Of a stretch of 64,000 nucleotides of DNA, positions 1-64,000 are shown in pieces. Position numbers and translations under genes: made by a program. Below the pieces are notes generated by a model. The model did not search any database. It was given only the letters and a program-made list of their open reading frames with translations, and had not been told where the DNA came from. The DNA is from Homalodisca vitripennis (lineage: Eukaryota; Arthropoda; Insecta; Hemiptera; Cicadellidae): the NCBI RefSeq assembly GCF_021130785.1, contig NC_060215.1, positions 117,452,501 through 117,516,500 on the forward strand, given 5' to 3'. How positions within the stretch are numbered: position 1 is the stretch's first letter; each line of letters opens with the position of its first letter.

Positions 1-859
1 TTAGTTCCTTGGTCCCACTTTTAAGGATGAGTGATATATTTATACATGTTTTGAACAAACTAGTTAATTTTTTAGGTTTACTGATTTCAAAATCCTGAAA
101 AATGTACAGGAACTTTAAACTATGAACAAATAACACTTGAATGCTAATTTTTCATTTAATCATATTAATGTGAAAACTCTGTCATTTCCTGCTCAAAAAT
201 CAATTTACTTGTGAATTCCAATACGTTTTGCATTTCATAATGTATTTTATGATATAACGATTTTGATTACTGATGTTAACCTTGGAGCTGGCATTAAATT
301 TAAAGAATCAAGAACTTTTTTGTATTTAAAATACAATTAATTATGTAACTGACTTGCATATTCTTGCTTTACATACCAATACTAATAGGTTATTGACCTA
401 AATTGTTATATTTAAAATTATCAAATGTGTGGTAAATTGAAAGGCAAATATTTAACAGTAAATTAATAGTAACAAATAAATGAATGAAGAAAAATGCCTT
501 TATTAAAGAGGCGGTGTTAGGGCTACGAAGCTCTCTCTACCACTCAACCTCATAAACTATAATAATATAAAAGTAATAATATTAAAATAAATCCATATTT
601 CAAATTAATCAATTTACATTTAATATATAACTACTTATAACTTTATAACTCCTCTAGGAATGCAGATTGTGATTAGCATTAGCATGTCTAGCATCTAGAT
701 GAGGATAGTCCTAAATGGATATATTTTGGGGTTAACAGGTGTTTAGGTCCTTACAAGAATAGCATTAGGTACTCAGACTATTATGAGAACACAATGCAAT
801 AAAAGAATCTGACTACAACCATCATCTGGCATATCAGCTTGCCACTAATAAAATGTTAA
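1..859. other. AT-rich stretch without a recognised gene
   Basis: I see no coding exon here. Around 495-545 the reverse strand resembles the 3' tail of a decayed LINE (a short GC-richer block next to a degenerate AATAAA-like run), but it is too short to assign. Confidence 0.3.
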
Positions 860-1140
860 ACGGTCGAAGTGAATTTGATCAAAGTGCATATCAGCTATGG
901 AAGTGTTCGATCCATAATGACTGATCGACTCGGTTTCAGAAAAATTAGTGCTCAATGGATTTGTAAGTTGTTGACTAAAAACAAAAAACAGGTCATGTCG
1001 GAGATTTCTGGAAGGCTTCTATTAATATTAATTTTAACAAGAAGGGGAGGAGTTTTTAAAGCTCTTCATTACATGTGATGAGATGTGGATACATCACTAC
1101 ACCTCTGAATCAGAAATGGCAAATAAGGAGTAGCAGAGAA
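860..1140 (+). pseudogene. Mariner transposase fragment (decayed)
   Basis: Broken reading frames on the + strand resemble the middle of a DD34D-type mariner transposase. A stretch reading ISYGSVRSIM...LGFRKISAQWI matches the usual helix-turn-helix linker region, and about 120 bp further a frame-shifted block reads CDEMWIHHYT, the neighbourhood of the first catalytic aspartate. Frameshifts and a stop separate the two parts, and there is no start codon or terminal repeat. Mariner transposases normally cut and paste DNA at TA sites; this copy cannot. The assignment rests on motif recognition only. Confidence 0.55.
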
Positions 1141-1154
1141 AGGATAAAAGCTGT

Positions 1155-1155
1155 G

Positions 1156-1191
<36 letters not shown>

Positions 1192-1192
1192 G

Positions 1193-1239
<47 letters not shown>

Positions 1240-1240
1240 G

Positions 1241-1266
<26 letters not shown>
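1155..1266. repeat. Compound (AT)n/(AC)n microsatellite
   Basis: Two alternating blocks of AT and AC dinucleotides, ending at the TA that borders the mariner-like element at 1268. The in-frame 'protein' across it is a translation artefact. Confidence 0.9.
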
Positions 1267-1267
<1 letters not shown>

Positions 1268-1271
<4 letters not shown>

Positions 1272-3718
1272 GTGAGTTAGAAATATGGTAAAATATTTTA
1301 AGACGTGATTGTAGAGCTAAAAATAGGAAAAAATTTTATATAAAGGTAGGTCCGGAAACGCTCCATTACTGAGTAATGGCTGGCAAAAGATTTTGCTTTG
1401 TTTTCAGTTCACCTGGTGAAATTAAGTGATTCTGAAAGGTTTTGTTCTTACTTTTTAACTCAAATAAGATGGATGTATAAAGAAAATCACCTGAAAAAAT
1501 CAAATAAAACCACTCTAGAGGTTGTAGTGTGACCAGTTTTGAGAACAAGTATGAAATTTGCCAAAAATCTAATAACAAAAATACCGCCTTAAATGTTTGA
1601 TGTTGAATAACATTGTTAAATGACCAATAAACAAATTGTTTTTCCTAATACAGATTGTAGAGAATTTAATTCTGAAAACAACCGTGATAAACAAAGTTAA
1701 CTAAATGTGTAAAAAAGTTATGATATTGACTCCTAACGTATCACACTACACAGCAAACTCTTGCTGTTTTATAATAAGGAATGAGTAAATGATTGGTAAC
1801 AGCTGGTGAAAAATAAATATTTTTTATTCAAAATTGTATTTTTAAATACAATAAACATCTACAATCGCTTTTAGTCTCACCGGAAGATTAAAAAAGATGC
1901 TCTAAATGACCTCCATTGTTCAAAATGCACGTGTTCAGGCGTCTTCTCATCAAGTTTCGGACCCATTCAAAAACTCCAGGTGTCTGCTTAATGGTTTCTA
2001 TTCCATTAGAAATGTTTAATCAGAGTTCTTCAATGGTATCTATTGGGGAAAAGTAAACTAATGTTTTTAAATGTCCCCAAAGGTAAAAAAGTCCAAAGGA
2101 TTTAAGTCCGGTGATCTTACTGGCCATGAAACTGGTCCACCTCGGCCTATCGATTGATTTGTGAAACTCTCATTTAGGTGTCCACGAACAGCCAGAGAGT
2201 AGTGCGCAGGTGCCCCGTCATGCATAAACCACATGTTTTGGCGTAAAATGCAGAGGTACATCATCAAGCAGGTTAGGTAGCTCAAGTACACCACGCCATT
2301 AAGCCTGGGAGGAAGCACGAATATGATCTGCTAAGATTCCATCCCAAACATTTACTGAAAACTGATGTTGTGGGCGATTAGGTTTGATAGCATGAGGATT
2401 TCTGTCTGCCCAAATGTGGTTGTTATGGAAGTTAATGATAGCTGTTCTTGTAAAGTGAGCCTCATTGGTAAAAAAAATTGTATTCAAAAAGTTTGGATCA
2501 GCACATTTTAACAGAAGCCATCGACAAAAACAACATGGGGAGCGTAGTCTTGTGGCAAAAGAGTTGCTGGAACATGGAGTTGCTTGGACATGCTGGAGTG
2601 GTATGGGTGTAACTGGTACTCGTGTAATATTCTCGAATACTAGATTGGCTGACATTGAACTGTAGTGACAATTCTCCTGCTCTTTTCAGGATAATCAGAA
2701 ATTTTATTAAGAACCAAATCTTCTAATTCAACAGTCCTACATGATCGGGCGATGCCTGCATTACTATGCTCCGAAGACTTCAAAGAACCTGTTTCAAATA
2801 GGCGTTGATGAATAGTGGCAAAAGTCTTGCGCTTTGACACCTGCGGTTAGGAAAGTTCTTTTGCTAGACAGACGTCTTGCTGAAGTACTATTGCAGCGTA
2901 CCAAACCATACATTAAAATGCATGTCTGCTAAATCAGAGTTTGAATACACATGAATATTACCTTCCATTTTTAATAAATGAAACACACAACACAAAATCA
3001 CTAATAAAATGGATGGAAATAACTAGTTAAAATACTTAACAAAAGCACATAGTATCTTTACAGTTTGTTGTTTTGTTCAACAATGAGGTGACATATGTCA
3101 TCTAATAATAAATGCCCAGTTGATTATTTATTATTTAAAAATGTTTAAACAGTTGTTGTTTAAATAGTTAATTATTACCAGCTGTTACCAATCAGATACT
3201 CATTCCTTATTATAAAACAGCAAAAAATTGCTGTGTAGTGTAATACGTGAGGAGTCAGTTTCATAACTTTTTTACACATTTAGTTAACTTTTTTTATTAC
3301 GGTTGTTTTCAGAATTAAATTCTCTACAATCTGTATTAGGAAAAACAATTTGTTTATTGGACATTTAACAATGTTATTCAACATCAAACATTTAAGACGG
3401 TATTTTTGTTATTAGATTTTTGGCAAATTTCATACTTTTTCTCAAAAACTGATCACTCTACAACCTCTAGAGTGGTTTTATTTGATTTTTCAGGTGATTT
3501 TCCTTATATATCCATCTTATTCGAGTTAAAAAGTAAGAACAAAACCTTTCAGAATCACTTAATTTCATCAGGTGAACTGAAAACAAAGCAAAATCTTTCG
3601 CCAGCCCATTACTTAGTAATGGAGCGTTTCCGGACCTACCTTTATATAACATTTTTTTCTTATTTTTAGCTCTAGAATTACGTCTTAAAATATTTTACCA
3701 TATTTCTGACTCACCCTG
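1268..3718. mobile_element. DD41D mariner-like element with about 540-bp terminal inverted repeats
   Basis: The ends are near-identical inverted copies starting CAGRGTGAGTYAGAAATATG and flanked by TA on both sides, the target duplication of Tc1/mariner elements. The arms stay alignable for about 540 bp (1268 to about 1812 and about 3178 to 3718), far longer than the roughly 30-bp ends of ordinary mariners. The interior carries one decayed transposase on the - strand. The arms differ by scattered substitutions, so the element is not a fresh insertion. Confidence 0.85.
2067..2925 (-). pseudogene. DD41D-type Tc1/mariner transposase, inactivated
   Basis: Read on the - strand, the pieces run in order: an N-terminal block resembling the helix-turn-helix of this family (KRKTFATIHQRLFETGS), a block with FFTNEAHFT around the first catalytic position, then FMHDGAPAH and SPDLNPLDFF around the second and third. 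Exactly 41 residues lie between the second and third acidic residues (the D of HDGA and the D of LDFF). The first catalytic aspartate is replaced by asparagine (AAT for GAT), and several frameshifts and stops interrupt the frame. The C-terminus after LDFF is lost. The protein would have bound the long terminal repeats around it; it cannot be made now. Confidence 0.8.
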
Positions 3719-3721
3719 TAT

Positions 3722-6330
3722 ATACATGGTAAAACACTCCATTTTTCCCTATCTTCAATAAAGACTAGATATGGTTTTTTTAAGTAGTATTTCTTAACCC
3801 TACTTTCTGATATGTAGGTTATCATTTCAGCTTCAGAAAATTCTTGAGTTATTTCCATGTGCCCTTCTGAGGAGATAGGCTTAGTCACCTCTTTACTCAG
3901 AAGCTTCATTGCACTTAACGCCTTCTTCATCTCCTGTTCCAGAGGAATGTAGCCGTTTCAAGTGCCAGAGTTGGGCAGGAGCTCATTACCCCTGTGATGC
4001 TTACCGGTACGCAATCTCACCTTTGAAGACTCTGTAGCCTTTTTGCAGCTGTTTTTGTTCTACTTTCGGCCACCACACTATAGCAGCATATGTGACCATT
4101 GGCTTTATTATGGCTTCGTAAACCGAATAATCCATTTTTTGTTTCAGTCCCAAGAGTCTTTTACAAGCCCCAAGGGCTTTTGTTGCTTTGGATAATATGT
4201 TTTTGATATGTGAGTTCCAAATTAGCTTTTCATCTAGAACTACTCTTAGATACTTGACTACCTCGGAATTTTAGTCTAATACCTTCCAGAACAGGTTGTA
4301 CAAGCGGAAACTTCCTTTTCCGGGAAAAAGTTATCATACTTCTTTTTTATGGATTAATTTATAGACCTTTACCATAACACCAGTTGCTTATAAAGTTTAG
4401 GGCTTCTTGGGTGATGCGTGTCTTTATTTCTTCCCTTGAGCATGAACACTAGGTCGTCAGCATAGCACTGTAGACTTATTCTCCCCTTCTTCTGCTTTTA
4501 TTAAAAGGTTGTCGACCACTATTGTCTACGAAAGGGGAAATAGAACCCTTCCCTGTGGGCATCCATTCTGGGCAGTGATTGTGGCCGATTCATCCCTGAA
4601 TTTTGCTGTTACTTGTCGGCTTTTTAGAACGGCTACTGTCCACTTGACAGCATGTGGAGGAACAAGCAAACCGTTCCAGTGGCCTCTCCATAGATTGATA
4701 TACTGCTTGGTCGAAAGCTTCTTCAATATATATAAGGACACTGACTATAACTTACTTTTCTTTGATGGTGTCCTCAACCACTTCCACTAACCTGTGGAAA
4801 GCGGTGGTAGTTAACTTACCTCCAACACGTGCATGTTGGACAGAGTGTGTGTACATAAGGTTTCGTCCCCTAATATGTCTATTTATTATTTTCATAGTTT
4901 TCACCATGAAGGAAGTTAGGATAATAGATCTGTATGAATTAGGTTGAGACGAATCTCTATCCTTTTCCGCAAAAACACAACAAGTGCCGTCCTCTAGTTC
5001 TTTGGACTGTATCCTAGAGCAGAGCGGCTTCTAAACAGGATAGTAAGACCAATTTAAGAGAATGTCCAGCCCCTCAAGAGAAAGACTCAATCCGGCTCAA
5101 GAGATTTAAAGGGCTTGAAGGATGTTATTGCCCATTTAATCCCTTCTGATGTAAAGATTCTTTCTGGTTGTTGTCTAGATTTTGAAACCTCATAACCCCC
5201 TCTCCCCCGCCAGAGAATAACAATCCTCATTTTAAATCGAGAATCCACCCGGAAAGTGCATCTCCAAGAACAATTCTAAAGTCTCCTTCTTATTCATCAT
5301 AAGGCTGTCATCAGTCTTTATTAAATCCTAAAGAGTTAGAGTAATGAGTTTGGAAAGTTTTATGAATCCTGGCAGCCTCTGGTAGGCTGTTTATATTTTT
5401 ACAAAAGTGTTTCCAGGTTCTTCTTTTATTTTTCCAAATTTATTTCTTGTATTCGTTTAGGGTGTCTTGGTATAGCAACCAATCATCAGTCCTTTTTGCC
5501 CATTTAAGAAGTTTTCTAGTTTTGTTTATAGCCTCCTTGTCCACCAAGGCAGGTCGTTTTTAGCCTGTTGTTTCTGAGGGGGCAGTTTTTCTCATAGGCC
5601 TTTATGATGGCCTTTTTGTACCAATTGACCTAATCTTTTTAATTCAAACTCATTTTTCTGACAGGATTCTATTTCCTCCAACTCTTCTGCTAGGGACACT
5701 CTGAATATCCTCCAGTTGGTAGATTTAGGAACCCTGCGGGTCATATTCGTCTACTCCTAGGTTGAATATAATGAGACAATGGTCTGAAAGTGAGACCTCC
5801 TGTGAGACATGCCACCTCGCTATGTTAACGGCTTTAGATAAGGTAATATCCAAAACCTCTTTTCTTACTCTAGTAAAAAAGTGTTCTAGAACCATATCAT
5901 TACTGAAAATACATTGCAAGAGTTCTAAGGTTAATATTGGCGCTGTTCCAGTAGATGTGGTAAGCGTTGCAGTCGCAGTAGCATTTGTATATCCACTGGT
6001 GGACAGTGTGTTTAAGTATGAAGTAAATATGTTGAGGCAAAAATTACATCTTTTCTCCATAAATTTTGAGAGTAAAACACACGCTCTTGGATTTTCATTT
6101 GATTGATCATATATAATATTACCAACCTGAGTTGTTAGGCCCCTGGTGTAACCTTTCTTGATCCAAGGTTCCTGGATTAGGGAAATATTCAGGCCTATTA
6201 TGAAAAACCTCCTTCTAAGTTGCGCCAACAGCGTGATTGAAGTTTATCAGAATGAGGTGTATTACTACACCTTCCCCAGGTAGTCATCCCCTGTCCATCT
6301 TAAGCATCTAAATTACTCAAATGTGGGTTT
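3722..6330 (-). mobile_element. Decayed LINE, R1/LOA-like, endonuclease and reverse transcriptase
   Basis: On the - strand from high to low coordinates I read an apurinic-type endonuclease (about 6228-5725, with SLIQEPWIKKGY, NPRACVLLSK and the closing SDHCLIIF), then reverse transcriptase motifs: a GCPQG block at about 4564-4541, CYADDLVFM at 4470-4441, and the thumb region with IIKPMVTYAAIVWWPK at about 4120-4060, followed by SITGVMSSCPTLALE. Such LINEs copy their RNA into DNA at a nicked target. Many frameshifts and stops make it dead. R1/LOA-like is my judgement from the wording of the motifs. The left edge abuts the mariner-like element at 3718. Confidence 0.75.
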
Positions 6331-7690
6331 TATCTAAGTTACTAAATAACTTTCAGGAATGAAACTGCCAAACCCCTATAAGAGAACAAAATATAACAAG
6401 AAACACCTAAAACGTCAAACCAATCCTAAACCCACAAATTATAAATCGATCAGGCTATCAGTTCTTGTTGAAAATAATTCCAGGGCTAAGAGTTGAATAT
6501 AAATAAACTTGAAATGCATTTATTAACAATAAAAGATCGGGCAAAATAATTTAATTACATTATAAAGAAACATTTTGAATAGGATTAACTTCTGGTCTTC
6601 AAATTCTTCTAAATGTACTTGAACATCCCAAAGAGCTGGAAGGACTAGAGCTTCACACATTTATGGAGGTCTGGTAAGCTGCAGTAGCACGTAATACTCC
6701 ACAGCTGACAAATGATATTCCTTTTCTGGTACTGAATTATATATGTTAAGTGAGAGAAGAGATTGCAGTAACATTAAAAAAATGGAGATCCTGATTCGGA
6801 CGACCAAATTGTTATGTTCACACAAAGAGCTACAAATAAAATTAATAAAAAAATTACATCCGGAGATGGAAGGACGGGTACAAAAGGTACATTTGGGAAT
6901 AGATGTCAACTTACCGATTTTAATCTTGGTTATTGCCTCGCTTCATCCGAGGAGGGGGAATTCCAGATCGTCCAGGGCTGCAGTAGGATCCACTGAAGAA
7001 CGGATCACTTTCACTGAAAATCGTTACTGGCATCGGGGTAGGAACAAGTTTAGAGAGGAATCGTCGCGAGAACAAAGGGGTAAGCGACCGCGACCTGACC
7101 ATGTCACCTCCGAAGCTGCACTGCGAATGAGTACGAAAGAATAAGGCATCAAGACCCAAGACGGCATTACTCTGCTCAAGAGAGAGAGAGAGAGCAAAAG
7201 CGGCGAGATCCGATACAAGACTACAACAAGAACAAGTTACGAGACTTTTGAGTGACCCCGACCGGACCTTATCTCCAGAATAACTTCTAAGGTACGACCT
7301 ACTGTTTTGGGACGCTCCTGGACGGCGGATAGACAGACAAACAGATGTCCACCAATGAGATACGGCCCTTAAATCAAACTATAGGTACAACGGTCACTTG
7401 GATAAGCTCACCAGTATTGATTTTGTCATAGGAATACTCTAAAACTATTTCCACTGCTGTCAACGTGTCTTCTATTAAATATTAAATACCAAAACTTCTC
7501 TATTGGATATATTACAAATATTATACACCAATCGCCTTTAACTCACGTAGGAGTTCAACAAAACAAACTTAAGAGCCACTTAAAACAAGTCTAAAACGAG
7601 AAAGGACCGTAGAACAGGTTAGTTCAGAAGTGGAAACACCTGGACCGCAGGGCTGGCCAGGGTCCCGCCTGGAGTAGGTACGGCCAATGA
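6331..7690. other. Unassigned region, partly GC-richer
   Basis: There are several open but unrecognisable frames on both strands between 6740 and 7220. The 7000-7420 part is GC-richer than its surroundings and includes a short GA run at about 7182-7195. It could be non-coding DNA of an LTR retrotransposon related to the integrase scrap at 8.8 kb, but I see no primer-binding site, gag or paired LTR. Confidence 0.25.
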
Positions 7691-7698
7691 ATACAAAC

Positions 7699-8258
<560 letters not shown>

Positions 8259-8777
8259 GGCACTGGAGGTGCGGGCTCCAGTATTGAGGGGAGGGGTGGT
8301 CGGCTCTCGTGGCGCAGTGCTCTGGCACAGCTGAACTGGTGTGTGCTCATGTGCTTGTGCTACACTGTTCACCACATCACTCTTGAGGTGGCGGGGGGGG
8401 GGGAGTTCGTAACGAAGAAAGGGTTACATAGTCACACCACATAGACAGAGAGTCGACGGTAAAATGTTTACCTAACTGTTCAGCGCAATAGCTAACCAGC
8501 TCGACTAAGAGGTGCTCGGCACACAATTCTAGTCTGGTAGTGTAACACACTTAAAAGGGGCAACACGAGTTTTTTACATAATTTAGTTCACGCGCAATTC
8601 ACCTTCACTGTTTGCGCACTGCAAGAATACTACAACCGCGTAACCACTTTCTGACGCGTCAGAGAACCCACGTATTTCGTAGTTTATTGGTTCATTCAAC
8701 TGTAGAGGACGTGGTATAGGGAGATGTCAGTCACACACCTTGTTGACACAAAATAATTCCACTGTTGGGCGAGTTCA

Positions 8778-9050
8778 GTGGGGAATATGGGGAATTTCCC
8801 TTTCCGCAAAATAACCTCAGGTAATGTGGTGAAGGTATTACTAGAGAATATATTTAAACCGCTCGGTTTATATGAGAGTATTGTAAGTGATAACGCTACC
8901 TATTTCACATGGAAACAGTTAACATGGAGTTGTTTCTTTGAAGAATACACTCACGAAATAAACTCCGCTACTATTTTGCTGTTAATAAGTACAGTACGAA
9001 GTACTCTTATATTAAAGACTGCTTCCACAAAAACTAATAATGTGCCATAA
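8778..9050 (+). pseudogene. LTR-retrotransposon integrase fragment
   Basis: The frame reads FPFRKITSGNVVKVLLE followed by an interval containing GLYESIVSDNATYF. This is the integrase core layout: the conserved 'xSDNxxxF' block that holds the second catalytic aspartate of the DDE triad, preceded by a variable helix region. Only this central piece is recognisable, and the downstream part degrades. A G-run at about 8393-8402 followed by a GTAACG-like string could be a remnant polypurine tract and LTR edge, but it is upstream of the fragment and I cannot pair any LTR. Gypsy versus BEL/Pao cannot be decided. Confidence 0.6.
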
Positions 9051-9200
9051 CAGCCAATTATTCTATGTTATGGAGTTAGAGAAAAACTTCCATGCCGTCA
9101 TCAAGGCGTTGTTTGAGTAATTTATTGAGTATATTGTAGAGTGATATAAATAATATGCATTGTTGCTAGCTCTAATACATGGTCACATTGATTAAAGAAA

Positions 9201-9264
9201 GGATTTTTCGGACATTTGCCATTGTTCAGTGATCACTGAACAATGGCAAATGTCCGAAAAATCC
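9201..9264. repeat. Perfect 64-bp palindrome
   Basis: Two 32-bp arms with no spacer, centred on TGATCA and perfectly complementary. The right arm continues into a repeat also present near 62826 and, inverted, near 56630, while the left arm is its inverted duplicate. It looks like a head-to-head junction made at the edge of that repeat. Confidence 0.95.
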
Positions 9265-9312
9265 TGTTCCCTTCCATCGTCAAAAACAAACTTCGAACAA
9301 AAAATTAAAAAC
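9231..9312 (+). repeat. Partial copy of dispersed repeat A
   Basis: Matches the 62826-62905 region (and, inverted, 56630-56560) through the CACTGAACRATGGCAAAT block, a CTGTT...TTCCATCGTC block and AAACAAACTT. It lacks a few bases in the middle relative to the other copies. Function unknown. Confidence 0.6.
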
Positions 9313-10379
9313 AGCTTAAGTCAGCTTACTTGGCTAAAGTAATAAATAATTCAAATGCGATTATATGTAAATAAATAAAAATAAAATGTTATTTTCGTAG
9401 GTACGATCAGCTGAACCAGTGTGGCTATTTTTATTTTAAAACCTTGCAATTTCCTTTTAAGGGAGGAAAATGGAAAATATCTATACAGCCCAGAGTTTTC
9501 AATGAAACAGGAAATTGCAAGCATTTCGAGAGATTGTAGTGTACAATGGTAATGGCAATGTATAGTATTATCTGGCTCTTAGTATGTATTTATGTGCCAT
9601 TTAGTGTATTATGGATATTATTTAAACATTTTACAAGTTTAATGAGCAAAATTGTAAATATATGCACGTAAGGTACCCATAACTGGGATATCTAGGTATT
9701 GGGGCACGGTATGTTTACAGAAATTGAAGGAATATAGAAGCGCAGAGGGCCCGTAACTATTGTAAATAGAATCATTGGGCTGTCTTGAACATGAACACGG
9801 TCCAGGCGCTGAATAAGGACCGCCCTATTCTTAGGGGGTGCTTATTCAGGTCAAGGACATGGTCACTGCGCTGATTTAGCATCCCTTTCGTGATATCATA
9901 TTGACGTTACGAGCGAGGGGGTGCAATGTCCAGGGGTTGCTGAAATAGGCGCACCGGCGGGAGTGGACCTAGGAGCCGTAGAAGACGCCGAGTTCGCTGA
10001 ACGGGAAATCAGTAGTGGCGATGAGAGAAGACGCATGGTAACTGGGTGTTTGCGCTGTGTGTCTGGTGTGATATAGTCACTCTCGTCGTATTTGCATCAG
10101 TTCTTATTGATGCACCACAATTTTTACACAGACAGCGCCAGGACACCTCGTCGGTTTTTAAAGTTATGATTTGTTTGTATTTAAAATGATACAAAAACTA
10201 TATATGGTTTGCCAGTCTTTGTTTTTTATATTGTGAAAGACATTTTGGCATAAATAAATAATGTAATAATTAAAACACATTTTAACATTAACTATGGGAT
10301 AAATACAAAATTGTAAAATATCAAAAAAGATAAAAACTTTAATTTCAATAATATATTATGGTAACTTTGATAGTAAAAG
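9313..10379. other. No recognisable gene
   Basis: Mixed AT-rich and GC-richer sequence (9780-10160 is the richer part). Short frames only, and none carries a motif I know. Confidence 0.3.
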
Positions 10380-10600
10380 AACTGCATAAAAATACCTGGT
10401 GAACGGATCGAACTCGTGATCTCTAGTCCAAAATTTCAAGACGGATACATTTTTGGCATTCAATCTTTATTGCAATTAAATCAGGCTATTACCTTTAAAA
10501 AAATAAATGAATATAAAAATTCGATTGTTTGGTATTTGGTCTTCCGATCATATGATATTTTGGTTAGTAAACAAATGTTAATCACAAGGTAAACACAATA
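10380..10600 (-). repeat. tRNA-like SINE fragment, shares body with the copy at 33.4 kb
   Basis: On the - strand, 10437-10388 reads like the 3' half of a tRNA, with a B-box-like GAGTTCGATCC. The adjacent + strand block (ATTCAATCTTTATTG...AGGCTATTAC, from about 10459) and the GGTATTTGGTCTTCCGA block near 10532 both recur next to the tRNA-like unit at 33549. The two copies share the body, but their tRNA-like heads differ in sequence and orientation. Confidence 0.5.
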
Positions 10601-11274
10601 TTTCTGGCTATTGTGGGAAATGGCTCCTTCAGTAACGTGTTTTGACATTATCCATCACTGCAATGTAGGACATAAATTTGTAATAGAGCAAGAAAGTGTT
10701 TACATTCAGTTTTCATATTGACCTCAATTTTGAAATAAAAAAAAATATATTATATGTTTTAAATTTTATTTATGAACAGGTTTTAAAACACTTAAACTTG
10801 AGTTTTTCTATATATGCATAGACTATTTAGATTTAGTAACATACAACAGTGTGTAATTATTATTTACAATATACAAACTGCATTGTTAAAATACAATAAA
10901 TCTATGTTTTTTTTTTGGAAAGTTCTTTCCCTTTAGATCTCTTTTTAATTTTCATTTACTTATTTATATTTTTATCGAACCTGGTTATTACTTTAATAAG
11001 GTAATTTTGCTTGGCATCCTCTTTGCAGTTTTGCTCCGTTTTCCTAAAGCCTGTGTTCGGTCCTTAACACTGCGAGCCCTCCGTCTATGTACCGTCGTCC
11101 TCTGGCGGGTGTGATTAGGCACTGCGCCCGAAATACGCCCGCCGAGGTATCCGCAGGATTACCCAGGAAGGCGATTACATTATTAATACTGTACCACAAA
11201 GACAACCGTAAATACATTCTCAGGCAACACAATGTTACAGGAAACTTAACTAATACTCCCCGAGTCAAGTACTG

Positions 11275-11791
11275 ATTACGGTGTATTATGGCTTGATATA
11301 CCCTGCTCAAAGTTGCTCAACACAGACTACAGCTTCATGGCCATCTCCCATCTCAGATGGGTGTCAGATTTATTAATTGTTTACCAGAAAATATGAAATC
11401 TATCACAAATCAATGAAAATTCAAAAAGGCGTTGAAACAATATATACTCGTAATAGAAAACAAATTTTATTCCGTGGGCGAGTTCTTGGAACTCAGCAAC
11501 CAACGTTGTCAGAGCTGAAAGATGTGTGGGGAGCTGAAGAGTGTGCGACTGAGTTAATATGACAGATTGTATAATATGTGTATATGTGTAGTTATTTATT
11601 GGATGTATTTTTATTATTATTACTATTACTGTTACTTATTTTAAATGTTTATTTAATTTTAATTTTTAATGTTTTACTGTATACATGACGAAGCTTATTG
11701 GCTGAAAAATAGGATTAGTGGTGCATGTCATACAATTTTGTATAATTGTTAAATAATGAAAATAAAGAATTATTGAATTGAATTGAATTGA
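11275..11791 (+). mobile_element. LINE 3' end, copy A
   Basis: Contains the C-terminal end of a LINE ORF2 in broken frames (MGVRFINCLPENMKS, then FKKALKQYI and FYSVGEFLE) and finishes in a TTGAA-type short tandem tail at about 11763-11791. Only the last few hundred bases of the element are present, as in 5'-truncated LINE insertions. Confidence 0.6.
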
Positions 11792-12450
11792 ACCCTCATC
11801 TGGTCTATGGAGTGATCCTTTGGGGAGCTTGCGCAAACCCTCACTTCCATAGAGCATTCAGACTCCAAAAAAGCGATTCGAATCATCGCAAAAATAAAAT
11901 TCAGACAGTCGTGCAGGCAAGATTTCAAGAAATTGCAGCTGCTAACTCTGCCATGTCTCTATAGATTGGAAACAACTTTGTTTTATATGAATGAATGTGC
12001 CTTAACCAGAGGCCAAGACATACACATGTATGAGACTAGTGGCAGAGCAAACTACCGAACTGGTAGACACGGAACGGTGGTTTATGAACGCCTGTCCTCA
12101 CAAGCGGGTGTTCAATTCCTCAACAGACTGCCCAATTCAATCAAAGATGCTCCAACGCAAAAGGCGCTTAAGACTCGCCTAAAACGCTTCTTGGTGTCTC
12201 AGACATTTTATAATGCAGCTCAGTTTGGCTTTTAACTGGGAGGCCGCCTAATTAGAAGACTAACCCCGCTGTTCGAAGTGCGTTGTATTGGCGATGAATA
12301 AAAGAGGTGTGATTGTAACGATTGTATGTCTGTATGTGTATTATAGTTTGAATGACAGAAATGTTAGGATATCCTTATTAATTGACGTTTGCCATACGAT
12401 GTTATTAATTATTGTCTCAGCAATAAAGCAGATTTGATTTGATTTTATAC
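11792..12450 (+). mobile_element. LINE 3' end, copy B (Jockey/CR1-like)
   Basis: A second, better-kept LINE end. It starts abruptly with LVYGVILWGACA, passes through LQKKAIRIIA (one frameshift near 11870), then an intact run from 11933 ending in LPNSIKDAPTQKALKTRLKRF and a stop at 12235. The 3' part closes with AATAAAGCAG and a TTTGA-type tandem tail at about 12430-12447. This is the conserved C-terminal region after the reverse transcriptase of Jockey/CR1-like LINEs. It begins exactly where copy A's tail ends. Confidence 0.75.
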
Positions 12451-12849
12451 GCTGTCATTCAGTTTTTATTGCTTTTATCAACAGTACACAGGGTAACCAA
12501 CTCGAGGTGTCCACCATTGTGATATCAGTAAGTAACAATTTTACAGCAAACTCTAAATGAGGAACTTTACCTTAATTTTATGCTTATTAAAATTACGTAG
12601 CCTAGTGTTTTCAATATGGCGTTTTTTAATTTTGAATTTCTTAATGAACCCCATATTATTTTGTTGATTTTGGGTTTATCATGCAATTCTAAAACTTCTT
12701 TAGTCTTGGTGGTGTTTTGATATAGCCGTTTAGCCACTGGGAGCGCTGAAAGTTTCAGAAACTATTTCTTTGACAGTTATTAAAGAGACTTGTTTTACCA
12801 GTTGCAAACAAATGCATTTAAAGACAGAGTGCAATATTTTTTACTCTTT

Positions 12850-12965
12850 TAGTGCAAGTCTGTGACAGCGTCAAATTTCAGACGCTGTGCCTAAGGGAAG
12901 GTGAATTGGAGCTAAATTCAATATTCACATTGAATCAACCCTTCCCACCACAGCTACGTGTAATA
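12850..12965 (+). repeat. Dispersed repeat B, copy 1
   Basis: The block GTGACAGCGTCAAATTTCAG...GGAAGGTGAATTGGAGCT recurs in diverged form at about 57635-57710. A short hairpin (GACAGCGT / ACGCTGT-like) lies inside. No coding content. Confidence 0.5.
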
Positions 12966-15900
12966 GAAATTATTGAACAGGTTTAAAACCCCCCAAGAAG
13001 AGACTGGTTATGGAGAGATACACGCCATTTCAATTTATTTTGTGGTGGAAAACAGTGGAATGATCCATATTAATATGATCCATAGTAATGGTGCATTATA
13101 ATGGTGCATTAATATTTTTTTACAAACAATTTTCCCGTAGTGTTTAGTTTGCAATTTTTTGCAAGACTGTGTTTGCCTTCCTTTGAAATGTTCACTGGAG
13201 TACAGTGGTTTGGACTTGGTTTGTAATATTATAATTATTGTTAATGGTGGTATTTTGTTATTCGTTTGTTTTTCGTCAAATGTAAATCGTAATAGCAATT
13301 TATTTTGTTTTCTGTGGTAGTTAATTACTGTATATTGGAACCGTCTAATTTAAAAGAATTTAAATTGCAGTGTTTGCGGTTTTTATCAGTTATTACGGAT
13401 CCGAAATATATTTTATCTTGTCATTGTCAAAAAGGTACAGGCCAGCAAAGATTTCTTTCCAACGATCAAATGGTTATGCGCCTAGTTTGTATGCAATTTA
13501 CGGAGTACAGGTGACAGGTGGTGTTGCGGACACCGGATTGAAGGAGGTCTTGTTAGCTAAGAAAGAGTTACATTCATAAAGACTCGTTACATGCTGTCGG
13601 GTTATGTACCATAGAACCGGTTTGTTTCTTGCAGGACACTACAGTCGGTTTATTGTAAAGAGAATCCGTTCTAGATTCTTACCATGGCGAGTTGATCCTT
13701 CTTCCTCAGGTAGACAATTTAGAGCTTAAGAATACCTTTTACTTTACTTCTTACATAATTTATCCCCCGGCCTCTCTCATCACTGCTTGCCCGCGCATTT
13801 GTCTGCCTTTAGATGTATGAGTAAGAGTATAATAAACTAAACATTATTGACAAGAGTTATAAAAGTAAAATAATTTCTTCATGTAAATAGTGCATATAAA
13901 ACCTTTGTCCACTTTGCGATTTAAATATATGATTTCGAATGTTAGTGTGTTTTGTCTGCTATTAGAATATTAAATGCCTTTGTTAATTTAATTGCTTGTA
14001 AAAAGAGTTATATACCCTGAGTCCCACGAAAGTAGTTCCACTTTTGAACCGCTAACATATGAGTGCTCTATACATCAATACATCACAAACTTTAAAAACA
14101 TATTCCAAATTGTACCTTACCTCTTGAACGTTGCTACTTGCAATAGAAACAAGATGGCGGCTGCCAACAGCAATACATTGTTTAAAAGGCAAAAATAAAA
14201 TTACGTTTACTTAAATTCAACTATAGATTCTAATAATTATTGCCGTTTTTCATTTAATTACTGCCTTATATTATTAATGGATTATGAAACTCGTTGTATA
14301 ATGGAATAGAAAAACATTACATACTCGTTCTGTATGTAATAGAAAAAAGTTATACAATCTGTAACAGAATAACATGTTATTATATTGCTTCCGTTTAAAC
14401 TATGAACCGCTGTCTGTAGAAACAGGACTACTTATCAGCTGGGCCCTATGATAACTAATATATTTATATATTTATACAAAAAAGAGCTCTAATCATAGTT
14501 TCAATGTCGTTACAGAAACATTTTACCATGGTGGGATACTTAAATACCATCGTTAATAGTGCAAAAAAGAAACAATACAAAAATATCTTACGCATGCAGA
14601 TAATGATTCTCTATATAAATTAAAAAAATGTATAACACATTAATGATTTATTAAACATTTATAATTTACATGTTAAAATAATCTACTGTACATATGTTTG
14701 TCCAATTTACTTTATTTAATTTCATTTATGCAATTGTCAGCCTGTCTGTTCTAATCCATGCACTGCGTATAATACTGATTTCTACTGTTGATCCCATTGT
14801 GTAACTCAACCCTTTGCAGTAAAATAAAAATGTAACAAAATAAAAAAACCAACGGTTGGTTTCTATACCTACCATACGATATTTTTGATCTGTAACTTTT
14901 CTACAGTTAAAATATAGATTAACTGATAATAATGCTTAGATTTGGATAAACCTCACTTTGAATGAATAAACTTTACTTTGCAATCAACTTGTTTAAGTAA
15001 TATTTTGCATTTGTAAGGAAATAATGGTCCTAACAATACATAAGTATGAAGGTCTTAGCAGCGAATAGCCAGTGTACAAAATCTGAATGAACAGCAGTTC
15101 TCAATGTGGACCATGTCTTGTCACAGATAATCTGCTCTAAATCAGTTATATATTATTAGATTTAAATGATTTTGGTACCATTAAATTTACATCCTCTAAA
15201 AAAATGTATTCTTTTAATTCTTTAAAAAATTGCTGATTTTAAGATATTCAAAGTTTTAATGACCGCCATTTTGAAAATACTAAAAATACTTTAATGATAT
15301 TTTTCAGTAACTGGCCTTGTTATTATAAACATTTGAGTCAAATTCGGTATAATTTAATTTATTACTTTTTAAGATATTAATAATGTCATTGAAAACACAT
15401 ACAGAAAGACAGATGGGAAACTAGGCATCTGTCTTTCATATGGTGAAATCTGTCTTTCATCTGTTCATATGGTGAAATATGTTTGTCTTGACCTGAGCAA
15501 TAACGTGGTATACCTTTGTCCAGAGAATTACGTTTAATTATATATAATTAGCAGGTTATATATAATATAAACATAGGTCGAGAAATGTTTATACTATATA
15601 TCGTTTAGCCGCTAGCCGCCATTTTGCATTCTCATAAGGAAATTATTTTCTCTAAAACCAGTTGAGCTAAAGAAAACTAAATTTTGCATATAGGTTTGAA
15701 TTGATAAGACGAAAATGTTGTGTTTTTTCTTTAATATTACCAAAATTGGCGTCTGTTTAAAGTGTTTTAAGTCAAATAACAAAAAAAACCGAATATAATT
15801 AAAATGTACTAGACATAAACCATTTGAGCAATTTAATTACAATTCAAACGGTACTTGTGTTAACGAAATCCATCAATGCATAAACGAGCACGACCACTTT

Positions 15901-16371
15901 AAATAAAGGTACGCTTGCACAATCAGGGAACAGGAATCATTTTGTCTTTTGAGAGCCATCAACTGTATTAAAATATCTAGAATTTTATTTAATTTGTGCT
16001 AATATAGTTTTGTGCTACACATATGGAGTAGAGATGACTTTTACAAACGTAAATAAACTGTAAATCGTTGAGTTTCGTAATAAGTTCAAAGTAATTTTTG
16101 GGTGGGAAGTTTGGGCTGTAAATAAACCACTTTTCGATTTTTACACATTATAAACCACAGTAAAGTGTTTTATAATGATTTGATTGGGTTGTAAGTGTTA
16201 CTGCTTTAATTGAAGCAGTACTCAAAGATATTTTCACATTTACGCTCACATATAAATAGATTAAGCTCTGCTATCGTTTGTGCTGTAATAATTCTTATAC
16301 GATAAGTAATATTCTTCTTACTGGCAGCTTCAACAATTACGATTGATTCATAATGAGCACGATGAGAATAT
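12966..16371. other. AT-rich intergenic stretch
   Basis: No exon or TE protein recognised. There are short frames and a local duplication near 15400-15480 (repeats of CTGTCTTTCAT and CATATGGTGAAAT). A - strand frame of 63 codons at 16206-16397 begins inside the first unit of the tandem array but has no family I recognise. Confidence 0.3.
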
Positions 16372-17464
16372 GAATGCGCGACCGAATATTGTTTCATTTT
16401 GCTTAAGTCTTAAAAATCGTAGTACCAAAAAGGAGTGCTGTATCCAGTTTGTTTAGAATGCGCGACCGAATATTGTTTCATTTTGCTTAAGTCTTAAAAA
16501 TCGTAGTACCAAAAAGGAGTGCTGTATCCAGTTTGTTTAGAATGCGCGACCGAATATTGTTTCATTTTGCTTAAGTCTTAAAAATCGTAGTACCAAAAAG
16601 GAGTGCTGTATCCAGTTTGTTTAGAATGCGCGACCGAATATTGTTTCATTTTGCTTAAGTCTTAAAAATCGTAGTACCAAAAAAGGAGTGCTGTATCCAG
16701 TTTGTTTAGAATGCGCGACCGAATATTGTTTCATTTTGCTTAAGTCTTAAAAATCGTAGTACCAAAAAGGAGTGCTGTATCCAGTTTGTTTAGAATGCGC
16801 GACCGAATATTGTTTCATTTTGCTTAAGTCTTAAAAATCGTAGTACCAAAAAGGAGTGCTGTATCCAGTTTGTTTAGAATGCGCGACCGAATATTGTTTC
16901 ATTTTGCTTAAGTCTTAAAAATCGTAGTACCAAAAAGGAGTGCTGTATCCAGTTTGTTTAGAATGCGCGACCGAATATTGTTTCATTTTGCTTAAGTCTT
17001 AAAAATCGTAGTACCAAAAAGGAGTGCTGTATCCAGTTTGTTTAGAATGCGCGACCGAATATTGTTTCATTTTGCTTAAGTCTTAAAAATCGTAGTACCA
17101 AAAAGGAGTGCTGTATCCAGTTTGTTTAGAATGCGCGACCGAATATTGTTTCATTTTGCTTAAGTCTTAAAAATCGTAGTACCAAAAAGGAGTGCTGTAT
17201 CCAGTTTGTTTAGAATGCGCGACCGAATATTGTTTCATTTTGCTTAAGTCTTAAAAATCGTAGTACCAAAAAGGAGTGCTGTATCCAGTTTGTTTAGAAT
17301 GCGCGACCGAATATTGTTTCATTTTGCTTAAGTCTTAAAAATCGTAGTACCAAAAAGGAGTGCTGTATCCAGTTTGTTTAGAATGCGCGACCGAATATTG
17401 TTTCATTTTGCTTAAGTCTTAAAAATCGTAGTACCAAAAAGGAGTGCTGTATCCAGTTTGTTTA
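16372..17464. repeat. Tandem array, 13 units of 84 bp
   Basis: The unit starts GAATGCGCGACCGAATATTG and ends CCAGTTTGTTTA. Thirteen units fit with start points every 84 bp; one unit carries one extra A (near 16677), giving 1093 bp in total. Apart from that base the units look identical by eye. Both borders are sharp. Such uniformity means recent expansion, strong homogenisation, or an assembly effect. Confidence 0.97.
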
Positions 17465-17693
17465 ATTGGTTAAGTAGATTCATAGTCATTTGACTGATAA
17501 AATGTGTGTCCTTGACAGCAGAAATAGGAATTGAAACCAATCATACTTTGTAATGATCTGCCGGTATTAACATGGTTTTCTATTTGAATTAATGTTTTCC
17601 TTTTACCCCCAGTAAGTCTTTATCTTGTAGGCATGAAGAGTAGTGGTGAGATAATTGTACCAACGTATCTTGTGCCAATGTACCAAAGTTTTT

Positions 17694-17938
17694 GGGAGTG
17701 CCGATGACCGAGCGGTCTAAGACGTTGGACTTTGGGTCCGAGTTAGAGATAGTGCAGGTTCAAATCCTGTCTGTGACCGTTGCACTTTTTATCAGTACCG
17801 ACGACGTTGTACTGTATCAATGCTCCTCCTTATTCTGTTTGATAAGATCCTCGCACAGGCTAGTGGCCTATGGGGACGGACAGAATAAGGCTAAAAAGGA
17901 ATTCGGCCTCTCCTTTAAAGCATAAAAAAAGAAAAAAG
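17694..17938 (+). repeat. tRNA-Leu-like SINE, copy 1
   Basis: The 5' part reads like a class II tRNA: A-box-like TGACCGAGCGGTCTAAGACG, a long variable region and B-box-like GGTTCAAATCC. An unrelated body follows (GTACTGTATCAATGCTCC, TTGATAAGATCC, AGAATAAGGCTAAAAAGG) and an A-rich tail. The same head and body recur inverted at 43352-43558. SINEs are transcribed by RNA polymerase III and moved by LINE proteins. Confidence 0.85.
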
Positions 17939-18258
17939 TAGCCTGAGGGCGGAGTATTGTAGAAACGAACTGGTAAATTTATGTATTGTACCAAATTATT
18001 AAATAAATGTATTCATGCCATAAATGCTCTGTTAAACAGAGTTTGTACCCAACAGGTAGTTCTGTTATCTAGATTCAGTAACGTTTTACAACACACCAGA
18101 TGTCCGTTTATGTATAGTATAAATAAGATGAATTTTGTAAAATGTAATTGAAATCAATAATTATAAAATTTATTTGAACAACATTCATACAGAAAACCAT
18201 TACAAAAATGTTCAGATATGCATTAAAAATAAACTATTTAGTGTTGGAAAGAAGATCC
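17939..18258. other. Short AT-rich gap, likely 3' flank of the sulfatase-like exon
   Basis: No element recognised. If the exon at 18259-18387 is real, its 3' untranslated region would lie here on the - strand. Confidence 0.25.
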
Positions 18259-18387
18259 TTAGCAGTTAGTGACTTGTAGGAGAGTGCCCTGGAGCTGGGT
18301 CCTGTAGGACAGACTGAGACTCTTGTATCTGTTATTCAGCTGATAAGGATCAGTGTTCAGGTCGTAGTATTCCCAGAAACACCCAGG
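18259..18387 (-). CDS. Probable last exon of a sulfatase-like gene
   Basis: On the - strand a TTTAG acceptor (ending at 18388) is followed by 43 codons ending in TAA at 18261-18259. The peptide includes WEYYDLNTDPYQLNNRY and ends in TNC. The 'DLxxDPYQLxN' string followed by a short helix and terminal Cys is typical of the C-terminus of N-acetylglucosamine-6-sulfatases, lysosomal enzymes that remove sulfate from heparan or keratan sulfate. The catalytic domain (C-x-P-S-R) is not visible. I could not find earlier exons, which would lie at higher coordinates. It could be a lone gene fragment. Confidence 0.5.
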   Translation of the reverse strand, partial: PGCFWEYYDLNTDPYQLNNRYKSLSLSYRTQLQGTLLQVTNC

Positions 18388-18959
18388 CTAAACAGGACAC
18401 ACATAATGTACTTCAATAATTGCTAAAATTAATACACCTTGGGATTGATAATTCCCGATTACAACTCAAGCAATAAAACTTGGTATATAAACAAAACTGC
18501 ACCTATAAATCTACTTTTTGAACTACCATTCACTGTCATGTCAAGGGGCTGGCTCGCAAGAAGTCAGAAATAAATCTTAAATTAGAATATAGTTCAAGTA
18601 TTACATCAAATTAAAGGCTTCTATTAGTAGAGTACAATGCCGCCAATTCGGCCTGAAAAGGATCTCTCTTTAAAAAATGTGAAAAATTTAAAATGTATGT
18701 CTTGTTGTAGGTGGTTTAATATTCTTGACTTGGCTCAAGTTGTGAAAGTTAAACTTAATAAATGAATACTGGAAGTTAAGAAATAGTTTTTAAGGTAGTT
18801 ATTGACTCTTCACACCTAATGAAGGACCGTCTACAAATTTAAAATAATGTACATTTTGCGATATTTTTACGTTAAAAATGTTTTCTGAACTCCTTGTAAG
18901 TAGGTACTGTTGTATTAATCAGTTTCAATTCTTTTACCACTAATTATAACCTCTTAGCC

Positions 18960-19570
18960 ATAGTGAACGAGTTTTGCTGTTAACCACGGACACTACGATG
19001 TTTGGAAGATTGGAAATGTATTGGAAATTGGCTGGAAGTTAATGGCTGCCTACGTTCTTGCAGTTACTCGCGTCGGATTCGTGATCAACAAGACAAGGTC
19101 AAAAGGTTTCAACAAATTCACAAATCTTTTTGTGGTTGGATGTTTGTTGTCCATCACGTTGAAATAGTCGTTGTTGAAGTCGCCCGACATGACGAATTCT
19201 TGTCGTTGTTAGGTCAGGTCTGTATGAAGTCTAATTTTGAAATAAATTCTTCATTTCCCCTGGGAGACCTATGGATTCCAATGTCAAAATATTATGAATT
19301 GTCTGATTGAATATTGATAGTGACTGCTTCAAAATCTCGTTCGACTATTCTTGAATTAAAAACATGGAAAATGAAAAATGATTTTTCAAAAATATTGCTA
19401 TGCCTCCTTCTTTGGACTGTCTGCAAAAAACGTTAAACAATTTGTAATTTGTAATTTTGCAGCAGGGAAGAAGGTTTTCGTTTTTGTGTTGGGTTTCATC
19501 AATTTTGTTGGTGGCCGATTGACAATTTTGATGAAGCAGTCGTATTTTTTGATTAATCGTCAATTTACTC
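18960..19570 (-). pseudogene. LINE endonuclease fragment
   Basis: On the - strand the sequence opens with QKIRLLHQNCQSATNKIDE, the usual start of a Jockey/CR1-like LINE endonuclease, continues with VFCRQSKEGGIAIFLKNHFSF, and further down (about 19200-19060, after frameshifts) has VMSGDFNNDYFNVM and PTRVTA. The GDFN block is the phosphodiesterase active-site region of these endonucleases. No reverse transcriptase follows, so only the 5' part is present. Confidence 0.7.
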
Positions 19571-20062
19571 CGTCGACTGTAGACAGGATCCCTAAAAAGG
19601 AAGATAAATTTACATTAGTTGGGACTGGTGATCCACTGACGGTCTCCGCACATGTGATATTCTGAAGTCTGGCAGCTGACTCCCTCGTGGCAACAGAGGG
19701 CACTGCAGGAAGAGTAGTGGGTGAGGGGACTCTCAAAGGTGGCAGCAACAGCGTGGGCACTGGTCACGCGGTAACAGGATGAGAGGAACTCATTAATATA
19801 CGGATTTCCTTGATCATCCCCACCAGTAGCCACTTGTCCAACATAGAAAGATGTCTTGTGCAAAGTCTCCAGCCGATTCCATCAAAGTTCAGCACCCGGA
19901 CTTTGAATCGGACAGCCATTTCTTCAATATAAGCATGATAGAAGTCAGAGCCGCAGCTATGGGCGGGGGGCAGGGGGGATCGTGTGCCCCGGGTGGCAAA
20001 ATTGTAGGGGCGGCAAATTATAGAAGGTCCAGTCGTTGCACTGCAACTGGTGTTTACGCATA
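19571..20062 (-). other. Unidentified open frames upstream of the LINE endonuclease
   Basis: Several overlapping - strand frames are open here (one spans 19863-19615, another runs from about 19990 to 19785 with MAVRFKVRVLNFDGIGW). The base composition looks coding, but I recognise no family. Being directly upstream of the endonuclease, it may be the ORF1 or 5' UTR of the same LINE. Confidence 0.3.
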
Positions 20063-20426
20063 ATTTAGTTAATCTACGCGCGAATTGCTTTACTATCGGG
20101 TCAAAAATAAAGATAATCGTGTTTGAAAGTTAATCACAAAATAACTAGCAGAACTACAATTACGGGAATTAATTTAAATTTAGATTGTTTATTTCTGCAT
20201 TTATACACACAAAACAAATGATTGCAAATAATAAATTCCAGTTGTGTCAGTGACGGTTTTTTGTGGTTATCAACCAAATTAAAACTTTAAAATGTCATAA
20301 CTCGGAAACTTGAGATCCCCCAATTAAGACCAAATTTTCATTCAAGATAGGTACAAATGAATTGTTTTAGTACGTAATTTTAGACTTATATGAAAATGTT
20401 TGTTATTAAAATACAATATCAACTTG

Positions 20427-20470
20427 TACTCTTGACCGAGCGGTTCAAAAGAGTCTACTTTGATCACGTT
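20427..20470 (+). repeat. Possible SINE head fragment
   Basis: CTTGACCGAGCGGTTCAAAAG and the following TCTACTTTG resemble the A-box part of the tRNA-Leu-like SINE at 17.7 kb. The B-box half and body are not recognisable. Confidence 0.35.
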
Positions 20471-22619
20471 AAATGGAGATCCTAAAGTTATTATCCTGGG
20501 CTTATAATTTTGTAAATCACTATTTAAAACGTTTAATTATTAACACAGAGTTCAAGGTTTTGTTTATTTCCCGCGGCGGAAATGGTAAATTAAATAATTA
20601 TTCTAATTACCCTACTGATACCTCACTCTACATAATCATCTTGGTTGAAAAATACTTTTTTGGAAATCGCTATCGATAACGTTTTAGTTATTATTTATTA
20701 AACTACTCACTTTCGGGATGAGGTACTGATCGTACGGTCTAGGAACTCGCATTGACCACTCAATATTCTGGTTCAAAAAGGCTATAATTTTCGTTCTCTC
20801 AAAGACTGAGTTGAAACCATGGATACTAGGTGATGCCGCCGCAGTCACCAATTGTTATTCGGTTCAGTTTTTGCAGTAAGGAGAATAGTATACTGCTCTC
20901 TACGTTGTTATATAATACTTAGTCATATTAATTGAGATATATGTCTCATCCCTCTATCCAAATCTCCGCCCCCGAAAATATAATCATACCATGTATTAAA
21001 GACATATCATGTGATATACATATTCATTAATTGAGTTGTTTGAACAATGGTAATTGTTCGCCATCATTAATGTATAACTTAATGAGACGACTGTTATTCT
21101 AAACACGTATATTAGGCTGTGAAAAAATGGGATTAATTAGAAACCACTGGTATGTTTTCGACCACGGAAACAAACATTGTAGAAGTCATCTCTAAACTAA
21201 TTAAGCGGGTTGTCAGATGTAAAGCCCCAAAACATCAAGTCACATGACACGACCTCTTCTTATCTGGGTTATCTGGTAAGGGGGAACGGTAGAATGTGTT
21301 GTCCGTCATGTCCGTTATGCATTTGTGTAGTCTACATACAACACACCGGGAATGAACGTCTTGTAAGTCGTATATCTTATCTAACGCATTTTAACCTTTT
21401 GGAGAAACAGATCGGCAGAGACTGCCTCATTTATCTAGTTTTGTTTCAATACGTTTTTGTAGTATTTAGATTTGGTATATAGATATTTAAGTTGAAACAT
21501 AATTATTGTTTCTCTACTAGTTTTTTTATTACACATGAATAAGTATCTCATTGCGTTGCTTTTGACTGTGAATTTATTGTTATTTTTATCAGGTTTAGGC
21601 CTACATATTTTGTAAACTTTTGTTACGTAACAAATTATTTTGTTTGCCTTTTCACAACAAAGTACTCATTCTAATGCATTATAAAGTACAGGGCACTGTT
21701 TCTTTAATAAACCTGCTCAGTTTTCACAGACCCCTAAAATACACGTATTCCGAAACATCACTAATGGAAACAACTAAGCGCTCTATTAACTGTACGTTTA
21801 TGTACAATCGTAAGTGGTGCTAAGGGCATGTGAAAAAGAAAAGAAAAGAATCATACTAACGATCAAAACCTGATATATTTCTAAGTGCATTATATTTTTG
21901 TGTCAAGTAGGCATATATCTATGATAATATATGCAATACTACAAAGTTATTGCTATACAGCAGTCCCGATGTTTATGACTTCAAGTCATCAATATATGCT
22001 ATTGGGTGAAGTATTTCAATTTAAAATTGGATAAGGCGGGCAAATCACTTTCATCTGAGGATTTAAGGGTTCGTGTTTTTAAATATTAATCCTGTTATTG
22101 TATTACTAGGCATTTCTCTCTCTATCTCAAAATATGAGACACTCCTGCCCGCTTCGCTTGCAAACCCCAGCCTACTGCTCTCATAGCTTGTTCGGCATTT
22201 GTGCCCAAAACATCTACAAAATAAACTTATTGCAGACTACAGTTGTTAAAAAGAATATAGCTATATTTTATAATTTTCGTAGTCCATTTCCCACAAATTT
22301 TAACGTATAAATCCAGCACGTATGGATTTAGTAAGATATTAATTCTAAGTTTAAGTAGCAAAGTACAGAACATTATGTAGATTAACGTAATGGAAAACAA
22401 TTTTTAAACGCACTGTGGAGAAAACAATGATAAAAATACCACCACTAATAAATATCATGGCGTATTTCCAAAACAATTTAGGGAAATGCAATGTCCAACA
22501 AGGCCATATTTTAAGACAAACACGTCTTCTTTCATAGAAAGGAGTATTGTAATTATGTTATTTGTTTAATACATTGATGGATCGAGGAATAGCAATATCA
22601 TTGAGTAGTATATATATAA
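20471..22619. other. AT-rich stretch without recognised features
   Basis: No exon or TE protein found. Open frames at 21210-21482 and 20473-20679 show no known motif. Confidence 0.3.
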
Positions 22620-22638
22620 TGTGATCACTTACAAGGCT

Positions 22639-22651
<13 letters not shown>
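22620..22651. repeat. Left arm of a 32-bp inverted pair around a LINE
   Basis: TGTGATCACTTACAAGGCTG and its continuation occur as a reverse complement at 26340-26371 with one mismatch. The arm lies immediately next to the 3' tail of the LINE. Confidence 0.8.
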
Positions 22652-22671
<20 letters not shown>

Positions 22672-25600
22672 CAAACAATTTTATATGACAGCTACAGAAA
22701 ACATGTTCCAAAACAGCTATCTTAACTATGTTACAATTATATAGACATAAATAGTAATGTACAAAGTTATAATGAAAATAATATTCTGACAGTCACGTTA
22801 AAAAAATAACCAAAAGCATATTTTTATCTAAACTTAAACTAATTCTATGAATAACTCTAAACTCAATTAGTTAAACTAAACAGGAATATCAATATAACTA
22901 ATCTAAATCAAAAAGGTTGCTACATTTCATTAAAAATACACTTAACTTATCATTAAAAACATCTAGATCGGAAGCATAACAATTTAATAATCTCAATATT
23001 TTGTATAAAGGAAAGTTTAAAATGTGACAGTGTTCTACACCTTGGTAAGGAAAACAAATTAAATGTTCTTACACTTCGTCCAGGTACATATAAATGAATG
23101 TTCTCTAATAAAAACCTGCTATCGATTAGAACCATTTTAAAACTTTGTGTGTTAAGGATGCTAATGAAAGTTTTCTTCTCAGAGACAGTTTAGGGGCAGC
23201 AAAAATGTTTCTCAAATCGGAAGTAGGAAAATCAAAGGGACCATGAACGAGAAAATCTTTTGAAAATATACATATCTTAGAAATTTATTCTGGAGAATTT
23301 CTATTTTATCACAATCAGACTTGGTTTATTGAATCCCACACTACCGCACAGTATTCCAATTTGCTTTCTGATTAAAGTTTTGGTACAACCTTATTATGGC
23401 TTCTGTATCTTGGAAAGGACCTAGTATTTCTTTTAACAAACCCTAACAGCTTATAAGATTCAGCTATCACGCTATATACGTGATCATCAAAAGTAAGAGT
23501 GGAATCAAAGATTATGCCCAAGTCCTTTATTGTATTGACTGACTTTAACGGAGTACTTCCAATATGATATAAAATTATTGATAGAAACATTTCTCCGAGA
23601 GTATGACATAGCAAAAACATTTCTGGACATTGAGATATAATTTATTAAATAAACACCAGGAACTAAGTTGATCAATTGAGATTTGTAACAGTTGTGTATC
23701 TAATGTACTGTTTATTGGTTTGAATATTTTTAAATCATCAGCAAACAACAAACACTTGCAGTCAGAGAAGCAGTCTGGTAGATCATTAATAAAAATTAAG
23801 AAAAGAAGAGGCCCCAAATTTGAGCCCTGGGGCACACCCGAAGAACTGTGAAATATTGAAGATCTAGTACCAGAAATTGAGACATAACTGAGGTCGATCT
23901 TTTAGATATGAAGCCATCAAACTGCAAGCCCTCATTGAGAACCCCAAAATTTAATAATTTTATTTAACAGAATATCATGGTTAAACTTTGTCAAATGCCT
24001 TAGAAAAATCTGTATATATTACATCCAGCCTACCCCCAACATCGAGTTCAGAAGAAATATTAAAAGAAAATTCCATTAGATTAGTCGCGGAAGACCGTTT
24101 AGGAAGAAAAACCATGTTGCTCAGGGCGAATTTTACTCCTAACCGCATTGAAAATTTGTTTATATAAAAGTAGTTCATAGACCTTAGCAAATGAATTTAA
24201 TAAAGAGATAGGCCTATAAATTTTCTATTTTATCTTTATCGCCAGATTTTAAAAATAGGAGTCACCTTTGCTTCCTTCCATCTGTGCGGAAATACACAGG
24301 ACGAAAGCGATAAATTAAACAAAAAACATAAAGGTTCAGCTAATACTTCACCACAACCCTTTACAACATAACGCTGGTATACCGGTCAGGTCCCGATGAC
24401 TTTTTTGATTTCATTTCTTTGATTGCAATACGTACTTCTGATGGAGTAAAAGGTGATATTTGAAAGTTATCCACAGATGAAGACTCACAACTTAAACTGG
24501 TATTTGGAAGGAGAACTATCATACACAGAAGAAAAATAAACCTGCAAATGCATTTGGAATTTCCTTATTACTGATAGTATTACCCTCACAAGGTCATACT
24601 CTTAAGTGTACCAATATCAAAGCCACTTCTGCTATTTATTGTCTTAAAATAATTCCAAAAATTTTTAACATTAGTTTTAATGCTATTTTCAACGTTACGT
24701 ATATAATTTTCTATGGGGCAAGTCTAATATTTTCTTTAATACGTTTTCCTTAATTGTTTAAATAATTCGTCATGATACTTTGAGTACTTTCTCTTTTTGG
24801 ATAATTTATTTTTCATTTTTAAGTCATGTTTAATTTCAGACGTAAAACCAAACTGGATATTTACTTTTTTACTACAAAGCTTTTCTGGGGTACAGTACTA
24901 TCGACACAAGAGAAGAAAACTTTATAGAAAAAATCTAAACAGTCATCCACACAAGTAAGACTATACATTTCAAACCAATTAATTTCTCTCAGTCTACAAT
25001 ACAAGTCAAAAAAATTCGCATCTTTAAAAACATAATATTTCTTTGGCAGACAAACATTTGTAAACTTAAATTGGCTACAATCACTCATAAAAGATATAGA
25101 TAGTGGAGGGTGATAAGCAATCTGGTGCCAACAGGGGAGACTCACTTTTTTTCAACTTTAACATCCTTCAAGTTACTTAAAACTAAATCTAATGTAAAAA
25201 TTATCACAATTACGTATGTTATTAAAGGAGTTCAAAATTATATTCACACATGAGTGTATTAATTACTCCGGCTGAGGATCTAGCAACAGAGAAGTCAAAA
25301 TTTGTACCGTTTATTCTAGGAATATTAAAATCACCCCAGAATTATGAAACCATCATATTTAATATTCAAATTATCATATGAATTACAATAGTTAGTGTAA
25401 AGATGAGCTGAGCGACCGGGAGGAATATACAGTAGGCTCACAAGAACCGTGCAGGCCTTGAGGCGGCGGCAGTGTCAGCCGAACCAAGAGCAAGTCAAGG
25501 TCGTCCGCTATCAGTGGATGAGTCATCAACACAGCTGAGACGCGCCGGTGCACTGCCAACAATACTCCTCCTCCCCGCCCTTTACCTGTCGCCATCTGAT

Positions 25601-25760
25601 CCTATCCTTACGAAAAAACTTCATATCTTGCATCAAAGATTTCAGAACTACTTATACCGGGTTCGAGCCATGTTTCAGTTAATGCTATTAAGTCAAAATC
25701 CTCACCTAGTATAGATTCATAAAAACTCTAAAGTTTTCGTTCTCATGCCACGCACATTTT
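22647..25760 (-). mobile_element. Jockey/CR1-like LINE, about 3.1 kb, inactivated
   Basis: On the - strand from 25760 downwards: endonuclease (EDFDLIALTETWLEPG near 25720-25650; GKGRGGGVLLAVHRRV near 25590), the linker region (25145-24861), then reverse transcriptase with YTDFSKAFDKV (24013-23981), PQGSNLGPLLFLIFINDLP (about 23833-23777) and FADDLKIF (about 23754-23731), and the C-terminal region to about 22905. It ends in an AATAA-type tandem tail at 22676-22647. Frameshifts break the ORF in at least six places. The 5' end is probably truncated, because no ORF1 is seen. Confidence 0.85.
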
Positions 25761-26339
25761 GATAGTAAATATTTAAAACTATGCTGATTTACCATTTGTA
25801 ATCAAATAAAACCAAATATGCCTTAATTACTATTAAATTAGAATAATAATCAATGACGAAAAAATTAAATAAACTCAAAGTACTGTTGTATAGTAGATCA
25901 AACCGTACAGACTTACGTACATTAACTTTAAAATTTACAAACATATACATATATATATATAAACTACAAACAAGTAAACAATAACAAAGTGAAACAATAT
26001 ATTTTGACAGAGTAAAAATTCAGATTAACCCACAAACAAATCTAAGACCCCTTTGCCTCCCTACCAACCAGTCCAGCCAGCTCGTCCTCATTGTTTTATG
26101 ACATTATTATGACATGTAGAAGATATATTGGTTCTGGGTAGAAATCACGAATCCAACTATTAACAACTCGATAGCTCCTATTACATTGTCAAACTACGAA
26201 AATAAATCAAGTTTACATAATAATAGGTATCACTTAATAAAACCATTGATGAAGATAAGCTTAGAACTCCTCAGTTTAGAACTACAAATCATAATATTTG
26301 GTGGAACTGAACACATAGAACCAATGTATCTTATGTGTT
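25761..26339. other. AT-rich gap
   Basis: No recognised feature. Confidence 0.3.
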
Positions 26340-26371
26340 AATAATTTATATCAGCATTGTAAGTGATCACA
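26340..26371. repeat. Right arm of the 32-bp inverted pair
   Basis: Reverse complement of 22620-22651 with a single mismatch (C versus A after TATCAG). It lies about 580 bp beyond the 5' end of the LINE. Confidence 0.8.
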
Positions 26372-27299
26372 ACTTTTGTGCACTCCATAAACATTTATAA
26401 GCAGTTAAAGACTTATATTCTCAACAACTGCATTTTTGAACTGCCAACCTCATTCGTAGAGTAGCAGTCTAAGCCCATTTCAAACTATACAATATTTTTA
26501 CGATCAATAAGTAGGCCTTGAAACTGTTCAAATTATTAGTTTTTTATTACTAAAATTGTAAATACGTATAGTCTCAGCACCCTCAATATGCTGGTGCAAA
26601 TTGATTCAACTTTACATCTAAAGATATACTGTTTACCTAGTTACGTTTCTTCATGTTAGGCTTTGTAAATATTTAGGGTAATGCTTATCTGTGGGGTAGC
26701 TTTAGCCCTGTTCAAAATTCTGTTCTAAACTGTATCAGTTGAATTTACATATCACTTAATTTAATACAGAAACAATGTTACTAAACATTTCACTTGTTCG
26801 CCATTTCTCCTATCCTAAACCATTCATAAAACACTTTTCTGAAATATCTTAATTTAATGCATGTAAATGTCGTGAGATATATGGTTCCAATTATTAGATT
26901 TATTAACCCTTTCTTTAGATAAGGTGTAACAGTTACAAGGTGGAAATACGCCCACCACGTGTCGTAACAGCTTCGCTTAGGTTGCAGGCAAAATTAAAAA
27001 TCTACAGCTCCTTTCATTATCGAGATGTCCCGTGGATAGATAGACAGGCAGGCATCATCTAAATATAAGTTAAAACTAAAATACCGCATCATAGAACTCA
27101 TTCTGGTACCTATATAGGAAGTGTCATACAACATCTCAAATCTACATATGAAATATTTCTCGACATACCTTCACACATGATAAATTCATTATACAAATGA
27201 GATAAATAAATATTTTGCTGACATGGGATCATTTGAAGAAACTCAGAAAGAGTTGGAACATTTTTATAACTGAACAAAAAGCCTGGCCCTCAATGCAGA
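26372..27299. other. AT-rich stretch with a decayed repeat
   Basis: At about 26920-27060 a GC-richer block ends in CGAGATGTCCCGTGGATAG. A similar 'cgagatatc...ggacagacgg' string stands near 29160, so both may be decayed copies of one repeat. Confidence 0.3.
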
Positions 27300-27680
27300 A
27301 TTTACATTTATGGAGTTGTGTGATGGGCGGTGGGCGCTGATTAAATAGGGATTGAAATGATAAACGCAGTTAGCTCATATGCTATTGTGGCCTTCACTCA
27401 TCTGGTAAACAAACCACTGAATATAATTAAATTTCTTAAGTCCTGGAAGATAAGCATAGCTCGACTCCTAGCAAAAAAGCAGAGCCCTTCCAGAGTCAGT
27501 GATTTTAGGCCAATGCTGATTCTGCTTGCCATGTCAAAAATAGTAGAGAATTCAACAACTATTTAAGTTCATGGCAAACCAGGATATTCTACCTTACAGG
27601 CTTCAATAAAGATTTAGGAGAAATCATGGCACCTGTACAGCACTTGTCTACCTATTTGATAACTCGTTTGAGACACGAGA
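27300..27680 (+). pseudogene. LINE reverse transcriptase fragment
   Basis: The frame reads FLKSWKISIARLLAKKQSPS then VSDFRPMLILLAMSKIVE, the N-terminal fingers region of LINE reverse transcriptases (normally 'W+xaxvxPixKK... DyRPIsiLpxlSKixE'). A further frame-shifted block near 27590-27660 reads like the following 'GFRxGrgTctAL' region. No catalytic YADD remains. Confidence 0.65.
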
Positions 27681-27789
27681 TGGGGGCAGTTGTAGCTCGT
27701 TAGTTTAGCTTGACTACTCTCAAGCTGAAAATTAGCAGAATGGGGCTGTCCTACTTTGGTTCGAAGACTAAAAAGGTAGTCAAGTATTT

Positions 27790-28570
27790 TTGACGTGACA
27801 ACGTCTTAAATTAGGTTGCGGCTCGGAGTCACTCATGAAAAAGTGTAACGCCCGGTAACGTTACGATGCCCGTCCAGTGGGTCCGCCGCACGGGATCCGC
27901 ACGGGATAAAGCAGATAACTGTGGGTCCGCCGCACGGGATAAAGCAGATAACTATGTTTATTCGTGAAAATGTGGAGTGCTTAGATTCGTCATTTACAAC
28001 AACTACAACAATAAAGGTAAATAATTGTACACTGATATTTCATTATCGTAAACTATGATTGATTGATTAATTGTTAGATTGACACAAAAGTTGAGAAACT
28101 GAGTTTATAGGTTATGTCATACTATTGACAAATGTTGATAGTGTTAAGTAAATTATTAGTTTAAATCACTCTGCAATCAATCGTAATTCAGTCGATTGAG
28201 AAGAAACAGCGCGTATTGCTAGTCAAACATTTAAAATAACAAATTATAACCTCTAACCTGTCATAACAGTGCGACCAAACAAACGAACTAAACCGACCAA
28301 TCACCACGCGCGGAGTTAGAATTTAACTGTGTTTAGCAAGAATTTCAAATTCCAATTTTAGTAAATGTTTTATTCAACTTTACCATTTACAATAACAAAT
28401 TTTAATTAATTTCAAATTATGTACAATGTTTTAGTAAACAAAATATATTTCTATAGTTAAAATTTGTGCAATTCTTATTTTCATTCAATTCCTTGTTCCT
28501 ATTGTGCAATTTAATAATATTCATATCAATAAATATTCTACCGAGAAAAAGACGTTGTCACGTAAAATCT
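27790..28570. mobile_element. Candidate MITE with ACGTGACAACGTCTT ends
   Basis: GACGTGACAACGTCTT near 27797-27812 reappears inverted as AAGACGTTGTCACG near 28548-28561, about 740 bp apart. The interior is non-coding, with a GC-rich duplicated block at 27877-27953. I cannot see a clear target duplication, so the element borders are uncertain. Confidence 0.45.
27877..27953. repeat. GC-rich tandem duplication
   Basis: GTGGGTCCGCCGCACGGGAT plus AAAGCAGATAACT occurs twice (27877-27920 and 27921-27953). The first copy carries an extra internal 11-bp duplicate of CCGCACGGGAT. It stands out against the AT-rich surroundings. Confidence 0.9.
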
Positions 28571-29689
28571 TCGCCCGTAAAACCGACTTTACAGGCAACC
28601 ATAATTTTTTTTGTTCAAAATTTAGTAAGTATATAGGCTAGTCTGTGTAAAGACTTAACATATGAACTGTAATTTATTTCAGTCTTTCACCATAGTAAAA
28701 AGTTATGTCTTCTTAGTATTAGTTTTCGTTATAGTAAATTAATGACTACAGTTATTGGGAAAAACACTGTACTTATTGACAATCGCTCTCAATAAAAGGC
28801 GTATTATTATTATTCACATTTTTGTTTCATTACATTGGGTTTCATTTCACTGTCAAGATAATAAAAGTCTAGACATCAAGTCACTATACAGTAAGATTAT
28901 ATATGTGATGGGATATTTAAGGTACATTTGTGAATATGTTACATTTTTTTAATCTCTTATGGCTGTATTGAGTTGGTTTATAAATTTATGTATTCACTAT
29001 TTTCTCAATGCCATGCCATCATGGTTACCCTTAAGACCAAGGTAAATATATTGGCTAATGCTCAGCCACATCCCATGGAGTGACATGCACCACTATCGAA
29101 CTCAGTGTTCCTGATATAGAACTTAAGCTTCATGCACAATATCAAGTCAGTTCGTTTTCGAGATATCATGCGGACAGACGGACAGAAACAAAATAATTCT
29201 CGCATCTCGAGTGATAGACTTTGCTGACGCTCGGTCAATTAGAACAGCAGCATTTCATTATCTGTGGAGATTCTTTCTCTCCTCATAATAGCGCGTCTTG
29301 TTTATATGTTCGCTGCATGCTCTTAAAACGCTTTGTAATTGTTACTCTAATCGGTGATCGTGTTCCATATTCCATCTGCCAACGGATTTGAAACCCTCGA
29401 AACTTTAGATGCTCTTTAAAACAAAGTTAATTTGATCAAGATGTAACAAAAATTCAGTCAAACTGATCACATATGAGAATTCTAGTAACATTAGTTACGT
29501 TATAAAAAACTGAATTTTGGATTATTGGCTGATTTACGTTTTAGAACAGATATATGATCATTTAAAAATGTTTTATTTTTCATTAAGACAATATTGATTC
29601 GGCCAGTAAAAATATTGAAATTTAATCAAATGAAAGTGTTAAGATATCTTAAACTATTGCATTCCCATGCCTAGTATTGTTCGATTGAG
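28571..29689. other. AT-rich gap with a small decayed repeat
   Basis: Near 29060-29220 there is a block ending TCGAGATATCATGCGGACAG followed by ACGGACAG, a string common at the ends of old insect repeats. No gene seen. Confidence 0.3.
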
Positions 29690-29945
29690 TTAACAAAGAA
29701 CAGTTACAATTAAAAGAACGACTTTGTGTGATAAATACATTAGCCAGAAAATCTGAGGGCGTATTTCATCGGAACAGCCGTTGCTTCTTTGCACAACGAT
29801 CCAGTTAACTCTCAATGCCCTCTTCTGGAACAGAGCATTACTAGATGATGCTGTCATAACTCAGTCTCGATTCCACTGAGGCAAAACAACCCAGCTTAAG
29901 CAAATATAGGACAGAAATTTCAAGAGATACATCATGACATGTATA
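29690..29945 (-). pseudogene. Possible LINE ORF2 C-terminal fragment
   Basis: The - strand reads LSYICLSWVVLPQWNRD, a stop, then ALFQKRALRVN. This fits the 'hsxlxYGvxlWGns... xfxlQKRAiRii' region beyond the reverse transcriptase of Jockey/CR1-like LINEs, with a stop and changes. It is short, so the assignment is weak. Confidence 0.4.
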
Positions 29946-31575
29946 TCAGTATTAATCTGTTTGTTGAGTGTTGAAATTTGAGTCACCCATTTGAAATTAT
30001 GAGATGTCAATACAAACAATTTCTTGCTAATGCATCGACTGACAATGGTTAATGGCAAAACGGTCCAACGCCGCCGTTTACTGCTCCATAAGATTATCGT
30101 ATTATATTAATTGAAGCTCCACCAACAAGCGATTAAATAATGATCTTAATGCGCTTCATGACCAAAATTCATCCAGCGTTACTCACTGTAGCTGCATACA
30201 GCGTGTGCAGTTAAGGATGCTTCTCGATTGTTAATTAAAAACAGCTTCGTAAAAACGTACGACTTAAAACGAAATAATAATCGTGAACGGCGAATAACAA
30301 GTTTCAAATTTCAATTGATTAACTATCAATGATAGTTGTTTTTCTTTGATTAACTTTGAGATGGCGTGCTTTAATGCTTTAATCAGAAGAAATTGAAATT
30401 TGTAATTGGTAGTGCTTCCGTGTAAAAGAAAATTACAGAATGTAATTGTTTCGTATTAGTGCTCTACAGTTCTGTAGTCATATTAAATGCCTGGTTTTCA
30501 GTGGTTGGCTACAAAACACTATGTTATAAAATAACAATAGTAAAACATAGTTCAATATTGATAATAGAAATGAAATAATACTAACAATAAAACGGAGTAT
30601 ATGGTTGTTTTATAATAGGAGAAGTTGATACTTCAGTATTGAGTCACATTATATCAACATAGCTTAGAACAGAAAACGCAGTAACCATATTACAATTTAT
30701 GTTAGCACTTATATAAATGACCTTGAGCAGGAGGCCATGCAGCTATTGAGTGACTTTTTAGGTCAATGTGCCACATTGGTGACAGTACATCATAATCTGA
30801 TTATGACGTGAGACGTTCGATTCGAGTAGCTATGACCGCGGATTATTAGAAAAGCATGATGTTTCTGTATTTATAAGTTCTGATAAGTTTATAAGTTCTT
30901 ATAATTCCTGATGGAAAGAACTACTGGATGAGAATTGTTTGCTGTAGAGTGAGCGGGTGGTACAAATCCTACTGAATTGTTCGGTCGCACGCGCATGTAG
31001 TATTAAAGAATACAAAGCGATCTTGTTTAACTGCGTGCACGCATAGTGATATCACGTCGCTTGACTGGTTCATACATTTTAATGGGCGCGTAAAAGGCGG
31101 ATTACATAGCTTTGTATTGCATTGTAAAACCTTTTCAGTGTTAAGTTTGTGTTCACGGAAGTTTGTTTGCCAGAACCTTCATCATTATCGAAGTCGTAAA
31201 AGTAATTTTTAAACCCCTTAAACCATTTAAATACTGCACAAAATAAAAATCATTGCCATAAAAGACGTTATACTTTTAAAGCGGTTTCTGTTGCGGTCTT
31301 TCTTACATAGATTTTCCACATACTTACTATTACTGAAGGGCCAGAAGTTTTTACACAGTGTCAAATCGTGCTCCACTTTTAAATAGCGCTATTTTAGAGT
31401 GGAGAAGGTGGAAGAGTGATGACGGAAACTGGCTAACCTTATCTTCGTGACTTGATATAAAACTCCGGTTATTTTGTAGCCATACTGTATATACTCAAAT
31501 CTGAATTTAATTGACTTATAACTCAACATTATTCTTGTCCGTTAATTAAACATCCCACTGTTTGTATCCGATTTT

Positions 31576-31576
<1 letters not shown>
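29946..31576. other. AT-rich stretch without recognised gene
   Basis: No exon, TE protein or long inverted repeat identified. Confidence 0.3.

Positions 31577-31630
<54 letters not shown>
31577..31630. repeat. (GT)27 microsatellite
   Basis: Uninterrupted GT dinucleotide run. Confidence 0.97.
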
Positions 31631-31633
<3 letters not shown>

Positions 31634-31718
31634 AGTAAGAATATTGTTAATTAGAAGTAAAGAGAAGTATTATTTTGTGGATCAGTTCCAGTGGAAGTAA
31701 ACAAAACGGGTGGCTCAA

Positions 31719-31993
31719 CAAAGAGCGGATCTAGTAGAGATTTTCGGAGGGGGCCATTTTGGTTTTAGTTTACCATTCAACTTTATTGTAACTGGTGATT
31801 TTGCATTAAGATACGACATAAATAAAATATTTTGAAAGAAATTTACTCATATCAGAAGATTACTTCATTAACTTAAGTTAATTTTATGTGTTATTGTTAC
31901 AATACAGGAGTGATCATTTGTTTAATTAAAACTTATTTTTCAATCTCGGAGGGGGCCATGGTCCCTATGACCCCTCTTATGGATACGCCACTG
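31719..31993. mobile_element. Possible hAT-type MITE
   Basis: The right end, read inward on the - strand, starts CAGTGGCGTATCCATAAGAG, a common hAT terminus. The left end (AGAGCGGATCTAG near 31721) is a degraded version. CGGAGGGGGCCAT occurs in the same orientation near both ends. I find no clean 8-bp target duplication. Confidence 0.4.
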
Positions 31994-33430
31994 GTCTTAG
32001 CAGCGAACGTAATGTACTGCATGGATCAGTTCCAAACCCGTCCTCCAGAATAGAACCGGTAGCTTCTTTACACAATCCTCCGCAACAACCCGCGCCAATC
32101 GCACCATTCACTTATTTATTTTAAATTCCCTTTAATAAAATAAGCAACGTGAGTAATTTATTTTTATGGAATTTCCGTAGATAAACTCCAATCGGTTAAC
32201 GTACTAAGTAAATTGAAAATGTGAAGGTGTTACAAATATTTTGAAATGAAGTTCAATATGTATATTTTGGTTTTGTAATATGAATTCCAGACATCTGAAA
32301 CGGCCAACAATGTTGGCTAACAGTGCAGCATCATGGCGGAGGTATAATATTTTCTGTGGAAATTTCCACTTAAGCGGATGTAAAATTGAATAACAATAAT
32401 TGTATTTAGATCAAAATCAAAACGTAGCAAAAGAGAGAAAATGTTAAGGTTAATGTACTCGCTATACCTGTTGGAGTGTCTTATTAAGTAATGAAATAAT
32501 ATATCACAATTAAGGGAAATGTTTTGGCTCAGTAATACTCTTATGTTACGACTATATAGCTTTTTGGAATAAAAATGGCATCCATTCATATTTTTAATAA
32601 AACCAGGTCCAAGACTGAAATGTTGGTGTATACAAAATCCAGACTAGTACACTAGTTCTTCTCACTACATTTCTCACAGTATTTTGAAAACGATAAAGGA
32701 AATTCCGAGACAGAAATTTTTCTGTCAAATACCGTACTGACATTTGATTTGGAAACACAGTGTATAAAAATAATTGCTTGTCCTATCAGCTGTGTTGGGA
32801 TATCACTTTGCAGTTCTGGTATAAAAATACATACTTTGGACAATGATTCAAACAAAAAATTCACCTAAAAAGCTTAAAAATTTTTAGAAATGCACTCTTA
32901 TGTGGTATATGTAAGTGCTTTTTCGATACAATGCTTTACAGACGAAAGTTAATAACACTAAAAACTGGCTAAATTATAGAGGACTTCAACCAACTCGCTA
33001 CAAAAACATTTAGGAAGCGTATGAGTGTGGAACCTACTGTAAAAAAATGGTTCGTTTTTCGGCGCTTTCAGATAGAGCGTACGGAATAAGTCAGAGTGAT
33101 AAAACACTGCGGCCGCCTTGGGGCAGACGGGTATAGCAACGGGTAAGAGGAGAGGGGTACTTTCTGACAATATCAGCATGACTCACTTCTAGGATCACAC
33201 ACCATCCATCCATTGCAGTGAACCTTAAATGTTACAAGGAAAAGTAGTACTTATTAGCACACTGGCTGCCGCGCGCTCGTCTAGAGTGAGTCGCCCACCC
33301 CTTAGCTTCAGATGGATGACCTTTGTCAGCTCTGTGCACGGCCGACCAAGCCTCCCGATTGGAGAGAGAAATGAAATAATGCTCTAGGTTGTAAAAAATG
33401 GATGACTCATCAATTATACTAAGTGCATTT
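31994..33430. other. No recognised gene
   Basis: Frames on the - strand at 32317-32589, 32652-32864 and 32958-33179 show no motif I know. A GC-rich patch lies at 33090-33370. Confidence 0.3.
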
Positions 33431-33439
33431 AAAAAATAA

Positions 33440-33700
33440 AAGTCATTTGACAGGTATTTGGTCTTCCGAGCATATGTTAGTTTGGTTATTTAAACACATA
33501 TGTGAAAGAACGGCCAAATACAAAATAATTTAACCGTAAAAAGTGAGGGCTCTGTGGTGTAATGGTAGCTCATTCACCCGGCAAGTGAGCGACCCGGGTT
33601 CGAGTCCCGGCGGAGCAAGTACTTTTTGTGATTCAATGTTTATTGAAATTAAATTAGGCTATTGCTACTTATACAAATTAAATGAACGTAAATAGTGGAT
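33440..33700 (+). repeat. SINE-like repeat with tRNA-like unit at 33549-33617
   Basis: 33549-33617 folds like a tRNA. The 7-bp acceptor pairs GCTCTGT with GCGGAGC (two wobbles), there is an A-box-like TGGTGTAATGGTAGC, and the T arm is CCGGG-TTCGAGT-CCCGG. A TTTTT run follows at 33623. The anticodon loop is off-pattern (no U33), so a working tRNA is unlikely. The flanks GGTATTTGGTCTTCCGAGCA (33452) and ATTCAATGTTTATTG...AGGCTATTGC (33632) recur at 10.4-10.6 kb, so this is a dispersed repeat. Confidence 0.65.
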
Positions 33701-33708
33701 TTAAAAAT

Positions 33709-33741
<33 letters not shown>
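33709..33741. repeat. (AT)n microsatellite
   Basis: AT dinucleotides broken once by TTT. Confidence 0.9.
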
Positions 33742-35546
33742 TTATTTAAAACAGTAAAAATGCATCAATAATGGCTAGAGTGAATAATTTTGTTTTCCCA
33801 TCAATAGGCATGTATTGATCGCTCTTATTTTGTACACTGGTATTAATTGTTTGTATCAAAACTCCCTAACAGAGTGGAATATAAAAATGTACAATTTTGA
33901 TTAAGGTAATTTCGTGATTGCTCAATACTGCAATCGCTAAATTATGTTGCATGTTCAGTTTTATATCCTCATGATGGAAGATTGGTGGTCCGCAGAAATA
34001 AATGCAGTTTCCACAACAGGAAAGTGAGTAAACGATAGAGAAGTGTGTTTGTTCTCAAACAGGAAATTAAAACTGATTATTATGGGGTGCAATACAAGGA
34101 GTTTGAAATTTTCCATACTCGCATATTTGGCGAACAACTGACTAGTTCAAATGTAGGGTAATGGTATCCTCCGAAGGGTAGTTTTTGGACGTAGCCAACT
34201 TGAACTTTTAATGGCCTCTTGCGCGCTTACTTATTCATACATTGATTCAATGGAACTTGTACACCACACCCATGTTATTTGACAGGGTTTTCTGGTTCCT
34301 ATAGTAATTTTAGAGAGTAAAAAAATGTGTATTTAATTTTTTAGAAATTAGACATTGAAACACGTTTTTTTTTTTTAAGAAAATTTGATCAAAATTGGAT
34401 AACTTTTTTATAAAGTAGGTGTCATGGTAACTCCCAAAGGGAGGTGACCAGGCGTGAAATATATGTTATATATTTATTATTAGGTATAAGAATACACCTG
34501 CAAAATTAAAAAAAAAAATTTATTATGGGAAATGGGATAACCTACAGATCCTAGGGGTCACCGGAAGGTTTAAAACATTTTAAAAGTGTATTAAATCAAC
34601 ATAAAACTTTTTAGATAACTAAGAGTTAATTTATTTTAGGTTAATTTCCTTAGTTGCCATGTATTGTTAAAGTGCAGAATACCTTCATGCCACTTGCTTG
34701 TGAGTTTACGAATACATCTTTGCACAGAGTACAATTTTTACAAGATGATAGTATATTAAAGCCACTTGCACAGCTAAAGTCCTCCATCTATTGCTACAGC
34801 TAAAAACTTGTAGCAATCTAGTGCAAATCAGTAGGTTCTCATGGTACTCATATGAAAGGCTGAACACCTGTGTCAATGTACAAATATAGACTGGATGAAA
34901 GAAAGACAATATATCACCTGTATCTGTATGGAATGAATCTTAATGGGATTGAATAACAACTTTTAATTTCAACAACAACAAAAATGTACTGTCTTATTAT
35001 GATATTAACTTACATATTGTAAAGATATCTCTAGTTTCACAAGAAAAACTAATATATAAAACGATTGTACACGAGAATGTATTATATCTATTTTTAATAT
35101 TATAGTTTCAATAAATTATAGAAAAGACAATTTTAAACTCAAATAGAAATAGGAGGTCAAGGTCAAGCTTTGAAATTGAGCTAAACATGTCATTGTTTAC
35201 ACATAACTTGACTTTGAACTGCCAATAATCATATGAAGAATCATCACTGAATTGATCAAAAACTTGACTTACACCATCTCTATTGGAATTTGTTCTGGTG
35301 TTATTCCAATTTTGTGTTATTTATTTACTGTGATTTATGTACTATGTTGTATGCATGCAGATAGAGTGGGCTGGGTTTAAAGCATTTTAGGACAAATTCC
35401 ACAAGAATGGTATTTTTTATCTTTTCCAAATTTTGAGAAGTATTGACATCCGGTTCTGAGCCTTGTAACTATATAGTAGCCAAAGTAGTGATATCCATAT
35501 ATTGTTATCCCAGCACTTGCTGTTTATTACTTTCAGAGAGACCAGG
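33742..35546. other. Upstream region of the UGT gene
   Basis: AT-rich, with no TE protein or other gene recognised. The UGT promoter and 5' UTR must lie in its right part, but I cannot point to a start site or TATA box with confidence. Confidence 0.3.
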
Positions 35547-35784
35547 ATGAGGTACCTGATCATATGGGTTCTAGCTTTGTGCGTAGTGGACAACGTACTG
35601 TCTATGAGGATACTTGCAGTACTCCCCTTCCCCGGCAAGAGTCATCACATCTTCTCCACAGGAATCATGAGAGCCTTGGCCGAGAGAGGACATGAGATAG
35701 TCGAGTACAGCCCATACCCCCCGGTCAGGCCTATACCCAACCATACACATATCGAATTCCATTCTCGTTTTGAGCAGGAAATAA
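35547..35784 (+). CDS. UGT exon 1
   Basis: Signal peptide and first part of the acceptor-binding domain (residues 1-79 plus one base). The donor is AATAA|GTTAGT, and the split Lys codon is completed in exon 2. An in-frame GTG lies upstream, but the ATG at 35547 gives the proper signal peptide. Confidence 0.9.
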
Positions 35785-38700
35785 GTTAGTTCTCATCTAT
35801 ACTTATTTTTAAATTATGTTCATTTTATTTTAATCCCCTGTTTAATTACTGAAGTATTACTGATTATCAATTAAGGATTATTTGAAGGAATAATACAATT
35901 ATTTAGATTTATCTTTTTTTGGTTAAAAATGAAACATTATGTTTTCAGAACTTATATTTGTGAAAGATTTGAAGTTTAACATTGTTCTTAGGGGCCAAAA
36001 ACTGAGATGGCTGCCAGTAAAGGCTCTTAATAACAAAGATTATGTATTCAGAAAAAATTTCTAATGATTGGAGATACTTGGGCCCAATTTGGGACAGTAT
36101 TGTACCTTTAAAAGGCATTGTAGTAAAAATGAGCATGATTGAAATTAATTATTATCAAAACAGTATCAGAGGCAAAATTAATGATGTAGTATATTACCGA
36201 ATTCTCATGTATTTCAATAATCGATAATCAATTACTGTCAAAATATTATTACAAACATATGCAGCAATACACATTCAATTAATGAAATTTTCATTTATTC
36301 AAAAGTAATGGTACTAGTATACGGATGCATTTAAAATCCATATTAAATAATTTAACTATATTTTGCATAAAAAAAATTTCATCAAAACTACTAAACTGTA
36401 ATTTGCGTTGATTGTTTCTAAAGTTGAGACTGTTCCTCATTAAATATGTGAATAGTAGAAGTTGGTAGAAAATTCATTACAATTTAAAACATCTAATAAT
36501 ATTGTTATATTCCAGAAAGTTGGACCTACGAAGACTTTATGAAGTACCCTGCCCAACGTGATAAAAGCATTTTCGGATTTAAAATTAGAAGAATCTGGGA
36601 AATAAACTATAGTGTATGTGAAGATATGTTACAAAATGAGAAAATTCAATATCTTTTGAGGTCAAAAGAAAAATTTGATGTAGTACTGACTGAAGCCACT
36701 TTTGGGGAAGAATCTATGCTAGTATTTGGACACAGATTTTCTGCCCCCACGGTGTGCATAGAGGGGTTTTTCCCTTGGAGTATTTTAAATAGATATGCTG
36801 GAAATTCACTCTCCATTGCTTCAGTGCCCGACTTCACTTCTATGGTGTTTAAAAATGAGTTATTGTCTTTCAAAGATAGGTTACTGAACTTTATATCAAT
36901 TTCTCGGTCCCTTTTTCACTACTACTACACTCATTTACCTCTTCATGACCAAATACTAAAACAGAATTACAAGTTTTCCAACACACCATCAGTAATAGAA
37001 ATGGTGAAAAATGTGTCACTGTATCTCACAAACTCTCACCCAGCCGTCATCAACTACATACAGCCCTACACCCCTAACATTGTTCCAATTGGTGGGATCC
37101 ACATAAACCCTCAGACCTCATCTGTTCCTCAGGTAAGAACACATTATTTCACATTCTTACTTTTTATATACATAGTGGAATAACTTAACTACCATTTCCT
37201 TTTAACTTATTTAATTTTAAAATAAATCAAACACTCAAGGGAATATCCAGCATACTACTTATTTGGGCCTCCTACCAAAATACAGGGGAGGGGTACTTCA
37301 ACACTTACACCTATCATTCCAATCAATTAAATGAACACTAAAATTAAATCCATCACTATATGCAAAAACTTAACAATACAATAAAAATTAAATTTAGAAA
37401 GATAAAAACTATTTTAAAATGTCAAGTAATGTAAAAGGTATACTCCAAACATTTTTGTTTTATTTTCGTTACTACAGGTCCTAATATACATGGAACTTCT
37501 TTATTTTTCAACCTATACAGTGTTTGTTCCAAATGTTATGCACACTGAAGGGATCTTGGAAACTATAAGAAATACAGCAATTGACAAAGTTGTGCGTAAC
37601 AACAAGACCAACAAATTAATGTGGTCAAGTTGATTATTGGTTCCGTCGTTCACTTGCTGAGCATAAGCAACAGTTTTTGATGAAATTGTAACAGCTCTCT
37701 TATGAAATCTGCATGAGATTTCTTCTAGTCTTTTAAAATTATTATGAAAAAGTTTTCTAGACCAGCAAACAGGAGGTGCAGTATTCTAGTACATTTTTGT
37801 AATGCGATGAAATGACCCATATTTAATAATTCATAAAAAGTGAATTTTAACTGATTTCAAAATTACCATATATGTTTTACTTTCTTCATGGTTTTCATAA
37901 AATAATAAATAAAAATCCATTTTTCTATGGTTGTGTGATCTACTACTCGGATAGGTGGTAAATCTAACTGATATATCACTGCACGCAGTGTTGAAATCAG
38001 CTGTAAAACATACAAATATTAGACAAGGTCAGTCTAAAAATGACTGTCACTAACTTTTTTTTAATTGATTAACAATACAATAGTTTGTTATATTCAAATT
38101 GTATCACAATTTATAACAAAAAATAAATAATAAAAATCATAATATAAAACAATTGAGGAGCTGGGTGCAAAAACGACCTGAGCAGCATCGGGTCGTTTTT
38201 GCGTAAAACATCTTAAATACACGGCCTTTTAATTCCTAACATTTTGGTGTTTGTTTCATTCCAATATCTTTGAAATTGGCTGAACCGTGGATTTTTTTTG
38301 CAGCAGTGTTTGACTTGATGATCACCTGTTGGACGTAAACACTAACACTTTGCTGTCTGCTGTGTTATTGTGAAGATTGTTTGGTTATGCGTCCATCGTT
38401 TTATTGGCGTAGTTAATAAGTGTCTTTTATTAGTGAATAATTAAGTGTCTTTACAGTTCTCATCCATGGAAACTGACAATGAAATGTCTGATGAAGAAAA
38501 GTCTGATGCTGAAATGTCTAATGACTCAAGTGAACTTTCAGAACATAGTGATCCTGGACCTTCGCGTAAGAGAGGGAGACGAAAGGAACGTGATAGCAGT
38601 ACGTGGAAAAGAAATGTAAATAAAAAGAGGCGAGCTGAAGGTAAATCATTTGTTAAAAATACAATAAGGGGAAATGTTAAAGTTAAGGGTAAACAGTTTT

Positions 38701-41700
38701 CTGTCGTAACAACATGTTGCCCAAAGAAATGTTGTGATCGAGTTTTGAGAGCCCAACAAAATAAGATATTTGAAAATTTTTATGCATTGGGTGACAAAGC
38801 AAACCAAAACTTGTATTTATCAGGATGTATGTTGAATAAGGACATTTTGACTCGGAGTACTAATGCAACAAAACCTGTTGAAGCATTGTGGGAGTACAAC
38901 ATAAATGTACCAGAACTTAACGTAAGACATGCAACATGTCGAGAGTTTTTGCTTAAACTATTTCAAATATCTTTAGAAGAATACGTACTGTTCAGGATAC
39001 TCTAAAGAAAGGGAGCCTAGATTTTAAAGAAAAAAGAGGTACTCATAACAACAGGCCTACCAAAATAGATGACTCTGTGTGGAATTTGGTAGAAGAGCAT
39101 TGGGCCTCATTACCCAATACCCCTTCACACTACGCTGCAAAAAAAAGCAAGCGACTCTATTTTGATAATTCCTCACTCACTGTTACAGCGCTTTTCCACT
39201 TGTTCAAAAAATATTTTCAAGAAAAAACAAACACACCTCTCTCCAAGATGAAATACAACACTTACTTTCAATACTTCAAAAAGAACTCTCCCTACTCATT
39301 TAGAAAACCTAGGTCAGATACTTGTGACATGTGTGAAAAGCTCAACTTTAAGTTAAAAGAAAATCCTAGTGACATGAACACAAAGACTATGTTGCAATTA
39401 CATGAAAAAAAGGTTGCTGCTTACAAAGATTTAAAAAATAAAATGGTAGAAAAAGCAAAATCTAATGACACTCACAGTCTATTGTTGGAGTTTGACTACG
39501 GTCAAAATTTGCCACTGCCAAAATTGACAGTAAATTCTGTATTTTATAAAAGACAGCTGTGGTATTACGTGTTTAATATTCACTGCCATAACAATAACTC
39601 TAGCACTATGTATACCTACCTAGAGACTGAGTGTACTAAAGATCCAGATACTGTAGTTTCTTTTTTGTACCACTACATAGACAACAGACTAAAAGAGAAT
39701 AAAAACTTCAAAGAAATCATTTTGATGTCAGACAATGCTGGAGGTCAAAATAAAAATCATAAAATGCTTATGTTTTGTTCATTTCTGGCTGTAAAGTTCA
39801 AAATTAAAGTTAGCCAGTTATTTCCTGTAAGAGGCCACTCTTACTGCCAGTGTGACCGCAACTTTGGGGCCTATTCAAACGTTTTAAGAAAAACTGCGAG
39901 AATGGCCACAACTCAAGAGTATGACAAAATAATTTCCAGTAAGTCTGAGCTGGTTCATGGATATCAACATTTGAAAAACTGGAGTGCTTCGTTACTTGAC
40001 TACTTCTTAGAATACAAGAATATAGTTTCAAAAAAAACTTCTTTCAAAATCCAGCAATACTGCAGGCTCCAGTATAACCCATCAGGGACCATCTCAGCCT
40101 CCTCCAGCTACCTCGGTTCATTCATCCCATTCAACTTCCTTGTAAAGGGGGCCAACCTGAACCTTTTTATCCCTGAAGATATTCCTGGTATGCCAAGAAA
40201 ACAGTTAAAACCAGCAAAAGAGAAAGACTTAACAAGTCTGTTCTGCTTTTTAAGTGCAGAAGAACAGTGTTGGTTCAATGATGTCATTGAAAAGCCCAAA
40301 GTAGATGACAATGTGGTCGCAGAAAACGAAGAAAGTGACATTGAAGAGGAGTCGGACTATGAAAACATACTCGCCTATGAGTTTCCTTAAACATTGTTCA
40401 CTTTTCAAAGTTTAAAAAAACATTGAAATATGATCAGTTCAATTTTGAACTAATTTTTTCATTAATCCTTAATTAAGTTAATTTCTAACAAATGCTTTAT
40501 TTGTATTTTTATACCAATTTGAATTATTAATAATAATAATATTTTTAAGACTGCAGTGTTTTAGTGCCATTATTTCAAACAGTATCCTTGTAATTTTTCC
40601 CAACCTATACTTTTATGCAAAAACGACACGTGACACTAGCTACTATTATGTTTAATAACTTTGGTATAAAAAATGATATCACTTAGCAACAGATATATTC
40701 TTTAACTAGAAGAATATAATGTTACAGAATATTACAATGTACAGCACTATAAAAAATATAATAAAAAGAAAAAATCATGTCTAACTTTCAAAGCCCGTTT
40801 TCTCAAAACTCACTTTTCAGACTCAGGTCGTTTTTGCACCCAACTCCTCAATTACACAACCTAATTAAATCTGAACACAGGTTATTTTACTCTAACTAAA
40901 AGACACCGCTGACCCGCACGGTTAAAAGACTTGGCAACATTGGATGTTTTGATTTGGGAATAAATGAATAACAACTTTTATATCCATAGAGTTCAAATTT
41001 TTGTAGGATGTGTGTGATGCAAATGCTTTATTGAACACATTTTGTAAAAAGCTACTTCAAAAACTGTATCTCTAAGTTTACGTTCTTATTACATAACACA
41101 AATAAGAAGTAGTATAATGGAGACTCCCTAAAGCGTTTGATTTCTTTAAATATTAAACAAGTTAAAAGTCAGTTTATTCAAATTTATTCTACAACTGTGT
41201 CCATCTAATCTTTGCTGTATCACTTATACTTTCCAAGATCCCTTTAGTGTGCATACAATTCTGAACACACTGTATATTTGTTTTCAAATATTTTTTTTTC
41301 GTATAGTGTTTGATGATTTCTCTTATGTAATATTATAAAAAAAGAATTAAGGTGGTTTGAAATTCTAATGATAAATTAAAAATGGATGATTTAATCCATC
41401 ATTAATTACGCATTAGAATTTCAGGTTTTGGTCTGAAAATAAAGAGCAAAAGATAAACTTATTATGCAATTGTGACAGATATAAAGTAAAAACTTTAACT
41501 TTAAACTAAAAATCCCTGTATGAATTTTTTCAAAACTTATCATGAAGACTGGAATCACTTAGAATTACTAAAAAAAACTTTACAGAGTTGCAATAGTAGC
41601 AATGATGAATGCTCTGACAGTGAATAATACAGAAACTGTGAATTTTTTACAGTACTGTAATGAAATTCCAGCCTCTATATTCTCCAGATATGATTCTGTG

Positions 41701-44700
41701 TGACAATTTTTATTAAAAAAATATGGAGAACCTTAAACTTCCTCAGTAATTCACTATAAGCTAAGGTTTATCCATATTATCACTGCTGCAAACATGTATT
41801 AATCCCTTTTTGATTAAACTATTTAGCTTCCAATATAAGCACGACTATCTTTAAAGGTTTCATCACAAACATGTTCTAGGATGTTTTAAAGTTTATGGAT
41901 GATGCTAAAGAAGGTTTCATATACTTTGGTCTGGGGTCCTTGGTCCCCACACATCTCATGCCAAACGAGGTTCTCAATACATTTATCAACGTGTTCAGAA
42001 AGCTGCCTCAGAGGGTTCTGTGGAAAATCGATTCCAGAAATTTATCAAACCTGCCTAGTAATGTGATGACCAAGCCGTGGACTCCTCAACTTAATGTGTT
42101 AGGTAAGATGGTGGAAACATTTTCAAAAGTAATTTGTTCATTAGATGATCTACTTAAATAATTATAAGGGTATGCCAATGCAAATCAATATGCTACTGGA
42201 GTATTTTGTCTACTCTGATTGTACATAACATTAACACTTGTTAGCTCAATGTACTTATTAACAAAATAATTTCTCGTATTAAGTAAATCTTAAAAATAAA
42301 TAGAATCATCACTCAAAGAGTTGGAAGGAAAAATTCTGTATACATAAAAGAATTAAAACTATTACTGAATTTGAAGAGTTTGAGAAGCAATTGATGAGCC
42401 AACATATTTTTTGATATTGTCACATAGTATTCATATTTTACTGTATAAATAATATTTTGATTTAATTAAAAATAAATGCTGAGAAAAGAATTATAATTCG
42501 AAATTAACCATTTTGGTGTAGTAGCACTATGCAATAATTAACCTATTACTTATATACCATGCTTTTACCAATTAATTGTTATGAAAACGATTCTTTGTGC
42601 TGAGTAAACCTAATTTGCACCAAATTTATTAGATCAGTCAAGCAGTAGTACCTTCTTACTAGGACCAATGTATTTTCAATACAAAAATTACACTTGATTG
42701 TGCTATTGTACATTATTAATGAAAGCATGAAATAAAAGCAGTCCAAGGATTGAGCCTTGTGGAATTTGATATTCCAGCTTTCAGATTGAATTTTAAGTTG
42801 TTTATAGTTCAAAGAGTCATGTACATACGCCATGCCATAAATTGTTAAACAAATATTACCACAGTTTTAAAATAAGCTATCATCAAGCTCTTAAAATTTG
42901 GCAGCAAAAAATGCTGGATACTTATTTATAACAGCTGAATAGATAGCCCTATAGAATGAGATCTATGACCTGAGTAATTTCACTAAGCCTGCTTAGTTTA
43001 TCAGTAGTGTGTTTTAGTAGTGAATAGAGTTGTTGTTCCGTGGTTGAGGTTAACAGTTATCATTAAGAGGGTTTACGGATGACTCACCAAGGCCTAGCCG
43101 ATAAGGAGTTATCTATTTCTTATTCGAAAAGTTTGATGTTTGAGGTAGAATAACAGGGAAATATTGATCAGAATCAGAATTTTTTATTTAGCATGAATGT
43201 ATTTCTTCTATTTTCAGTAATGTCAATATTTTAGCTTTGGTTTTATTACTTAGAGGTGTTTAATACTCAACAGCCAATTTACATGTTGAAATGTCGAGTT
43301 TCGTGAAGCTAAGTACTGGATGAAAAAGTTTGTCTAGTTAAAATAATGAACCTTTTTTTCAAAGGAGGGGCCATTCCACTTTTTAGCCTTATTCTGCCCT
43401 GACCTGTGTGAGGATCTTATCAAACAGAACAAGTAGAAGAGCCAGTACAGTACAAGGTCAACAGTACTCATAAAAAGTGACACAGGCAGGATTTGAACCA
43501 GCTGTATCACTAACTTAGAGCCAAAGCATGATGCTTTAGACCGTGAGGTTACCGGCTCAAAACAATTTAAATATTTTTCCTACCATTTTTAATACCACAT
43601 TGTGATGGTGTTGATTCACACATTAAAATAGTGTTTGAAATATGGAGAACTCAGAAGTGTAGTGACACCAAAGCAATGTTCTCTTATTGGTTAGAGTATT
43701 ACATTGTATACAACTTGTTTTATTGTTGACTACATAAGGCTTTTATGAATTCAATATAAACATGAGTTTTTTATAAACAGATTTACTGCTGAATTATATT
43801 AATAACAGATGGTTTGAGCTGCTTTGGGGTCTTGTGCTAGCTTCTCAGCATCTGGTGTACAGAGCCAAATTTCAACGGGGTTATTTAAGAGATTTTGAAG
43901 ATTAATATGATTTTATTAATGTTTATTTTAATCATAAGATGCCATCTGTGTAGAAAAACATCAAATTCCTTAAATTAAAAAGTGAAGTTTTATACAGTGA
44001 AATGTGAAAAGTTTATAAATATATATGAAGGTAAGTGCAACAAGAATATCACAAGTTTGTATGCTGATATCCATTTATACTTGGAGGATCATGTAACAAA
44101 GACCTCTTTAGAGCATTCTGCATTATAACATTATTAAACATTTGTTCATTGAAGGTTTTGAACATGTGTGATAAGTCAAACTTATTACATAATTTTCCTT
44201 AGAATAGACATTATGTTGCCCTGTCTGAAAAATGTATTAATTGAGATTCTGCAATGTCATGTCATTACATTCTCAATGGTTCATATAAGCCTATACAGAA
44301 CATTTTGAAATCTGAATATGATGACAGCTTACTGCAGTTACGTTTATTAATCAATACTGTAAACTAACATTCACAGTTCATATAGGAGATTGTAATTTTT
44401 ATAACATATACAGAGTTAAATGTATACAGTAATAAGTTTTATGAGTAAAATAGATAACAGGAGGCAAGTTTATAAATCAAATTTGAAACTTCATAAAGGA
44501 TTGAAGTATTCCACATAATTTTGAGGCATTAAAGGTATATTTTAAGTATAATATTTTAACTTTACATTTTAATTAAGATAGTATTTTATATTATTCATTT
44601 TAACCATGTAAAATTTAATGACTAAAAGGGAATTTTCATTTAATTTCACGTTTGTTTAAATAATTTTCAAGTTTATAGTGATACCGAAATATTTTGTAAA

Positions 44701-47700
44701 TGATTTTAATGAAGTATAAGTATGTCTGTTTAAAAATAAGTCAGAAATTTAAAAGTTTCTTTTAAAATTAAATGACAGGATAAAGACCTAAAAAAGTTGA
44801 AACCATTCATCAAATTTCTTAAACTCTTTTCTTTCACTATATATCACATGTTATAACTTCTATTACTGTATTGCAGGTCATAAAAATTGTAGACTCTTCA
44901 TAACCCATGGGGGATTGTTCAGCCACCAGGAGGCAATACACGCAGGTGTACCAACTGTAGGTATTCCGTTCTTCGCAGACCAACCCTATAATGTGCAATA
45001 TAGCCAACTCCGTGGACGCGGTGTGTGGCTGGACTTTGCTACTCTCTCCGAAGAGACCTTTACCGAAGCGATTTCCAAGGTTCTTAATAATTCCCAGTAA
45101 GTTGCAAAGTACATTAAATTGAGTTCGGATATATTTTTAGAATGATTGCTGTTTAAGTTGCAATTTCAAACCAGCAATCCAAGCATTTTTTAGATACAGG
45201 ACTTCCCTTTTTTCACAATCTTTTGCTTGGGGACTAATGGTAATTGTGGTACTAACCTGGCTTTGGACAATAGATTGGAGAGCTAAAATATGAAATATTT
45301 AAACTGCTTAAAACAAAAGCAAAATATTTTGCATAGAAATTAAATATCTTTTTCATGTTTTTTGGTTCTTGTATACATAGAGTAAAGTACAGCAAAATAT
45401 AAAAGTATTGAAAGAATAATACTGACACTGAAGAGCTACCATAAGGTTGTGTTCCCATTGGAAGCATGCTTGGGCAAGTAAAATGGAAGTGCACACTTGG
45501 CCAAGGATGCCCAAACTAGGCTTGCGGTCGCACTGTTTGAAGAAATTAAAAGGCAAGTGAATGCTTCCCAGGTATAATTGCATCAGAAGATGAGAATACG
45601 TTCCTTGAAAACGACTTTTTATTGGTTTTTAATGTTTTATTGTTATACAGGGTGCGGCAGCATAACTTCCTTTTTTAAAATGCACGCCATTCAGTTAGTT
45701 GATGTCATAGCGGAGCGCTAGTGGTCTCATTCAAAAGGGGGTACTGTAAAGTTTTGTCCCGACACGGTTCAGTCGCCATGATGCGTTGGAATAGTAAGGA
45801 GCGTGCCTTTGCCGTTGAGGCCTACTTTTCAAGCGGATGTTCAGTTATTGCAACACAGCGTGCATTTCGGAATCACTTTAATTTAGCCCCGATGGCTCCC
45901 GTCCCAGACCGCATATCAATTGTTACATGGGTCACTACATTCAGACAAACTGCAAGTGCGACAAAACGAAGAACTGGAGTCCCTCGGCCCGTTAGATCAC
46001 CTGAGAACATTGAAGCAGTGAGAGCGTCAATGTTGCGATCACCACGGCGTTCTGCGCGCAAACACGCATCTGCCCTTGGACTATCCGATCGTTCTGTGAG
46101 AAGAATTCTTCGTGATGATCTTCATTTTCATCCCTATAAGATGGCGATAGTGCAGGAACTTTCAGAACGTGATTTCAATTCTCGGATGAACGCGTGTGAG
46201 CTTTTTCTTGATGTCGTTCCCGAGGGTGCTATTGTTTTTTTTAGCGATGAAGCCCATTTTCATTTGAGTGGGTCGGTTAACAAACAAAACATGCGCTACT
46301 GGGCTGACACCAACCCTCAAGAATTGCATCAAAGACCTTTGCATTCACCGAAAGTCACAGTGTGGTGTGCAATTTCCTTAGCTGGAATTATTGGTCCCTG
46401 GTTTTTTGAGGAAAATGAGGTTACAGTGACAGTGACTTCGGATCGATATGTAAACATGCTACAGAATTTTTTTTTCCCACGGCTAGAAGATTTGGATTTG
46501 GGGGACACTTGGTTCCAACAAGACGGTGCAACAGCACACAATTCGAGAGCATCGATGGCTGTTTTGAGGGAAAACTTTCCAGAGCGCCTTATCTCAATTA
46601 GAGGCAATTTGGAATGGCCGGCACGCTCTCCCGATCTGTCACTTTGTGATTTTTTTTCTACGGGGTTTTTTGAAATCCCGTGTTTATGTGAACCGTCCAA
46701 GAACTCTACAAGATTTGAAGACTAACATCCGAGAAGAAATTGCCAACATAACACCTGCTACGCTAACAACAGTCATGACAAATGCCAGAAATCGGCTTAC
46801 GCAATGTATGGAGAATGGGGGACGTCACCTAACAGATTTGATCTTCAAAACAATGTAAATAAAAACTTTAGACATGTACCTACATTATAAAAAATGAATA
46901 AATATTTTCTGATGCATACAATAGTCTTTATTGAGTTTTGAAAAAAGGAAGTTATGCTGCCGCACCCTGTATTATGAACCATTTAGAGGAAAATGGGTTA
47001 ATTAATACTTTGCAGACAGAGTAGAAGATGAAGACATTTTTCAGGGCCTTTATTATGGTCTCTGTTGCTATGCAACTAGGTAAGTTGTATCCCATATTGC
47101 TTTTTCCTTTAATTGCAGCTATGAGTAATTCAGTATCCATAATAAGAATTAATTAACAACAACTAAACTAAGCACACTAGTAATAACATTACTGTGTCAC
47201 TGCCCTCTGGAAGAATGAGCATGACAGTAGAAACAATCTTTTGTTTCCTGACAGAGGTGGCACAAGTTTGAAACTTGCGCCTGTCATTGGTGATCAGTGA
47301 ACGGCACAGGCAAGTTGCCACTAGTTTGTATCCCACATCAAAAAGATTTTTAAAGACACACTTGACCAAGTGTGCACTTCCTGTTTACTTGCCCCAGTGT
47401 GCTTCCAATGTGAATGCAGCCTAATTGACATTGGAGGTCCCTTAAGTACAATAACTTCAAAATATAAACATTATACTTTGTCAAGATCGTACACATGTGA
47501 AAAAAATATGTACAATATTGTAGTTATATAATCATACTGCGATTGGTTAAAAGTAACATATTTGTGTCTTCCTCCATCTCTGTTGGCATATATGTTTTTA
47601 AATGTATTTAGAAAACTATTTTTATGTTCATTATTATTGAATTTAGATACATACAAGATATTGAAATATATAGTTTAGATTCAACTGCTAACATATCCCG

Positions 47701-48111
47701 CACAAAAGCGTTTAGTCACAAAAGCGTAAGATTTCTGACAGTACCCGAGATACTGTTACCATAGAACTAAGGTTAATGGAAATTCATATAAATTTTCTTC
47801 TACTGCTTTCTAGGTACAGAGAGAATGCTGCCAGACTTGCACGTATATATCGAGACAGACCTATGTCTCCTGTTGATTCAGCAGTATTCTGGGTGGAGTA
47901 TATAGTGAGACATGGTGGAGCCCAACACCTTAGACCTGCTGCAGCACTTCTGCCCTGGTATCAGCTTTATCTTTTGGACGTGGTATCAGCAGTAGTTGCT
48001 ACCATATTATTGACGGTGTTTACTATAATCATAATTATTAGGAAAATATTTACAGTTCTGTTTAATAAAAAAGGAAGCAAAAGAGTGTCTAATCACAAGA
48101 AAAACAAATAA
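35547..48111 (+). CDS. UDP-glycosyltransferase (UGT), complete five-exon gene
   Basis: Membrane enzyme of the ER that moves a sugar, in insects usually glucose from UDP-glucose, onto lipophilic compounds such as plant toxins, pigments and hormones. Coding parts: 35547-35784, 36516-37132, 41880-42102, 44877-45096, 47814-48111. They total 1596 nt, i.e. 531 residues plus stop, and every junction is GT-AG and in phase. Residues 1-19 form a signal peptide before MRILAVLPFPGKSHH, where the base-acting histidine is expected. The sugar-nucleotide signature runs from FITHGG (367) to FFADQ (395). Near the C-terminus, RPMSPVDSAVFWVEY and PWYQLYLLDV are followed by a membrane helix and a short basic tail ending KKNK, a dilysine ER-retrieval motif. 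The length is normal for the family. The start is the ATG directly before the signal peptide. Introns 2, 3 and 4 carry TE insertions that leave the frame untouched. Confidence 0.93.
36516..37132 (+). CDS. UGT exon 2
   Basis: Acceptor TATTCCAG, donor CAG|GTAAGA, 617 nt, ending in phase 0. It encodes residues 80-285, most of the N-terminal substrate-binding domain, from KSWTYEDFMKYP to the GGIHINPQ block that precedes the sugar-nucleotide half. Confidence 0.93.
38155..40849 (+). mobile_element. 2.7-kb DNA transposon encoding a DUF7869-like protein
   Basis: 28-bp terminal inverted repeats begin GAGGAGYTGGGTGCAAAA and run through ACGACCTGAG (38155-38182 and 40822-40849) with one mismatch. AATT flanks both ends (38151-38154 and 40850-40853) and reads as a 4-bp target duplication, though, being palindromic, it could also be part of the repeats. 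The motif GCAAAAACGAC recurs just inside: inverted at about 38191-38204 on the left and direct near 40617 on the right. These are candidate transposase-binding sites. The interior is one two-part ORF. Closely matching ends and a nearly open frame suggest a fairly young insertion. Confidence 0.85.
38466..40390 (+). pseudogene. DUF7869-like putative transposase, one frameshift
   Basis: Two frames, 38466-39002 and (shifted) about 38975-40390, give one protein of about 640 residues if joined; the shift lies near 38972-38975 (one base missing, or two extra). Order: an acidic, Ser-rich N-terminus, a basic KRGRRKERD stretch, a Cys-rich block (CCPKKCCD), a helix-turn-helix-like part ending ISLxRIRTV, a zinc-knuckle-like DTCDMCEKLN, then an RNase H-like core with EFDYGQNL, LMSDNAGGQNKN and VRGHSYCQCDRNFG. 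The aspartates in these last three blocks are my candidates for a DDD triad. The family is widespread in insect genomes and, from memory, usually left uncharacterised. The first ATG after a possible TTTACAG acceptor is used; 38445 has only a GTG. Function as transposase is inferred from the terminal repeats. Confidence 0.7.
41880..42102 (+). CDS. UGT exon 3
   Basis: Acceptor TTCTAG, donor TTAG|GTAAGA, 223 nt, phase 0 to 1. Encodes residues 286-359 plus one base, the start of the UDP-sugar-binding half (DDAKEGFIYFGLGSLV, then WTPQLNVL). It follows exon 2 directly; no residues of the family pattern are missing between them. Confidence 0.92.
42590..42840 (-). pseudogene. LINE reverse transcriptase fragment in UGT intron 3
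   Basis: In - strand frames, QIPQGSILGLLLFHAFINNV matches the conserved reverse transcriptase 'PQGSxLGPLLF' block. A following block reading TLVLVRRY fits the sequence after the YADD position, where the catalytic residues themselves are lost. Very decayed. Confidence 0.55.
43352..43558 (-). repeat. tRNA-Leu-like SINE, copy 2 (antisense in UGT intron 3)
   Basis: Reverse complement of the family seen at 17.7 kb: a tRNA-like head with GGTCTAAAGCATCATGCTTT and B-box GGTTCAAATCC, a body with GTACTGTACTGGCTC and TTGATAAGATCCTCACACAG, then AGAATAAGGCTAAAAAG and the tail. The two copies differ at scattered positions, so they are independent, older insertions. Confidence 0.85.
44877..45096 (+). CDS. 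UGT exon 4
   Basis: Acceptor TATTGCAG, donor CCCA|GTAAGT, 220 nt, phase 1 to 2. Encodes residues 360-432 with most of the UGT signature (HKNCRLFITHGG, EAIHAGVP, FFADQ) that contacts the UDP moiety and sugar. Confidence 0.93.
45648..46969 (+). mobile_element. DD41D mariner-like element, 1322 bp
   Basis: Perfectly matching inverted ends of about 29 bp starting CAGGGTGCGGCAGCATAACT, with TA on both sides (45646-45647 and 46970-46971). Size, ends and TA duplication fit a full-length Tc1/mariner element. The coding region is nearly intact. Confidence 0.92.
45778..46858 (+). pseudogene. DD41D transposase with one frameshift
   Basis: The frame starts with ATGATGCGTTGG at about 45778. It carries N-terminal helix-turn-helix regions (SKERAFAVEAYF; RSARKHASALGLSDRSVRRIL), then FFSDEAHFHL, FQQDGATAH and SPDLSLCDFF with 41 residues between the second and third aspartates. 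All three catalytic aspartates are present. An eight-T run at about 46650-46657 has one T too many: the frame shifts there, and the remaining C-terminus (LRGFLKSRVYVNRPRTL to LIFKTM) continues in another frame to 46858. It is a different DD41D lineage from the element at 1.3-3.7 kb. Confidence 0.88.
47814..48111 (+). CDS. UGT exon 5
   Basis: Acceptor CTTTCTAG, 298 nt including TAA. Encodes the last C-terminal residues: YRENAARLARIYRDRPMSP, the donor-domain end, the transmembrane helix (SAVVATILLTVFTIIIIIRK) and the basic KKNK tail facing the cytosol. AATAAA overlaps the stop; a usable poly(A) signal further down is not evident. Confidence 0.92.
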
Positions 48112-49219
48112 AGTGTCTCTATCAAACTGATAAATTCTTATTAAATGATTCCTGTAAATCTTTTTAGTGGTCTTAGTTGATGAATAGAACATATCACAAA
48201 TGAACATAAATACAAAGTTTATGAAAGCATGAGCTAAAAAATATTTGCTTATATGATCTCATGCTAGTACACTTTTGATGTTTGTTATGTAATTAAAAAT
48301 AATGTATTCTACGAAGTTGTAGCTGCAAGAAAACCAAGCACCTTTGTAGGAATGTGAGGTTTTTTAACAAAAGAAATTACTTAGTAATACAATTACTTTA
48401 TTGTTCGGTTTTTGTACTCAGATTCAATGCATAGATATTTATCTTAAATCTACAAACATATTTCAAAGTTGACAAAAAGGTAACATACTTTAAATTATCA
48501 TTTTCATTTTACACAATGTAGTTTGTCAGCTGCTCATCAAGGTAAAATTGTATGCGCTAACACTGGTATAAATAGATTATCTCAAACATAAAACTATTCA
48601 ACACAATCACAATTTACGTAACTGTGCAAATCTTTAATTGATGGGCACATGCAAAAGTATAAAAAATTAACTACCAAGAAGGTACAGCAATCCCCTTTGG
48701 AACGGTAAGTAAATAATAGAACCATGAAAAATTTAAAACATTGTAATTTTTTTAATAACAGGATAATACATAATTTCTTTATAAATAACAAATTCAGGAG
48801 AATATAAAATATATTTTATTATATTTTTCCACATATATTTATAACATTTAACGTTGTAACAGCTTTTTTATACTGTGGTCAAAGAATTTTGATCCCTTCC
48901 ATTCAACCAGTCAGTAACTTTGAATTGCATGGCAAAGCTTTGATGGCATGTCATAATACCTTCCAGCATCTAATGTCATTCATTACACCTTCCCCATTTA
49001 CTTGAAAAACTTGCTAATATATTTTCAGCAGTAAGTACGCCTTTTTAAAAATCATGTGATTCTATGGACTGCCAGCAGGACGATTAATTAGCACAACAGT
49101 AAATAATACAGAGTAATGAAATAACCAATAGTTGAAATATATTGCTGTAGTAGGTGGCCAAGAGTTGTTCACGATTGGTTCACATTTTATAACAAGCTGA
49201 AGGAGAGTAAAACCGGAGA
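48112..49219. other. UGT 3' flank, AT-rich
   Basis: The 3' UTR of the UGT gene should begin here. No other feature recognised. Confidence 0.3.
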
Positions 49220-49560
49220 TAATGGAATACACACTTTTTAGAGCACACGCTACAACAAAAATACTCCATACAAGACCAGGATTAGGAAATTGGGACAGGG
49301 TAAAATCACATGTTGGAGCCAAGAGATGTCAAAAGAAGAGTTTTCACCTGCGAACAGCTGCTCAAAAGGCAAAGAAGGAAAGGATTTATGCCTCACATAG
49401 CGTTGAAGATGAAAAGTGGATTCGTTACAATAATCCAAAGCGAAAAAAATCATGGTGAAAACCGAGCCAAGCATCAATATTGACCTACAAAGAAAAATTC
49501 ATGGATCGAAGGTGATGCTCAGTATAAGGTGGGATCAGGTAGGAGTATTTGGAGTTAATT
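49220..49560 (+). pseudogene. Mariner transposase fragment 1
   Basis: The frame reads VEDEKWIRYNNPKRKKSW, the block around the first catalytic aspartate of DD34D mariners ('xGDEKWIxYdNpKRkksW'), followed by a stop and a degraded continuation near 49450-49550 with GGIR*EYLEL. Decayed beyond use. Confidence 0.6.
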
Positions 49561-49779
49561 CTTGTTTGCTAAATTCTAATGTTCATTCGATCCATTTAGA
49601 ATATTTGCAATGTCTCAGGAAGACAGATTAGTACAAATAAAAATTGAAACATAATTAGTGTAATTTTGGTAAACTAGCCCACGGAAAATAAAGACAAGAC
49701 AATTTTATATTACATACACTTCAAAAAAGTCACCTGAATTTGCTACTTAAGTTCTTAAGGAAAGTAACCAAAAGAAATA

Positions 49780-50130
49780 TTTCACACATGTAATTTTCTT
49801 TGAAGAAAGATTTGGATATAAAAAAACCATTGTTGCTGAAATTCTGACAAAGGGTTTGAGTTTGAAACAAGTGGTGGAGAAATGTGTTCCAAAATTGCTC
49901 ACAGAATATACAAAGGAGCATTGTTCTGAAGTCGTGCAAGACTTGTTTGGTACTATGACTACATACCAACCATACATTTTTTAAAAGTAATCACTGGCAA
50001 TGAGACATGGCTACCACCACATCATCATCCAGGAACCCAGAGCCAGAAAAAAGCTCGCAGAATTTGAACGAGACTAAAGTTTGGTTGCGATTGCTAAGCT
50101 AGTTTTTCAACAATACCAAAATACTATATA
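49780..50130 (+). pseudogene. Mariner transposase fragment 2
   Basis: + strand frames read CVPKLLTEYTKEHCSEVVQD and, after a stop, VITGNETWLPPHHHPGTQSQ. This matches the 'W+PkxLtxexKxxR... iiTGDETWvxxYdPeTK' region of another mariner branch, with the catalytic D changed to N. It is probably a different element from fragment 1 because the same protein region occurs twice with different wording. Confidence 0.5.
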
Positions 50131-51437
50131 CTTTCTGGGAAGCCATCACACTTTTGGATATCTTGTATTATACTAGTGAATTACTGAGAATAACCAAAAT
50201 AGAGGTTGATACATGGAAACAGTAAATTTGGGGGAAGGTGAAGGAGACCGAACATTTTAAAGTGAAATTTGGTCATTAAAAAAAAAAAACTTGAAAATTA
50301 TAACTGGCAATGGAATATAATTAGTATAGTAAGAATATAAAACACTTCAATGCTTAAATGCTTTAGCCACATACACAATTTGACAAGCAGACTGACTACT
50401 AACAGACATACACATATCATTGTAATATTAAATATTTTAAAAATAAATTATATATTGAAGTATTTTAATTTAATTAAAACATATATTATAACATGATGAA
50501 AAACAACAACGCTATAAACAAAAAAAATACTTATTCGAATAACAGTTGTGTTTAACTTCAACTAATCATTACCCTATTATTATGAGAAAATGTGTTTTAT
50601 CACTCAGAGAATGTTAGCTTCTAAGATTGTAATGAACAGTAATTCTATTTGGATATAAAGCTTCTTTAATTTAATCAGGATTTGTCTGCTAGCCAAAGGG
50701 AGAGTAATTTTATAAGTACATTTTCTTATAGTAATTACAAACTAATCAACTCTATATTACAGAATATTATATCTACTTTATTTTATGGCAAAAATAAGTA
50801 ACAACATTGAGTAACAGGAACTTCAAGTAGTGCATGAATTGAAATTTGCAAGTGTCCTACAATTTAACTTGACAAATTAAGGCAGTTCTTTTGTTAAAAT
50901 AATTACAATGTAGCAGTATTTTTACACACAAACTCATACACATACTAATTTCTTTAGTACTTCAGATTAGCTTATGGAACATGAAATTAACTGTATTACT
51001 CCACCATACCTAATGTGATTTTATTGATCTAATATTAGCATTTTATATCATTATGTTTTGATACAAGAATGTGGAGTGTACTTATTTTAATATTATGTAA
51101 TCAATAATAACATTATTAGCTTATAGGTGGTTTTCAGAAACAATTATTAACTAACACAAGCCCATTCTCAGCAGTTTTGGACCAATTTATAATTATCGTA
51201 AATGGTTAAATGTATTTATGTACTAAATTCATTCACATGCAGATAGTGCAATGACATCACCACTATCTATAGTGTCAAGGGATTTACATGTTCTGGAATA
51301 AAACATGCCAAATAAGTCGCCATGATGAGGACTTACTGTATTGATGTGACTGTGTGATTATAAATCTTTAGATGCTAAACAGAAATATATATTTCCACTA
51401 CTTTCCATGCTGCCTTTCATTGTTAAGGAATGCAGTG

Positions 51438-51439
<2 letters not shown>
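50131..51439. other. AT-rich gap
   Basis: No recognised gene or TE protein. Confidence 0.3.

Positions 51440-51527
<88 letters not shown>
51440..51527. repeat. (AT)n microsatellite
   Basis: AT run interrupted once by ACAG near 51470. Confidence 0.95.
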
Positions 51528-51531
<4 letters not shown>

Positions 51532-51918
51532 AGTTGTTATTCCATACCAGATAAAGTGCATGATGGTAATTTATTTTTATAATTTGTTATTCAGCTAGAA
51601 TGAGAATATTTTCAATATAACTCGCTCACTTGTAACATCTTTAAAACAATTTTCTTAAGTAATATTATACCTACCTACTATTAGCTGTTAAGAGCAGTGT
51701 GGCTTTGTATATATTTGTACATCAAAACTACTTTATAACAAAAAATAAATTTTGACTTCAAGGTAAAAGTTCAGGACTGTATGTTAGTGAGACCTGTCAT
51801 GGAGTTTGCCTGGACAAATTTGTCAATAGAATTGAAAAACAGCTAAGAACATTTTGTAAGTATTTGTGTGAATGTGTTTGTAAATATATGTGTTGATAGG
51901 TGTAGAATTACTGTGTTC

Positions 51919-51954
51919 GGTTGGTGTATAATCACCTTTGATTATACACCAACC
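51919..51954. repeat. Perfect hairpin, 15-bp stem
   Basis: GGTTGGTGTATAATC and its exact reverse complement, separated by 6 nt. It lies 51 bp before a second perfect hairpin. Confidence 0.95.
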
Positions 51955-52004
51955 AAAATCAAGCAAACATTGAGACAGCATGCACAGTAGTTTTTTGTTT
52001 GTTT

Positions 52005-52048
52005 TTGTGAGGTTCAAAACACTTCCCTAAGTGTTTTGAACCTCACAA
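52005..52048. repeat. Perfect hairpin, 20-bp stem
   Basis: TTGTGAGGTTCAAAACACTT and its exact reverse complement with a 4-nt loop. Perfect pairing with a tiny loop is more like a template-switch inverted duplication than a microRNA precursor. Confidence 0.95.
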
Positions 52049-52059
52049 TTAACATTTTC

Positions 52060-53316
52060 ATGTATGTTACTGATTTTTTTATTTTATCAGATTACTATAA
52101 TTGATGTTTAAAACTGTGTAAAGCTTTTCTTGAACACCTGACAGTTAACTTTTAGTTAAGTTATATATTTTTTATTCATTATAACGTGGATATTTAATAA
52201 AACATTTACACATGACAAATTTGTATAAGATCTGTACTATCAAAGTTTTTTAATTAAGAAACTAAACTAAAATGTTTCAACATGTTTTATTCGTATGCTT
52301 ATACTTACACATTTATAAATTATAACATACCTTGAATGTGTATCTTTCACTCATACACTCGATGAAATCATGACATTTTTTCTAATATTCCAAATCTTTC
52401 TTTGAAATTGGAAGGGTTATGTTTTTATTTAAATATCTTAATGTGGACCGTTTTGTCTACTATAAATTACATTACAAGCAGCTGATACATTCTCTTACTG
52501 GTCCAAAACATGTGTCCCAAAAACAGCCCTCAAGTCACCTATAGGCTAAAACTGTTATTATTAATTGTATGAAATTAATTTATGTAAAGATAGCGGTTTT
52601 ATGAAATTATAACTAGATAAAAACATATTATAAACGCCACCGTTTGCAATATTAGCTAATTCTTATGTTTGTTTCAAAAACATTCATAGTAACTTTTACG
52701 TTTGACTAGAAAATAATGTACTATTTTGTATATCAATTCCTTCACATGATTTCTTACTCACTAAACATGTATTACAAATTCAAAATATACTTTTTGAAAT
52801 CTTGCTCAATTACTTAAGTTACAACAACCTTGAAATTGGTCCAGCGTTTCCATATCTATCTGTACACTTACTTACAAAAATATTCTACATAAATAAACAA
52901 GAAACCACATTTATTAAAAATATAAAATGGATAACATGAAAAATACAGTAAAACATTTGCAATAAACAAAGTTAATACTGTAAGTTTCTATGACTAAACA
53001 GTTCAAAACTAAATAACAAACATTTCACATTTATTATGTTTAAGATTTTAATTTATATTTTGCACTTCGATACTTCATATTTAATTAATTACAACTACAA
53101 CAAACTGAAGGTATATAATCTTCTTGGAATAAGATAATACACAAAAACAATACTTCGTGACACTGGCATATACATAAATTCAGTCGAATAGACATTTTAT
53201 TTCTGGAAAGATAACAAAATTAACACCTAAAACTAACACAGACAATAATTTATTAAGTATCACTAGAACAAAAACAGACTGGTATAATATGATATCTTTG
53301 TATTACTATTGTTGGT
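52060..53316. other. Downstream flank of SNX4, AT-rich
   Basis: The 3' UTR of the - strand SNX4 gene should extend leftwards from 53316. Nothing else recognised. Confidence 0.35.
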
Positions 53317-53367
53317 TTATGGAATGTTCTCAATACACTCTCTGATATGGGTCCAAGTCTGCAAACC
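53317..53367 (-). CDS. Snx4: Sorting nexin-4 homologue, last coding exon
   Basis: - strand: acceptor TTGTTCCAG, then 16 codons and TAA. The peptide GLQTWTHIRECIENIP is the C-terminal tail of SNX4-type proteins ('GIQVWTNxxECF'). It joins in phase 0 to the exon at 57104-56990. SNX4 is a PX-BAR sorting nexin that tubulates endosomes and returns cargo such as the transferrin receptor to the surface. The exon is tiny and easy to miss in automatic annotation. Confidence 0.8.
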   Translation of the reverse strand, partial: GLQTWTHIRECIENIP

Positions 53368-53539
53368 CTGGAACAAAATGTGAAACTGCTTGGAATATTG
53401 TAGAACAAGAAACAGGGTCTTTAAAAAAATACAAATTCTATTACTGAATTGATTATGAAGTACAAATAAATAATCAATTCCTGAATGTATCTAGTAAACC
53501 TTTGCTGTTTCATGATATAGTACGATCTTTTTTTTTTTT

Positions 53540-55990
53540 CTTCAAAAGCAGAATGGACTGGTAACTTATTGATAACTTCAGGTTCTGTGACTGACCTGAA
53601 TGTTTTTAAGAAACTAAAGCAGCTTAAACATACAAAATCTTCGGGCTGGGATGAGATACCTGTATTTATGTATTTATTCTCAGAGAATGTGCCAGCTTCT
53701 TAAGATACATTTGGTTCATTTAATTAGTTCCTCCCTCACTACTGGTATTTTTCCTGATGCTCTTATATACATAATGTAAAAACAATTAAAAAAAAAGATA
53801 ATCCAACTCAACTGGATAACTATAATCTATTTGCTATTCTTCCTGCAGTATCTAAAGTGTTAGAAGCTGTAATTCTCAATAAACTTTCCAGTTATCTTGA
53901 AGAGAATGAATGTTTACATGCTCCACAATTTGGCTTTACAAAAGGAGAGGCACCTTTAACCCTTTAAGCGTCATAAAAAATTGGACCTGATCCTTGATTA
54001 AGTTAGAATTTTTTTTAATTTCCAATGTGTAAAGTTAAATTTATTTTCCTTTCTGTATGTCAAAATAGAGTTATTTAATGGTAAATAAAATTTGTTTAGC
54101 CCTTTTTGGATTTCCTAGGCTAATTTTTAACTTTTGAGAATATCGTAGAATAGCAGTGTAGTTGTCACTAATTTTTTTATCATTTATTCAGTAAATAGGG
54201 GAATGAAACACAGTTTTACAGATAAACATAATACTATATTACAAACTAATAAAATTAGAAAAATACAAAAGTACACAAAGAGTGTTTATTTGGTGGCGGG
54301 CTGCCACAACTGGCATTCCGCGCCTCTCCCGCAAGCCACTGTTATCGCGTGGATTTTAAACCTTCTTATCGCTCGGCAACCTGTAGGACGGCCTTGCGGG
54401 GCTTGAATTATGTTTCTTGCTTTCTGATAACATCCTTATGACCGTAGTAAAATATGAAAAAGTTTGGGGTTGACCAAGTAATTGCTCAGAATTACCAAAT
54501 CTTCAAATTCCGAATCGTCTGGATTCGCCATTCACGCGAGTAAAGGTAAAAAAACACTACCGATAAATAAACACTGGACACTGCTGTATATAATATAATT
54601 AATTTACTTTAAAAAGAACAGGACACAACAGAAAATTAGCGATAACCGAAATACATGTGCGTGTACCGGACGCTTCTCACTAACTAACTGACTAGATGCC
54701 TTGACGGGAGCTCCCGTCAATGACTTTGTGAAAGGCGCAAGGCCACGCCCGTTAGACAGTGTTTGCCCAATTAGAAGCCACTGCCACTCCCATTGTAATA
54801 GAATTTGAGGCAGGGCAACCCGTCTGTATGTCGCATAACTACTAGAACCATCTAGCAGCAAAATATTCAACTAACATAGCATTAAGAAAATAAAGAATGC
54901 AAAAACGCGGATCCACGGCAATAACGTTTTGAGCTTGTAGTAGCCCTCCGCGGATCCGCGTCAATAACGCTGGAAAGGTTAATGCTATTCATGAGATGGT
55001 CTCTAAAATGGTGATTGCTTTTAGTGGATCACATATTCACTGCTGCTGTTCCACGATCTTTCAAAGGCTTTCGAGTGTGTCCAACATAAAATATTGCTGA
55101 CAAAATTGCATTTTTACGGTATTCGTGATGGTGCATTGGGATGGTTAGAATGATATCTTACTAACTGCAGACAAAATGTAACTCTTGAGAACAGGATTTC
55201 ACATAAAAAATATGAAACAATGAGTTTAGGGGTACCCCAAGGCTCTATCTTGGGACCACTGTTGTTTGTGATTTACTGGCAAATATAAAAACAACTCTAA
55301 TATAACTGTGATGCCAATGATACAACTGCTCTCATTTCTAATCATGACAAAATCATACTTAACAGGCTTATTTCTCAGGATCTCTTATAAATGAATAATT
55401 GGTTCACAGAAAACAGTCTTTTCACTCGACACTGGAAAAACTCAGACAGTCATTTTCACCATAATTATAGCAATAGCTCTAGATCTGACATCTCCTTACT
55501 ACAACTTTATTAGGAGTTTACATTGACGGGAGTCTCACTTGGAAACAACATGTTCATTTGTTATCAAACTTAGTAAGGCATATTATCTGGTATCTTTCCT
55601 GTCTTTATAAGTACATAATACAACACTGCTAACAGTATATATATACATATGTATTATTCCTACCTTACATATGGCTTTGAATTCTAGGGTGATTCAGTTG
55701 AAGTAAATAAGCTTTTCATAATTAAAAAAAGATCAAATAAAACATAATGTATGATGCATCCTGCAAGTCCAGTTTTAGATACTTAAAACGGCTTATTCTT
55801 CCATCAATTTATGTCAGACACTTATTATGATCAAGAAAACCATAGCAAATTACAGTTAATTTTCCAATATACATAATTATTCCACCAAACCCAGAAAATT
55901 CTTATGTATCCATTACACAAAAACAAGTCTTTGAAAATTACCTGAATATGCAGGAGTATGCTCTATAATAATTTTTTTTAATAAAGTCAA
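53540..55990 (+). mobile_element. Decayed LINE in the SNX4 intron, interrupted by a MITE
   Basis: + strand frames give reverse transcriptase pieces in order: KKLKQLKHTKSSGWDEIP, LDNYNLFAILPAVSKVLEA, LHAPQFGFTKGEA, then after the MITE an AIHEMVSKMV continuation, LGVPQGSILGPLLF (about 55227) and a ruined YADD (ANDTTALISNHD near 55320). C-terminal LGVYIDGSLTWKQHV lies near 55510. Many stops; no endonuclease seen. It runs antisense to SNX4. Confidence 0.75.
53960..54978. mobile_element. piggyBac-like MITE, 1019 bp, TTAA duplication
   Basis: TTAA stands at 53956-53959 and 54979-54982. The inner ends are imperfect inverted repeats: CCCTTTAAGCGTCA on the left, CCTTTCCAGCGTTA read inward from the right. 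TTAA duplication and CCYTT ends are the hallmarks of piggyBac elements. No transposase domain is recognisable, so it is non-autonomous. Deleting the element plus one TTAA restores the surrounding LINE frame (…GTFNAIHEMV…), which fixes both borders. Confidence 0.8.
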
Positions 55991-56559
55991 ATCAGAGAAT
56001 TGTTTAAAAGTTTTTTTTTTAACGTAAAGGTCTATTTTCTGGAAAAAGTAAATGTAAATGTACGATGTAAATGTATTATTAACCAAATAACAATATGTTA
56101 TTCATTATGTTATGTTAAAATTTTACTGTTTGCTGTCAATGATTTACATTTAATGTTTAGTATTCAGTGTTTTATGTTTAAACTTTAATACCATATGTTT
56201 TATCTGTAAAAGTTATATTTATATTTTAATTTAGTATAGGCGTTTTTGACAAATTGACGTATCATCTACCACAAGATAATTACTGTTATAAGGTGTTATA
56301 TGACAACACATGAGAATAAGAAATTAAACAAAAATAAAAACAAATTGGTATAAGATAATATAACTAACATCGAAGTTTTCAAACTTTACTTACACCGCAC
56401 TGTGTCAAAATATTGTATATACAGTTAACTTCTTGAAATACTTTGGCATTGCTGTGGAGAGCCATCCTCAGTCAACAGATGTTAAACCAAAACAGTGGAG
56501 TAGTTTTATGTAGTACTGTTCACATAAATCTATCATTAAAAACTATTCATTGTTTAAAG

Positions 56560-56800
56560 TTTGTTTTGGTGATGGAAGAATTGTGAAGGAAACAGAACTT
56601 TTCAGACATTTGCCGTTGTTCAGTGATATAACAAATCAGTACCATTATGTTTAGACATTTTGCAATCTGATCTCTCCTCAGGTGGATAACTAATCTAACA
56701 TTTAGCTACAATTTAGATTAAAATAAGGAAATCGTACCAGAACATTTTGACAGTCAGGAATCATAACAAACATGTAATGTGTCAATTTCATAAACACCAT
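56560..56800 (-). repeat. Dispersed repeat A, copy 2
   Basis: On the - strand, blocks recur in the same order as at 62640-62905: GAAATTGACACA, TGATTCCTGACT, TCTGGTAYGATTT, GTTAGTTAT, GATCAGATTGCA, CACTGAACRAYGGCAAAT, TCTGTTTCCTTCACAAT and AACAAACTTTAAACAA. Non-coding; family unknown. Confidence 0.75.
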
Positions 56801-56989
56801 CTCTAAAACTTGTACTTAATAAAAACCCTAATAAAACTGAACAGAAGAATAAAGGTCACAATAGAACTACTGAATAATCAACACAACTGAATAGAGGATA
56901 ATAGTAAATGGTGATCGACATAGCAGAAACAAGATGGGGGCAAATCAGGAAATAATTTCATAGCTATTCATATATCCTGAACTCCTTAC

Positions 56990-57104
56990 CTTTCTAGCCA
57001 TTTTTATTTGCAAGGACATATAGGTAGCCAAAGTGTCTCGGAGATCTACCACCTTCTTCTGTTGAAACCCATCAAACTCTTGAAGTGCTTTATGAGAGAA
57101 GTCA
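56990..57104 (-). CDS. Snx4: Sorting nexin-4 homologue, penultimate exon
   Basis: - strand: acceptor GCTTCTAG ending at 57105, 115 nt, donor AAG|GTAAGG. The frame starts with the last base of a split codon, then 38 codons including FQQKKVVDLRDTLATYMSLQ and IKMARK. This matches the final BAR-domain helix of SNX4 ('FKEQKNRDLKEALISYAVMQIS'). The helix helps bend endosomal membrane as a heterodimer with SNX7 or SNX30. Earlier exons should lie at higher coordinates or outside the window; I could not find them. Exon end phase and the 53.3-kb exon start phase agree. Confidence 0.82.
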
Positions 57105-57224
57105 CTAGAAGCAAATAAGTTTGTATTAGCTTTCGTATTTTATTGAATGATCAAACATGTTTTTCAATCTTAACTGCACGGTTAAGAATAGCTAAAATCA
57201 AACACAAATTGTCACTAAGCAACT

Positions 57225-57720
57225 TAATTGGGTCAAAAATTATCAAAATATGTTGGAGGGAACCTATCACAAAACAGTTATGAATTAACCATTTGCGGTC
57301 GGTTTGTGGATCTGCTAAAGGTTAAATTTGTCAAATTCCTGATAAAAACCCTGATACCTGACACTTTCACAGACCTGAATCCTGGAATCTGGAATCCACG
57401 TCCATCTAAAGAGATCCAAAATAAGTCAAGAGACAAACTGTACAACTGATGAGACAATAAGAATAACTCAACATGTGTAATCTAGACGAGGGTCTAGATT
57501 ACACATGATTTTGTAGCCTACATATCTCTGATGTTAAAATGGTGCAAGAGGTTGTTTTGAGTTTCTTCGTCACTAAAGTACGAGTATATTATATCTCTTT
57601 AGATGGACATGGACTCAGATTCCAGGAATAACGTCTGTCACATAGTGAGATTTCAGACATTGCACTACGCGGAAGGTGAAATGGAGCTGAACTCCACATT
57701 TGCATAAACACTACATTTTT
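57225..57720. repeat. Foldback repeat with a perfect central hairpin
   Basis: CCTGGAATCTGRAATCCACGT-like sequence through CCATCTAAAGAGAT at about 57377-57414 recurs inverted at about 57592-57627. Exactly between them lies a perfect hairpin. The right side contains dispersed repeat B, copy 2 (about 57635-57710), related to 12850-12965. Confidence 0.65.
57472..57507. repeat. Perfect hairpin, 16-bp stem
   Basis: CATGTGTAATCTAGAC and its exact reverse complement with a 4-nt loop (GAGG), in the middle of the foldback repeat. Confidence 0.95.
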
Positions 57721-58119
57721 ATGCCCAATACACCATAGATATTGAATAAAATTACCAGTAATGGCATTACTCAAACTGTATGTTTCAAATGGCCATGCAT
57801 ACTCAAGTTAAATATTATAAAAATACAGTAATCTTAAGTGCAACTCAAGTATTTTATTTGCCAAAAAAGAGATTTACATTGTATTGGTGACGTCATTTTT
57901 ATTAATGATAAAACAACCCTTTTTCAATAGCATGGTAATAAATTGTCAATAAAATATAACATACACGTGTACTATATGTTTTACAGTGTTGATATATTTG
58001 TATTAACCATATATTACAGCACATATCAACTCCCTGACAGCCAAACCCGTGTTATCAAGTTCCAAACAGCTGCTTTGCTAACTATTAGAAATCCACAGTA
58101 GTTTATTTAATTGCTACTA

Positions 58120-58488
58120 CAGTAGTAGAACCCCTCATATCCGGCCTCGGTTTTACCGCACCTCGGTTTATCCGGCCACTTCCCGGAAGCCAATATCGAA
58201 ATTTATTTACCACGGCTTGCAGACGCGCAGTTGCACGCACTAGTCTCCCACGACTCTTGCGTTATTTTGGTGTATCTATTTGTTTACATTTTCCTGTGTT
58301 GTCCTCAGTTGAGCTAATAGGTTTTAACCTGTAAACAGTTCGTTGATTATTTCCAGTGCGGTTAGTACAGTACAGTACAATTGTTTTGTTTCGTCAAGTG
58401 CTGTGTACTGTAGGTTGGTTTATCCGGCCGAATCGTTATCCGGCCAGGGGCTCAGTCCCGTGGTGGCCGGATATGAGGGGTTCTACTG
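58120..58488. mobile_element. pogo/Tigger-type MITE, 369 bp
   Basis: Inverted ends CAGTAG(TAG)AACCCCTCATATCCGGCC, the left one with a 3-bp insertion, are flanked by TA on both sides. Further CCGG-containing terminal motifs (TTTATCCGGCC) lie inside. These are typical of pogo/Tigger-derived elements, which insert at TA. No transposase is encoded. Confidence 0.8.
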
Positions 58489-60011
58489 TACACTCTGACA
58501 GTCAACTAAGAAAGCACATGATGAAGTTTTACCTGAATGTTAGAAGCAGAACTTTAATGTTTTCTAGTTTTTTTTCAATTCCGTTTTAAGATTACTAAAA
58601 CAAGTTTGTTTTATTTTCGATTTTCATTGTGAAAATATTTTCATTGTCAGTATTGTAGGAATTAGTTGTAATAATGATAAGGATATTATTAATTTTAGAT
58701 TTTTCCAGACACATTGTTGTGAGTTAGGAATTCAGCAATGTAACTTTTCTAAATTGTGGTGATCTAGATGCAAACTCAATTTATCAACCATGACCTGACG
58801 TGATGAATCAGGAGACTTTGATGACAGTTTGGTAAATGATGATATTGCTGAAGTTACCATGGTGTGTGAGAAACATGTATTAGTGCTGATTGTGGAGCAG
58901 CTCTATGTGTGGCAAATAAGCCCGGCAGTAGCCAATAACATCACTGTAAACTCTGAAAACTCTGCACTTAAAGTGTTAAAAGAAAGCATGTCAAAAAAGT
59001 CAAGGGATGAAAATATATTAAAAAAAGTATAATTAAAAATATAATTTCCAATATTTCAGGAAAATGAATGTTAATGAATGTTTATAGTTGAAATGTTAAA
59101 ATCATATAACCAATAATGGAAAAGTTTTGAACTTAAAGTACCACTAAGCAAACATTGTAAAAATCGGAGAAAGTTGCATCCATCACATAGTTTAAAAGAC
59201 CACTTTGGTAGTACAGTTTAAAAAATATAATGTTGATGATAACAAATCATTTTGAATTTGAATGTACAAGAGATTTCAGCTTGAAATCCAAAAATGCTAC
59301 AAGCTCTTCAGACATTTTAGCAAAAATATTTTGTCTTGTACGACTTATTAATAGCAATGTTATCCAGCGGGAGATTACAATAATACTTAACAAAAAGCAG
59401 TCTGTAGTTCTATAATACTTTAGCCTCCAGAACCAATATTTACATTTATATTTATATATATATGTATATAGTTGTAAAAATATTTAGAACCTCAATAATC
59501 AAAAGATTTTTAAGAGGTTTTATTAAAAGCAGCATAGTTAAAAATAAAATTTTTAATTTATTTGTAAAAGTACACAAAACACCAGTCTTCCCTTAATTTA
59601 AAATACAAAATTAAATTAAATAGCATGGCTATTAGTCATAAAAAAGTTACTTTTCACATCAATTTATCTTTAAAAAAACTAATAAGGCCTACCAACATCA
59701 TTAAATTGTAGTCTTCTTTGTTTTGTAAACACCAATGTTTAAACCTCATTAGAATAGATTGTTTTTTGTTAACACCTTAGAGATCATTAAAAAATTATTT
59801 AGATTGGTTATGCTTAACCTTATACGAATGTCTGAAATTTCAAAATAAAATTTGACTGCCACATAACCTTAAATTTCCAGCATTAGTTACAGATGCTAAG
59901 AAAAACGTTTAGAAGTATACAACGTTTGTTTTTGTTCTTACATGTCAGCCATGGCGCATCAGCACTGTTGTCATACCAACATAATACCTTATAATGTATA
60001 TATATCAACAT
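58489..60011. other. AT-rich gap with one acidic open frame
   Basis: From about 58801 to 59032 the + strand is open and begins with acidic residues (DESGDFDDSLVNDDIAEV). That resembles the C-terminal end of pogo/Tigger or similar transposases, but not enough to call. The rest is AT-rich. Confidence 0.3.
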
Positions 60012-62000
60012 AAAAAAAAGGTATAGGAATGAATTAACACTAGCAAAAAAAGTTGCAGTTGAGCAGTATATTAGTAAAGCTCCTAACCAATGCAGGGCTG
60101 CTTGGAAGGTGATTAGTAATGAACACTCACCTACACACAGTCAAGATGTAAATTTGGATCCTGAGGAATTCAACCAGTATTTCATAAACTCAATTAAAAG
60201 AGCTTAGTGAAGGAATTCCCCCAGCCACCATAGTCCTGATTACTTTCTGAGGGAGAACGAATGATTGATCAAAATTCATTTGTTTGGCTAACAAGTTACA
60301 GCCGAGGATGTTATAAAGGCTGTGTCAAAATTCTCAAATTCAAAAGCTATGGACTATTATTGGTTGTCGAATTTCATTATTAAAAGTACTATTGAATTTA
60401 TAAGTGAACCCCTAGCGATAATTTTAAATAACTGCATGAATGAGGGTTTTTTTCACCTTTACTAAGGTTAGTGTCAAAAGTTACTCCAGTGTTTAAGAAA
60501 GGTGACAAAAATTGTGTACATAACTATCGTCCAATCTCAATTGTCCCTATATTTTCTAAAATTTTTTGAATCAATTATGTACAACAAGCTGAATGGCTAT
60601 TTTGAGTTTCATAATTTAATTTCAAATAGTCAATATGGCTTCCGCCAGGGAAGATCTACAACTTCGGCTGTATTAAACATAATTGATCATACCCTAGAGG
60701 CTTTTGAAAAAAAGGATTCCTCTTCATTAGTTTTTATGTGACCTCAGTAAAGCATTTGACAGTGTCCTTGTTGATGTTCTTCTTGATAAGCTTGCATTTT
60801 ACGGTGTTAGTAATTGTGCTTTAAGACTTATTAAGTCATATCTTTCCAATAGATTGCAATATGTATGTGTCAGGAATAAATGCTCTCAAATGAAAACCGT
60901 GGAAACTGGTTTTCCACAGGGTTCTATTTTCTTGGGCCTTTTTTCTTTATTGTTTTATATTAATGATCTTCCTAAAAACCTCAATACTCATTCAGTGATT
61001 TACGCTGATGATACCACCTTACTTTCTAGTCATCATAATTTTAGACTGTTTGGCACAAAATTACCCAACAATCTGAGAAGAGGGCTTATGAATGGTTTGC
61101 AGCAAATAAGCTAGCATGCAATTTGGATAAAACACAGTGTATTACTTTAAGCCTCAAACAGGAAATAAAATTTGGTATCGGTCAAGCTCCTAGGAATTAA
61201 TGTAGACTCAAAATTAAACTGGTCAACTCATATAGATACTGTCTGTAACAAAATCTCAAGAGTAAATTACTTACTTTGGAAAACTCAAAAGTTTTGTTAG
61301 TCCAGAGTATTTAAGATTGGCATATTTTGGGCTTTTTCAGTCGCACATATTGTATGGTCTACTTGTATGGGGTCATTCTTCACATGTCATTGACATTTCT
61401 TGTGCTACAGAAAAAGGCTGTTCGTAATATTGGAGGAGCCAACCCACTTGAACACTGCAAACCTCTTTTTGTACAATTTCAAATTCCCACAATAGTAAAT
61501 CTTTATATTTTTCAAGTTTTATTGTATACAAAAATCTAATTTGAATCTTTTTCATACAAGACAGGAGATCCATCAATACAACACTAGGGGAAGGAATAAG
61601 ATTGATATATTGCCTCACAGACTAGCTAAAACTAAAAGCTCGTTTAAATTAAATTTTATAAATTTTTTTAATAAGCTGCCTGATGATGCGAGACTTGTTT
61701 CCTTTAAAATATTTAAAAAAAAGTTATATGATTGGCTAGTGAAAAATCCTTTTTACAGCATTGAGGAATTCATGAATTGCCATATTAATGTTAGGTTTTA
61801 GTTTATAACTAACTATAATTATTTTTATTTATTGCTACTTTACTTAAATTTCATGTGAACTTTTTACAACACTTTTGTGTTAATGCAATTTTTAGCTCTA
61901 ATAATGTATGTAATTTTAAAATGACTTGTCCTATTTTCTGTAAACAGATCAATGGAATAAATGATTCTTATTCTTCTTATTCTTATTCTTATTCTTATAA
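60012..62000 (+). mobile_element. 5'-truncated LINE, Jockey/CR1-like
   Basis: + strand reverse transcriptase pieces in order: NYRPIS-like block with FLKFFESIMYNKLN (60540-60590), SQYGFRQGRSTTSAV (60631-60675), DLSKAFDSV (60740-60770), ETGFPQGSIFLGLF (60902-60943, with an insertion), VIYADDTTLLSS (60995-61030) and the C-terminal LPDDARLVSFKIFKKKL ending in a stop at 61801. The catalytic YADD is intact, but frameshifts break the ORF. It ends in an ATTCTT-type tandem tail at about 61964-61998. No endonuclease, so it is truncated at the 5' end. Confidence 0.82.
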
Positions 62001-62639
62001 CAAGCATAGCCGTTCATTGGATACTACTCTTGCATCAAAAAGGATTGATAACCTAGTTTGAACGTTAACCACATACTAACAAGTTGAGTACAAATTACGG
62101 GAGTGGAATTAAAATGTAGCTTAGTTTATTTTAGAGTCTAGACATAAATCAAATTGTTTACAAACATTAAATTTAAGATTTTATGTTGGTAAGAATGGAA
62201 AATGGTAACTCTTTTGGTGCTTTTCAAACAAATTACAATTTTGAACATTCATAACCACGAAAAATTGTAATCCTATTAAGACCAAAGTTTATACAAGATA
62301 TGTACAAGAGTACTAACTTGGAGTCTGTAGTTTTAGTATTTTTGAATTGTATGGATAAAGTTGTCGAGCCAGTAGTTTGATAACCATTTTAACTTTTATT
62401 CTCAACTGGTTTCGGTTTAAAAAACTCGGCATTGGTCACATTATTGAGCTTATAGTAATTATTTTTGTTTTAAAGGCAATTTATAAACACAATTTTAAAC
62501 TATAGTTTTGAACATCACTGGAACTTAGTTACTACCTTAGTTACTACATTTTGGCATCTGGTCAGTCGTAGGTGGTTGGTCGACGAATGCAAACCTATTG
62601 TGAACTGTATTCTGTAGTTTAGTTTTTTATTACGCGCAT
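62001..62639. other. AT-rich gap
   Basis: No feature recognised. Confidence 0.3.
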
Positions 62640-62905
62640 GTTTTAGTGTTAGTGAAATTGACACACAACATGGTGGTTGTGATTCCTGACTTACGTGTGT
62701 CACAACGCTCTGGTATGATTTGTTTCTTTTAACCTAGTTTGTAATTATGTCTTAGGTTAGTTATTTACCTAAATAACAGATCAGATTGCAGATCTCGAAA
62801 CGTAGTGTTACTGATTTTTTGTTTCACTGAACGATGGCAAATTTCCGGAAAAATTCTGTTTCCTTCACAATCCTTCCATCGTCAAAAACAAACTTTAAAC
62901 AAAGA
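62640..62905 (+). repeat. Dispersed repeat A, copy 3
   Basis: The longest copy of the repeat also seen inverted at 56560-56800 and in part at 9231-9312. It includes GATTGCAGATCTCGAAACG, a string that resembles the 3' regions of several insect retroelements. Non-coding as far as I can tell. Confidence 0.75.
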
Positions 62906-63420
62906 AGTAACTTAGTTAAACAGATTTTGTTAATTTGCCCAGACTGGCGGATGCTCATTAGAATGTGTGAACCATCAGACCGTCGAGGGCAATGTTGTGA
63001 CGTCATGCAGGGTCCACTCGCACCCCTGAAGGAGCCGTAATAAATTAAATATTGTTTTAATATATTAGACCGTTTTCCATTAGCTTTTTTTATATTAGCT
63101 CTAAGCCTCTAATGGCAGGTTTAACAATAATAATTTAACTTTCAAAATTTCAGTTTAGTAACAAAGCGCCAAAACAGGTAACTTTTTTCATTGTTACAGA
63201 CACAAAACTTGTATGTAAATAATTTGCTTTATACGTCTAGATGCAGAAATAAACATTTTAAATTTTAATGTAACTCCCAAAACAAACAAAAATAGGGAAA
63301 ATCCAAAAGACCTCACTCTGATGGCTCCACACCGGATGCTCATCGGAGAAAGAAAAAAAACGAAGTGAGACAGGGGGAATATAAGGAGCAATCTGCACTA
63401 CCCCAGAAACCTTCATATAA
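62906..63420. other. AT-rich gap, probably LINE 5' UTR at its right end
   Basis: No gene. The last part may belong to the retroelement that starts to code after 63440. Confidence 0.3.
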
Positions 63421-63439
63421 ACAAGCAGTAACGGTATAA

Positions 63440-64000
63440 GGGTGGGAATTCTACACTCCAACTTTCCTGAAACCCTACTCTCAACAGAACAGATGGAAGA
63501 GATCCAGAACTTCATCCTGGAAGCGATTGTGGAGGAACAGGAGGGTCCCAACTCTCCAAGCTTCTACGGGATCAACAGGAGTTCTGATCTTCACTTGTGA
63601 AGACAACAACCCTGCTGAATGGCTGAAAGGAAAGCAAGATTCCCTAAGCCTTGGGAAGGGGCCAGTCTGAGGATTGTACCAGAGGTAGAAATTCCACGTG
63701 CAAGAATCGTAACTATTTATTTTCCTAATACCACAAATGAAACCACCGATAAGATCATGAAGTTCTTACAAGCTCAAAATAAAGAGCTATCTGTCACAAA
63801 CTTGAAATAGAGGGTCCATGGATCAGATACAAGTTTGGAAAAATTCAGGTAAGACTGAAGATAAAACATCAAGGGAACACTGAGGAACCTAAAAAGGTGG
63901 AGGAGACTTCAGAGAAATCTGAGACAGTCACCGTGGATAAAAGCACCGATGAAGAGATGGAAGTGGAGAAGACCGTAAAGGTATCAGAGCAATCTGTACA
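63440..64000 (+). pseudogene. LINE ORF1 (gag-like), partial at window end
   Basis: The + strand frames read NFPETLLSTEQMEEIQNFI, then (shifted) FTCEDNNPAEWL, then ARFPKPWEGASLRIVPEVEI and PRARIVTIYFPNTTNET, and after a stop near 63810 an IEGPWIRYKFGKIQVRLKIK block with an acidic Lys/Glu-rich end. This order (CEDxxxxxWL... PWEGAxLxxxxxxxxP) is that of ORF1 proteins of R1/LOA-like insect LINEs (DUF4780-like, from memory). At least two frameshifts and one stop. It could belong to the same LINE group as the copy at 3.7-6.3 kb. The rest lies beyond the window. Confidence 0.6.

What the first reader, a model, noticed from the sequence alone, without database searches (positions are those of the whole stretch)
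38155..40849. Nearly intact DNA transposon carrying an uncharacterised DUF7869-like protein
Seen: a 2695-bp unit with 28-bp terminal repeats (one mismatch), AATT at both edges, repeated GCAAAAACGAC motifs just inside the ends, and one long gene of about 640 codons broken by a single frameshift. Known: this protein family is common in insects but, as far as I recall, has no assigned function. Inference: the aspartates in EFDYGQNL, LMSDNAGGQ and CQCDRNFG form a DDD catalytic triad and the family is a transposase, perhaps near the Sola group, which also makes 4-bp duplications.
Basis: partly seen in the sequence, partly recalled or inferred. Interest (0 to 1): 0.8.

Follow-up and report, generated by a model that had tools for sequence, protein, structure and literature searches.

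The report
Young transposon with DUF7869 transposase
A stretch of this unnamed, probably insect genome is a recently active jumping DNA element whose single gene, filed in databases as a protein domain of unknown function, is almost certainly the enzyme that moves it.

Summary
Window 38155-40849 is a 2,695-bp DNA transposon with 28-bp inverted ends (one mismatch), flanked by AATT. The genome holds 23 near-full places at 97-100% identity. 21 of 23 distinct insertions with both ends have a perfect 4-bp target duplication (AATT 14, ATTT 2, ATAT 2, AAAT 2, AATA 1). Empty sites with one 4-mer exist for the three insertions tested. The 50 matches to the end sequence all lie at copies of this element (compared by eye). 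The window copy is frameshifted; three of 29 places read have an open frame of 640-641 codons. The protein carries Pfam DUF7869. Models for two families give a confident RNase H-like core; by secondary structure D344, D423 and D464, invariant in 81 sequences, sit at DDE/D positions. All structural matches listed are transposases or integrases. Three further DUF7869 families here have inverted ends and AWWT duplications, one of them on a single copy. So DUF7869 belongs to a transposase. AWWT is the published Sola2 duplication; membership is likely but no Sola2 protein could be compared.

The parts
38151..38154 (.). 4-bp target-site duplication, left copy (AATT)
   Evidence: empty sites of other copies show one 4-mer
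38155..38182 (+). 28-bp terminal inverted repeat, left (GAGGAGCTGGGTGCAAAAACGACCTGAG)
38167..38177 (+). GCAAAAACGAC motif inside the TIR; candidate transposase binding site (inferred)
38192..38202 (-). GCAAAAACGAC subterminal motif, inverted
38466..39002 (+). 5' piece of the transposase gene: 179 codons, the last few out of frame (the frame breaks near 38,973-39,003)
   Evidence: uninterrupted frame in L013, L014, L015
38957..40390 (+). open stretch in the second frame: the rest of the transposase gene, with the catalytic core and DUF7869
   Evidence: (PF25273, E 2.6e-12 on 39011-40387)
39494..39496 (+). codon of first catalytic Asp (EFDYGQNL; D344 of the 641-aa protein), end of strand 1
39731..39733 (+). 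codon of second catalytic Asp (SDNAGGQ; D423), just after strand 4
39854..39856 (+). codon of third catalytic Asp (GHSYCQCDRNFG; D464), start of the following helix
40617..40627 (+). GCAAAAACGAC subterminal motif, right side
40822..40849 (-). 28-bp terminal inverted repeat, right
40827..40837 (-). GCAAAAACGAC motif inside the right TIR
40850..40853 (.). 4-bp target-site duplication, right copy (AATT)

Best explanation
38155-40849 is one copy of a young, low-copy TIR DNA transposon. Its only long gene, of which DUF7869 is a part, encodes a DDD transposase with an RNase H-like core. The transposase probably binds the terminal and subterminal GCAAAAACGAC sites, pairs the two ends, cuts the element out and joins it to both strands of a new site with a 4-bp stagger, preferring (Y)AWWT(R). 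Gap filling leaves the 4-bp duplication. Shown: ends, 4-bp duplications, empty sites, intact frames; by prediction, the fold with an invariant triad. Inferred: DNA binding, cleavage, cut-and-paste rather than replicative movement, recency from low divergence, and current activity. By published target preference the family is most likely Sola2 or a close sister (about 60%).
Against: Foldseek gave no match at E <= 1e-3 (best 9.3e-3, NurA; Tn7 TnsB 1.2e-2; the list also holds Argonautes and MutSbeta). Sequence profiles find no solved relative: one unrelated chain at E 0.97, none at E <= 1. Two of 23 sites lack matching 4-mers (L030, L036), as does L049 of family D. One family-D duplication (L089/L090) lies in an AT repeat and is ambiguous. 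Family B is not shown to have duplications. In a third alignment (17 sequences) the triad and DxCxxC are invariant but the His of H313 is not listed. The window copy is frameshifted and its own empty site was not tested. No activity data. No short derivative with both ends was seen.
Confidence: 0.93

Rival explanations
1. DUF7869 transposons form a DDD superfamily of their own, distinct from Sola2, that merely shares 4-bp AT-rich duplications.
For: No Pfam transposase family matches: 73 of 81 members match DUF7869, and the scattered other families listed at E <= 0.1 include no transposase. No paper in the held library names DUF7869 or PF25273. Dictyostelid Sola2 has 12-21-bp TIRs and an 888-aa protein, against 28 bp and 641 aa here. 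No dictyostelid name appeared among the listed relatives.
Against: The AWWT target preference is the one published for Sola2, and 28 bp lies within the 11-1124 bp given for Sola TIRs.
Confidence: 0.27
2. The DUF7869 gene is a passenger carried by a transposon that is mobilised by another enzyme.
For: Some transposons carry other genes; Sola2 elements in dictyostelids carry Fanzor.
Against: It is the only long frame in a 2.7-kb element. It has the transposase fold in prediction and an invariant triad. Families A, C, D and E have different ends but each encodes a protein of this family.
Confidence: 0.03
3. The repeat is a segmental or assembly duplication of a host gene with chance inverted ends.
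For: A few copies share flanks and are probably duplicate contigs (L015/L019/L033, L018/L038, L020/L027).
Against: 23 distinct flanking sites with both ends, 21 with TSDs, and empty sites.
Confidence: 0.01

Closest known systems
Sola superfamily, group Sola2 (Repbase; dictyostelid members in PMC3627910)
   Same: DDD transposase, 4-bp TSDs, mostly 2-9 kb, TIRs of 11-1124 bp (Sola in general: PMC10741241, passages); AT-rich TSDs of the form AWWT including ATAT, AAAT and ATTT (Sola2)
   Different: TIR 28 bp against 12-21 bp and protein 641 aa against 888 aa in the dictyostelid examples; no protein sequence of Sola2 could be compared
Mos1 / Tc1-mariner transposases
   Different: TA 2-bp duplication (PMC10741241, passage), no detectable sequence similarity, extra conserved DxCxxC...H segment before the core and GHS before the third Asp
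Retroviral integrases and IstA
   Same: RNase H-like catalytic core
   Different: Shared fold only; no detectable sequence similarity
Pfam PF25273 (DUF7869)
   Same: Member: 45.6 bits for the intact protein against a cut-off of 26
   Different: In this protein the Pfam match starts at residue 372 (model position 16), so the first catalytic Asp at 344 lies outside it; the Pfam name carries no function

Membership tests
TIR DNA transposon with DDE/D transposase | terminal inverted repeats shared by the copies | tested here: met
   50 genome-wide matches, 25 on each strand, 0 for the pattern read backwards; all 50 at copies, compared by eye
TIR DNA transposon with DDE/D transposase | target-site duplication of fixed length | tested here: met
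   21 of 23 distinct sites with both ends, 4 bp
TIR DNA transposon with DDE/D transposase | empty sites with one target copy | tested here: met
   3 of 3 insertions tested (of 21 with TSDs); 9 of 9 empty sites read, of 40 scored
TIR DNA transposon with DDE/D transposase | RNase H-like core with three acidic residues at catalytic positions | tested here: met
   By predicted model and secondary structure, not by measured distances
TIR DNA transposon with DDE/D transposase | catalytic activity and cut-and-paste movement | not testable with these tools
   needs an excision and integration assay
Sola2 | 4-bp TSD, AWWT | tested here: met
   20 of 21 duplications here fit AWWT, AATA the exception; the duplications of C, D and E also fit; reference statement in PMC3627910 section 11
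Sola2 | DDD transposase | tested here: met
   D344, D423 and D464 invariant in 81 sequences; Sola described as DDD in PMC10741241, passage
Sola2 | protein homologous to Sola2 transposases | not testable with these tools
   no Sola2 protein or profile was at hand; two founding papers looked up are not held
Sola2 | characteristic terminal bases | not tested
   termini here are GAGGAG, GAGGCC, GAGAGC, GAAGCC and GTGTAG; the published Sola2 termini were not seen in any call
piggyBac, Kolobok or Sola3 (TTAA users) | TTAA duplication | tested here: not met
   0 of 21 duplications are TTAA; TTAA for Kolobok and piggyBac from PMC9587614, passage, for Sola3 recalled
Tc1/mariner | TA 2-bp duplication | tested here: not met
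   4-bp duplications, mostly AATT; for TA see PMC10741241, passage
Pfam DUF7869 | score over the curated cut-off | tested here: met
   45.6 bits against 26

The most novel reading that the evidence does not exclude
DUF7869 marks a large DDD transposon superfamily separate from Sola, present in insects, a brittle star, hagfish and fish at least, with its own conserved DxCxxC...H segment and GHS-(4)-D signature and an AWWT target. Its transposases sit in protein databases as 'unknown function' because the Pfam domain omits the first catalytic residue.
Probability: 0.25. Interest if true: 0.7.

Novelty: new member of a known kind. Interest (0 to 1): 0.48.

Why it matters
It gives a function, DDD transposase, to a Pfam family of unknown function, so 'uncharacterized' insect and other animal proteins of this family (named rows) can be re-annotated as transposon proteins. 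The genome search saw 2,647 first-look candidates in this one genome, 150 of them scored. Near-identical copies, some with open frames, defined ends and verified empty sites make the family directly testable as a mobile element; Sola-type elements have, as far as I recall, no biochemically characterised transposase.

Tried and rejected
Searched viral contigs and prokaryote genomes with A1: 124 and 60 stretches matched a pattern, none confirmed as a relative by tblastn. So no bacterial or viral kin at that sensitivity.

Looked for short internally deleted copies with both ends: none among the 50 end matches; such counts are lower bounds.

Tried to reach dictyostelid Sola2 proteins through divergent relatives: none named in the listed rows.

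Bao et al. 2009 and Yuan and Wessler 2011 are not held. Eight further papers were looked at for Sola detail that would allow a sequence test, without gain: PMC10294476, PMC4455052, PMC9587614, PMC5199201, PMC4298943, PMC5753468 and PMC11075540 (passages), and PMC8969392 (no occurrence). A search for recent papers on new superfamilies found none.

Differences from the majority among 22 near-full copies: 57, 53 and 75 at codon positions 1, 2, 3 (641 columns each) and 77 in 984 non-coding columns. That is too little to claim selection; private changes dominate.

Rejected: passenger gene; segmental duplication; TTAA and TA superfamilies (see rivals and membership).

Family G (L052/L053): left end not reached by the fetched stretches and no ends defined. 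L046 joined neither B nor C. Family B: no copy with both ends located; single flanks were AATT, AAAA, ATAA and AGTT, so B is not counted as support for AWWT.

Rows dropped before the TSD count: of the window and 28 fetched loci, L027, L033, L034, L037 and L038 lack one end and L019 repeats the site of L015; 23 remain. Families D and E count L048-L051 plus 5 and 10 further copies; in 3 of those 10 one end was not found in the 201-base stretches fetched.
Full report
What is there. The window lies at G000:C9:117452501-117516500 of an unnamed 2.3-Gb genome in 14,901 contigs; that it is an insect is inferred from its gene content and relatives. The stated unit is real: 32-nt inverted arms at 38151-38182 and 40822-40853, 97% complementary, of which the outer 4 bases are AATT. 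The 11-mer GCAAAAACGAC occurs four times in 64 kb, all near the two ends, as one facing pair at each end (0.01 expected). One gene is split by a frameshift: 38466-39002, and the rest of the frame up to 40390.

Copies. A search with the unit scored 40 of 40 first-look candidates. 23 places are near-full at 97-100% identity, the window's among them. Eight further rows are large fragments of the same family at six loci, two of which are interrupted copies. Nine are weak 68-73% matches, and all nine loci encode stretches similar to this protein by tblastn. Among 22 near-full elements the nearest-neighbour divergence is 0.2-1.3%, the medians are 0.45-1.5%, and the window copy is the nearest relative of 19 of the 21 others. 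I read this star-like pattern as a recent burst. Three of the 29 places read (window plus 28 loci) have one open frame of 640-641 codons (L013, L014, L015).

Ends and targets. A genome-wide search for the 28-bp end with up to 3 mismatches gave 25 matches on each strand and none for the pattern read backwards. Compared by eye, all 50 lie at copies already found, and no short derivative with both ends was seen. Of 23 distinct insertions with both ends, 21 have a perfect 4-bp duplication: AATT 14, ATTT 2, ATAT 2, AAAT 2, AATA 1; L030 and L036 have none. Shuffling right flanks among the sites gives a mean of 9.1 and a maximum of 15 matches in 5,000 trials. The non-palindromic ones (ATTT, AAAT, AATA) show that these are duplications and not part of the inverted repeat. 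Over the 22 loci with duplications (L019, a repeat of the L015 site, included) the base before is C or T in 20, and the base after is A or G in 16.

Empty sites. For three of the 21 insertions (L011, L013, L022), chosen because their flanks looked like repeats when translated by eye, the flanks were joined with one 4-mer and searched. Forty of 139 candidates were scored: 22, 5 and 13 for the three sites, and each covers the junction at 97-99% identity. Nine of these 40 were read base by base, three per site, and 9 of 9 have exactly one copy of the 4-mer and no extra bases at the junction. The other 18 insertions, the window's own included, were not tested.

The protein. Pfam gives only DUF7869, PF25273 (E 2.6e-12 on the 3' piece; 8.1e-12 and 45.6 bits on the intact protein P0001). 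The match starts at residue 372, so the first catalytic Asp lies outside it. Relatives are many: 180 proteins (120 listed), 44 (all listed), 214 (120 listed, and only the 7,989 candidates sharing most words were scored). The named ones are mostly insects, with Myxine, Oryzias and Amphiura besides. In 81 sequences, P0001 and 80 of the 120 listed chosen mainly for length, D285, C287, C290, H313, D344, D423, H458 and D464 are among the 15 invariant positions. In 45 sequences drawn more widely the corresponding positions are invariant again. In a 17-sequence alignment the triad and DxCxxC are invariant, but the His of H313 is not listed.

Other families. The genome search for PF25273 had 2,647 first-look candidates, 150 of them scored, every printed row over the cut-off; 0 of 14 control genomes, of a kind not stated, matched. 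Families were grouped by DNA similarity. Family C has a perfect 28-base inverted pair with the flanking T included (27 bp of end, GAGAGC...), with ATTT on both sides in the one copy with both ends, L042. Family D (GAAGCC...) has perfect duplications in 6 of 7 copies (ATTT 4, AATT 1, and ATAT 1 inside an AT repeat; L049 fails). Family E (GTGTAG...) has them in 9 of 9 copies with both ends found (AATT 7, AAAT 1, ATTT 1); in 3 of 10 extra copies one end was not found in the fetched stretch. Family B has ends beginning GAGGCC but no copy with both ends located. Families D and E encode long DUF7869 proteins (510 and 613 aa frames) with the same triad. Subterminal words recur near both ends in A, D and E.

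Where it belongs. Published Sola traits are a DDD transposase, 4-bp duplications, mostly 2-9 kb and TIRs of 11-1124 bp (PMC10741241, passages). Dictyostelid Sola2 elements have AWWT duplications, with ATAT, AAAT and ATTT named, and TIRs of 12-21 bp (PMC3627910, section 11 read). The match in target preference is close and specific. Protein homology, the defining test, could not be run: no Sola2 sequence was at hand, and the two founding papers looked up are not held. DUF7869 occurs in no paper of the library and PF25273 in none; this covers only open-licence PMC texts. I hold Sola2 at about 60%, a superfamily of its own at about 25-27%.

Mechanism. Shown: defined ends, constant 4-bp duplications, nearly always AWWT, empty sites, intact frames; by prediction, an RNase H-like fold with an invariant triad. 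Inferred: the protein binds the GCAAAAACGAC sites, cuts at the GAG end and joins with a 4-bp stagger; movement is cut-and-paste. The window copy itself cannot make the full protein.

Setting. The element sits on the + strand in what looks like an intron of a UDP-glycosyltransferase gene: Pfam UDPGT matches the open stretch 36539-37180, and further exon-like pieces read by eye lie near 35.5, 41.9-42.1 and 44.9-45.1 kb.

Noticed in passing
window 35500-45100: A UDP-glycosyltransferase gene seems to span the element; Pfam UDPGT in 36539-37180, other exon-like pieces by eye at about 35.5, 41.88-42.12 and 44.87-45.10 kb. The transposon would lie in an intron, same strand.
   Followed up: partly
window 45703-46856: Tc1/mariner-like transposase remnant in two frames; Pfam DUF4817 helix-turn-helix, DDE-like motifs by eye.
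   Followed up: partly
window 60472-61112: Reverse-transcriptase-like pieces (YADDTTLL by eye) in two frames, probably a LINE remnant.
   Followed up: no
window 7723-8375: Long run coding for (SL)n on the minus strand, a simple two-base repeat.
   Followed up: no
L011, L013, L022: Copies nested in other repeats. By eye the flanks of L011 read like another DUF7869 gene (SDGCGYQN), those of L013 like a piggyBac-type gene; empty paralogues were found for all three.
   Followed up: partly
whole genome G000: DUF7869 is very abundant: 2,647 first-look candidates, 150 scored, the printed rows all over the Pfam cut-off, several with frames over 550 codons.
   Followed up: partly
families A, D, E (window; L048; L050): Each has its own word repeated just inside the ends (GCAAAAACGAC, GAGCTATGTGCCA, GTAAGTGCCA), with GTGCCA shared by D and E.
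   Followed up: partly
P0169: A 1,228-aa relative from an ENA contig joins DUF7869 with PF18466; possible fusion or gene-model error.
   Followed up: no
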